DNA of 39,151 nt from Desulfurococcales archaeon. Its GTDB lineage: Archaea; Thermoproteota; Thermoprotei_A; Sulfolobales; Acidilobaceae. The notes under the pieces were generated by a model, which was not told where the DNA came from, made no database searches, and worked only from the letters and a program-made list of their open reading frames with translations. Positions 1-39,151 of this stretch are shown here, in pieces; the stretch's first letter is position 1, and each line of letters begins with the position of its first letter. The translations under genes were made by a program, and so were the position numbers. The stretch lies in the NCBI GenBank assembly GCA_015521205.1, contig WAOQ01000039.1, positions 1 to 39,151 on the forward strand, given 5' to 3'.

Positions 1-6
1 GAGATA

Positions 7-44
7 CACCTCTGGCTAAAGTCGAACCCCCCATTATAATACAT
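7..44 (-). promoter_or_regulatory. Possible promoter/ribosome binding site of a gene starting left of the window
   Basis: Read on the minus strand, an AT-rich TATA-like box (positions 33-40) is followed by GAGGTG (7-12), the usual ribosome binding site form in this window. This suggests that a divergent minus-strand gene begins just beyond the left edge. The box is close to the ribosome binding site, so another TATA-like stretch near 61-70 may be the real one. No coding sequence of that gene is visible. Confidence 0.3.
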
Positions 45-96
45 ACTCCCCCTCCAGCACTATTAAATCTGAGATAATATAACATGTTAATGCATT

Positions 97-200
97 GGCG
101 GGCGCAGGCCTACCCGTCGAACCCCGAAGCCCCTTGCCCCGCCTGACGCCGCCGACTAGGCGGATTCATGGTATGGGATGAGGCGGGGACCGTCTCGGGG
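97..200 (+). ncRNA. Candidate structured GC-rich RNA or 5' leader
   Basis: A GC-rich block in an otherwise AT-rich intergenic region holds three nested perfect stems: CCCCGA 122-127 with TCGGGG 195-200, CCCCGCCT 137-144 with AGGCGGGG 181-188, and CCGCC 149-153 with GGCGG 159-163 around loop GACTA. A TATA-like stretch at about 74-83 would place a plus-strand transcription start near 100-110. GGCGGG at 97-102 can pair instead with CCCGCC at 138-143, so an alternative fold exists. It may be the leader of the small membrane protein starting at 250, or an independent RNA. Strand is inferred; stems of this kind are nearly symmetric between strands. Confidence 0.4.
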
Positions 201-249
201 GATCCAATATAATCTGTCAGCCGTGAACTTGGAGGGTGGACGTGTAGAA

Positions 250-495
250 ATGAACATTGAAGCTGTGGGTTTTGTTGGCATGCTACTGGTGGTAGCGGCT
301 TGGGCGACTGGGCTCTCGGGGGATCCTCCTCCAGCCAGGCTGGCCGCTATATACTCCCTGGGAAGCCTCCTATTAACAATATATGCACTAAGCATAGATG
401 ACATTGTCTTCACGCTACTCAATGGTACAGCGCTAGCCTTCTCAACAATCTCTCTAGCCAGGTCCTTAAGCCATAGGAGGAAGGCGAGGAGTTAA
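250..495 (+). CDS. Small three-helix membrane protein, SemiSWEET/CBU_0592-like
   Basis: An 81-residue hydrophobic protein with three predicted membrane segments (about residues 5-22, 28-47 and 50-67) and a basic tail ending in SLSHRRKARS. Length and topology resemble the single-unit PQ-loop/SemiSWEET-like and CBU_0592-type small membrane proteins, but no diagnostic PQ motif is seen, so function (for example small-solute transport as an oligomer) is only a suggestion. The ATG at 250 is chosen because GGAGGGTGG lies at 231-238 just upstream. The same frame stays open upstream to 178, but that extension is GC-rich, encodes an unlikely hydrophilic stretch and runs through the hairpins at 122-200. 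Confidence 0.6.
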   Translation: MNIEAVGFVGMLLVVAAWATGLSGDPPPARLAAIYSLGSLLLTIYALSIDDIVFTLLNGTALAFSTISLARSLSHRRKARS

Positions 496-551
496 CGGTC
501 TAGGATAGATATGTGGTTAGAGGAAAAATGAGGATGGTTGAGAGGGGGCTC

Positions 552-2570
552 TTACTGTCCCTTGAACTTGGGCTTCCTCTTCTCTAGGAAGGCTGTTACT
601 CCTTCGACTACGTCGTCGGTGCTGAAGAGGAGTCCGAAGTAGGTGGACTCTAGTGCTAGTCCAGCCCATATGTTGCTCTCCAAGCCGAAGTTGACCGAGT
701 ATTTCGCTGCCATCAACGCGAGCGGCGGTTTCTCGGCTATCTTTATTGCTAGGCTTCTGGCTTCTTGTTCGAGCCTCTCTGGAGGGACGACGCGGTCTAC
801 CAGTCCTAGTTTTACTGCTTCTGATACTGGGATCATGTCGCCGGTGAAGATGAGTTCTAATGCGCGGCCGCGTGGTATGAGTCTCGGTAGTCTCTGGGTT
901 CCGCCGGCTCCGGGTATGAAGCCTAGGTTTATCTCTGGTTGTCCGAGCATGGCTCCTTCGGCTGCTATGCGTATGTCTCCGCTCATCGCTATTTCTAGGC
1001 CGCCTCCCAGGGCATAGCCGTTGATTGCTACTATTATTGGTTTGGAGTATAGTTGCATCTTGAGTGTTAGTTCTTGGAAGCGCTTGCTGAATATTGCTGC
1101 TTTGAAGGGTGTGACTCCCATGAAGGCTGTAACGTCTGCGCCCGCGCTGAACGCTCGTCCTTTGCCTGTGAGTATGACTGCCCTGACGCGGTCGTCCTCT
1201 TCTAGTTCGTCGAGGGCTATTGCTAGTTCTTTGAGTAGCTTGGGGCTCAGGGCGTTGAGTTTTTTGGGCCTGTTGAGTATGATCCATGCTATGGGTTCTT
1301 CTATTCTTATTATGAGGGTTTCCATTTGCTTCTCTTCGGCTGTTCCGTACTCGTAGAATCCTTTGCCTGTTTTCCTGCCTAGTAGTCCTTCTTCTTTCAT
1401 TTTTAGTAATAGTGGCTGGGGCTTGTATTCGTCGAAACCTGTCTCCTTGTAGAGTTCTTCGAGCGCGGCTACTATGGTGTCTATACCGTACTCGTCCGCG
1501 AATTCGAATACTCCTTTTGGCCAGCCGAGTCCTAGCTTGACGGCCTTGTCTATGTCCTCTTTTGTTGCTACATCGTTCTCCAATAGCCAAGCCGCTTCGT
1601 TGACGGCGGGTGCTATGAGCTTGGCAGGGTTGACCTTACCCGCCTTGTCCTTGGGTATGTCAGGCCTGGCATACTTGCCGGGTGCTGGGTAGGTGTAGAA
1701 GCCTTTGCCGCTCTTCATACCGTACTCTTTAGCATCGAATTTCTCCTTGAACAACGGGCAGGGGTTTACCTTGAAGCCCCTCTCTGATACTGCTGTGAAG
1801 ACATAGTAGAACACGTCTATCCCGCTATAGTCTGCCAGCTCGAAGGCGCCCATGGGGAAGCCCATAGTGTATCGTACTGTGGCGTCTACCTCTTCGACGG
1901 TAGCTCCTCCTCTTACGACTGTCCAGCAGGCTTCGTTTAGGAACCTGGCGAGGATCCTGTTTACTATGAAGCCGGGAACGTCTTTCTTAACTATAACTGC
2001 CTGTTTACCCATTTTCTTGGCGAGGGCTACTATGAGATCGACCGTTTCGTCGCTAGTCTTCTCGCCTTTGATGACCTCGACCAAGGGCATTAAGGGCGGC
2101 GGATTGAAGAAGTGCATGCCAACAACCTTCTCGGGCCTTCCGGTAGCGGATGCTATCTCGGTTATCGGAAGGCTACTAGTGTTGGTGGCTAGGATCGCGT
2201 GGCTCGGGGTGTGCTTGTCAGCGTAGGCGAACAACATCTTCTTTATGTCTATCCTTTCGATTATGGCTTCTATCATAACATCCGTTTCGGACAGGGCTTG
2301 GGCGAACGCCTCGGTGTAATTCTTGTCTGGCCCCAGGTTAACCACTGGGGTTATCCTGGACATGACGGTATCGACGCTGTCCCGCAACATACCTTTCTGG
2401 TAGAGTTTTTGGAGGCTCCACTTGATTTTCTCCAATGCTTTGTCCAGAATCTCCTGGGCGATGTCGGCCAAGTATACTTTGTAGCCGGCCATAGCCGCTA
2501 GTTCGGCTATACCATGGCCCATGGTGCCTGCTCCTACAACGGTTATCGTCTTAACATCTTCTATCTTCAT
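552..2570 (-). CDS. Fused 3-hydroxyacyl-CoA dehydrogenase / enoyl-CoA hydratase
   Basis: A 672-residue bifunctional enzyme. The N-terminal half is a 3-hydroxyacyl-CoA dehydrogenase: NAD-binding GAGTMGHGI near residue 13, the HFFNP segment with catalytic His and the following Glu (LVEVI), then two C-terminal helical domains, each ending in a K-S/T-GKGFY motif. From about residue 418 a crotonase domain follows, with both catalytic Glu contexts (GGGLEIAMSGD and QPEINLGFIPGAGG). The same order occurs in crenarchaeal crotonyl-CoA hydratase/(S)-3-hydroxybutyryl-CoA dehydrogenase (Metallosphaera Msed_0399 type), which converts crotonyl-CoA to acetoacetyl-CoA in the 4-hydroxybutyrate carbon-fixation cycles; fatty-acid oxidation is the alternative. 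The ATG at 2570 is preferred over an upstream in-frame ATG at 2594 because GGGGGAGGTG sits 9 bases before it. A structured leader lies upstream. Confidence 0.92.
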   Translation of the reverse strand: MKIEDVKTITVVGAGTMGHGIAELAAMAGYKVYLADIAQEILDKALEKIKWSLQKLYQKGMLRDSVDTVMSRITPVVNLGPDKNYTEAFAQALSETDVMIEAIIERIDIKKMLFAYADKHTPSHAILATNTSSLPITEIASATGRPEKVVGMHFFNPPPLMPLVEVIKGEKTSDETVDLIVALAKKMGKQAVIVKKDVPGFIVNRILARFLNEACWTVVRGGATVEEVDATVRYTMGFPMGAFELADYSGIDVFYYVFTAVSERGFKVNPCPLFKEKFDAKEYGMKSGKGFYTYPAPGKYARPDIPKDKAGKVNPAKLIAPAVNEAAWLLENDVATKEDIDKAVKLGLGWPKGVFEFADEYGIDTIVAALEELYKETGFDEYKPQPLLLKMKEEGLLGRKTGKGFYEYGTAEEKQMETLIIRIEEPIAWIILNRPKKLNALSPKLLKELAIALDELEEDDRVRAVILTGKGRAFSAGADVTAFMGVTPFKAAIFSKRFQELTLKMQLYSKPIIVAINGYALGGGLEIAMSGDIRIAAEGAMLGQPEINLGFIPGAGGTQRLPRLIPRGRALELIFTGDMIPVSEAVKLGLVDRVVPPERLEQEARSLAIKIAEKPPLALMAAKYSVNFGLESNIWAGLALESTYFGLLFSTDDVVEGVTAFLEKRKPKFKGQ

Positions 2571-2595
2571 GCCTATGAACACCTCCCCCAACATT

Positions 2596-2668
2596 CTCCG
2601 GCACGCCGCCCGAACGAGGGCTCCCGTGGGGTCAGGAGACGATGTTCCCGGGAGGGGTTGTGCCGGAG
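2596..2668 (-). promoter_or_regulatory. Structured 5' leader of the dehydrogenase/hydratase gene
   Basis: A perfect 9-bp stem (2596-2604 with 2660-2668) encloses a second stem CTCCCG 2621-2626 with CGGGAG 2649-2654. On the minus strand this lies between a TATA-like box (about 2725-2741) and the ribosome binding site GGGGGAGGTG (about 2580-2589). The CCTCCC within the inner stem could alternatively pair with GGGAGG of the ribosome binding site, giving two mutually exclusive folds. Pairing is seen directly; a regulatory role is inference. Confidence 0.45.
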
Positions 2669-2828
2669 GTTTGTCGGAGTGTATGGCTCGTATATGGTTT
2701 CCTCGGATAAAATCTAGTATTTGGTATAGGTATTAAAAACTAGATACACCTTTCCATTATGATTACAGGTAGTTCCACTGGGATGCGGCATATTTATTAA
2801 GAGGAGTCTAGGGCACGCACACCAGAGC

Positions 2829-3116
2829 ATGTATAATGTGCGAGGTGCATACCTGTTGAGTAGTGCAGAATATATAGCCGAGGTAAAGGATAAGATCCGT
2901 CCCCTGCTCCAGGAGCTAGGGCTCAAAATACTGCCTAAAGGAGCTTCGAGCTTCAGTATCGTCAAGGGAACCCAGATCGTGATGACCATCAGGGACACGG
3001 GAGACTATGTCGAGCTATCCTATCAGGGGAAGAAGTACCAGTACGACAAGTGGTACACGAAACCACAGCATTTGGCTAAGGTAGTGGAAAACGTCCTTAA
3101 AGCACCTAGCGCCTAA
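2829..3116 (+). CDS. Conserved-looking hypothetical protein, 95 aa
   Basis: I do not recognise the family. The protein is 95 residues, soluble, with an N-terminal helix (SAEYIAEVKDKIRPLLQELG), a central beta-rich stretch (SSFSIVKGTQIVMTIRD, YVELSYQGKKYQYDKW) and a C-terminal helix, suggesting a small alpha/beta fold. There is no metal or catalytic motif. A TATA-like TATTTATTA at 2791-2799 sits about 30 bases before the ATG and no clear ribosome binding site intervenes, so the mRNA is probably leaderless, as is common in crenarchaea. It is divergent from the dehydrogenase/hydratase gene. A T-run at 3141-3145 after the stop could end transcription. Amino-acid composition (Lys, Tyr, charged residues) is that of a real thermophile protein. 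Confidence 0.65.
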   Translation: MYNVRGAYLLSSAEYIAEVKDKIRPLLQELGLKILPKGASSFSIVKGTQIVMTIRDTGDYVELSYQGKKYQYDKWYTKPQHLAKVVENVLKAPSA

Positions 3117-3241
3117 AACACCCTTCCCCCACGATAAGAGTTTTTAGATAAGCCACCTAAAACCTTCATAACCCATTTTTAAATCCATCCCGCTAATCCG
3201 ACATACATATCTCTGACAACTTTAGAAACATCAATAACCTT

Positions 3242-3320
3242 GGCGGGGGTCATGTGGTAACCGCCAGTGCCAGAGCTCTGCAGCCGATGACGGACTCTTT
3301 CAGCGGGCCGAACCCCCGCC
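3242..3320. ncRNA. Candidate structured RNA between convergent genes
   Basis: A GC-rich 79-base block is closed by a perfect 9-bp stem, GGCGGGGGT 3242-3250 with ACCCCCGCC at 3311/3312-3320. Inside are several small hairpins, including CCG-ATGA-CGG and the palindrome CAGAGCTCTG. ACA follows 2-3 bases after the stem on the plus strand, as in archaeal H/ACA guide RNAs, but I could not find a convincing upper stem or kink-turn. It does not fit a tRNA: no canonical D-arm or T-loop. The 5' arm can also pair with CCGCC at 3262-3266, so folds compete. It lies outside both flanking genes (stops at 3116 and 3330). Confidence 0.4.
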
Positions 3321-3329
3321 ATACACGAA

Positions 3330-4751
3330 TTAGCAGGTCATCCCCCACTGTTTTCTGGGCGGGTAACCCTCGGTTCGCCGGTATGCTGCCTTCGTCAGAA
3401 ATGGTATGCGAGGCTTTACACCCAGATCGGATAGTGTCCTAAGGGCTACGTTTAGCCCTGGAACCCCGTTTAGTTCCCCGCCAGGATAGCTACTCGCGCT
3501 CCCATGGTATAGGCATGGTATACTGGTTCTATACGCACCCCAGCCGGGTAGAGGCCTCTGGTCGAACATGATGGGATCCTTCATCGGTATATGATCCGGA
3601 TGCCCGGTAAGGTTAAGACAACATTCTTCCTGGTGGAAAGGTCCCCGAGACTCATACCATACAACATGTCTCGGCTCTACACCGGGGGCCACGGGGTCGT
3701 CGGGTCTTACCTTGGAGCCTCCCACTTGAACTAGGTGTAGCCCTTCTATAGTGCCCGAGATGAGCGTTGGGTAGCTATATTCTCCTCCCCCGCTCTTCGT
3801 CCAGTAGACGAGGATCGGGTATCCGTGCCACGAATCTTCTATGGGAGGGTTGGGCTTCTTGTCTAGTATAATGTCGGTTCTGAAGACATAGTATTTCTTG
3901 GATGACAGTTTTTCAAGCGTTGAGGACTCGTATTCGGGTAGATCGATGAGGTATCTGAGGTATGGTATGCTACCGGCATAGACAATTGTACGGGAGTGGA
4001 TCCTTCTTCCATCTTCGAGGAGTACTCCCGAGGCTTTCCCCCTCTCTACCTGTATACCTGTAACGCGCTTTCCTAAAAGGACCTTGGCTCCCGCTTTTCT
4101 AGTCCTGTTATAGAGTCTCCATGCAAACCGGGACATTCCCCCTATGGGTAGGTTCCACCGGTTCATGTTTTGGTGATAGTACGCGAGGGCAAATCCGTTC
4201 GAGTCTAGCATTGAAGGATAGAGAAAGAGATCCTCCCGGCCACCCAGGTATACGTTAATAAGGGTTCTACTCTTCTTCTCGACGATTTCCGCGACACCGC
4301 ATCCATCTAGTACTGACGCCGCCTCTCCTTGCGAAGGAGGCGTCCCTGTATAATATAGTCCCCGTTGTTTCATACAACCCCAAAACCGCTCTATCAAACT
4401 ATAAAACTCATTTATCCCTTCGATACCGTTCTCCATTAACTCGCGTGCTAACAATCGGAGGTTTCGCCACCACCGTATAATTGGACGTTGATCCTCATCG
4501 AGCTCGACCCAACTTGGATCCGGCTTATGGACTATTCCCTCCGTTAAACCTAACCACTCATCAAGCTCGGACGGTATCAGTCCTATTGCATATGCAAAGA
4601 CGCTTCCACCCGGCCACCCGCCAGCTAACCCGCCGGGCCGAGGGTTTTTGTCTAGGACGGCAACTCTTAGCCCGTGCATCGACAATATTGTGGCGGTTAT
4701 GAGGCCGTTGTGTCCCGCCCCGATCACAATAACATCATAATCGTTAGCCAT
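3330..4751 (-). CDS. Phytoene-dehydrogenase-like FAD-dependent oxidoreductase
   Basis: A 473-residue flavoprotein of the CrtI/PYROXD2-like group. The N-terminus has the dinucleotide-binding VIGAGHNGL motif at about residues 10-18, then the acidic beta-strand end VAVLDKN and the following GG (PRPGGLAGG) typical of FAD amine-oxidase/phytoene-desaturase folds. The C-terminal region has a flavin-proximal segment (residues about 415-440, GSASSYPGGELNGVPG) as expected. The substrate cannot be read from sequence; carotenoid desaturation is possible but no other carotenoid gene is in the window. The ATG is preceded by GAGGTA seven bases upstream. Its 3' end faces the structured element at 3242-3320. 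It stands alone, with about 140 bases separating it from the TRAP binding-protein gene upstream. Confidence 0.8.
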   Translation of the reverse strand: MANDYDVIVIGAGHNGLITATILSMHGLRVAVLDKNPRPGGLAGGWPGGSVFAYAIGLIPSELDEWLGLTEGIVHKPDPSWVELDEDQRPIIRWWRNLRLLARELMENGIEGINEFYSLIERFWGCMKQRGLYYTGTPPSQGEAASVLDGCGVAEIVEKKSRTLINVYLGGREDLFLYPSMLDSNGFALAYYHQNMNRWNLPIGGMSRFAWRLYNRTRKAGAKVLLGKRVTGIQVERGKASGVLLEDGRRIHSRTIVYAGSIPYLRYLIDLPEYESSTLEKLSSKKYYVFRTDIILDKKPNPPIEDSWHGYPILVYWTKSGGGEYSYPTLISGTIEGLHLVQVGGSKVRPDDPVAPGVEPRHVVWYESRGPFHQEECCLNLTGHPDHIPMKDPIMFDQRPLPGWGAYRTSIPCLYHGSASSYPGGELNGVPGLNVALRTLSDLGVKPRIPFLTKAAYRRTEGYPPRKQWGMTC

Positions 4752-4830
4752 GGTGTCCTACCTCTCTACTGAGACGTATACTGGGTAGAGAAACAAAATA
4801 TGTGCTAGGGGAATGAGGACTACCATTGAT

Positions 4831-4856
4831 TAGAAAGATAAAATAAAGAAAATGGG
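4831..4856 (-). terminator. Pyrimidine/T-rich terminator after the TAXI binding-protein gene
   Basis: On the minus strand, downstream of the stop at 4895, a run of T-rich stretches (TTTTC, TTTATTTTATC, TTTC) occurs, the usual form of archaeal termination signals. No stem is needed or seen. Confidence 0.45.
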
Positions 4857-4894
4857 TTGTGGTTGTTCTGGTTACCAGGTATTTGGAATTAAGG

Positions 4895-5989
4895 TTAGCT
4901 GCTAGGTGGGAGTAGGGACTGAGGTACTGTTAATCCCTTGTCCTGGTAGAACTGCACTGCACCAGGGTGCAGAGGTATTGAGACTCCCTCGAGGGCTGTC
5001 TGTAGGCTTATGTCCGCTGCTCTTGCGTGTGCCTGTCTTATTTCGTCTAGGTGGCTGAACATTGCATCGAGGAACGTGTATACGACGTTGTTGGGCACGT
5101 TAGCGCTGGCTACTAGTAGAGCCTTCACGGTCAGGGTCTTCACATCGTTGGGCTGGAAGTCGTAGCTGTTGGCTGGTATGACTAGCTGGACGTATACGTT
5201 GCCTAGACCTGCACTGACGAGTTGTTGGTATGCATCGTCGGGTACCTCGACTAAGACTAGGTCTACCTGGGCTGCCATCTGCTGTACAGTAGGTGTTGGT
5301 ACACCAGCCACGTTAAAGAACACCTGCACGTTGCCGGCTTTGATATCATCTCCAGCGTCCTTGTATCCCTTCTCGACTTTTGTTATCTGATCCCATAGTG
5401 GCTGCCCGTTGACAGTTAGAGCGCTGAGTATTGTTTCTGCTGTAGCGTATAATCCGCTACCAACGTTTCCTACGGCAACGCTCTTGCCGGGTAGATCCCA
5501 GATGGTCTGGACGCCAGCGTCAGCTCTGGCTATGATCTGTATGGGCTCTGGGTAGAGGGCTGCTAGTGCTCTCAGGTTGGTTACGGGAGAACCGCCCTGG
5601 TTGGGGTCGAAGTCCTCAAGTTTCAATCCATTGTAAGCGAAATAGGCTACGTCGCTCTGCATTATGGCGAAGTCGGTGTCTCCGGATTTGATAGCGTTTG
5701 CGTTGGCCACGCTTGCACCGCTCTCCTGCGAGTTTACTGTCAAGTTGGTGTAAGCTGTGACTACTTGTGCGATCTTAGTTCCTACTGGGTAGTAGACACC
5801 GCCGGAGCTGCCGGTGTACATTGTGAATGTACCGGTCGGTCCGCCGCCACCGGCTCCACCGCCGGCTCCGCCGCCTGTCTGGTTAGTGGTCTCACCGCCT
5901 CCACCCATCATTAGGGCGGCTGCGACGATGACTATTATGATGACAATCGCTATGCCAATCCAAGCTGTTTGGCTTAAACCTTTCTTCAT
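4895..5989 (-). CDS. TAXI-family TRAP transporter solute-binding protein
   Basis: A 364-residue extracytoplasmic receptor. After MKKG comes a hydrophobic anchor (about residues 9-28), a linker of Gly-rich repeats (GGGAGGGAGGGG, residues 39-50), then a binding domain with TAXI features: TMYTGSSGGVYYPVGT near its start and SGASVANANAIKSGDTDFAIMQSD. TAXI proteins deliver small acids such as glutamate or dicarboxylates to TRAP permeases; the ligand here is unknown. Unlike most bacterial receptors, which are released by signal cleavage, this one appears tethered by its N-terminal helix, as expected outside an archaeal membrane. The ATG at 5989 follows GGAGGTG at 6000-6006. It lies downstream of the fused permease in the same direction but has its own AT-rich promoter candidate at about 6060-6072. 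Confidence 0.88.
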   Translation of the reverse strand: MKKGLSQTAWIGIAIVIIIVIVAAALMMGGGGETTNQTGGGAGGGAGGGGPTGTFTMYTGSSGGVYYPVGTKIAQVVTAYTNLTVNSQESGASVANANAIKSGDTDFAIMQSDVAYFAYNGLKLEDFDPNQGGSPVTNLRALAALYPEPIQIIARADAGVQTIWDLPGKSVAVGNVGSGLYATAETILSALTVNGQPLWDQITKVEKGYKDAGDDIKAGNVQVFFNVAGVPTPTVQQMAAQVDLVLVEVPDDAYQQLVSAGLGNVYVQLVIPANSYDFQPNDVKTLTVKALLVASANVPNNVVYTFLDAMFSHLDEIRQAHARAADISLQTALEGVSIPLHPGAVQFYQDKGLTVPQSLLPPSS

Positions 5990-6002
5990 GTGGAATACGC
6001 AC

Positions 6003-6023
6003 CTCCCCCAAATATTTGGGGAG
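6003..6023 (-). promoter_or_regulatory. Palindrome/hairpin overlapping the ribosome binding site of the TAXI receptor gene
   Basis: CCCCAAATATTTGGGG (6006-6021) is a perfect 16-base palindrome. Read on the minus strand it extends to CTCCCCAA pairing with TTGGGG(G)AG, with loop ATAT and one bulged G, so the GGAGGTG ribosome binding site is partly paired. The inner CCAAATATTTGG recurs upstream of the RIO2 gene at 29123-29134, so it could equally be a DNA operator. Confidence 0.45.
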
Positions 6024-6248
6024 ATTTTACTGCTAGTTGTATTAGAGTATGGATTTTGGAAGTATTAAAAGGTTTTAGAGACGTCTGGTTGTCATTACTC
6101 CTTACTAATGGTACTGGATGAGTTAAAGGATCGTGTTGTTCGGTATTACTTTATCTTCCCTTATTGTAATCTGAGCTTTAGTTGTAGTGATAGACAGGTT
6201 GATATTGGATGTTTCCACAAAGGAGTTTATGAAATAAAATATGTGGGA

Positions 6249-8567
6249 TCAGGAGGGCTCGACACCAGAAAGTGATTCTTTAAGCCCTGTAAGCCCCTTT
6301 CTAGCCTTGATTATTTGTGATATTTGGGCATAGATAAACAGTACTGCCGTCAACGCTATCAGATAGTCATTCATTGATACTGCGGCGATCGATACGACGA
6401 TCAAGGTGTACCTTAGTATCCGTGATTTTATGTGCCCGAATAGCCATCCGGTGAACCCGCTCGAAGCCGCGTGAATTATCATCACTGCAGCCAACGTGAC
6501 TTTTAGCAATTGAATATAATCAGCAGTTCTCCAAACTACTATCGATGTTACCAGTAGTTGTGGGCTTGCCACGAAGATGAATGGTAGGATATACTTTGCG
6601 AAGCCGTACTTTGTCGCGTTTATAGCTGTCTTCCAGAAGTCCGCTCCCGCCAAGACGGCGCCCACGAAGGCTGCCAATGCGACTGGAGGCGTTATGTCGG
6701 CAAGGATTCCATAGTAGAATACAAACATGTGACTTGCGAATTCCGCTGTGCTAGTTCTAGCGTTTAATGATAAACCTAGAGCTTCCGCATACGTATTCAA
6801 CTGGTAACCGTTGGGATAGTGGAGCCATAGGGTTGCGGCCGTGACTATTGCTGGGGCTAGTACGGTGCTTGTGATGATATAGTTTGCGGTTGTTGGAACT
6901 CCCATACCTAGTATTATTGAGAATATTGCAGTGAGTAATAGTAGCAGGTAGATGTATCCGCCGCTTATGTCGATGAGTACTCCTGCTAGTTTCTGTGGCA
7001 GCTGTGTGAATATGATCATGGATTGAACAATGCTTGCCGATGCTGCGGCCAGGAATACGGGTACGCTGTTCCTCAGAGTTAGTTCAATGCTATTTATGGT
7101 GGCTTTGGCTAGCTGTTTGGCTCCACGTATTCTTAGTCCTGGATAGACTGTATAGAGGAACATAACTACGCCCATCACTAGCAAAGATGACCCGAATGTA
7201 AGTCCTATGGCCATGAAGAGAGCCGTCGAGCCCAATACGATGAGCGTCACTATTATCTTGTGTATCCTGGGTACAGCGTCTGCTGCCAGCCAAGCAACAT
7301 ATATGGCGCTTCCAAGAGATGCTATCACGGCATGTTGCGGGCTTAGCTTTAGAAGTGCTACAATAATTATGAATATGGGGAGTGTCAGATAGAGTTTCTT
7401 GAGGAGCCTTGCCCTATCCGGTAGCTCCTCTTTTGTAAGAGGCCTCATGTGAAGTCTTTTCGCTTCCTTATCGACGAAGACGTAGATGCTGTAGAAGTAG
7501 AGTACTGCTGGTAGGGCGGCTGCTATCATTATGTCCCTATAGGGTCTGCCGAGGAATTCTGCCATTATGAAAGCTGCGGCTCCCATTATGGGGGGCATGA
7601 GCTGTCCTCCCGTGCTTGCTACTGGTTCTACTGCGCCGGCTATCTCTGGTGGGAAGCCTGCCCTCTTCATTGTGGGTATGGAGAAAGTTCCTGTGGTTAA
7701 GACGTTAGCTACACTGCTACCTGATATCATTCCCATGAGCATGCTTGATACTACTGCTACTTTTGCCGGCCCTCCGGGTCTTGTTCCGAAGAGTGACAGT
7801 ATGAGTTCTGTTATGTAGCGTCCTATGCCCATTTGTTCTAGGATGGAGCTGAAGAAGAGGAATGCGAAGACGTAGATTATCATTACTTCGAGTGGTACTC
7901 CTAGTACTCCCGTGTTTTGCCCTATCATCTGGTTGAAAATGAAGCGGAGGCCTTCTTCGAGGCCTTTCCCTCTTGCATAGGCTACGTCTATGGCGTATCG
8001 GAATCCATAGCCGAGGAATACTACTACGATTAGGGGTAGGATTATCCCGAAGGCTCTTCTCGTGGCTTCTAGTACAGCTATCAGTATGCCGGGTATGAAT
8101 ATTAGTTCGATTATTGTTAGCTGGGTTATACTGCCTTCTACAGTATGTGTTTTCAAATAAAGGTAGACTATGTATAGGGGCATCGCGGCTAGAACGCTTG
8201 CAATTATCCAGTCATACCATGGTATCTCTTCGGTGGGTTTACCCCTACGCATAGGATAGAGTATTATTGCTGAGAATATTATTAGCGAAAGGATTATACC
8301 TTTCCTGGGAAGCGTCTGGAAAAATATATCCGGTCTGGTCAAAATGTAAGCTGTCTCTCTGGGAACACCTAGGTGTGTTAACGCATTGATTATAGCTAGG
8401 TTGAGTCCTAGGACATAGAATAATTCGAGTATCATGAATAGAAGGGCGACTACGAATATAACTTTCCTTGCTTTACCCGTCTTGGCGCGTTCAACCATAA
8501 TCTTCTTTAGCATCTCAAGTTTTTCTTTTTCTATAGGCATTTCTTCTAGGGATACCGACTCTGACAT
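6249..8567 (-). CDS. TRAP transporter fused permease (4TM/12TM, TAXI-associated)
   Basis: A 772-residue membrane protein combining the small DctQ-like and large DctM-like TRAP subunits, as in TAXI systems. Residues 1-35 are cytosolic and charged. About four helices follow (residues 38-175), then the large subunit with its hallmark segments: GMISGSSVANVLTTGTF and PPEIAGAVEPVASTGGQLMP near residues 275-320, and GMGVPTTANYIITSTVLAP near 555-573, regions that bind substrate and coupling ion in TRAP transporters. It works with the binding protein encoded downstream at 4895-5989 to import an organic acid using an ion gradient. The ATG at 8567 follows GGGTGAT, which itself is part of a predicted hairpin in a roughly 140-base structured leader. 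Confidence 0.93.
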   Translation of the reverse strand: MSESVSLEEMPIEKEKLEMLKKIMVERAKTGKARKVIFVVALLFMILELFYVLGLNLAIINALTHLGVPRETAYILTRPDIFFQTLPRKGIILSLIIFSAIILYPMRRGKPTEEIPWYDWIIASVLAAMPLYIVYLYLKTHTVEGSITQLTIIELIFIPGILIAVLEATRRAFGIILPLIVVVFLGYGFRYAIDVAYARGKGLEEGLRFIFNQMIGQNTGVLGVPLEVMIIYVFAFLFFSSILEQMGIGRYITELILSLFGTRPGGPAKVAVVSSMLMGMISGSSVANVLTTGTFSIPTMKRAGFPPEIAGAVEPVASTGGQLMPPIMGAAAFIMAEFLGRPYRDIMIAAALPAVLYFYSIYVFVDKEAKRLHMRPLTKEELPDRARLLKKLYLTLPIFIIIVALLKLSPQHAVIASLGSAIYVAWLAADAVPRIHKIIVTLIVLGSTALFMAIGLTFGSSLLVMGVVMFLYTVYPGLRIRGAKQLAKATINSIELTLRNSVPVFLAAASASIVQSMIIFTQLPQKLAGVLIDISGGYIYLLLLLTAIFSIILGMGVPTTANYIITSTVLAPAIVTAATLWLHYPNGYQLNTYAEALGLSLNARTSTAEFASHMFVFYYGILADITPPVALAAFVGAVLAGADFWKTAINATKYGFAKYILPFIFVASPQLLVTSIVVWRTADYIQLLKVTLAAVMIIHAASSGFTGWLFGHIKSRILRYTLIVVSIAAVSMNDYLIALTAVLFIYAQISQIIKARKGLTGLKESLSGVEPS

Positions 8568-8924
8568 CCCAGCATCACCCTTCTCGGACTTCTCGAACGC
8601 GATGCTGACAGGCGTATTATCGCGGAGGGAAGCCCTTGCCGGGCTAGGAGCCCGTATCGCACGTGTGGATGCATATCGGGCTCCTAGCCCTGAACTGGTT
8701 TTACATTGAATATCATCTTGCTGGCTTATTATAAAAAGTATATTGTAAAGAAAATAATGTGTCCGAGGGGTGGGTGGGGATACCTTTGTTTTAACCTTCT
8801 AGACGTTATATTGGGATAGGAAATTTTATATACAAATATTGAAAAGTGGTTGATTCACTCGTACAATACCGTCTATAACATAATATAAGGGGCGGATACC
8901 CCCCTATCAGAGGGTGACCCCAAG
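8568..8924. promoter_or_regulatory. Divergent intergenic region with the structured TRAP leader and two promoters
   Basis: This 357-base region holds no gene. For the TRAP permease (minus strand), a TATA-like TTTATAAT lies at 8728-8735, so transcription probably starts near 8707, giving a leader of about 140 bases. The leader has a perfect 14-bp stem (8641-8654 with 8677-8690, loop 22 bases, with three more pairs TAT/ATA inside) and a 7-bp stem CAGCATC 8570-8576 with GATGCTG 8601-8607. The second stem overlaps the ribosome binding site GGGTGAT and ends two bases from the start codon. For the aminomutase (plus strand), TATA-like boxes lie at about 8823-8834 and 8876-8889; a weak CCCT/AGGG hairpin at 8902-8914 touches its ribosome binding site. 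Confidence 0.6.
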
Positions 8925-10841
8925 ATGTCTAAACTAGTGGATGTACCCCCAACACCCTTTAAAGAGCTATCGGAAAGACTTTTCAAGCTCAAAGTTCCAG
9001 TCCAAGTCCTTAAGCCCGCTGTCGATGTGGACCTTGACGAGGTTCTCTGGAGCGAAGACAGGAACGTCTATGAGATTTTACGGACTAGTGCAACATTAGA
9101 GGAGGCTAGGAGAAGGCTTTTCCAGTATCTGGCAGAAGTGGAATGGGAATACATGACTGGTGTACGCGTTGTACACCCGCTCATCGAGGCACAGGCCAGA
9201 GAGGCCTTAAAGGTATTCAGGAACGTTATTAGTCCCCGGAACGAGGAGTTCACCGGTTTTAGCGCCCTAAGCTATCTCTGGAGGATGGCTCGGGGGGATG
9301 ATAAAGCAAAAGAAGAGGTAGACGAGGGTTTCATACTAGAGTTCAAACACTTGTTAAAGGCCATTAATGGTAGACCAGACATTTACCCGGCCAAATACGC
9401 TGAGGGTCTTCCATATGTAGATTTTAGGAGGATCCACGGCAGACAGGCCGGTATAGCCAGGTCAAACTACCTTGACATGTTAGCTCAGAGGATGTGGGAG
9501 TATCTTAACAAGTATCCTACTGGTCTAGATCCAGAGGTTATCGAGCTGAGGAAGAAAAATAGGGAGCGGATTCTCGAATATTTCGGAGGTAGCGAGGACG
9601 ATTGGTGGGATTATAAATGGCATTTCAAGCATGTTCTGAAGGGTCGTAAGGGACTGTTAGCCCTTAAGGACCTAACCGATCTTCCCGAGGAGTATGAGAG
9701 GAGTATAGAGCTAGCCATACAGTATAAGGTACCCTTCGGTATCACCCCATATTATTTGCACCTCTTCGATCTAGACTCGTCTTGGAGTCCTGTGGACGCG
9801 CAACCCAGAAGCCAGGTGTTGCCGCCGCTGCATACTGTTACAGAGATCATCGCGCATAGGGATGAGAGGGAATACTACTTTGACTTTATGGGCGAGCACG
9901 ACACTAGTCCCCACCCACTTATAACCCGCAGATACCCCATGGTTGCCATCATCAAGGCCTCCAACACTTGTCCACAAATCTGTGTATACTGCCAGAGGAA
10001 CTGGGAGATAGAGACGGCACTCGACCCGAGGGGTGTGCCTTCCAAGAAGAACATAGATGATGCCATCGACTGGTTCGCCAATCACCCTGAGATTAAAGAC
10101 GTCCTTATCACCGGTGGCGACCCGTTCATCCTGAACGATGACTTCCTGGAGCACATTGTTAGGAGACTCGCAGAGCTTGACCATGTGATGCATATAAGGA
10201 TAGGTACTCGAGTACCGGTAACGGTGCCTATGAGGATCACAGATGAGATAGCTGAAGCTCTAGGAAGCTATGTTGAGCCTGGTAAGAGGAATGTTACTAT
10301 CGTGACACATGTAGAGTCTGCCAGCGAAGTCACGCCCGAGATGGGGAAGGCAGTAGAGAGGATTAAGAAGAATAAGATGTACGTCTATAACCAGCAGGTC
10401 TTCACCTTCTGGGTTAGTAGGAGGTTCGAAACCGTTAAGCTTAGGATCGCTCTCAAGAAGGTGGGCATTGACCCGTACTATAGCTTCTACACTAAGGGCA
10501 AGTGGGAGACTAAGGACTACGTTATACCTGTAGCACGTATACTTCAAGAGAGGAAAGAGGAAGCAAGGCTTCTACCTGGAACCTTCAGAACAGACGAGCC
10601 CGTGTTCAACGTGCCCAGACTTGGAAAGAACCATGTCAGGGCTTGGCAAGACCACGAGCTCATAATGATACGGCCCGATGGTAGGAGAGTTTATCTCTGG
10701 CACCCGTGGGAGAAGAACATACAGATCGTTGATCCCTATGTCTATACTGACATCGTCTCGATAAGGATGTACCTGGATAAGCTGAAAGAAGTCTACGGCG
10801 AGGATCCCGAGGACTACAAGAGCATCTGGTACTACTACTAA
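8925..10841 (+). CDS. Lysine 2,3-aminomutase-family radical SAM protein (long form)
   Basis: A 638-residue member of the KamA family. The radical SAM CX3CX2C motif is at Cys349, Cys353 and Cys356, followed by the family signature TGGDPFIL and IRIGTRVPVTVP. Lys568 in PRLGKN aligns by position with the PLP-binding Lys of the aminomutase PGGGGK motif, although the glycines are mostly replaced. Canonical lysine 2,3-aminomutase is about 415 residues; here there are about 300 residues before the radical SAM core. The reaction is probably a PLP- and SAM-dependent 1,2-amino shift on a lysine-like substrate, but substrate is uncertain. Beta-lysine derivatives are compatible solutes in methanogens; no acetyltransferase partner is visible here. 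ATG start with GAGGGTGA seven bases upstream. It is monocistronic, with a T-run after the stop. Confidence 0.82.
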   Translation: MSKLVDVPPTPFKELSERLFKLKVPVQVLKPAVDVDLDEVLWSEDRNVYEILRTSATLEEARRRLFQYLAEVEWEYMTGVRVVHPLIEAQAREALKVFRNVISPRNEEFTGFSALSYLWRMARGDDKAKEEVDEGFILEFKHLLKAINGRPDIYPAKYAEGLPYVDFRRIHGRQAGIARSNYLDMLAQRMWEYLNKYPTGLDPEVIELRKKNRERILEYFGGSEDDWWDYKWHFKHVLKGRKGLLALKDLTDLPEEYERSIELAIQYKVPFGITPYYLHLFDLDSSWSPVDAQPRSQVLPPLHTVTEIIAHRDEREYYFDFMGEHDTSPHPLITRRYPMVAIIKASNTCPQICVYCQRNWEIETALDPRGVPSKKNIDDAIDWFANHPEIKDVLITGGDPFILNDDFLEHIVRRLAELDHVMHIRIGTRVPVTVPMRITDEIAEALGSYVEPGKRNVTIVTHVESASEVTPEMGKAVERIKKNKMYVYNQQVFTFWVSRRFETVKLRIALKKVGIDPYYSFYTKGKWETKDYVIPVARILQERKEEARLLPGTFRTDEPVFNVPRLGKNHVRAWQDHELIMIRPDGRRVYLWHPWEKNIQIVDPYVYTDIVSIRMYLDKLKEVYGEDPEDYKSIWYYY

Positions 10842-10849
10842 ACCAAACC

Positions 10850-10862
10850 CTTAATCTTTTTG
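10850..10862 (+). terminator. T-rich terminator after the aminomutase gene
   Basis: CTTTTTG occurs about 15 bases after the stop codon, followed by a second TATTTTTATC stretch at about 10879-10889. Both are typical archaeal T-run terminators. Confidence 0.5.
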
Positions 10863-10934
10863 TTCCTATTCTGTGAACTATTTTTATCTACACCAAACAT
10901 TTTTCTATTCATACACGGCTGACCCTCCCTAATA

Positions 10935-10987
10935 TCCCGGCATTAAGGTTCAGCTTGACCTGCCTGTTACCCGTCTTCCTGCCGGGA
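10935..10987 (+). promoter_or_regulatory. Leader hairpin before the penicillin-acylase-family gene
   Basis: TCCCGGCA 10935-10942 pairs perfectly with TGCCGGGA 10980-10987. Inside, GGT(T)CA and TGACC around GCT form a second stem with one bulge (about 10947-10961). The element ends seven bases before the ribosome binding site GGGGTG (10994-10999) of the gene starting at 11008. It does not cover the ribosome binding site. Confidence 0.4.
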
Positions 10988-11007
10988 ACGTATGGGGTGC
11001 TGCATAG

Positions 11008-13653
11008 TTGAGGTTAACACGTAAAGTGAGGATCGCTATTGGAGCGCTGTTTCTCTTAATTTCACTAATAGCAGTTGCCGCCCCCTTGACAATGCAACCG
11101 GCATACCAATATACCCTAGATACATTCCATGGTTTATGGTATGAACCTGTTAGATCTCATCTCCGAGCCGCCGATATCGATATAGAAGGGCTCCAAGGCG
11201 ATGTCCAGGTATATTACGACTCCCATGGCATACCACACATTTTCGCAGAACACGAGTACGATGCGTTCATGGTTTACGGTTGGATACAAGCAAGCCAACG
11301 GTTCTTCGAGATGGACCTGGAACGCCGGCTGGTCTATGGTAGGCTGTCAGAGCTGGTGGGGGAAGACGCTCTAAAGACAGATATGTTCATGAGAAACCTA
11401 CAACTCTACGTGTCAGTAAATGAAAGTTATAATTTGCTAAGACAAATGGCGGCAACAGACCCCGTGGTTGCTAAGACACTTGAAGCATTGAAGGCGTTTA
11501 CACGTGGTGTCAACGAGTATCTAAGAACCCACGATCCGTCCATAGAATATCAACTCCTCGGTGTTAAGCCGGAACCATGGAGTGTAAGGGACTCTATAGC
11601 GGTCGCTAAACTCATAACGTACCAGTTGGCATTCGATACCAGCGACGTTGATCGTCTCTTCCTAACATACACGGTGGGACTCGATATAATAGCGCGCCTA
11701 AAACTCGACACGCAACCCTACAACGAGCCTATCATTAAGGGAGACAGCTACAAGGACTATATCGATGATTTCATGGGATATTCCTTCGCATACCCAGGCT
11801 ACAGGTATATAGACCCCTTCCAGGTGCCGATTAATACCACTGAAAAATCCTTCACGGGTGCTCCTACAGGCGGTCCCCTCGGCGTTAGAGGAGCCAACAT
11901 GGATTGGGCACCTCCCTACCGCCAGTTCATGGGAGCATCTAATAACTGGATGGTCTCCGGGACAGTATCCGAGACAGGGAAACCCGTGCTTCTTAACGAC
12001 CCCCACCTAACACTGACAGCTCCCCCCGTATGGTTCGAAGCACATCTAGTAGCGCAAGATACGGGGCTAAACGTTTACGGAGTGTCATTTCCAGGTATAC
12101 CCTTCATAGTTATAGGGCGTACAGAACATGCGGCCTGGGGGGACACCGACTCCTTTATCGATACTATAGACTGGTACTACTATGTGTGGGATAATGATGG
12201 ACGATATTATTACAATGGCTCTTGGATCGAGCCTCAAAAGGTTGTTGAGAAGATCCGGGTCAGGCACGGAGACCACTTTGAAATCGTAAACTTCACGGTA
12301 TACAAGACCGTGCATGGACCCATCTTCACCCGCCAATACGGAAACGTGAACATGAGCTTCGCGATGAGGTGGACTGGGCTCGAGCCCAGTCTGGTTGCAG
12401 TGTGGGCTTACGCTATAAACCATGCAGAAAGTATATTTGATTATGCTAGGGCTCAACAGTATTTTGATGCACCAATACAAAACATGATCGTCGCCGATGA
12501 CCAGGGGAATATACTATATTCTCCCACAGGGCTTATACCAGTGCGAAACCCCATACCCGTTCTGGTTAAGGGTGGAGTACGGGTTGTTAACTATGGATTG
12601 CTACCGTTTAATGGTAGTGCCGGTGAGGGTGAGTGGGTTGGTTATGTGGATTATCCATATATCCCGAGGCTTCTTAACCCGCCTGAGGGTTATGTGATAA
12701 CCGCTAATAACAGGATATTATCCTACGGAGAGTATCCCTTCGAACTGCAGAGCTATTATTGTGACTCTTATAGGTATGAAAGAATAGCGGAGATGATGAA
12801 TTCGTCTCTCGGCGATGGAGTGGTATCTATTGACGAGTTGAAGACTATGCAACTCGACGTAACAAGTGTTGCGATGAGGGAGATAGTTCCTAAATTGATC
12901 TCGCTGGTCTCTACGATTACGAATTTCCCTCCTGAGGCGAGACAGGCTCTTGCACTATTAAGTAATTGGGATTATAAGATGGATGCCGATAGGCCTGAAC
13001 CTGCTATAGCGTTTCTCTGGGTTTTACTTGTACATTATGACATGTGGTATCCCTTGCTTAACGCGTCTAGTGTCCCGATGGACTACTGTTTAGCCAAAGC
13101 CGAGGTTACTAGCTATATTCTTGACCGCCTAGCGGCTGGGGATCCATATATGATCAACGTGTTCACAGGTGAGGATCCAGACAAGTTCGTGGCGAGAAGA
13201 TTAGTTGAGGCAATACAAATGTTATCAGCATTCTATAACAACAAGCCGATACAAGAATGGAGATGGGGACAACTACACTACTACAAGTTTACCAATCCTA
13301 TCTTCGGGCAAGTACTCCCGTGGTTTGCCTACCCGGAGAAACCGGCTAACGGAGGCCCCTACACCATCAACGTAGCTCCCCAGAGACCAGATGATCCTAG
13401 AAAGTCGCTTCCACCGGTGGCCCATGGGCCAAGCATACGTTTTGTAGCACCTCTCGGAACAGAAGAAGCGGGCTGGCTTATGACTCCTGGCGGGGAGAAT
13501 GGCAACCCGCTAAGTGATCATTTCGAGGACCTATACTTGGAGTGGGTTAACTGGCAATATCATACTATAGCAATGCCCTCCGAGCCTGATGGTTTGCCGG
13601 GAACTCCCGAGAGCGATTACATTATACAGGTATTCCATCCGTCTGGGGGGTGA
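11008..13653 (+). CDS. Penicillin-acylase-family Ntn hydrolase (secreted or membrane-anchored)
   Basis: An 881-residue N-terminal-nucleophile amidohydrolase (peptidase S45 family). A basic start and a hydrophobic helix (about residues 9-29) direct it across the membrane. The alpha region is followed by GASNNWMVSG, where Ser311 would become the N-terminal nucleophile after autocatalytic cleavage. Downstream LLNDPHL is the usual continuation. These enzymes hydrolyse amide bonds of penicillins, acyl-homoserine lactones or other N-acyl compounds; the crenarchaeal substrate is unknown, and scavenging of N-acyl amino compounds outside the cell is plausible. Length fits a precursor (signal, alpha chain, spacer, beta chain). 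The TTG start is chosen because GGGGTG lies eight bases upstream. The next gene begins 7 bases after the stop, so the two are probably co-translated. Confidence 0.88.
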   Translation: MRLTRKVRIAIGALFLLISLIAVAAPLTMQPAYQYTLDTFHGLWYEPVRSHLRAADIDIEGLQGDVQVYYDSHGIPHIFAEHEYDAFMVYGWIQASQRFFEMDLERRLVYGRLSELVGEDALKTDMFMRNLQLYVSVNESYNLLRQMAATDPVVAKTLEALKAFTRGVNEYLRTHDPSIEYQLLGVKPEPWSVRDSIAVAKLITYQLAFDTSDVDRLFLTYTVGLDIIARLKLDTQPYNEPIIKGDSYKDYIDDFMGYSFAYPGYRYIDPFQVPINTTEKSFTGAPTGGPLGVRGANMDWAPPYRQFMGASNNWMVSGTVSETGKPVLLNDPHLTLTAPPVWFEAHLVAQDTGLNVYGVSFPGIPFIVIGRTEHAAWGDTDSFIDTIDWYYYVWDNDGRYYYNGSWIEPQKVVEKIRVRHGDHFEIVNFTVYKTVHGPIFTRQYGNVNMSFAMRWTGLEPSLVAVWAYAINHAESIFDYARAQQYFDAPIQNMIVADDQGNILYSPTGLIPVRNPIPVLVKGGVRVVNYGLLPFNGSAGEGEWVGYVDYPYIPRLLNPPEGYVITANNRILSYGEYPFELQSYYCDSYRYERIAEMMNSSLGDGVVSIDELKTMQLDVTSVAMREIVPKLISLVSTITNFPPEARQALALLSNWDYKMDADRPEPAIAFLWVLLVHYDMWYPLLNASSVPMDYCLAKAEVTSYILDRLAAGDPYMINVFTGEDPDKFVARRLVEAIQMLSAFYNNKPIQEWRWGQLHYYKFTNPIFGQVLPWFAYPEKPANGGPYTINVAPQRPDDPRKSLPPVAHGPSIRFVAPLGTEEAGWLMTPGGENGNPLSDHFEDLYLEWVNWQYHTIAMPSEPDGLPGTPESDYIIQVFHPSGG

Positions 13654-13659
13654 CCCGCG

Positions 13660-14055
13660 GTGGAGAGAAGAAACGCATGGGATATCTATCAAAGCCTAGG
13701 CCTGGGATCCTATGTCATGGCAGGACTGGCAGGCTATTATATCGGCGGCCTCACCATAGAAACACATATGGCAAACAGTATAGCTTCACTGCTGGCAGGC
13801 ATCTTCATCGGACTCTCGACATGGAAGTTGAAAAGAGTCACTATAGCAGCCATCCTCACAGGACTGCTCGGACCCGGACTACTCTTCTTGGCAAGAATGC
13901 TAGACGCGCCAAACATGCTCCGCCTATCCATAACTGGTGCAATGTTCATACTACCATGGCTATACTCGTTCCTGGTGATATTATTATCATCAATAGGCAT
14001 GAGTATACTGTGGTGGAGCCTCCTAGAGGATAAGCTAAGCAAATATTATCACTAA
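13660..14055 (+). CDS. Small four-helix membrane protein, partner of the acylase gene
   Basis: A 131-residue protein of unknown family with four hydrophobic segments (about residues 15-34, 37-53, 58-79 and 88-113), no conserved motif that I recognise, and a charged C-terminus. The GTG start at 13660 is supported by GGGGGGTGA at 13645-13653, which overlaps the acylase stop codon, a sign of translational coupling. An overlapping plus-strand frame starting at 13650 is Arg/His-rich and is not a credible protein. The tight linkage suggests a role in anchoring, export or maturation of the acylase, or in handling its product; this is inference only. Confidence 0.7.
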   Translation: MERRNAWDIYQSLGLGSYVMAGLAGYYIGGLTIETHMANSIASLLAGIFIGLSTWKLKRVTIAAILTGLLGPGLLFLARMLDAPNMLRLSITGAMFILPWLYSFLVILLSSIGMSILWWSLLEDKLSKYYH

Positions 14056-14062
14056 ACCCCAC

Positions 14063-14086
14063 GTTTTCTCTATCCCCATCTTTTTC
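14063..14086 (+). terminator. Pyrimidine-rich terminator after the acylase operon
   Basis: GTTTTCTC and CTTTTTC tracts follow the stop at 14055 within a pyrimidine-rich stretch, a typical archaeal termination signal. Confidence 0.45.
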
Positions 14087-14133
14087 AACTCCCCGCCCCA
14101 ACGTCTTCCCGTGGAAGAGGAGAGGATGAGTAT

Positions 14134-15795
14134 ATGGAGTACATCAGGAAAATCCTGAAGAGAATCGATGGAAGAGGCTATAAAGCATACAAGGAATTAG
14201 AAGGTGAAAAATATCATTCAGGGAATGTAGAGATCAGGATAGCAAAGATTCAAGGAGATCCCTTCGCCACGCCCAGCATCATAGAGGCGAAAACAGGTAT
14301 TTCAGACATTCTTAGACCCGTCGATGAGGGATGGTCTCGAGCCCTCTCTGACTTGGCGTCTCGAATCCTCCACCGTGTTACACGTAGATACACGCGGAAA
14401 TGCGGTACTGCAAGTAGCTGCGAGATATCTACTCCTAGGCCAGGACCTTGGATACTCGTAAGGAGCCAAGCAGAGGTGGTTGACAAAAATCTTTTACTAC
14501 GTGTTTATGCAGGCCTGCCAGCCGATGGTAGACGTGTTAAGGGACGGGAAGCGGAGCGACTCCTCCTCGAAGCATTGCCAAGGGTTTTTGGCGAGGTTTC
14601 AGAATGGTTTGAGTCTCATACGGATGAGGCTCTTAGGCATGTGCACATAAGCCTAGACCAGGATGCATTAAGGAGTTGGCTCTATGATAACGGTTATGTA
14701 GCATTCATACGTGATGGTGCTATCCTGCCGAGAGAGAGTAGTTTGAGCCAGAGACCTCTGGAGAATGCTATTAGATTTGAGAGTCCATCCGAGTTAAGGG
14801 TTTCCGTCGACCTACCATATGCTGGCACAGTCCACGGTCTTGCACTTGGCGGTGGCGTCAACGTTGTAACAGGTGGCGGGTTCCACGGTAAAACAACGCT
14901 GATTGAGGCGATACAAGATGGTATCTATAACCACGTTGAGGGGGATGGAAGAGAGTATGTTGTAGCGTTGAGAGAGACGTTCCTAGTTAGAGCTGAAGAT
15001 GGTAGGATTGTGACAAGTGTAGATATTTCCCCGATGATCGAGAGGTTGCCGTGGGGTAGGGATACGCGTGGTTTCTCAACACTTGATGCCAGTGGCTCGA
15101 CTAGCATGGCGGCTAGCATTGTTGAGGCGATACAACTCGGTGCCAAGCTATTGTTGATAGATGAGGATACTAGTGCTACGAATCTCTTGTACAAAGATGC
15201 TTTTATGAGTAAACTTATACCGGATGACCCTTTGATTCCCCTTACATTAACGGCTAGGTCGTTGGCTAGAAGACTCGGTGTCTCTCTTATTATAGTGGCG
15301 GGGGCTTCTTCAGCGTTTATACCGTTGTCTGACCAGATCGTTTTAATGAGAAAGTATAAACCGTACATACCAGATGTCAACGGTAATAATGGTCTCCCAG
15401 CAAGTCCTCCCGAAAAACCTTTCAGGAAACCTGCAGATAGAGTCATTACTCGTGTTCCTGAGTATGATAAGGTCAAGGTTATCGTTGGCAAAGCGGTTTT
15501 CAAATCACGCGGTCGTATTCAGGAGATCGACCTACGCCTTAACCCTAGGTTCGTAGAAGCGGGACAAGCCAGAATGGCTGTTGGAATGTTGAAGTACTTG
15601 GCACGTAAACGTCGCAAGGGCTTAGCTTATGATTTGGTAGGAGAACTAGAGAATATATGGATGAAAGATCGGTTTAGAGGTTTCTTCCGAGTTATCTCCC
15701 CAGACCTTACATTCGTTTATCCTGAGGATGCCTTGTGGATGGCTAATAGGCTTTTAGGATTAGAGGCTGAGGTATTGCTTCCCAGTATTCTATAG
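14134..15795 (+). CDS. ABC-class predicted ATPase (COG3044, ABC_ATPase family)
   Basis: A 553-residue soluble ATPase of the COG3044 family. An N-terminal domain of about 220 residues is followed by the nucleotide-binding core: Walker A GGGFHGKTT with Lys253, an ABC-signature-like ASGSTSMAASIVEAIQ segment, and Walker B LLLIDEDTS with Asp343/Glu344. The C-terminal 150 residues are basic and may bind nucleic acid. There is no membrane segment or transporter partner, so it is not a transporter; its biological role has not, to my knowledge, been established, and family members are scattered across archaea and bacteria. The ATG is preceded by GAGAGGATGAG. It is read in the same direction as the CBS gene 54 bases downstream. 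Confidence 0.87.
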   Translation: MEYIRKILKRIDGRGYKAYKELEGEKYHSGNVEIRIAKIQGDPFATPSIIEAKTGISDILRPVDEGWSRALSDLASRILHRVTRRYTRKCGTASSCEISTPRPGPWILVRSQAEVVDKNLLLRVYAGLPADGRRVKGREAERLLLEALPRVFGEVSEWFESHTDEALRHVHISLDQDALRSWLYDNGYVAFIRDGAILPRESSLSQRPLENAIRFESPSELRVSVDLPYAGTVHGLALGGGVNVVTGGGFHGKTTLIEAIQDGIYNHVEGDGREYVVALRETFLVRAEDGRIVTSVDISPMIERLPWGRDTRGFSTLDASGSTSMAASIVEAIQLGAKLLLIDEDTSATNLLYKDAFMSKLIPDDPLIPLTLTARSLARRLGVSLIIVAGASSAFIPLSDQIVLMRKYKPYIPDVNGNNGLPASPPEKPFRKPADRVITRVPEYDKVKVIVGKAVFKSRGRIQEIDLRLNPRFVEAGQARMAVGMLKYLARKRRKGLAYDLVGELENIWMKDRFRGFFRVISPDLTFVYPEDALWMANRLLGLEAEVLLPSIL

Positions 15796-15849
15796 AAGTA
15801 GATAAAAATCCTGTTTTCGCTATTATGCTATGTGCCGGAGGGGTTAACC

Positions 15850-16254
15850 TTGTGTGAAAACCTTCGTGAAACAACTGTTGGCGAGCTTGTCAATAAAGCG
15901 AAGGATATCATTAAGGCCGATCCCGGGATGACCGTGCTTGAAGCTGCTAAGCTTATGGCTGCTAAAAACGTCGGGATTCTCCCCGTGATCGGTGAGGATG
16001 GCAAACTCCTTGGGATGCTCTCCGAGAGAGATATTGTGCATAGGGTCGTTGCCTTGGAAAAAGAGCCTTCTGAAAGCGTAGTTGTGGATGCAATGACACC
16101 GGATCCTGTATCAGTCAAGCCTAGCACAACGTTGGAAGATGCTCTATGCCTTATGTCCCAGCTACGTGTGAGGCATCTCTTAGTGGTCGACGATGCCGGG
16201 AAACCCCTAGGAATTGTCAGTATTAGAGACATAATGAAATGCAAGACCTATTAG
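15850..16254 (+). CDS. CBS-pair protein
   Basis: A 134-residue protein made of two CBS motifs (about residues 10-65 and 75-130), each with the usual TVLEAAKLMAAKNVGILPV / TLEDALCLMSQLRVRHLLVV pattern ending in S-x-RDI. CBS pairs bind adenosyl ligands (AMP, ATP, SAM) or NAD and act as energy or ligand sensors. With no attached effector domain, it probably regulates a partner in trans or forms a homodimer. The TTG at 15850 is preferred to the in-frame GTG at 15832 because CGGAGGGG lies just upstream at 15835-15842. It follows the COG3044 ATPase by 54 bases and may be co-transcribed with it. Confidence 0.85.
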   Translation: MCENLRETTVGELVNKAKDIIKADPGMTVLEAAKLMAAKNVGILPVIGEDGKLLGMLSERDIVHRVVALEKEPSESVVVDAMTPDPVSVKPSTTLEDALCLMSQLRVRHLLVVDDAGKPLGIVSIRDIMKCKTY

Positions 16255-16345
16255 GCACGCTTGGATCTAGATATTAATAGTTTTAATCTCTCAGGTTTAA
16301 CCAACCAAAAACACTGGGAACTCCAGGTCAAGGGAGAACGAGACC

Positions 16346-16852
16346 TTGAGCGGGACACAGATTTTCGAAGGTGAGATCTGGAGAGAGGTTTTTGAGAAGG
16401 CCACGGAGATTTACAAGAGGCTCCTCAAAAATCCTCATGGATGGGAGCGTGTCAAACTCGCGTTGGCCGAGGCAATCGCCGAAACTATCCTTAAGTATTT
16501 CAAAACAATTGAGAGGATAGCGTTTACTAATCTCTCGGGCGGCGAATGTGCTAGTGACATGAGACCTAGCCTTGATATCGATTTGCTTGTACTTGTGGAG
16601 AGTCCTGCAGAAGAATATGCGCTCAAAAGCCTTGAGAACGTTCTCGATAACGCGCTTAAGGAGGCCTTCATCTATACTACTGGTTACAAGGTGTACAGGG
16701 AGCTCTCCAAGATCTATAGGAGAGGCCTCCACCATGATCTTCTAGAACTACATGTAAACGATGAGTACGCCAAGATGGGAGCGGGTAGTTGTCCACCCAT
16801 AGTAATCTATTCTAGGGATCGCGAAAAAAGGAAGTCGAAAGAGGATTGGTAG
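16346..16852 (+). CDS. Nucleotidyltransferase-fold protein
   Basis: A 168-residue protein. After an N-terminal helical region (residues 8-52), SGGECASDMRPSLDIDLLVLVE gives the metal-binding D-x-D of the polymerase-beta-type nucleotidyltransferase fold (Asp77 and Asp79); the preceding Gly-Gly stands where GS is usual. A third carboxylate could be Asp133 or Glu136 in HHDLLELHV. It could transfer a nucleotide to a protein, RNA or small molecule; no HEPN partner is adjacent, so a toxin-antitoxin role is not supported. TTG start with AAGGGAG about ten bases before it and an AT-rich promoter candidate at 16270-16290. The stop at 16852 faces the convergent methylenetetrahydrofolate-reductase-like gene. 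Confidence 0.6.
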   Translation: MSGTQIFEGEIWREVFEKATEIYKRLLKNPHGWERVKLALAEAIAETILKYFKTIERIAFTNLSGGECASDMRPSLDIDLLVLVESPAEEYALKSLENVLDNALKEAFIYTTGYKVYRELSKIYRRGLHHDLLELHVNDEYAKMGAGSCPPIVIYSRDREKRKSKEDW

Positions 16853-16891
16853 CCCCCTTCTCCTGGGAGGTTTTTACGGTTGCCTGAGACT

Positions 16892-18025
16892 TTAAAACAT
16901 ATCTTTAACCATTTTTGCGAGTCTCTTATTTACCTCTAGATCACCATGGGTGGCTATCATTACCCCTGAAACCCAGGGTTTGGAAAGAATTTCTTCGACT
17001 TGTTTGACGGTGTATTGCATAGAATATTCTATTCCCTTTCTTTGAAGACCCTCTATAAGGCTAGATGGTATTTTGATCCTAGCTTTTTCATGTAGCATTA
17101 ATGCCTCGCTCGGAGTTCGCACCACCATCACCGTGGGGATGAAATATAGCATGCCAGCCTTTCCAAGCACTATGCTTCTTGCCTCCTTCACCTTTTCAAG
17201 GTCGCTGGGATGTAATACTGGTTGAGTAAAAACGATCTCGGCCCCCGCTCTCTTCTTTGCCACAAGTCTGGCTATCTCGTGCGAGATCGGTGTTGCATGG
17301 GAGTTAAACGCAACGGCCACAGAGAATGTCGGTACCTCCTTTATCTTTCCCCCCATATAGTCCAGGCCGTGGTCTCGTAGTAAGCGTAGCATGTATACCA
17401 GTCTAACCGAGTCTAGGTCAAATACGGGTTTCGTCTTTCCAGCCATGAAGCCCGGCCAGTCGCCCGTTAGAGCCAGGAAGCCGTCTACTCTTAGCCATAG
17501 GGATCCTATAGCTAGGCTCGTCAGGGCAGCCCTGTTCCTATCTTTGGATGAGATGTGTGTGACTATGATTTCTTCGAAATTGTTCATACGTAGGAGTGCA
17601 AGCGCCGCGAGAGGATCTGCCTGGACACGTCCTAGCGGGTTATCTGTTATCGTGTACCCGTCTACTATCCTCTTGAAGTAACCAGCCTGTTCTAGTAGTC
17701 TTCTCCCGGTCCCCCTTCTACTGGGTTCGAGTTCTAGGAAAAGCAGTTTGTTACCGTCCTCTAGTTGACGGAGTATACGGGGTTTCTCCGCCGGGTTCGG
17801 GGGGAGCCCCTTTTTGATCATTCCCGGCCCGATAATCGGGTTTTCTATGTGTTTTGTATCGGCCTGTATGTATGGGCATTGTCTCCCGTCGACTTCGCAT
17901 AACCCATCGCGTACACCGCCGCACGGCCCGTTTACCATCCTTTTTGGGCATCCGGTTTGCAATTCTTTCCCAGTCAATTCTGTCCAGCACCCCACGGTCT
18001 GGAATGATTCACTATTCTCTAGCAT
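16892..18025 (-). CDS. MetV-MetF-like fusion (zinc-binding domain plus methylenetetrahydrofolate-reductase-like barrel)
   Basis: A 377-residue protein. Residues 13-52 form a Cys-rich domain (Cys13, 26, 35, 43, 50) with the MTHFR_C/MetV pattern CPKRMVNGPCGG. From about residue 80 a methylenetetrahydrofolate-reductase-like TIM barrel follows, with LELEPSR at its first strand, LTGDWP in the middle and AGAEIVFTQP, which resembles the reductase substrate/flavin region. In many bacteria MetV and MetF are separate subunits; here they are one chain with the zinc domain first. The role is probably reduction of a methylene-pterin to a methyl-pterin, perhaps with the methanopterin-like cofactors of crenarchaea. 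Its start overlaps the end of the upstream metallohydrolase gene by 7 bases, indicating an operon. Confidence 0.83.
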   Translation of the reverse strand: MLENSESFQTVGCWTELTGKELQTGCPKRMVNGPCGGVRDGLCEVDGRQCPYIQADTKHIENPIIGPGMIKKGLPPNPAEKPRILRQLEDGNKLLFLELEPSRRGTGRRLLEQAGYFKRIVDGYTITDNPLGRVQADPLAALALLRMNNFEEIIVTHISSKDRNRAALTSLAIGSLWLRVDGFLALTGDWPGFMAGKTKPVFDLDSVRLVYMLRLLRDHGLDYMGGKIKEVPTFSVAVAFNSHATPISHEIARLVAKKRAGAEIVFTQPVLHPSDLEKVKEARSIVLGKAGMLYFIPTVMVVRTPSEALMLHEKARIKIPSSLIEGLQRKGIEYSMQYTVKQVEEILSKPWVSGVMIATHGDLEVNKRLAKMVKDMF

Positions 18026-18774
18026 ACTTTATAGGAGTCTCCATCTCGAGCTGGTAGAATGTGGGTCAGGTTAGCGGTCTTCTCCTCAGCTTCTCGTGCC
18101 GAGGAGCCTGTTAGGTGGTAGAGTATTCCTAGCCGAGCTGGCTGTACCTGCTGTATGGCTGAGACTACTGTAGAGTGTCCCGTGAATTCTTCGTATTGTG
18201 AATATCTGGTCTCGAGTGTTGCTTCGTGTATGGCGAGTTCGGCTTTTTCAGCGTGTTCTCGGAAAACAGTTGTTGGCGAGGTGTCGCCGCTCACGAGGAT
18301 TGTGGCGTCGTCGTAGGTTATCGCTATAGAGTGTGCGGGGACAGTGTGTTTTGCTGGGAGGAATGTTATTTTTAGTCGAGGTGTGATCCCGATTGTTTCT
18401 CCGGGAGCCGGGTATTTTTCAACCTTTATTTCTGGGGGTAGAGGAGAGCCTGTTATCACTGCTATCTTTCTTAGGCTTATAAGCGTGTCCAAAACATCTT
18501 GACCAGCTATTACGCGGAATGGTCGGGGCCCCTTCTTAAATCCTTGGTAGAACAATGCTAGCCCCGCGGATAACGTGTGATCTGCATGTCTATGGGTGAA
18601 AAGATGGAGCGGCTCATCGAGGCTTACACCGAGCGATGCCAGGGCTTTTATTGTACAAGTACCATAGTCTAGGACAATATACTCGTCGGGCGTGAGAATT
18701 ATTAGGCTACTTGTGCATCTTCCAGGGCTGTACGCCGATCCGGAGCCCACCATTAAGACTTCTGTACAGGACAA
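18019..18774 (-). CDS. Metallo-beta-lactamase-fold hydrolase, RNase Z-like
   Basis: A 251-residue MBL-fold protein. The metal site is visible in order: THRHADH (HxHxDH), the later His in AKHTVPAHS, Asp in VSGDTSPT and HEATLE plus GHST, the last two being typical of the RNase Z/arylsulfatase-like subgroup. At 251 residues it is shorter than archaeal tRNase Z (about 300) and no exosite insertion is obvious, so tRNA 3' processing is uncertain; a small phosphodiester or other substrate is possible. The TTG at 18774 follows GAGGTG with eight bases between; a nearby ATG at 18778 is out of frame. It overlaps the downstream reductase gene by 7 bases and is divergent from the phosphatase gene. Confidence 0.8.
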   Translation of the reverse strand: MSCTEVLMVGSGSAYSPGRCTSSLIILTPDEYIVLDYGTCTIKALASLGVSLDEPLHLFTHRHADHTLSAGLALFYQGFKKGPRPFRVIAGQDVLDTLISLRKIAVITGSPLPPEIKVEKYPAPGETIGITPRLKITFLPAKHTVPAHSIAITYDDATILVSGDTSPTTVFREHAEKAELAIHEATLETRYSQYEEFTGHSTVVSAIQQVQPARLGILYHLTGSSAREAEEKTANLTHILPARDGDSYKVC

Positions 18775-18925
18775 ACATTGTACACCTCTGTCTCCCCGCT
18801 AATTTATTGTATATCAACATTTTATAGGTGGTATGTATAGGAATAGCTTGAACTGTGGAGTTCCAAGCCTTCACTTAACTCGGTTGTAGTGTATCATTTC
18901 TAGGGTTGAGGGAGATGGTGGTATA

Positions 18926-19837
18926 GTGTTAGAGATCACTAGTCCCCAAAAGGAGGACTTGATAAAGTTATATGATGAGTTAGCCGGGGTTCTCGAGGGA
19001 CCACGATGGTATGGAACACTTTCATCTAGGAAAGTAGTATTTGTAGGAGATACACATGGAGCTCCAGAAGTATCGCTTTACGCCCTACGCTTGTGGGGAA
19101 AAAATGGCGGGATCATAGTGTTCCTGGGCGATTATGTCGACCGTGGATCCAGAGGGTTAGAGAACCTATATCTAATCCTACGCGCTAAGCTTGAATGGCC
19201 TAAAGAAGTATATGTTCTGAGGGGAAACCACGAATCCAAAATGATGAACTCTTGGTATGGGTTCCTGGAAGAACTGGACTCCAAAGGTAAAACCGGACTC
19301 TACGACGTGATCCTCGATCTATACGGGTTGATGCCTTACATGCTGAAGGTCAACAAATGGTTCACAGTTCACGGGGGTATCGTTTGTAGAAAGTGTATCC
19401 AAGACTATGATCCACCCCTAACCATCCAGGAGATCCAAGAAAGTATTCCGGGTAACCCATTGGATCACAGGGAGGACCCGCCTACTCCTGAGGCTCTGCA
19501 ACTTTTGTGGAACGACCCAAGACCTAATGACTATTGGTTTTCCCCTAGCATTCGAGGGGCAGGGATTTTTTACTATGGACTTCCCGCCGTCAAACGTTTC
19601 CTCGAGGATAACGGGTTAGACATTATTATACGTGCCCATGAGAGATGCAACGCCCTCCGCATAATATATCCAGATGGTAGGGTTGACGAGGGCCCCCCCG
19701 ACGGTTCTACTTGGGAGGAGAAGGATCTCCAAGGTTCCGTCCTCACAGTTTTCTCCAGTAGGTATCACGGCGCTGGGACAGGTTTATTGATCTACAGTGA
19801 CGGGCTTTTCACGCTTCGAAGGGTGAATATAGATTAG
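18926..19837 (+). CDS. PPP-family serine/threonine protein phosphatase
   Basis: A 303-residue metallophosphoesterase with every PPP signature in order: GDTHG near residue 39, GDYVDRG near 69, RGNHE near 100, HGG near 150, and RAHE near 235. These residues bind two metal ions and phosphate. The close match to the eukaryotic PP1/PP2A core (GDYVDRGxxGxE, LRGNHE) identifies it as an archaeal PPP protein phosphatase that removes phosphate from Ser/Thr residues. RIO2 is the only clear kinase in the window and is too distant to be linked. The GTG start follows GGTGG. Its stop codon overlaps the stop of the convergent COG1237 gene by 3 bases (19834-19837 shared). Confidence 0.92.
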   Translation: MLEITSPQKEDLIKLYDELAGVLEGPRWYGTLSSRKVVFVGDTHGAPEVSLYALRLWGKNGGIIVFLGDYVDRGSRGLENLYLILRAKLEWPKEVYVLRGNHESKMMNSWYGFLEELDSKGKTGLYDVILDLYGLMPYMLKVNKWFTVHGGIVCRKCIQDYDPPLTIQEIQESIPGNPLDHREDPPTPEALQLLWNDPRPNDYWFSPSIRGAGIFYYGLPAVKRFLEDNGLDIIIRAHERCNALRIIYPDGRVDEGPPDGSTWEEKDLQGSVLTVFSSRYHGAGTGLLIYSDGLFTLRRVNID

Positions 19838-20520
19838 AGCTCGATTACGGAGCCTGTAAAGGCTTCACAGAATTTTTCTGGATAGTGTCTACGCAAGTAA
19901 TCTCTCGACTCGTCGCCAGAACAATGAGTTGGACATATGGTTTCCGCCACGCTTGCTAGGTTTTGTAGGACTTCGGGGGGAGGAGAGTGGAAACCGCCTA
20001 TTACGAGGGTAGCTTTCTTTCTCCCTGTTAGCCTCAGGGCCTCGGATACGATCCTATCCACTCCCGGATGACTACATCCCACTATAACCGCTATTTTCCC
20101 GTTGTAGGTTAGGGCCAAGGATATCTCATACATCTGGACGCTAGTGGCATATAAGGGTCCCACTATGAGTAGGTTTCTGTCTATCCAGATAGGCTTTTTT
20201 ACCATTACCACGTTGAAGCCGAGCCTCTTATACCTACCTATACGTCCAGGCGGTACATATAGGGTTATGCCGGGCGAAGCGTCGGCCACTGCCTTTAGTC
20301 CCCCATAATGATCCCTATGATGATGACTTAGTATAACCATGTCAAGGCTACGTAGATCCACGCCTAGCATCGAAGCGTTTTCTTCTAATAGTCCTGGATC
20401 CCCGCCAGCATCGAAAAGGATACTCTTCCCGTTAAACTGAATGTTGATACTCCAAGCCCAGGCTCCCTTTAACCTATGGCCAGCCCGGTTATCCGCCAGA
20501 ACGACTAGTTTTAAGGACAA
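19834..20520 (-). CDS. COG1237 metallo-beta-lactamase hydrolase
   Basis: A 228-residue MBL-fold protein of the COG1237 group, which includes a methanogen enzyme annotated as a dihydropterin ribofuranosyl-aminobenzene 5'-phosphate synthase. Visible features are FDAGGDPG, SHHHRDHYGG (the HxHxDH site), VGCSHPGVDRI, the GGFHS segment and a C-terminal THCSG. These GCSHPG and THCSG motifs are diagnostic. If the annotation transfers, it would act in methanopterin-like cofactor synthesis, consistent with the reductase-like gene at 16892-18025; the substrate is not certain. A TTG start is used, with AAGGTG upstream. Transcription converges on the phosphatase gene. Confidence 0.82.
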   Translation of the reverse strand: MSLKLVVLADNRAGHRLKGAWAWSINIQFNGKSILFDAGGDPGLLEENASMLGVDLRSLDMVILSHHHRDHYGGLKAVADASPGITLYVPPGRIGRYKRLGFNVVMVKKPIWIDRNLLIVGPLYATSVQMYEISLALTYNGKIAVIVGCSHPGVDRIVSEALRLTGRKKATLVIGGFHSPPPEVLQNLASVAETICPTHCSGDESRDYLRRHYPEKFCEAFTGSVIEL

Positions 20521-20680
20521 TCTGGAAGCACCTTCTAAAGTGTAGATGCTGTATCCTCCTAGTGGGTATCCCGTTTGTATATTACATATAGTATCGCATG
20601 GATAAGAGCTTATATTAAATAAGTCTTAATCACCTGTATGCTGTGACCCGGGGCTCTTAGATACATGGCGGTGGTAGTTG

Positions 20681-21613
20681 TTGGGATTCACCGTGTCAAA
20701 CCCTGAAAACAATAGAAGGCGCATATTCTGGTACTTGCGCGTACTCGTCTCCCTCGCGACGGGAGCATCGATATACGCGTTCCTATCTCATGGCTTCCTA
20801 ATGTTCCCAGGCTTAAACTGGTATGCGGCCCTAGCCATCGCCGTGTGGGTGTCTCTCACAGTCTATAGTCCCCGAGCTATGGCACTAGTCCTACTCACAC
20901 CGTTACTCATATACCGTGTTGTCAAGGCTTTACGTAAGATGGAGGGTAGCATGGAGACGTGGACCGGTGAGATGACCTCTGTAATGGACGATCTTGTTCT
21001 GATGGAAGAGGAGTTAGACGAAAAGAGTTTCGTTGTAGCCCAGGCAGTGAGGACTGTTGTTAAGAACGCCACTGGAAAAGAGCCAAAGGTTGTAGCCATA
21101 GTTACGGTTTCTAAAGATGTTCCACCTTCAGTATACATAAGCTCTCCAGACGATGCACTTATCGGTGAGGATATAGAGGATATACTAGAGGAGGCCGTGG
21201 AAACCTTTATCGAGCAAGAAAAGAAGCTTTTTCTCAAACTGTATGAACTCGAAAGCAATGACACACTTGCAGTCCTAGTAGTCCCACATGAAAACTATGA
21301 CGAACTGGCTCGGAGAGTCCTAGAGGCTGATTATGAGGGTAGAATAGAGGTTCAAGGGGATAGCAGGATTCTGGAACTCCTCTACAACCTAGTAAGGGAA
21401 GCGGTAGTCCAGAGCAGTCCAGAGGAGGTAGGTCGGAACAAGCCGCTCATAGCGTATCTCACAGTTAAACAGCTCGACAAGCTCGAGCGGAAAGGTGTGA
21501 TAAAGCTTTCGAGTAAAGCAAAGAATATGCTACCCCTCGAGGATGGTAAGACTCGGTCTATAGTTAGGCAGCAACTTAAGGAGGAGGCGTCTGAAAGGAG
21601 GAGAAAGCGGTAA
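20681..21613 (+). CDS. Membrane-anchored protein of unknown function
   Basis: A protein of about 310 residues whose family I do not recognise. Two or three hydrophobic segments lie near the N-terminus (about residues 17-38, 45-60 and 65-80). The remaining 230 residues form a soluble, acidic domain with helical stretches (MTSVMDDLVLMEEELDE, IEDILEEAVETFIEQEKK) and beta strands (KVVAIVTVS, LAVLVVPHE), ending in a strongly basic tail (EASERRRKR). It looks like a cytosolic alpha/beta domain tethered to the membrane. Start is uncertain: TTG at 20678, TTG at 20681 (better spaced from GGTGG at 20670-20674) or GTG at 20693. A TATA-like ATATTAAATAAG lies at about 20613-20624. The tRNA-Ile gene follows by 68 bases. 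Confidence 0.65.
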   Translation: MGFTVSNPENNRRRIFWYLRVLVSLATGASIYAFLSHGFLMFPGLNWYAALAIAVWVSLTVYSPRAMALVLLTPLLIYRVVKALRKMEGSMETWTGEMTSVMDDLVLMEEELDEKSFVVAQAVRTVVKNATGKEPKVVAIVTVSKDVPPSVYISSPDDALIGEDIEDILEEAVETFIEQEKKLFLKLYELESNDTLAVLVVPHENYDELARRVLEADYEGRIEVQGDSRILELLYNLVREAVVQSSPEEVGRNKPLIAYLTVKQLDKLERKGVIKLSSKAKNMLPLEDGKTRSIVRQQLKEEASERRRKR

Positions 21614-21656
21614 CCGTTAAATAACCAGCCATCCCCTATCCCTTCTACAACGGAGG

Positions 21657-21677
21657 GCCACGGGTATAGGCCGTGGC
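21657..21677 (+). promoter_or_regulatory. Hairpin in the 5' leader of tRNA-Ile
   Basis: GCCACGG 21657-21663 pairs perfectly with CCGTGGC 21671-21677 around a 7-base loop, with one further G-T pair outside. It ends four bases before the mature tRNA 5' end. A TATA-like GTTAAATAAC at 21616-21625 would start transcription around 21645, so the hairpin would be part of the precursor removed by RNase P. Confidence 0.45.
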
Positions 21678-21681
21678 TGAA

Positions 21682-21758
21682 GGGCCCGTAGCTCAGCTTG
21701 GTGGAGCACCCGGCTGATAACCGGGGGGTCGGGGGTTCAAATCCCCCCGGGCCCACCA
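21682..21758 (+). tRNA. tRNA-Ile (anticodon GAU)
   Basis: A full cloverleaf can be drawn. The acceptor stem GGGCCCG (21682-21688) pairs with CGGGCCC (21748-21754). The D-arm is GCTC/GAGC. The anticodon stem CCCGG/CCGGG surrounds the loop CTGATAA, giving anticodon GAU for isoleucine ATC/ATT codons. The T-arm is GGGGG/CCCCC with loop TTCAAAT. The discriminator is A and CCA is encoded in the DNA (21756-21758). There is no intron. It is a single-copy gene in this window, between the membrane-protein gene and the MEMO gene. Confidence 0.97.
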
Positions 21759-21828
21759 CGCCGGGGGTGGCTACAATATATTTCTTCTAAAGGCAATACT
21801 TCTTAGCGGAGAGTAGAGGTGTAGATTT

Positions 21829-22749
21829 ATGAAGATAAGAGAGCCTGTTGCCGGTTTCTGGGGGTTCTACCCTGTCGATCGCGATCAGCTTATTCGGGAA
21901 CTTGAATGGTGTTTTGACAATACGCCTTACGGGCCAGGGCGAAGGCCTGTCCTCGGTGAGCCACAGAGTCAAAGATGGGTTGTTGGAGGGATCGTCCCTC
22001 ACGCAGGTTATAGGTATAGTGGCCCATGTGCGGCTTGGTTTTACCATGCACTTGCTGAGAGCGGCTATAGGTTCGATACTGTGATTATCCTAGGAACTAA
22101 TCATACGGGATACGGTGGTGCTCTCACCACTACTTCTTTGTATGATGAATGGGAGACTCCTCTGGGCAAGGTTCCGGTTGCTGTTGATGTCGTTGAGGAG
22201 TTGAAACAGGGCGGGGTGGCTATGGATGAACCTCGTGCTCTTAAGGAGGAGCATAGTGTGGAGGTGCAGTTGCCGTTTCTACAGTATATTAGTGACTGGG
22301 AGTGGCAGCTGGTCCCACTGACGGCTAAGCCCATCGACGTTTCGAATGCTAGACATCTTGGTAAGAGGCTACTGGAGATCATTAAAGAGAAGTCTGAGAG
22401 GCCCCTTTTTATTGTTTCTAGTGATTTTACACATCACGGTTACATATATGGCTACGTGCTTTTTGACAAGGATATAGTGGAGAACGTTGCATCGCTAGAC
22501 AATATGTTTATTCAACGCATACTAGAACTGGACTTGGACGGGTTCTTCATGTTGATGAGAAAGTACATGGCAACAGTCTGCGGCTGGCCGGCTATTATGC
22601 TCCTAATTCATCAGGCAGAACTGGAGGGATGGGAGCCTAGATTATTGAAATACTATAATAGTGGGCATATATCGGGGCGTGATGATATAGTAGTGGGATA
22701 TGCTTCAATAGCATTCTATTCTTCTCCAAAGCTAGATGAACCTCAATGA
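21829..22749 (+). CDS. MEMO-family protein
   Basis: A 306-residue MEMO family member. Family landmarks are present in order: VPHAGYRYSGPCAAW near residue 55, LGTNHTGYG near 90, EHSVEVQLPFLQ near 143, SSDFTHHGYIYGY near 198, and ATVCGWPAI near 250. The fold resembles class III nonheme-iron dioxygenases, with conserved His residues and the Cys in VCGWP lining the pocket. Eukaryotic MEMO1 acts in signalling and copper/iron handling, while the archaeal role is unknown; in archaea it is often near AMMECR1 or radical SAM genes, neither of which is adjacent here. The ATG follows GAGGTG by seven bases. An AT-rich stretch just after the tRNA (about 21771-21782) may be its promoter. Confidence 0.9.
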   Translation: MKIREPVAGFWGFYPVDRDQLIRELEWCFDNTPYGPGRRPVLGEPQSQRWVVGGIVPHAGYRYSGPCAAWFYHALAESGYRFDTVIILGTNHTGYGGALTTTSLYDEWETPLGKVPVAVDVVEELKQGGVAMDEPRALKEEHSVEVQLPFLQYISDWEWQLVPLTAKPIDVSNARHLGKRLLEIIKEKSERPLFIVSSDFTHHGYIYGYVLFDKDIVENVASLDNMFIQRILELDLDGFFMLMRKYMATVCGWPAIMLLIHQAELEGWEPRLLKYYNSGHISGRDDIVVGYASIAFYSSPKLDEPQ

Positions 22750-22895
22750 TAACCAAGCGGGATTAGAGTTTTCACAAGGGAGTTTCCATGGTTTTGAATC
22801 AGCTCTGAGTCTGGAAATAGCGTGTTTATTTGACAAAGAGGCTGGCTGTGAGATCGGGGTTTGCTTCGTGGTTAGGGGTTGGGTAGAATTTTGGG

Positions 22896-23252
22896 TTACT
22901 CTGTGATACTCTCATTTATGGCCTCGACTACTGTTGCATAATCAACGGCGCCTATCCAAGCACCCTTGATTTCTCCGTTTTTGAAGACCACTGTGGTTGG
23001 CGTTCCCATTATTCCGAGCTGGTAGGCTATGTCTGGACAGCCTGCTAGGTTGAACCATACGAATACTACGTTGTCGACCATTTCGGCCGCTGCTTCGTAT
23101 TCTGGTCTGTACATCATACAGGCTGCGCATGTGGGACTTGAGAAAGCCACTACCACTGGCTTGTTGGTGTTGAGTACCTTTTCGAATTCTTTACAGTTCG
23201 ACATTTCGAGCACGTTGCCATTGTTGCCTCCCATTTTTCCATAGTAGTACAT
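22896..23252 (-). CDS. Thioredoxin-like protein (CAAC active site)
   Basis: A 118-residue thioredoxin-fold protein. The redox motif is SSPTCAACMMYRPEYE, a CxxC of sequence CAAC rather than the usual CGPC, followed by the cis-proline strand MGTPTTVVF and the GAWIGAV loop. It lacks a signal peptide, so it works in the cytosol as a disulfide reductant or in protein disulfide exchange. A GTG at 23264 also opens this frame, but the ATG at 23252 has GAGAGGTGA with eight bases between and is preferred. It is divergent from the acyl-CoA synthetase gene. The 146 bases between its stop and the MEMO stop contain nothing I can identify. Confidence 0.87.
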   Translation of the reverse strand: MYYYGKMGGNNGNVLEMSNCKEFEKVLNTNKPVVVAFSSPTCAACMMYRPEYEAAAEMVDNVVFVWFNLAGCPDIAYQLGIMGTPTTVVFKNGEIKGAWIGAVDYATVVEAINESITE

Positions 23253-23321
23253 CGTGTTTGTCACCTCTCTTTTGCGGTGCTTCCGCTATTCACGGGTGTT
23301 AAATAGTAGTGGTAATATGGT

Positions 23322-23345
23322 GTTGTATATATTTGCATATAACAA
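23322..23345. promoter_or_regulatory. Inverted repeat in the thioredoxin / acyl-CoA synthetase divergent promoter
   Basis: GTTGTATAT and ATATAACAAC form an imperfect inverted repeat (one extra A) around ATTTGC. It lies midway between the two divergent genes and overlaps TATA-like sequence, so it could be an operator for a dimeric regulator or simply part of an AT-rich promoter. Confidence 0.3.
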
Positions 23346-23389
23346 CTGCTAAGTAGATTTATCTTATAGTAATGCCACTAAATACCAGT

Positions 23390-23423
23390 AGAGTGGGCTA
23401 TAATTGGGTCCTAGACCCACTCT
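23390..23423 (+). promoter_or_regulatory. Nested alternative hairpins in the acyl-CoA synthetase leader
   Basis: AGAGTGGG 23390-23397 pairs perfectly with CCCACTCT 23416-23423. Inside, TGGGTC 23405-23410 pairs with GACCCA 23414-23419 around CTA. The two stems share CCCA and so exclude each other. An upstream TATA-like GATTTATCTTA (about 23356-23366) would start the mRNA near 23387, at the base of the outer stem. The ribosome binding site GAGGTG (23435-23440) follows 12 bases later. Confidence 0.4.
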
Positions 23424-23446
23424 GTTTCCAGGAAGAGGTGTTTATT

Positions 23447-25411
23447 TTGGAGGACAAATTATGGTATCCACCAAAAGAACTGGTAGACAATGCGAACGTT
23501 ACACAGCTCATGGAAAAACTGGGAATATCCACGTATAAGGATCTCGTCAAGGAAAGCCTTCATAGATATGAGTGGTTCTGGGGCGAACTCCCCCAATGGT
23601 TGGGCATCGAATGGTTCAAGGAGCCTAGACAAGTTTTAGACGCGTCTAAGGGGCCCGAATGGACTCGTTGGTATCTCGGCTCCAAGCTTAACCTCACGTG
23701 GCTCGCCGTTGACAGACATGTAAAGGAGGGTAGAGGATGGAAAACAGCTTTCATTTGGGAAGGGGAGGACGGGTCCAGAGAGGAGTACACTTACCAGAGG
23801 CTTCGGGACGAGGTAGATCGCCTGGCATATAGGCTCCTCGAAGAAGGTATCGGTCGTGGTGATGTGGTACTATTGTACTCCACGATGCATCCATCGACTA
23901 TAGTAGCCTTTTACGCCACACTGAAAATTGGAGCCTCGGTTGCACCGGTTTTCTCGGGTTTCGCCGCTTCGGCGGTAGCGGAAAGAATAGCTAGCGCCAA
24001 GCCCAAGGCGATCATAACACTTGACGGGTACTTGCGGAAGGGTCGAAGGATCAGACTTAAAGATAAACTTGATGAAGCACTCCTCCTCTCGGGGCACAGT
24101 CCCCAACTGACCATTATAGCTAGACGCTTGAACTTAGACCTAGAACTTGGCGAGAACGAGGAATTCCTGGAGGAGGCAGTCAGCGGTAAGAGGTCGGGAT
24201 TAGAGCCCGTCGAGGTCGATAGTGAGGATATAGCTTTGATAATGTATACGAGCGGTACTACGGGTAAACCCAAGGGTATACAGATAAGACAACACGGAGC
24301 GGCCCTCATGCCTGCCAAAGACATATTGTATAACATGGATCTTAAGGAAGGGGATAATCTACTCTGGGTTAGCGATATCGGGTGGATGATGGGTCCATGG
24401 CAGATTCTTGGCGTTAACATTCTAGGCGAAACGCACACTATCATAGAGGGTGCCGTAGATTATCCAGGACCAGAGAGGCTTTGGCGTATAATAGAGAAGG
24501 ATAGAATAACCCAGTTCGGCTTTGCGGCTACCCTTGCCAGACTGCTTAAGAGGTACGGTAAAACATTTGAAAAATTCAATTTAGAATCTCTCCGAGCATT
24601 TGGGAACACAGGGGAACCCATTGATAGGGATACATGGTTCTGGGTAATGTACGAGCTGGGCGATGGAAAGAGACCATTGATCAATCTTAGCGGTGGAACG
24701 GACATGTTTGGACCAATCGTCCTACCCTCACCTGTCGTCCCATTAAAACCATCAACCCTGTGGGGTCCGGGACTTGGATGTGATGTCGACGTTTTCGACG
24801 ATGAAGGAAACCCGGTACGAGGGAACGTCGGTTATTTGGTAGTTAAGAAGCCCCTTCCCAGCATGACATGGGGTTTCTTCGGCGAGGGGCCCGAAAGATA
24901 TCTAGAAGCATACTGGTCTCGGTTCCCCGGCGTATGGTATCATGGAGACTGGGCATTGATAGACGAGGACGGATACTGGTTCATACTTGGACGGGCTGAT
25001 GACGTCATTAAGGTTGCAGGAAAGCGTATCGGTTCTGCCGAGATAGAGGATGCTCTAAACACACACCCGGCCGTCGCTGAATCGGCCTGTATAGGAGTAC
25101 CAGACCCGCTTAAAGGAGAGGTTATAGCTTGTTTCGCGGTACCTAAGGTTGGCGTTAAACCAGAGGAGCTTGACCCGGAGGAGCTTGCTGGACATGTGGC
25201 GGCAAAGCTGGGTAAGGCGTTTAAACCGAAGTATGTGGTACCGGTACAGGATCTGCCCCGTACTAGAAGTGGGAAGATAATGAGACGCGTTATCCGGGCA
25301 CTCGTACGTGGAACCAGGCTAGGCGAGCTCAGTGTTCTCGAAAACCCATCAAGCATCAACGAGGTCAAGAAAGCCCTTGCATTGATAGGTCTAGGAGAAG
25401 GGGAAGGTTAA
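23447..25411 (+). CDS. AMP-forming acyl-CoA synthetase (acetyl/propionyl/4-hydroxybutyryl-CoA ligase family)
   Basis: A 654-residue ANL-superfamily ligase that makes an acyl-CoA from a carboxylate, ATP and CoA. It has the ATP motif MYTSGTTGKPKG, the substrate/ATP motif NLSGGTDMFG, the hinge and ATP motif YWFILGRADDVIKVAGKRIG and the C-terminal catalytic Lys in RTRSGKIMRR. In acetyl-CoA synthetase a Trp just before the QTETG motif closes the acyl pocket; here the aligned position is Gly, as in 4-hydroxybutyrate-CoA ligases, suggesting a larger substrate. TTG at 23447 is chosen because GAGGTG lies six bases upstream; an ATG at 23372 is in frame but lies before the probable transcription start. 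Its 3' end overlaps the convergent UppP gene by 21 bases. Confidence 0.9.
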   Translation: MEDKLWYPPKELVDNANVTQLMEKLGISTYKDLVKESLHRYEWFWGELPQWLGIEWFKEPRQVLDASKGPEWTRWYLGSKLNLTWLAVDRHVKEGRGWKTAFIWEGEDGSREEYTYQRLRDEVDRLAYRLLEEGIGRGDVVLLYSTMHPSTIVAFYATLKIGASVAPVFSGFAASAVAERIASAKPKAIITLDGYLRKGRRIRLKDKLDEALLLSGHSPQLTIIARRLNLDLELGENEEFLEEAVSGKRSGLEPVEVDSEDIALIMYTSGTTGKPKGIQIRQHGAALMPAKDILYNMDLKEGDNLLWVSDIGWMMGPWQILGVNILGETHTIIEGAVDYPGPERLWRIIEKDRITQFGFAATLARLLKRYGKTFEKFNLESLRAFGNTGEPIDRDTWFWVMYELGDGKRPLINLSGGTDMFGPIVLPSPVVPLKPSTLWGPGLGCDVDVFDDEGNPVRGNVGYLVVKKPLPSMTWGFFGEGPERYLEAYWSRFPGVWYHGDWALIDEDGYWFILGRADDVIKVAGKRIGSAEIEDALNTHPAVAESACIGVPDPLKGEVIACFAVPKVGVKPEELDPEELAGHVAAKLGKAFKPKYVVPVQDLPRTRSGKIMRRVIRALVRGTRLGELSVLENPSSINEVKKALALIGLGEGEG

Positions 25412-26161
25412 CAATACCACTATAAGACCAATCGCCACTAAGAAGACGTCGAAGCGTAACCTTGAGGCTAAACCTTCCATCAATGCTATGCCCGCCAAAC
25501 CAGCGACGAACGCTATGGTTAATGCTGCCATGGATTCGGCTAAACCTGCACTTGAACCCGTTTTTTCTAGGAAAAGTTCGTATGCGCCTGCTGTAAGGGT
25601 GGCTGGTATAGATGCAATGAAGCTTAGCTGCACGGCTTGCCGTGGATTATAGCCCCTAGCGAGGAGTGTTGCTATTGTTACGGCACTCCGCGAGAGGCCT
25701 GGTATAATGGCGAAGCCCTGAGCTATACCCATTAGCATGGCATCTTTTGCCGTTGGCTCCTTTATTTCTGGGATTTTAACATGTTTTTTCTGCGTAGCGT
25801 ATAGGATCAACCCTGTTATGATAAACGCTACTCCTATCGCTAGCGTAAGTATATCCTGTGAGGCAAGGTTCTTCGAGATATTGTATAGGGGGAAAGCGAC
25901 TGCTAGAGAGACTAGGTATGAGAGAAGTATGAAAATTGTAAGGGGGTCTTTAGGCTTGAGTATGGCTTTGATGAGTTCGCGTCTATACCAGACGATCGCT
26001 GAGAGAGCTGTAGCCCCATGCAACATTAAGCTATACATGTAAGCTTTCTCGGGTTCGACGCCGAAGAGGCTTATCAGGGTTAACGTTGCCTGCCCGCTGC
26101 TGCTTACGGGAAGCCATTCGAGGAATCCCTGTACTAGCCCTGCTATTATAGCTTCAAGCAA
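25391..26161 (-). CDS. uppP: UppP/BacA-family polyprenyl-diphosphate phosphatase
   Basis: A 256-residue integral membrane protein with about eight helices. The two family motifs are present: QGFLEWLPVSSSGQ near residues 11-24 and PGLSRSAVT near 155. These enzymes remove a phosphate from polyprenyl diphosphate, in archaea probably the dolichyl-type lipid used for protein glycosylation. Compared with E. coli, Glu17 is Gln11 and His30 is Gln24, while Glu21 (Glu15) and the Arg of PGxSR remain; as I recall, archaeal members often carry such changes. TTG start with GGAGGCG nine bases upstream. It overlaps the convergent synthetase gene by 21 bases. Confidence 0.86.
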   Translation of the reverse strand: MLEAIIAGLVQGFLEWLPVSSSGQATLTLISLFGVEPEKAYMYSLMLHGATALSAIVWYRRELIKAILKPKDPLTIFILLSYLVSLAVAFPLYNISKNLASQDILTLAIGVAFIITGLILYATQKKHVKIPEIKEPTAKDAMLMGIAQGFAIIPGLSRSAVTIATLLARGYNPRQAVQLSFIASIPATLTAGAYELFLEKTGSSAGLAESMAALTIAFVAGLAGIALMEGLASRLRFDVFLVAIGLIVVLLTFPFS

Positions 26162-26224
26162 TCCATGCTACGCCTCCAGGTTGTTCTGATTCGTCGCTTT
26201 ATTTTCGGTTAATAATCTGATTCT

Positions 26225-28198
26225 CTATTTTAACCTGTAGGCGTTTAACATTCTCTCTAGTGTTTCCTCGGTCAGGCGTGACGCACCTATCTCAAGTCTT
26301 CTCCGACGTATTTTTTCAAGTATGCTAGATTCGAGCAATACATTATACCTGCTCTTTAACACCTCGAATCCTCGAGCCTCAATGACTGGTACTCCCCTTG
26401 ACTCTAGGGCTGTGACCAAACGTTTGTTTACTATTTTGTCAACCACGACGGCTTCGACGTCTTTTTCTACTAGTAATCGGATTGCACGTTCATCGTACAC
26501 ACTCTGGTTTTCTAAGTATATTATATCTTGCCCGGAGAGGGGACGCTCGCTGAGAGCCTCACGTAGCCCGTCCCTGGTAAACCTGTTTACGCGGCGGGCA
26601 GCGACGACTCGGCCTGCTCTGAGATCCTCGATGGCCTCCTCTAGGCGGGCTGCGTTTTCCCGTATATTATTCAGGCTTCGTCTGGCCTCTTCGAGGCTCG
26701 ATTCTAGTTTCTTGATCCTCTCATATAGCCCGGCTTCGGCTATCCGTTTCTTCACCTCTATGTTAATACCGTGTAGACGTGCTCTGTAATCGTTTTCTAT
26801 TCGTTCTATCTCCTCTTCTAGATCCTTGATCTTCCTGCGTAGTTGTCTATTGATGTATTCCAGAAGTTCTATCTTCTCCTTATACTCCGCTATAACCTGG
26901 AGATCAGGAGTCTCTGGTCTCTGCGGACTTAGTGTCTGAAGTGGCGCTGGCCTTGAAGGTCTAACACCTATTATCCTATCTATCTCTTTCTCGACGGCCT
27001 CCGCTATCGCATGCCCCTTCGCTATTGCTTCCTTAACGCGGTCAAGGTCAACGGTTATCTTGACCTTTTCCAGGTATAGCTCCGCTTGTTTAAACTTCTC
27101 TCGCAACTCTTTGTACGCTTTGTAAGCAGCTGCTAAGGCGTCTCTCTGATGAGTGTCAAGTTTAGCATCGGGGGCCACCGTGGACGCTATTAGCCTTTTC
27201 TCGTCCGAGGAAAGATTGTCTGGTGGCACGTAAAGCTGTGCGTTGAAGAACGCAGCTATCTTTCTGACAGCTTCTGGTGCTGGTTTAACATCAGTTGCCA
27301 CAATGACTGGTGTTCCATAGCTCCTTATCAGGCTAGCTATAGCAGCTCTATCCATGGATCTATGGCTTTCAACTGCTAGCACGTTACCGTCTATATCAAG
27401 TATGGCGATGCCCGTGCTTATCCCAGGGTCTATACCGATGATCAAAGGCTTCTCGGAGACTAGGTTCTTTGTACCTATTGTAATGTGTGCCTTGTATACG
27501 GGCTTAAGTTTGATCTGGTAGTCTCTACCCCTATAGGGCCTTATGACTCGTGAGACAGTTCCTATGTCCGAGTAGACTGTAAACACGGCGGATTCTAATC
27601 CGCCTGAGCTACTCCTGTATGTTTCGTCGAATTCTAGTCCCTCTCGTTCAAGAGTTTCTTTTATGGTTCGAGCAACGTTCTGGATTACAGTGTTCACTCG
27701 GCGCCGGTATCGTGCTTGACTCCAACCACCGCTTCTCGGTGATCTCCGACGTGCTATAATGATCCTAGTTCTAGACCCTACTAGTCCTACGGGAGTACCT
27801 ATTCCCTTGGATGAAAGTAGTGCTGCTAGATACGCTGTTTTTCCTGGAGGTAGCTTTCCGTGCCCTATGCGGATACCCGTTTTTTCTGCTAGCTCGCGGA
27901 GTGTGTAGAGACGTCCATCTACGAGTGTGACTTGTACTAGTTTAGTGTGTGGAGGAAGTAGTGATATTATTCTAGCTATGTCCCTCTCAGTGGCCCCTAG
28001 CTCGAATATGTTGTCTACGGCTATGCTTGTCACCCTGTTTTCCCATGCTAGCCTTATTATTCTAGAGAGTGTTGCTTCGGTATTCTTGTATACTACCTGC
28101 CCTTCCTCGTTGATAATTACAAGTGTGTAGGTGGGTTTCATCGTGCTGGAAGGGCTTGACCCCGGGTTTATGTCGATACCCATGTAGAGGTTGCTCAT
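26225..28198 (-). CDS. DUF460 / COG2433 RNase H-fold protein with coiled coil
   Basis: A 657-residue archaeal protein. The N-terminal part opens with MGIDINPGS, then a basic central patch, and near residue 250 a second and clearer RNase H-like core starts with IIGIDPGISTGIAILD (acidic first-strand residue, as in RuvC) with VATDVKPAP as a later strand. Residues about 385-520 are heptad-rich and rich in Lys, Glu and Arg, a long coiled coil. The C-terminal 120 residues form a mixed domain. The family is predicted to be a nuclease, and no activity is established that I know of. Its ATG overlaps the RIO2 stop by 4 bases, so the two are co-translated, which suggests a role in ribosomal RNA or subunit maturation. 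Confidence 0.88.
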   Translation of the reverse strand: MSNLYMGIDINPGSSPSSTMKPTYTLVIINEEGQVVYKNTEATLSRIIRLAWENRVTSIAVDNIFELGATERDIARIISLLPPHTKLVQVTLVDGRLYTLRELAEKTGIRIGHGKLPPGKTAYLAALLSSKGIGTPVGLVGSRTRIIIARRRSPRSGGWSQARYRRRVNTVIQNVARTIKETLEREGLEFDETYRSSSGGLESAVFTVYSDIGTVSRVIRPYRGRDYQIKLKPVYKAHITIGTKNLVSEKPLIIGIDPGISTGIAILDIDGNVLAVESHRSMDRAAIASLIRSYGTPVIVATDVKPAPEAVRKIAAFFNAQLYVPPDNLSSDEKRLIASTVAPDAKLDTHQRDALAAAYKAYKELREKFKQAELYLEKVKITVDLDRVKEAIAKGHAIAEAVEKEIDRIIGVRPSRPAPLQTLSPQRPETPDLQVIAEYKEKIELLEYINRQLRRKIKDLEEEIERIENDYRARLHGINIEVKKRIAEAGLYERIKKLESSLEEARRSLNNIRENAARLEEAIEDLRAGRVVAARRVNRFTRDGLREALSERPLSGQDIIYLENQSVYDERAIRLLVEKDVEAVVVDKIVNKRLVTALESRGVPVIEARGFEVLKSRYNVLLESSILEKIRRRRLEIGASRLTEETLERMLNAYRLK

Positions 28199-29085
28199 TC
28201 GCCTGTTACCCTCCTAAGCGCCTGGTCGAGGGGGATCTCCACTCTAAATCTTTTCTTGAAGAACCGTATTATATACCACACATCACGGCGTAGGAGATCT
28301 GGTGCTGTGGGGTCATCCTTATAGACGTACTGTGGCCAATCTATGATGTAAGGAGTGCCATCTTCTATCGTTACAACAATATTGTATTCACTTAGATCAC
28401 CATGTACAATGCCGGCTTTCTGATAGGCTATTGCCAGCGTATCCAGGATCATTTCAAGAGTCTCCAGGGGGTTGGGTAGTCCATCACGATCTATTACATG
28501 TAATTCTACCCCCTCAACATATTCTTGGACAACGGCGTGTCTATTATAGTCGATTGGCATGGGAACCCTGGCTCCGAGCCTGTAAAGCTCGTCGAGGGCC
28601 TTGTATTCACGTTGTCCTATTAGCTTAGCTTTTTGCAACCATTTCTTTCTAGGCATGTCGGTAGCGAAGCTTCTGTGCCTCTTCAGCGTCCGGAACGCCC
28701 GCGCTCCCTCTCTGTGGAACTTTACCACGACTCTTTTTCCTGCGGAGGTAACCGCGTCGTATACTTCGCTCTCCTTTCCCACGCCCAGCTTTGGTCCTAG
28801 CTCAGATATGGTTCCTCTCATTACAAAGGTGTGTAATGCGAGAATGTCTAGTGCCTGGAATGTTAGAGTATACCCCATCAGCTGGTGCTTGCTACGTCTT
28901 AGCAGTCCTAGCTCGTTTAGCAGGCTGAGAGCTTTCCTAAATCGTCCTGGCGGTAGTTTGCTCTTCTTTTCCACTAGCTCGAGCGGGGGATATTCATATT
29001 TTTGTAGGAGAGACTCTATTGTTTGAAGAACTCTTATAGAATCCCTTGTCAGGTTATTGTAGAGTTTTGCTAGCGTCGATGTCAT
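28195..29085 (-). CDS. rio2: RIO2 atypical serine/threonine kinase
   Basis: A 296-residue RIO2 kinase. An N-terminal winged-helix domain (residues about 1-85) is specific to RIO2. The kinase part has the flexible nucleotide loop GVGKESEVYDA, the Lys in VVKFH, the catalytic HGDLSEYNI with Asp and Asn, and the metal-binding IIDWPQ Asp. RIO2 is required for late maturation of the small ribosomal subunit in eukaryotes and binds the small subunit in archaea. The ATG follows AGGTGTG. It is the first gene of a two-gene operon with the DUF460 protein, overlapping it by 4 bases. Confidence 0.94.
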   Translation of the reverse strand: MTSTLAKLYNNLTRDSIRVLQTIESLLQKYEYPPLELVEKKSKLPPGRFRKALSLLNELGLLRRSKHQLMGYTLTFQALDILALHTFVMRGTISELGPKLGVGKESEVYDAVTSAGKRVVVKFHREGARAFRTLKRHRSFATDMPRKKWLQKAKLIGQREYKALDELYRLGARVPMPIDYNRHAVVQEYVEGVELHVIDRDGLPNPLETLEMILDTLAIAYQKAGIVHGDLSEYNIVVTIEDGTPYIIDWPQYVYKDDPTAPDLLRRDVWYIIRFFKKRFRVEIPLDQALRRVTGE

Positions 29086-29388
29086 CCTTTCACACCTACC
29101 TTGTAGCGCGGAGCGATGTGCACCAAATATTTGGGAACATAGGATGGTTTTAGGATTGTATGTATATCCAATTTTTCAGTGTTTTAGATTACACGAGTAT
29201 TGTTGACATTGGAGTAGGTTCTTTTCTACTAGAACACATTTCCTAGAGTTCCCCCGATATCACGTTCCAGTTATCATATATACTATAGCATACATACTTC
29301 CAATGTTTGGACAAAGCCTTGTTTTTAGGTTCAATACTAAACATTAATAAGACTCGACTAACAACATTATGGGATAGGTGAACCAATT
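29086..29388. promoter_or_regulatory. Divergent promoter region between RIO2 and the ArsR-type regulator
   Basis: 303 bases without a gene, AT-rich. CCAAATATTTGG, a perfect 12-base palindrome, lies at 29123-29134; it may be the RIO2 TATA element (start near 29103) or an operator, and the same 12 bases occur inside the palindrome before the TAXI receptor gene. On the other side AAACATTAATAAG (29337-29349) is the likely TATA element for the regulator. AATGTTT at about 29302 and AAACATT at 29338 form a widely spaced inverted repeat that could bind the regulator. Nothing else is identifiable. Confidence 0.45.
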
Positions 29389-29736
29389 ATGAACGAGAAG
29401 AAAGAGACCACAGAGTGGACACCGGGTAAGGAGGGTATCTATGTTAAGGACGGCGTGTTACACGTAGCTGGCTTCGAGTTTATACAGCGAGTAGCACAGG
29501 CTCTATCCGGCGAGACGAGGCTACGGATATTAAAAATGATTGGAGAGACGGAAATGGATGTCGGACAGCTCTCAGATAAGCTGAAGCACAGCAAGGCCAA
29601 CATAAGCTCACAGATTAGAAAACTGGAGGAGGCCAAACTCGTCGAGTCTACCTATAGGCCTGGCAAGAAGGGCATCAAGAAAGTGATACGGAGAAATGTG
29701 AAAGAGATCAGGATCTACCTAGACCTTGAAAGCTAA
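29389..29736 (+). CDS. ArsR-type winged-helix transcription regulator
   Basis: A 115-residue protein with a single winged helix-turn-helix domain (residues about 28-105): LSGETRLRILKMIGE, then the recognition helix region MDVGQLSDKLKHSKANISSQI and RKLEEAKLVES. This is the archaeal ArsR-like pattern. No Cys residue is present, so it does not sense arsenite or metals through thiols. The N-terminal 27 residues are a short extension (GIYVKDGVLHVAG). The target is unknown; autoregulation is possible. The ATG is preceded by GGATAGGTGAA. Its stop is separated by one base from the convergent CTP synthase stop. Confidence 0.85.
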   Translation: MNEKKETTEWTPGKEGIYVKDGVLHVAGFEFIQRVAQALSGETRLRILKMIGETEMDVGQLSDKLKHSKANISSQIRKLEEAKLVESTYRPGKKGIKKVIRRNVKEIRIYLDLES

Positions 29737-29737
29737 C

Positions 29738-31354
29738 CTATACACTTACCCCCAATGCAGCAGCCACTATACCACGGAAAGCAGGGCTAGGACGCAAAGG
29801 TCTGCTCTTGAACTCCGGGTGTGGCTGGTAAGCTATGAAGAATTTATGGACTTTTTTATCATATTCTATGGCTTCTACCCTTAATTCATCCTCCAGGCTC
29901 ACGGCCGAGACTTTTAGTCCCACCGATTCCAGCCTATCAATGTAATCTGGATTGACCTCGTATCTATGACGATGCCTCTCTACTATCACATCTCTACCAT
30001 AGAGCTTGTGTACCGTTGTACCGGGGAGGATCCTTATTGGCTTGGCGCCGAGACGCATGGTCCCCCCGAGCTGTTTTAATCTCTTCTGTTCTTCTTGTAA
30101 TACCACAACAGGATGGGGCGTGTTTGGATCAAATTCTGTTGTATTGGCGTCTCTGAGTCCGAGAAGGTTGCGGGCTGCTTCTACAACGCTCAACTGCATA
30201 CCAAGACAGATCCCCATAAATGGCGTCTCGGATTCCCTGGCGACTCGGATAGCTTCAATTTTACCTAGGAACCCCCTTTTGCCGAATCCCGGAAGAACTA
30301 TTACGGCATCCGTGTCTTCTATGACTTTTTCAACGTCTATTTTGCCTCTCTCTATGTCTGTGGCTTCAAACCATTTTAGACGAGGTTTGACACCGAAACT
30401 TGCGCCGGCGTGTTTGAGTGCTTCAATTATGCTTAGATAACTATCTTTTAGCTTGACGTATTTCCCGACCATCGATATCCTGACTTCCTTCTGGGCATTT
30501 GATAGTGTATCCACGTATTCCTTCCAGTATGCAAGGTCGGGTTTTGGTATGCCGTTTAGATCCAGTTTATCCAGAATTAGTTCGGGCAAATCTTGTTCTT
30601 CTAGGATTAATGGAACTCTGTAGATGGTGTCTACGTCATAATTGCTTATTACCGCCTTTTTAGGTATGCTTGCGTAGAGCGAGATCTTCCTCCTCGCCTC
30701 TTCCTCTAGGGGGGCTATGCTTCTAGCAACCACTATTTGGGGCTGTATGCCTATCCTCCGGAGCTCTGTGACACTGTGTTGTATAGGCTTAGTTTTTTGC
30801 TCCCCGGTAGTTGAGAGGGTTGGCGCTAGTGCTACATGAATGTAGATACTATTCTTGGGGCCTTCCTCCAGCCCCATTTGCCTGATAGCTTCTAGGAAAG
30901 GTAGTCCCTCAATGTCACCAACCGTTCCTCCCAGTTCCACTATGGAGATGTCGGCATGTGATTCTTTAGATGCGCTTCTGATCATGTCCTTAATCTCGTT
31001 TGTTATGTGAGGTATTACTTGAACTGTCTGGCCTAGGTATTCACCTTTCCGTTCCTTGGTTATAACTGAGAGGTACACTTTGCCTGTTGTTATATTGTGG
31101 TTCTTGGTTAAGTTAATGTCTAGAAACCTCTCGTAATGCCCTAGATCTAGATCTGTTTCACCGCCGTCCTCAGTAACAAAGACTTCTCCGTGCATGTAAG
31201 GATTCATTGTTCCTGCGTCTACGTTTATGTACGGGTCTATCTTTATCATGGTGACGCTAAAACCTCGTTGTTTGAGTAGGAAACCTATGGAAGCGGCGGT
31301 TATCCCTTTCCCGACGCTTGAGAGGACGCCTCCTGTGACGAATATGTATTTCAC
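29738..31354 (-). CDS. pyrG: CTP synthase
   Basis: A 538-residue glutamine-hydrolysing enzyme that makes CTP from UTP. The N-terminal synthase domain begins [16 protein letters not shown] (P-loop) and has the UTP/metal-binding region CTP synthases share ([27 protein letters not shown]). The C-terminal class I glutaminase has GICLGMQL with catalytic Cys and [11 protein letters not shown] with His and Glu. Length is standard for the family. The start is taken at GTG 31354 rather than GTG 31366, because the mature-type N-terminus MKYIFVTGG is standard and GGGTG lies nine bases upstream. A hairpin in the leader covers that ribosome binding site. A TATA-like GTTAAAACC near 31430 would start the mRNA close to 31405. 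Confidence 0.95.
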
Positions 31355-31364
31355 CGTTATCTGC

Positions 31365-31403
31365 ACCCGTGAGAGCTGGCGAACCCCCTAACGCTCCACG
31401 GGT
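31365..31403 (-). promoter_or_regulatory. Hairpin covering the pyrG ribosome binding site
   Basis: On the minus strand ACCCGTG (31397-31403) pairs with CACGGGT (31365-31371), and inside it GAGC (31393-31396) pairs with GCTC (31373-31376) with one bulged T, giving 11 base pairs around a 16-base loop. The GGGTG ribosome binding site (31364-31368) is within the 3' arm. The likely mRNA start near 31405 coincides with the 5' edge of the hairpin. It would need to open for pyrG translation. Confidence 0.5.
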
Positions 31404-31432
31404 GGCTTATAGCTGGTTGGGTAAAGGGGGTT

Positions 31433-32857
31433 TTAACGATTCTGGGTTTGCCCTGCATATATCGGCTCTTCCGTTAGTCCTTTGAGCCAACTACGCCGTA
31501 TCACCCAAGCTACCGCGGCTAGACCTGAGAGTATGTTGCTAAGGGTCATAGCCCACCATACTCCCTTTGGACCCAGCCCGACGGTGAAAGCAAGATAGTA
31601 GGCAAGGGGTATGCGGAAAACCCAGAGCCTAGCCGCGCCTATTAGGGCGACTATTCTTGTGTGACCGCTTCCCCTAGCTATTCCATTTGAGGCGAACATG
31701 ACTCCTAGGAAGGGAGTTCCCACCGCTATAATGTTGATCATAATTATGCTTTCCCTTATCACGTCTCCTGAGGTGGTAAAAACTTCGACTATAGGCCTGT
31801 TTCCGAGGTAGATGAGGAGGCTACCTATGCCCATTAAACCAAATAGCAATAGGAGTCCTTTCTTTGCGGACTCCCATGCTCTGCTTGTATGCCCGGCTCC
31901 GATATTTTGGCCTACAACGACTCCAAGAGCCTGACTGAAACCGAAGGCGAAGGCTTGTATCAACCCTAGTATCCTAACAGCGACATTATACGAGGCGAGC
32001 ACTGCCGTTCCCAGGAGCGCCACAATTTTGATCATAACAAGGAATCCTATGCTTGTTAGTGACATCTGGAAGCTTACTGGTAATCCGACTTTGAGAGCGA
32101 CCCGGGTGACCGGTAGAGTGGGGATTCTGGGTGTTACGCGGAAGCCTATCCTCCCGCTTGATAGGTGATAAAGTGCGTAAATGCCCGCTACGATCCTTGC
32201 TATGCTCGTAGCTACGGCTGCACCCATTACACCCCATCGTGGGAAGCCTAAAAGTCCGAAAATAAGTAGAGGGTCTAATACTATGTTTATGGTGACCGAG
32301 ACTGTGTTGAGTATGAAAGGTGTCCTGGTATCTCCGAGGGAGTTGAGTAGGTTCGTATAATAGATGACGGCGAAGAATGTTGGTACGCCTATGGCTAGAT
32401 ACAATGTGTAAATTAGTGCAAGCTTGTATACCTCTGGAGAGAGGCTTTGGGCACTATAGATTACTGGTGAGATCCCCGCATAGAGGAATGCAGACAACAC
32501 GCCGACCAATAATGTTAGTCCAAGCAACTGTGATGATACATCCGAGGCCTTTTCATAGTCTCGGGCACCTACTAGTTGGGAAACCATTGATACGGAGCTA
32601 GAGGAGATTCCTATAGCTATGCTCATAAAGAGCATAAGAAGTGGCCAAGCAGCGGTTGGCGCGGCTAGCTCCGCTTCGCCTAGATGACCCAAGAATATCG
32701 TGTCGATGAGCTCGTAGGCTACGTTTAGTAGACGCGAAGCAACGGCGGGGCCGGCTAGTATTATTATAGCACGGAGGATGCTACCCTCTACTATCCTTGT
32801 CCTAAGCTTGTCCACCCGTTCGTGTAGTTGTGAGTGCTCGTTGCCCGGCATTCCCAT
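31433..32857 (-). CDS. MATE-family multidrug/solute exporter
   Basis: A 474-residue membrane protein with about 12 helices in two halves. Characteristic MATE segments include ILAGPAVASRLLNVAYELIDTIFLGHLGE at helix 1, the helix-2 start GISSSSVSMVSQLVGA, and in the second half LASYNVAVRILGLIQAFAFGFSQALGVVVGQNIGAG. MATE proteins export cationic drugs, metabolites or lipids using a Na+ or H+ gradient. The ATG at 32857 is one codon inside the longest frame (GTG at 32860); the ribosome binding site is not obvious. A TATA-like CTTTAAATT lies at about 32906-32914. The PadR gene upstream probably controls it, as in many bacterial and archaeal drug exporters. Confidence 0.9.
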   Translation of the reverse strand: MGMPGNEHSQLHERVDKLRTRIVEGSILRAIIILAGPAVASRLLNVAYELIDTIFLGHLGEAELAAPTAAWPLLMLFMSIAIGISSSSVSMVSQLVGARDYEKASDVSSQLLGLTLLVGVLSAFLYAGISPVIYSAQSLSPEVYKLALIYTLYLAIGVPTFFAVIYYTNLLNSLGDTRTPFILNTVSVTINIVLDPLLIFGLLGFPRWGVMGAAVATSIARIVAGIYALYHLSSGRIGFRVTPRIPTLPVTRVALKVGLPVSFQMSLTSIGFLVMIKIVALLGTAVLASYNVAVRILGLIQAFAFGFSQALGVVVGQNIGAGHTSRAWESAKKGLLLLFGLMGIGSLLIYLGNRPIVEVFTTSGDVIRESIIMINIIAVGTPFLGVMFASNGIARGSGHTRIVALIGAARLWVFRIPLAYYLAFTVGLGPKGVWWAMTLSNILSGLAAVAWVIRRSWLKGLTEEPIYAGQTQNR

Positions 32858-32951
32858 CACTTGATTCTAACATTTCCTGCCTCTGCGGTGAACGTTTGAG
32901 ACGCTCACAATTTAAAGTCGAATTATACCCTATTCCCCGAAGAAGTTTATA

Positions 32952-33275
32952 CTAGGAGGGCATGGTTAGTTTTGCGAGGATCTCGGCAATATATTCTAAT
33001 GCTCGTGTATATGCTTCTCTCCCGATTTTTGTGGGTTTATAGTACCCACCCTCCTTCTCGAGCAACCCTTCTCTCTCCATCCTATAGAGGACGGTGTATA
33101 AGGTGACAGGGGATACCTTGAATCCGAAGCGTGTCGCTATCCTTTTCTTAATGTCATAGCCATACGTGGGACCTTCTTCTACGAGCACCGCTATCACATA
33201 TATCCATAGGTTCTCAATAGTTAGTTTTCTCTTTAGTCTCTGCAAGGCTTTAGTGTCTGTTCCATCCACTTCCAT
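32952..33275 (-). CDS. PadR-type winged-helix regulator
   Basis: A 107-residue PadR family repressor. The domain runs through residues 18-100: LVEEGPTYGYDIKKRIATRFGFKVSPVTLYTVLYRMEREGLLE, the family's helix-turn-helix with the SPVTLYTVL recognition helix, then the wing EGGYYKPTKIGREA and a C-terminal dimerisation helix. It lies upstream of and in the same direction as the MATE exporter, with 94 bases between, so it is probably that exporter's regulator responding to its substrate. It is divergent from the inositol-phosphate synthase gene, sharing a single AT-rich promoter stretch. Confidence 0.87.
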   Translation of the reverse strand: MEVDGTDTKALQRLKRKLTIENLWIYVIAVLVEEGPTYGYDIKKRIATRFGFKVSPVTLYTVLYRMEREGLLEKEGGYYKPTKIGREAYTRALEYIAEILAKLTMPS

Positions 33276-33317
33276 ACACCCGCCAATTCCTTATTGCACA
33301 TGTTTTCTAACGCTACG

Positions 33318-33327
33318 TTTTAATATA
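33318..33327. promoter_or_regulatory. Shared TATA-like box between PadR and inositol-phosphate synthase genes
   Basis: TTTTAATATA lies midway between the two divergent starts (33275 and 33371). Its centre is about 48 bases from each start, so it could direct transcription both ways, beginning near 33348 on the plus strand and near 33296 on the minus strand. Binding of PadR nearby could then affect both genes. Confidence 0.4.
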
Positions 33328-33370
33328 TGTCGCCGTGAATATTTAGCATAACAAAATGAGGGGATAAAGC

Positions 33371-34480
33371 ATGAGCCGAAAGATTAGAGCCGCTATCGCA
33401 GGTGTAGGAAACTGTGCAGCCGCGCTCGTACAGGGCACATTTTATTACAGGAACGCCGAAGAGGACCAGTTTATCCCTGGCATAACTAGAGTCCGAATAG
33501 GTGGCTACCACATAGGTGACATAGAATGGGTGGCTGCCTTCGATGTCTCTAAGAAGAAGGTCGGGAAAGATCTCGCCGAAGCAATTTTCGAGTCACCCAA
33601 TATAACGCCAAAATTCACGGATATACCGCCTAAACTAGGTGTCCCCGTCTCGCCGGGACCAGTTTTAGACGGTGTTGCACCTCACATGAAAGAGAAGTTC
33701 GATCCCCTGGACAGAGAGGTAGACCTAGGCGAGGTAGTTGACGTACTAAAAGAGTCGAAGGCTGATATACTCATAAACTTCCTACCAGTCGGTAGCGAGG
33801 AAGCTACGAGGTTCTATGCCAGAGCCGCGGCAGAGGCAGGGGTAGCATTCATAAATGGGATCCCCGTATTCATTGCTAGTGACGAGACTGGTTACTGGGA
33901 TAAATTTTACCGTGAGAAAGGGGTTCCGCTTGTAGGAGATGACATTAAGGGCCAGTTAGGTGCAACGGTACTTCACAGGACGCTTGTACGTTTGATGTAT
34001 ATGAGAGGTGTTAAGGTAGAGGAGACTTACCAGTTGAACATTGGCGGGAACACGGATTTTGAGAACATGCTAATGGAAGAGAGGCTTCAGAGTAAGAGAA
34101 AGAGCAAGACCGAAGCTGTAACCAGCATACTCCCCTACGGCGAAGATTTGAGGAAGGCTGGCAAGGTGAGGATAGGTCCTAGCGATTTTGTACCCTTCCT
34201 GGGCAATACGAAGATTGCCTATATCTATTTGAAGGGCACAAGTTTCGCAGGATTCCCCGTGACCATCGAGGCTAAGCTTAGCGTTGACGATAAAAGCATG
34301 TTTGCAGGCGCTATGATCGATGCCATACGAGGCACAAAGATAGCGCTGGACAGGGGGATATCAGGCATACTGCCCAGTGTTTCAGCTCCCTTCTTCAAAC
34401 ACCCTCCGATACAAGCTCCCAGCGATGAAATAGCTATGAGATGGTTTGAGGACTTCATAACTGGAAATCGAGAAAGGTAA
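33371..34480 (+). CDS. Inositol-1-phosphate synthase
   Basis: A 369-residue archaeal myo-inositol-1-phosphate synthase. It has the NAD-binding [13 protein letters not shown] motif at residues 9-21 and the family segments [20 protein letters not shown] (residues about 196-215) and LNIGGNTDF, with catalytic lysines further on. It converts glucose-6-phosphate to inositol-1-phosphate. In hyperthermophiles that feeds di-myo-inositol phosphate, a heat-stress solute, and in archaea also inositol phospholipids. No partner gene is in the window. ATG start after GAGGGGA, with the TTTTAATATA box at 33318-33327. Confidence 0.94.
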
Positions 34481-34510
34481 GCATCCCTGGCCCCTCTGCC
34501 TTTAATTCCA

Positions 34511-34960
34511 TTATTTTCTAGGCAACCCACCCCATCTATGGGAAAGCATTTCTTCAAGTTCACCAGTTTCTCCTATTAGTTCCTCTATAAATACCTCCAA
34601 GAAGGGATTCACTCGGGCATCCACCAGGTGTCCAGCATAGACTTCGCTCTGCTGTCGAGCAAGTGTGACGTGTAGGTGCGTATATGCTCTCCCGTCGGGA
34701 CCCATGATCGTGTTTCCTAGTAGAGATATAACCTCGATAACCTTTCCGGGAAGGGCTTCCACGTCCATTGTATAGTATTTGCCTTCTGATGGTGAAAATA
34801 CTCCTATCCTAGCCCATTCCATACCACCTATTCCCACTATCTTCGCTGCTTTCACACCAAGGTTTGCTACAATATCCTCTATAGCTTTGAACGGGTTCTC
34901 GCCCTCCTGGATTTTGAGGAAGAAGGTTCTACCCCTTGTTAGTAGTGTCTTGGCTGTCAT
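34511..34960 (-). CDS. PPC-domain (DUF296) protein
   Basis: A 149-residue protein of the PPC/DUF296 (COG1661) family. The core has the metal-binding-like THLHVTLA and GHLVDA motifs (residues about 104-122) and a beta-rich start (FLKIQEGENPF, then IGGMEWARIG). The family forms trimers and in plants is fused to AT-hook DNA-binding sequences; archaeal members are stand-alone with no known target. ATG start after GGAGGCGATTAAAG. It converges on the inositol-phosphate synthase gene with 30 bases between stops. Confidence 0.85.
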   Translation of the reverse strand: MTAKTLLTRGRTFFLKIQEGENPFKAIEDIVANLGVKAAKIVGIGGMEWARIGVFSPSEGKYYTMDVEALPGKVIEVISLLGNTIMGPDGRAYTHLHVTLARQQSEVYAGHLVDARVNPFLEVFIEELIGETGELEEMLSHRWGGLPRK

Positions 34961-35038
34961 CTTTAATCGCCTCCAGGGTATGGTTATAGCTTAGCAGGGG
35001 TTTTCAAGGTATGGGCCGAGACGAAGGCGGTGGAGGGT

Positions 35039-35950
35039 TTACATTTTTCTGGTTGGTGATAGTCCAGAGATCAATTTGAGTATGTCGGTTCTTGTTATAA
35101 TGCCGAAAGGTCGATCGTTCTCGTCGACAACAAGTAGTCTGCCAACATCATGGCGTTCCATTATCTGTATAGCCTGGAAAATCGTATCCCTAGTCCTGAC
35201 CTTATAGAGCCGACCCTTTATCACGCATCTGGAGACCGGCTCGTCGGGGTTTGCCCCCCTGGCCACCGCACGTGCCAGGTCTGTCGTGGTGAAGAAACCG
35301 ATTATTCCTTCTTCGCCGCGGACAGGGCACCCTCTAATCCTTTTTTCGTTTAGTATCGTAGCAGCGTCGCGGAGTGTCATGTTTTCGTCGAGATAGATTA
35401 TTGGTCTACTAGCTATTTCCCCGACTGTGACGTCGGGAACGCTTGTCAATCTAGTTATGATTATGAGGAGTTGCCGTATATTATAGGCCACATGATCTAT
35501 GGTTCCCTCTATCGTTATCTTGGGTACAGGAATACTCTCTATACGTGCTTTGTATCCTTTTTTAATGTTGGTCAGGTCGCCTATAACTTTGACTACAGCT
35601 TTGCTCTCCGCTCGTGCGAACAAGTCCATTATTTCGAGGGAAAGTATACCGTAGCGGTGTTCGTTTCCCTTATCGTCAACCACGTATAGTATACCGTATA
35701 TAATGGGTTCCGCCGTTGGTTTCGTTAGTATGATTCTGCCTTTGAGGGTTGGATAATAGCCACCAAGCGGACCTGTCCGACTCTCAACTAATCCTAGGTT
35801 TTTAAGCGAGACTATTATGTTTCTAACGGTGCCTTCTTCCTTGCCTAGGTATAGGGCTACCTCCCTGCTTTTGACCATGCCTTTCTTTTTCTCGTACAGT
35901 TCTATGAGGGCTTGTAGTACCTGTCTCTGCGTCTCCGTTAACTCCGCCAC
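35039..35950 (-). CDS. Winged-helix and CBS-pair transcription regulator
   Basis: About 303 residues. The N-terminal winged helix (residues about 5-75: REVALYLGKEEGTVRNIIVSLKNLGLVES) is followed by a linker domain (about 80-165) of mixed beta structure and a CBS pair (about 178-295) with S/T-x-L-R-DAATIL and the ITRTDILKLI end. This archaeal architecture is thought to be a transcription factor with CBS ligand sensing (AMP/ATP/SAM). GTG at 35950 with GGGGTG eight bases upstream is preferred; GTG at 35959 with GGAGGT eleven bases upstream is the alternative. A five-bp C/G hairpin (35990-35994 with 36006-36010) sits in the leader. No target is identified. Confidence 0.85.
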   Translation of the reverse strand: MAELTETQRQVLQALIELYEKKKGMVKSREVALYLGKEEGTVRNIIVSLKNLGLVESRTGPLGGYYPTLKGRIILTKPTAEPIIYGILYVVDDKGNEHRYGILSLEIMDLFARAESKAVVKVIGDLTNIKKGYKARIESIPVPKITIEGTIDHVAYNIRQLLIIITRLTSVPDVTVGEIASRPIIYLDENMTLRDAATILNEKRIRGCPVRGEEGIIGFFTTTDLARAVARGANPDEPVSRCVIKGRLYKVRTRDTIFQAIQIMERHDVGRLLVVDENDRPFGIITRTDILKLISGLSPTRKM

Positions 35951-36085
35951 TAAGACCACACCCCTTTTTAACCTCCTTCTTAAATGATGCCCCCATCCAT
36001 TCTCAGGGGGATGTGAAGGGCAACTATTCGGTCAATTGTTATGGATAAAATATAACTTTATATAAAAATCCCGCTGACCGACGTC

Positions 36086-36829
36086 TCAACCTTGCTTCTT
36101 TAATCGCAGAAGCTTGGCTAGAACTCTTCTAGGGACCTTGAATACTTCCCTGGCAATATGGGCTATGTAGGCATCATCCGGTATTACACTCTTGTCGTAT
36201 CCTAGTCTTAGGGCTAGCGCCTGTTTCCACACTTCTTTAGTTATTCTATCGCGTATTTCCCCCCGTGAAATGGCATCGGCAACTTTTATAGCTATATAGA
36301 AGCGAAGGTATTTCTTTATTCCTTCCTCGTGCTCTGGGAAGGCCTTTACGGTGGACGATATGAGTGTGGCAAACTTTTCTTCACCATTAAACCCGAAGAG
36401 TTCTCGTACAACCATTACACGGAATATCTTTGCTAGTAAGTTCATTGTTACCTCACCAAACATCATTTCTATAAGTTGCCTGGCCTTTTGGGGATCCCCG
36501 GACAGGAGGTATGAAACCGCTTCATCGTACTTCATCTCATTATAGAATAGTCTGTCAAATATCTCTGGGAAATCCTCGTATAGCTGCATCCCATATCGTC
36601 CGACGACGTACAGCGATATAAGCTCTTTCTCGAAAATATCGGGTGGCGTGGCTTTACCTTTAATCGGTGAGAGGCCTTCCATATTGTACGTGTCCTCGAG
36701 TAGTTTTATCAAGTCATCCCTATCAAATCCTAGCTCGGCATCTACCCGGTCGAGAAGTTTGACCCATATATCTGTAAGAACTGCTATTCTACGTCGAGTT
36801 ATCCTACTTCTTTCTTCATGCTTCTCCAT
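36086..36829 (-). CDS. DUF2192-like conserved archaeal protein
   Basis: A 247-residue soluble, strongly helical, charged protein. I believe it belongs to the crenarchaeal DUF2192 family from its general character (RRRIAVLTDIWVKLLDR start, basic end RVLAKLLRLKKQG), but I cannot confirm this and no function is known. It is largely predicted helices with no metal or nucleotide motif. ATG at 36829 is chosen over GTG at 36838 because AAGGTG lies six bases upstream. Its promoter, TATAAATAAA on the minus strand (36884-36893), is shared with or abuts that of the divergent operon starting at 36980. Confidence 0.65.
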   Translation of the reverse strand: MEKHEERSRITRRRIAVLTDIWVKLLDRVDAELGFDRDDLIKLLEDTYNMEGLSPIKGKATPPDIFEKELISLYVVGRYGMQLYEDFPEIFDRLFYNEMKYDEAVSYLLSGDPQKARQLIEMMFGEVTMNLLAKIFRVMVVRELFGFNGEEKFATLISSTVKAFPEHEEGIKKYLRFYIAIKVADAISRGEIRDRITKEVWKQALALRLGYDKSVIPDDAYIAHIAREVFKVPRRVLAKLLRLKKQG

Positions 36830-36883
36830 CTCTAGCACCTTCTACGCCTGATCTCCATGCTTTTCTATGTCCTCACCGACTGG

Positions 36884-36920
36884 TTTATTTATACTACATT
36901 GAAACTCATTCTATATGAGT
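36884..36920. promoter_or_regulatory. Divergent promoter with perfect inverted repeat
   Basis: TTTATTTATA (36884-36893) reads as TATAAATAAA on the minus strand, giving a start near 36862 for the DUF2192-like gene. Next to it ACTCAT 36904-36909 and ATGAGT 36915-36920 form a perfect 6-bp inverted repeat with a 5-base spacer overlapping CTATAT, a possible plus-strand box. It could be an operator for the four-gene operon starting at 36980. Confidence 0.4.
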
Positions 36921-36979
36921 GTCCTAGAATGGTATCGGTTTCACTACAGTAAACGTGTCATTAGGTAAAGGTGGATGTG

Positions 36980-37150
36980 ATGAAATACCTAAAAGAGAAT
37001 GTCCGGCTACTAGAATTTAACGGTTGTACCGGCAGAGTCGAGTTATGTATAGAAGAGATAACTCTAGATAAGCTGGAATCCATTCTGGAATATTTGCCTA
37101 CCCCTGTCCGGGAAAGATTTTTCCGGGTTCTCTGGGGTAAGGACGGGTGA
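36980..37150 (+). CDS. Small protein, 56 aa
   Basis: A 56-residue protein starting at ATG 36980 with AAAGGTGG at 36966-36973 just upstream and ending with TGA at 37148-37150, seven bases before the next start. Sequence is MKYLKENVRLLEFNGC, then TGRVELCIEEITLDKLES, then a helix ILEYLPTPVRERFFRVL. I do not recognise it. The tight packing with the SpoIIM-like and eIF2B-like genes, and a good ribosome binding site, argue that it is real and works with them. No Cys pair or metal motif is complete. Confidence 0.55.
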   Translation: MKYLKENVRLLEFNGCTGRVELCIEEITLDKLESILEYLPTPVRERFFRVLWGKDG

Positions 37151-37156
37151 TTAGGG

Positions 37157-37738
37157 GTGGAACGTGTTTTCTTCGAAGTAGTCTCTAATGACAAGTTAGC
37201 AAAGTGGGTGTTAGTCGGCATCCTTCTATTCTCATTCTCGATACTGGTTTATCCTTCGTTGCCCCCCTTCTGGTTCATCGAACAGATTAAGGAAAATATG
37301 AAAGAGAACATTTCTTCGGGCGAGGGCTTCTTTGGGGTCATGACGATGTTGCCTCTTATAATCGCTATAAATAACATTGTAGCTTCATTTTTCACGTTAG
37401 CGGGAGGCTTCATAGTAGTCGGGTATCCGACAGTCATGATATTTAATGGGTTGATAGTAGGTAGTGTAGCGCTCGATGCAGTATCCCAAAATCCCCTTGT
37501 CCCGATCTATACTTCATTAGCGGTGCACGGGATTCTAGAAATCCCTATTATAGCATTGGCAGGTAGCCTAGGCTTGGCACGCATCTTAAAATTCGCGAAG
37601 GCCTCAATAGAAGAAACTGTTGGGTTCGTTGCATTTAGCATAATCGTATTAGCCTTTATCGAGTCTTCCTTAACAATAGTGTTTATGGCGCTTGACGCGG
37701 TTTGGAGAAGTTTGTTGTTCGGGGTGCCGCTTCCTTGA
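37157..37738 (+). CDS. SpoIIM-like (DUF95) membrane protein
   Basis: A 193-residue membrane protein with about five helices. The central part has the SpoIIM/DUF95 pattern: NNIVASFFTLAGGFIVVGYPTVMIFNGLIVG, then a polar segment and HGILEIPIIALAGSLGLA with the conserved His and Glu. Archaeal SpoIIM-like proteins have nothing to do with sporulation; they are often found with MoxR/DUF58-type genes and their function is unknown. GTG start with GGGTGA six bases upstream. The stop TGA overlaps the start codon of the next gene (TTGA). Confidence 0.82.
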   Translation: MERVFFEVVSNDKLAKWVLVGILLFSFSILVYPSLPPFWFIEQIKENMKENISSGEGFFGVMTMLPLIIAINNIVASFFTLAGGFIVVGYPTVMIFNGLIVGSVALDAVSQNPLVPIYTSLAVHGILEIPIIALAGSLGLARILKFAKASIEETVGFVAFSIIVLAFIESSLTIVFMALDAVWRSLLFGVPLP

Positions 37739-38724
37739 GTGTTGAAAGTGGGTCAGAGAGACTCGTAAACACGATCCTAGGTGAACTGAGGAATAGGCTT
37801 CTAAGCATAACTGATTCCATTAGCGGGCTAGGCGTCATATTAGAAGGATTAGATGCTTTACTCGATAACATGTTGAAAGGTGCTATACCCTCATCTTACG
37901 AAGAGACAAAGGAAGTAATGGAAGTGTTCTTTCACGCAGTACGCGTTTTGGTACCGTTCCTAGGCTCTGTCTCTACTTTAGCGGATATCGTTGAAGAGGC
38001 CTATAGCAGGGTTGAGAGAAGCGGGGATTTTTCCAAATGGATCTATATCAGCCTAGCTAAGCAAGCATCGGCTCATCTACGAGAGTTGCACGAGATGATG
38101 TTCAGATCGCTGGGTAGCCGGTGCTCGGAGGTTATAGATGGATCAAACCTTGTAGTAACAGCTATAGGCTTCTCTGAGGAAAACATTGCTTGCCTTTCAT
38201 CTATAAGCGATAGGATTTACGAGGTTGTCGTACCTATAGATGAGGTTATGAGGACTGGTATAAGGTTAAGAGATCAGGTTAGGAGAGTTGCGCCCGAGCT
38301 TTCTAGGAAGATCAGGCTAACAGTCGACTCTACAACGCTTTACATGGTTCGTCATAGCCATTATCTTGTGAGTAGTACTATGCTTGTGAGACCTGACGGT
38401 GTTGCGGTTGTACCTGTTTTATCGTATCTTCCGTTGAGGGCGGCTGGCCGTTTTGGAGTAAACGTGGTAATTCCTACATATACTTGGAACTTAATTCCGG
38501 ATAACAGGGATTATAACCCCTTACCAAAGCGTCGTTATGTTATGGGACAAGAACTAAAAGATATGTTAGTACCCCTCCTCGAAGCTGTGAAACTAGATGA
38601 TAACATGGTTCTTATTACGGAGGAAGAAGCTTTCCGCTGGGGCTCATTGGATGTCAAAAAGATCGCTGAAGAGTTTCGGCGAAAAGCTGTAAATAACATT
38701 CTGAGGGTTGGCTATGAAACATAG
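37735..38724 (+). CDS. Degenerate eIF2B-like (IF-2B superfamily) protein
   Basis: A 329-residue protein that appears to belong to the eIF2B alpha/beta/delta and ribose-1,5-bisphosphate isomerase superfamily. An N-terminal helical region (about residues 1-135) is followed by strands resembling the Rossmann-like core: LVVTAIGFS, YEVVVPIDEVMRTG, IRLTVDSTTLYMVRH, SSTMLVRPDGVAVV and FGVNVVIPTYTWN. In the isomerase a catalytic Cys sits at the first strand and Asp at GAD; neither is present here, so it is probably not an enzyme. TTG at 37735 overlaps the upstream stop (TTGA) and has GGGGTG eight bases before; an upstream TTG at 37702 is less likely. The next gene overlaps its end by 11 bases. Assignment is by eye and moderate. 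Confidence 0.55.
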   Translation: MSVESGSERLVNTILGELRNRLLSITDSISGLGVILEGLDALLDNMLKGAIPSSYEETKEVMEVFFHAVRVLVPFLGSVSTLADIVEEAYSRVERSGDFSKWIYISLAKQASAHLRELHEMMFRSLGSRCSEVIDGSNLVVTAIGFSEENIACLSSISDRIYEVVVPIDEVMRTGIRLRDQVRRVAPELSRKIRLTVDSTTLYMVRHSHYLVSSTMLVRPDGVAVVPVLSYLPLRAAGRFGVNVVIPTYTWNLIPDNRDYNPLPKRRYVMGQELKDMLVPLLEAVKLDDNMVLITEEEAFRWGSLDVKKIAEEFRRKAVNNILRVGYET

Positions 38725-39151
38725 CAGCTTTACAATTCTAATACTCATATTTCTCTCTCTCCCTTCAACATCCATCTTACCCATGGTTGAAGGAAGCACG
38801 ACACTATCGTTCTGCCCCGGAAATTATGTGGTCTCATACCAGAATACAACGCTTAACGTCTCTGATATCACCATTTTAAGAGTTCAGGATCCCACAGAGG
38901 TTGTGGTATCGCCGCCCGGACTTCCGCTACCCAAAGTTCCACCCGGCGAGTATATGGTTAAACTAGTGAATTCATCCATACTCATCGTGTATCCTTCCAC
39001 GGTAGATGGTTGCTCTCTAGAGCCTCCGCACATAAACGTTGGTAATGAGGCAGTGATGGTTTCATTAGAGTGTGTTACGGACATTCTGTATGTGGGGATC
39101 GGCCATATTGATACAAATTCCTCGCAAGCGTTACCATTATATAGATATATG
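38714..39151 (+). CDS. Secreted or membrane-anchored protein (partial, runs off right edge)
   Basis: The reading frame is open from ATG 38714 to the window edge (146 codons seen). A signal peptide is evident: MKHSSF then a hydrophobic stretch (TILILIFLSLPSTSILP) followed by a likely cleavage region. The exported part is beta-rich with Val, Pro and Ser/Thr, several NxS/T glycosylation sites (QNTT, LNVS, VNSS, TNSS) and three Cys, suggesting an extracellular beta-sandwich domain. It overlaps the eIF2B-like gene by 11 bases and has GAGGG upstream, so it belongs to the same operon. Family unknown. Confidence 0.75.
   Translation, partial: MKHSSFTILILIFLSLPSTSILPMVEGSTTLSFCPGNYVVSYQNTTLNVSDITILRVQDPTEVVVSPPGLPLPKVPPGEYMVKLVNSSILIVYPSTVDGCSLEPPHINVGNEAVMVSLECVTDILYVGIGHIDTNSSQALPLYRYM

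Follow-up and report, generated by a model that had tools for sequence, protein, structure and literature searches.

Gene organization of the TRAP transporter locus

The window, meaning the whole stretch of 39,151 nucleotides analyzed here, comes from the genome of a crenarchaeon in the family Acidilobaceae. It carries on its minus strand the gene for a fused TRAP transporter permease of 772 amino acids (6249–8567; DctM match, TIGR02123), followed downstream on the same strand by the gene for a TAXI-family solute-binding protein (4895–5989; NMT1_3 match, TIGR02122). These matches bear out both identifications, TRAP permease and TAXI binding protein, made in a preliminary description of this DNA. 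A KamA-family radical SAM aminomutase-like gene (8925–10841, plus strand) diverges from the permease gene, with 357 bases between the two starts. It scored above the cut-off of TIGR00238 and below the cut-offs of the equivalogs for both glutamate and lysine 2,3-aminomutase, the best of which was glutamate 2,3-aminomutase (213 bits vs. a cut-off of 650).

The ATG at 8567 is a good start for the permease, with the Shine-Dalgarno (SD) sequence GGTGAT, read directly from the sequence, 6 nt before it (8574–8579, minus strand). A coding N-terminal extension was considered and rejected. Upstream of the ATG, the same frame stays open for 231 nt without any ATG, GTG or TTG, and alignments to the orthologues compared mostly begin at about residue 10–20.

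We learned a promoter motif (AACCGTTTTATA-like) from 181 intergenic upstream regions of the same genome and took the median score of the best sites as reference. The candidate TATA box of the permease gene (TTTATAAT, 8728–8735, minus strand, centered at 8731) scored below this median (5.1 vs. 5.65) and would place the start of transcription near 8703–8708. Transcription from about 8707 is plausible and would give a 140-nt 5′ leader (8568–8707, minus strand), the 5′ end of which follows from this candidate site. Sites at 8752, 8841, and 8883 had promoter scores similar to that at 8731. From a weaker match centered at 8701 (4.8), the start would fall inside the hairpin described below.

An exceptional 14-bp hairpin in the proposed leader

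The leader contains a stem of 14 bp formed by a 5′ arm (GGGCTAGGAGCCCG, 8677–8690, minus strand) and a 3′ arm (CGGGCTCCTAGCCC, 8641–8654, minus strand). The perfect pairing and coordinates claimed for this stem proved correct on the minus strand. In the predicted folds the arms enclose a 22-nt loop (8655–8676, minus strand), in which a weak inner helix of 5 bp, two of them G-U pairs, joins 8669–8673 with 8658–8662. This is the longest perfect hairpin (loop of 3–60) in 324,018 bases of the window's own genome, where the only two runners-up of at least 11 bp have 12 and 11 bp. Such a stem is expected by chance about 0.08 times in 324 kb and 2 × 10⁻⁵ times in a 140-nt leader. Furthermore, no stem of at least 12 bp was found in 295,465 bases of the relatives' loci. 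The 14-bp stem is beyond chance and exceptional.

The leader and start region together fold with −66.5 kcal/mol vs. −50.2 ± 4.1 kcal/mol for shuffled sequences (z = −4.0). At 80°C, the leader ranks first in stability among 175 SD-bearing leaders once the one with an intron-containing tRNA is removed. In that removed case, the tRNA lies directly upstream of a gene start (L129, 13755–13860) and is found by Rfam and missed by ARAGORN. The nearest-neighbor model gives the 14-bp stem a pairing probability of at least 0.95 up to 90°C, with fold energies that are extrapolated from 37°C and indicative only. The hairpin would be a constitutively folded stem even at 80–90°C. Because of this stability, it would not act as a switch. 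Its likely role would be to shield the 5′ region of the mRNA or to serve as a landing site for a protein.

Two other explanations of the stem were rejected. It is followed on the gene's strand by GGCAAGGGC, which has no U-tract, and the terminator scan lists no intrinsic terminator at this place on that strand. Nor is it a repeat or mobile element, as it is present in one copy only and is found in none of 39 relatives and in no viral contigs. We also noted a possible upstream open reading frame of 43 codons (8544–8673), read by eye from the translation, with its ATG in the hairpin loop and AGGAG six bases before. It overlaps the start of the TRAP gene out of frame. No evidence supporting this reading frame was found.

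Each arm of the stem is itself a palindrome (GGGCT-AGG-AGCCC in the 5′ arm and GGGCT-CCT-AGCCC in the 3′ arm). Dimeric archaeal regulators have palindromic operators, and two short palindromes near a promoter resemble them. The two 13-bp near-palindromes (GGGCT-N3-AGCCC) just downstream of the promoter could be paired DNA operators to which a dimeric repressor binds, with the RNA stem arising as a by-product of two identical, oppositely oriented sites. The probability that a random 14-mer contains such a 5 + 5 dyad is about 0.013, or 0.04 if it is GC-rich, and the dyads lie at about +24 and +61 relative to the inferred start, positions suited to a roadblock. However, their centers are 37 bp apart (∼3.5 helical turns), a spacing that puts the sites on opposite faces of the DNA. 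In contrast to the palindromic operators of dimeric regulators, the motif lies at no second promoter in the 55% of the genome covered and adjoins no recognized regulator gene. Its one other occurrence in this sequence is inside a subtilase coding sequence, and the one-mismatch copies checked form no promoter-linked set. The pair also has no copy in 39 relatives. No regulator gene was recognized within 15 kb, the nearest being an ArsR-like gene at 29.4 kb of the window and a PadR-like one at 33 kb. Operator function is unlikely on this evidence; given the 55% genome coverage, a regulon sharing the motif may exist. The ArsR-like (29389–29736) and PadR-like (32952–33275) genes are the only regulators recognized among the scanned genes of the window and lie more than 20 kb from the dyad.

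A stem over the ribosome binding site

A second, 7-bp stem (CAGCATC, 8607–8601, with GATGCTG, 8576–8570) had been described over the ribosome binding site (RBS). Both its pairing and its placement were confirmed, the inner end overlapping GGGTGAT (8580–8574) and the outer end being separated by 2 nt from the ATG (8567). With one G-U pair, the stem extends to nine pairs between a 5′ arm (CAGCATCGC, 8599–8607, minus strand), of which the first seven bases are perfect, and a 3′ arm that overlaps the SD (GTGATGCTG, 8570–8578, minus strand). Its loop holds a direct repeat, CGAGAAG-TC-CGAGAAG (8580–8597), just before the SD.

Perfect stems of at least 7 bp cover the SD in 4 of the 175 SD-bearing leaders of the genome sample (∼2%), and 0.04 are expected per leader by chance. 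The SD is predicted to be 22% unpaired at 80°C, which is among the lowest 7% of the 175 leaders, yet the RBS-proximal 96 nt without the 14-bp hairpin are no more stable than shuffled sequences (z = −0.11). The excess stability of the leader therefore comes from the 14-bp hairpin alone. The RBS stem is near background and mildly unusual, which makes it weak evidence.

The nearest-neighbor model gives the RBS stem a probability of 0.87–0.92 at 70–85°C (0.92 at 80°C), and the SD is 27–39% unpaired at 70–90°C in the temperature-series folds. At 60°C and below, the model favors a competing small hairpin across the start codon (8549–8570, minus strand) in which GGGAT (8570–8566) pairs with ATCCC (8553–8549). 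Both competing folds leave the RBS hidden, and the predicted structures show no ON/OFF pair. The 14-bp stem is predicted to form independently of both folds and does not compete with the RBS. A weak hairpin over the SD would modestly lower basal translation initiation.

One way to read these temperature profiles is as an RNA thermometer whose RBS stem melts near the growth temperature. The modeled probability of the stem indeed drops between 80°C (0.92) and 100°C (0.37), a range in which such organisms may grow. However, melting between 80 and 100°C is common to any short stem, the energy parameters are extrapolated, the RBS region has no excess structure (z = −0.11), and a transporter would be an unusual target. 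We regard a thermometer as extremely unlikely.

The leader had also been interpreted as a translation-controlling leader or riboswitch. The part of this proposal that concerns a structured leader is plausible, and the predicted occlusion of the SD persists at 70–90°C. A strong overall fold, combined with an upstream stem, a stem that occludes the SD, and a transporter gene, suits a ligand-sensing riboswitch controlling translation of the transporter. However, the computed folds contain no two exclusive conformations that would free and hide the RBS, both predicted RBS folds being OFF states with which the 14-bp stem does not compete. No Rfam family matched the leader at the gathering or relaxed threshold, the best relaxed hit being an animal lncRNA model at 14 bits, and membership in a known RNA family was rejected. 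The searches of Rfam, the order, and the class yielded neither a conserved aptamer nor a match to a known family, and orthologous leaders lack the structure. The absence of a homologue in the genomes searched and of an ON fold leaves translational control by a riboswitch very unlikely. The step from a structured leader to one that controls translation is not supported by these results, and nothing in them points to sensing of the imported acid.

Comparison with related genomes

A DNA search with the leader in 213 other genomes of the order returned short chance matches only. A covariance model built from this single leader had no match in 35 orthologue loci or in 228 other genomes of the class. 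Its best other match in the window's own genome (17 bits; L136, 4144–4246) is located where a helicase-like coding sequence begins, and we judged it a chance match. The searched genomes contained no homologous leaders in which covariation could be scored.

TRAP orthologues are encoded in 27 of the 48 genomes of the family, the window's own included, and the nearest is 57% identical at the protein level. The family search found no second genome of the window's own genus (g1). In the nearest genus (g12), a TATA-like site ∼38 bases ahead of the start chosen for the gene points to a short TRAP leader. No hairpin like that of the window was predicted in the g12 leaders or in the other Acidilobaceae TRAP leaders examined. 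Hence, conservation of either stem in relatives, which the preliminary description had named as a test, was not found by the DNA, covariance-model, or orthologue-leader searches. The hairpin may be young or genus-specific and for this reason absent at such distance. As it stands, the hairpin is real, rare, and isolated, without comparative support.

A perfect stem that is conserved nowhere and occurs as one copy in one genome is also what a neutral or recent palindrome, such as one arising from a single template-switch replication event, would look like. The 7-bp RBS stem would then be a chance pairing, consistent with the z-score of the RBS part (−0.11) and with the 2% of leaders that have 7-bp SD stems, and neither element would have a function. 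However, neutrality requires neither the position of the 14-bp stem exactly in the gap between the candidate promoter and the SD-bearing start nor the internal symmetry of its arms. We consider a functionless palindrome somewhat doubtful.

A possible lineage-specific structured leader

We tentatively favor the view that the TRAP permease mRNA has a structured, lineage-specific 5′ leader in which the 14-bp hairpin is constitutively folded, a view that falls short of being probable. In its favor are the uniqueness of the stem in 324 kb, the z-score of −4.0, and the rank of the leader as the most stable at 80°C. The modeled structures are consistent with it, as they predict an SD that is mostly paired at 70–90°C and a 14-bp stem that persists to 90°C, and a fitting 140-nt leader would result from the moderate TATA-like site at 8731. 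Against it are the lack of any relative with the hairpin, the unremarkable z-score of the RBS-proximal part, the equal SD occlusion seen in about 7% of leaders, and the weaker promoter match at 8701, from which transcription would start within the hairpin. The stems are present in the DNA; that the leader is transcribed, that it folds inside the cell, and that it influences expression we infer from the sequence. The 14-bp hairpin is a rare singleton. If it has a role, this may lie in the RNA or in the DNA.

Known archaeal leaders offer partial parallels. In the autoregulatory leader bound by L7Ae, a stem-loop can likewise hide the RBS, but the RNA is unstructured until L7Ae binds its kink-turn (PMC6298567). 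The RBS stem of the window, in contrast, is a continuous helix of Watson-Crick and G-U pairs with no bulge or kink-turn by eye, and the 14-bp stem is predicted to fold unaided. Like the fluoride (crcB) and pre-Q1 riboswitches of Thermococcales (PMC4247193), the leader would be a structured RNA upstream of a hyperthermophile gene with strong in silico support. However, those riboswitches are conserved families, whereas the window leader has no Rfam match or homologue in the class. Thermococcus kodakarensis has 245 long 5′-UTRs, of which 20 belong to transporter genes (PMC4247193), and the window leader would resemble these in being a leader of 50–300 nt on a hyperthermophile transporter gene. 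Extensive structure stabilized by G:C pairs was argued against for the long leaders of T. kodakarensis (PMC4247193); the GC-rich 14-bp stem sets the window leader apart from them. The same 2014 survey of a hyperthermophile found only very limited evidence for regulatory archaeal 5′-UTRs (PMC4247193). Translation-controlling archaeal leaders are thinly documented, and the hairpin, if functional, is a compact test case.

Association with the KamA-family gene

Of the 48 genomes of the family, 7 have a KamA homologue. These are the window's own genome, three of the four from g12, that of g7, and two others. The g12 and g7 genomes that carry KamA are those with the closest TRAP orthologues. In Thermococcus sp. 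JdFR-02 (L059, 1590–7169), too, a TAXI-TRAP pair has a KamA homologue as its neighbor. A functional link between the KamA-family gene and the TAXI-TRAP pair (4895–10841) is possible. Furthermore, one characterized TAXI protein binds glutamate (PMC11574862). This protein and the KamA association hint at an amino-acid substrate for the TRAP importer, a hint that has no bearing on RNA sensing. We also considered a genus-specific cis-regulatory RNA, in which the heat-stable hairpin and the SD-occluding stem would together control a TAXI-TRAP amino-acid importer divergent from an amino-acid 2,3-aminomutase gene. Such an RNA would have arisen too recently, or be too restricted in distribution, to show up in other genera. 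Such a combination is quite improbable.

In the leader of the KamA-family gene (8892–8924), the SD lies among GC-rich tracts that are self-complementary (ggggcggatacccccctatcagagggtgacccc). We rejected a structured leader for this gene, as its fold at 80°C is weak and the orthologous leaders share no fold. Among the TRAP permease orthologues, those of two genomes of genus g14 (L013 and L154) were each reported with one in-frame TAA within the match.
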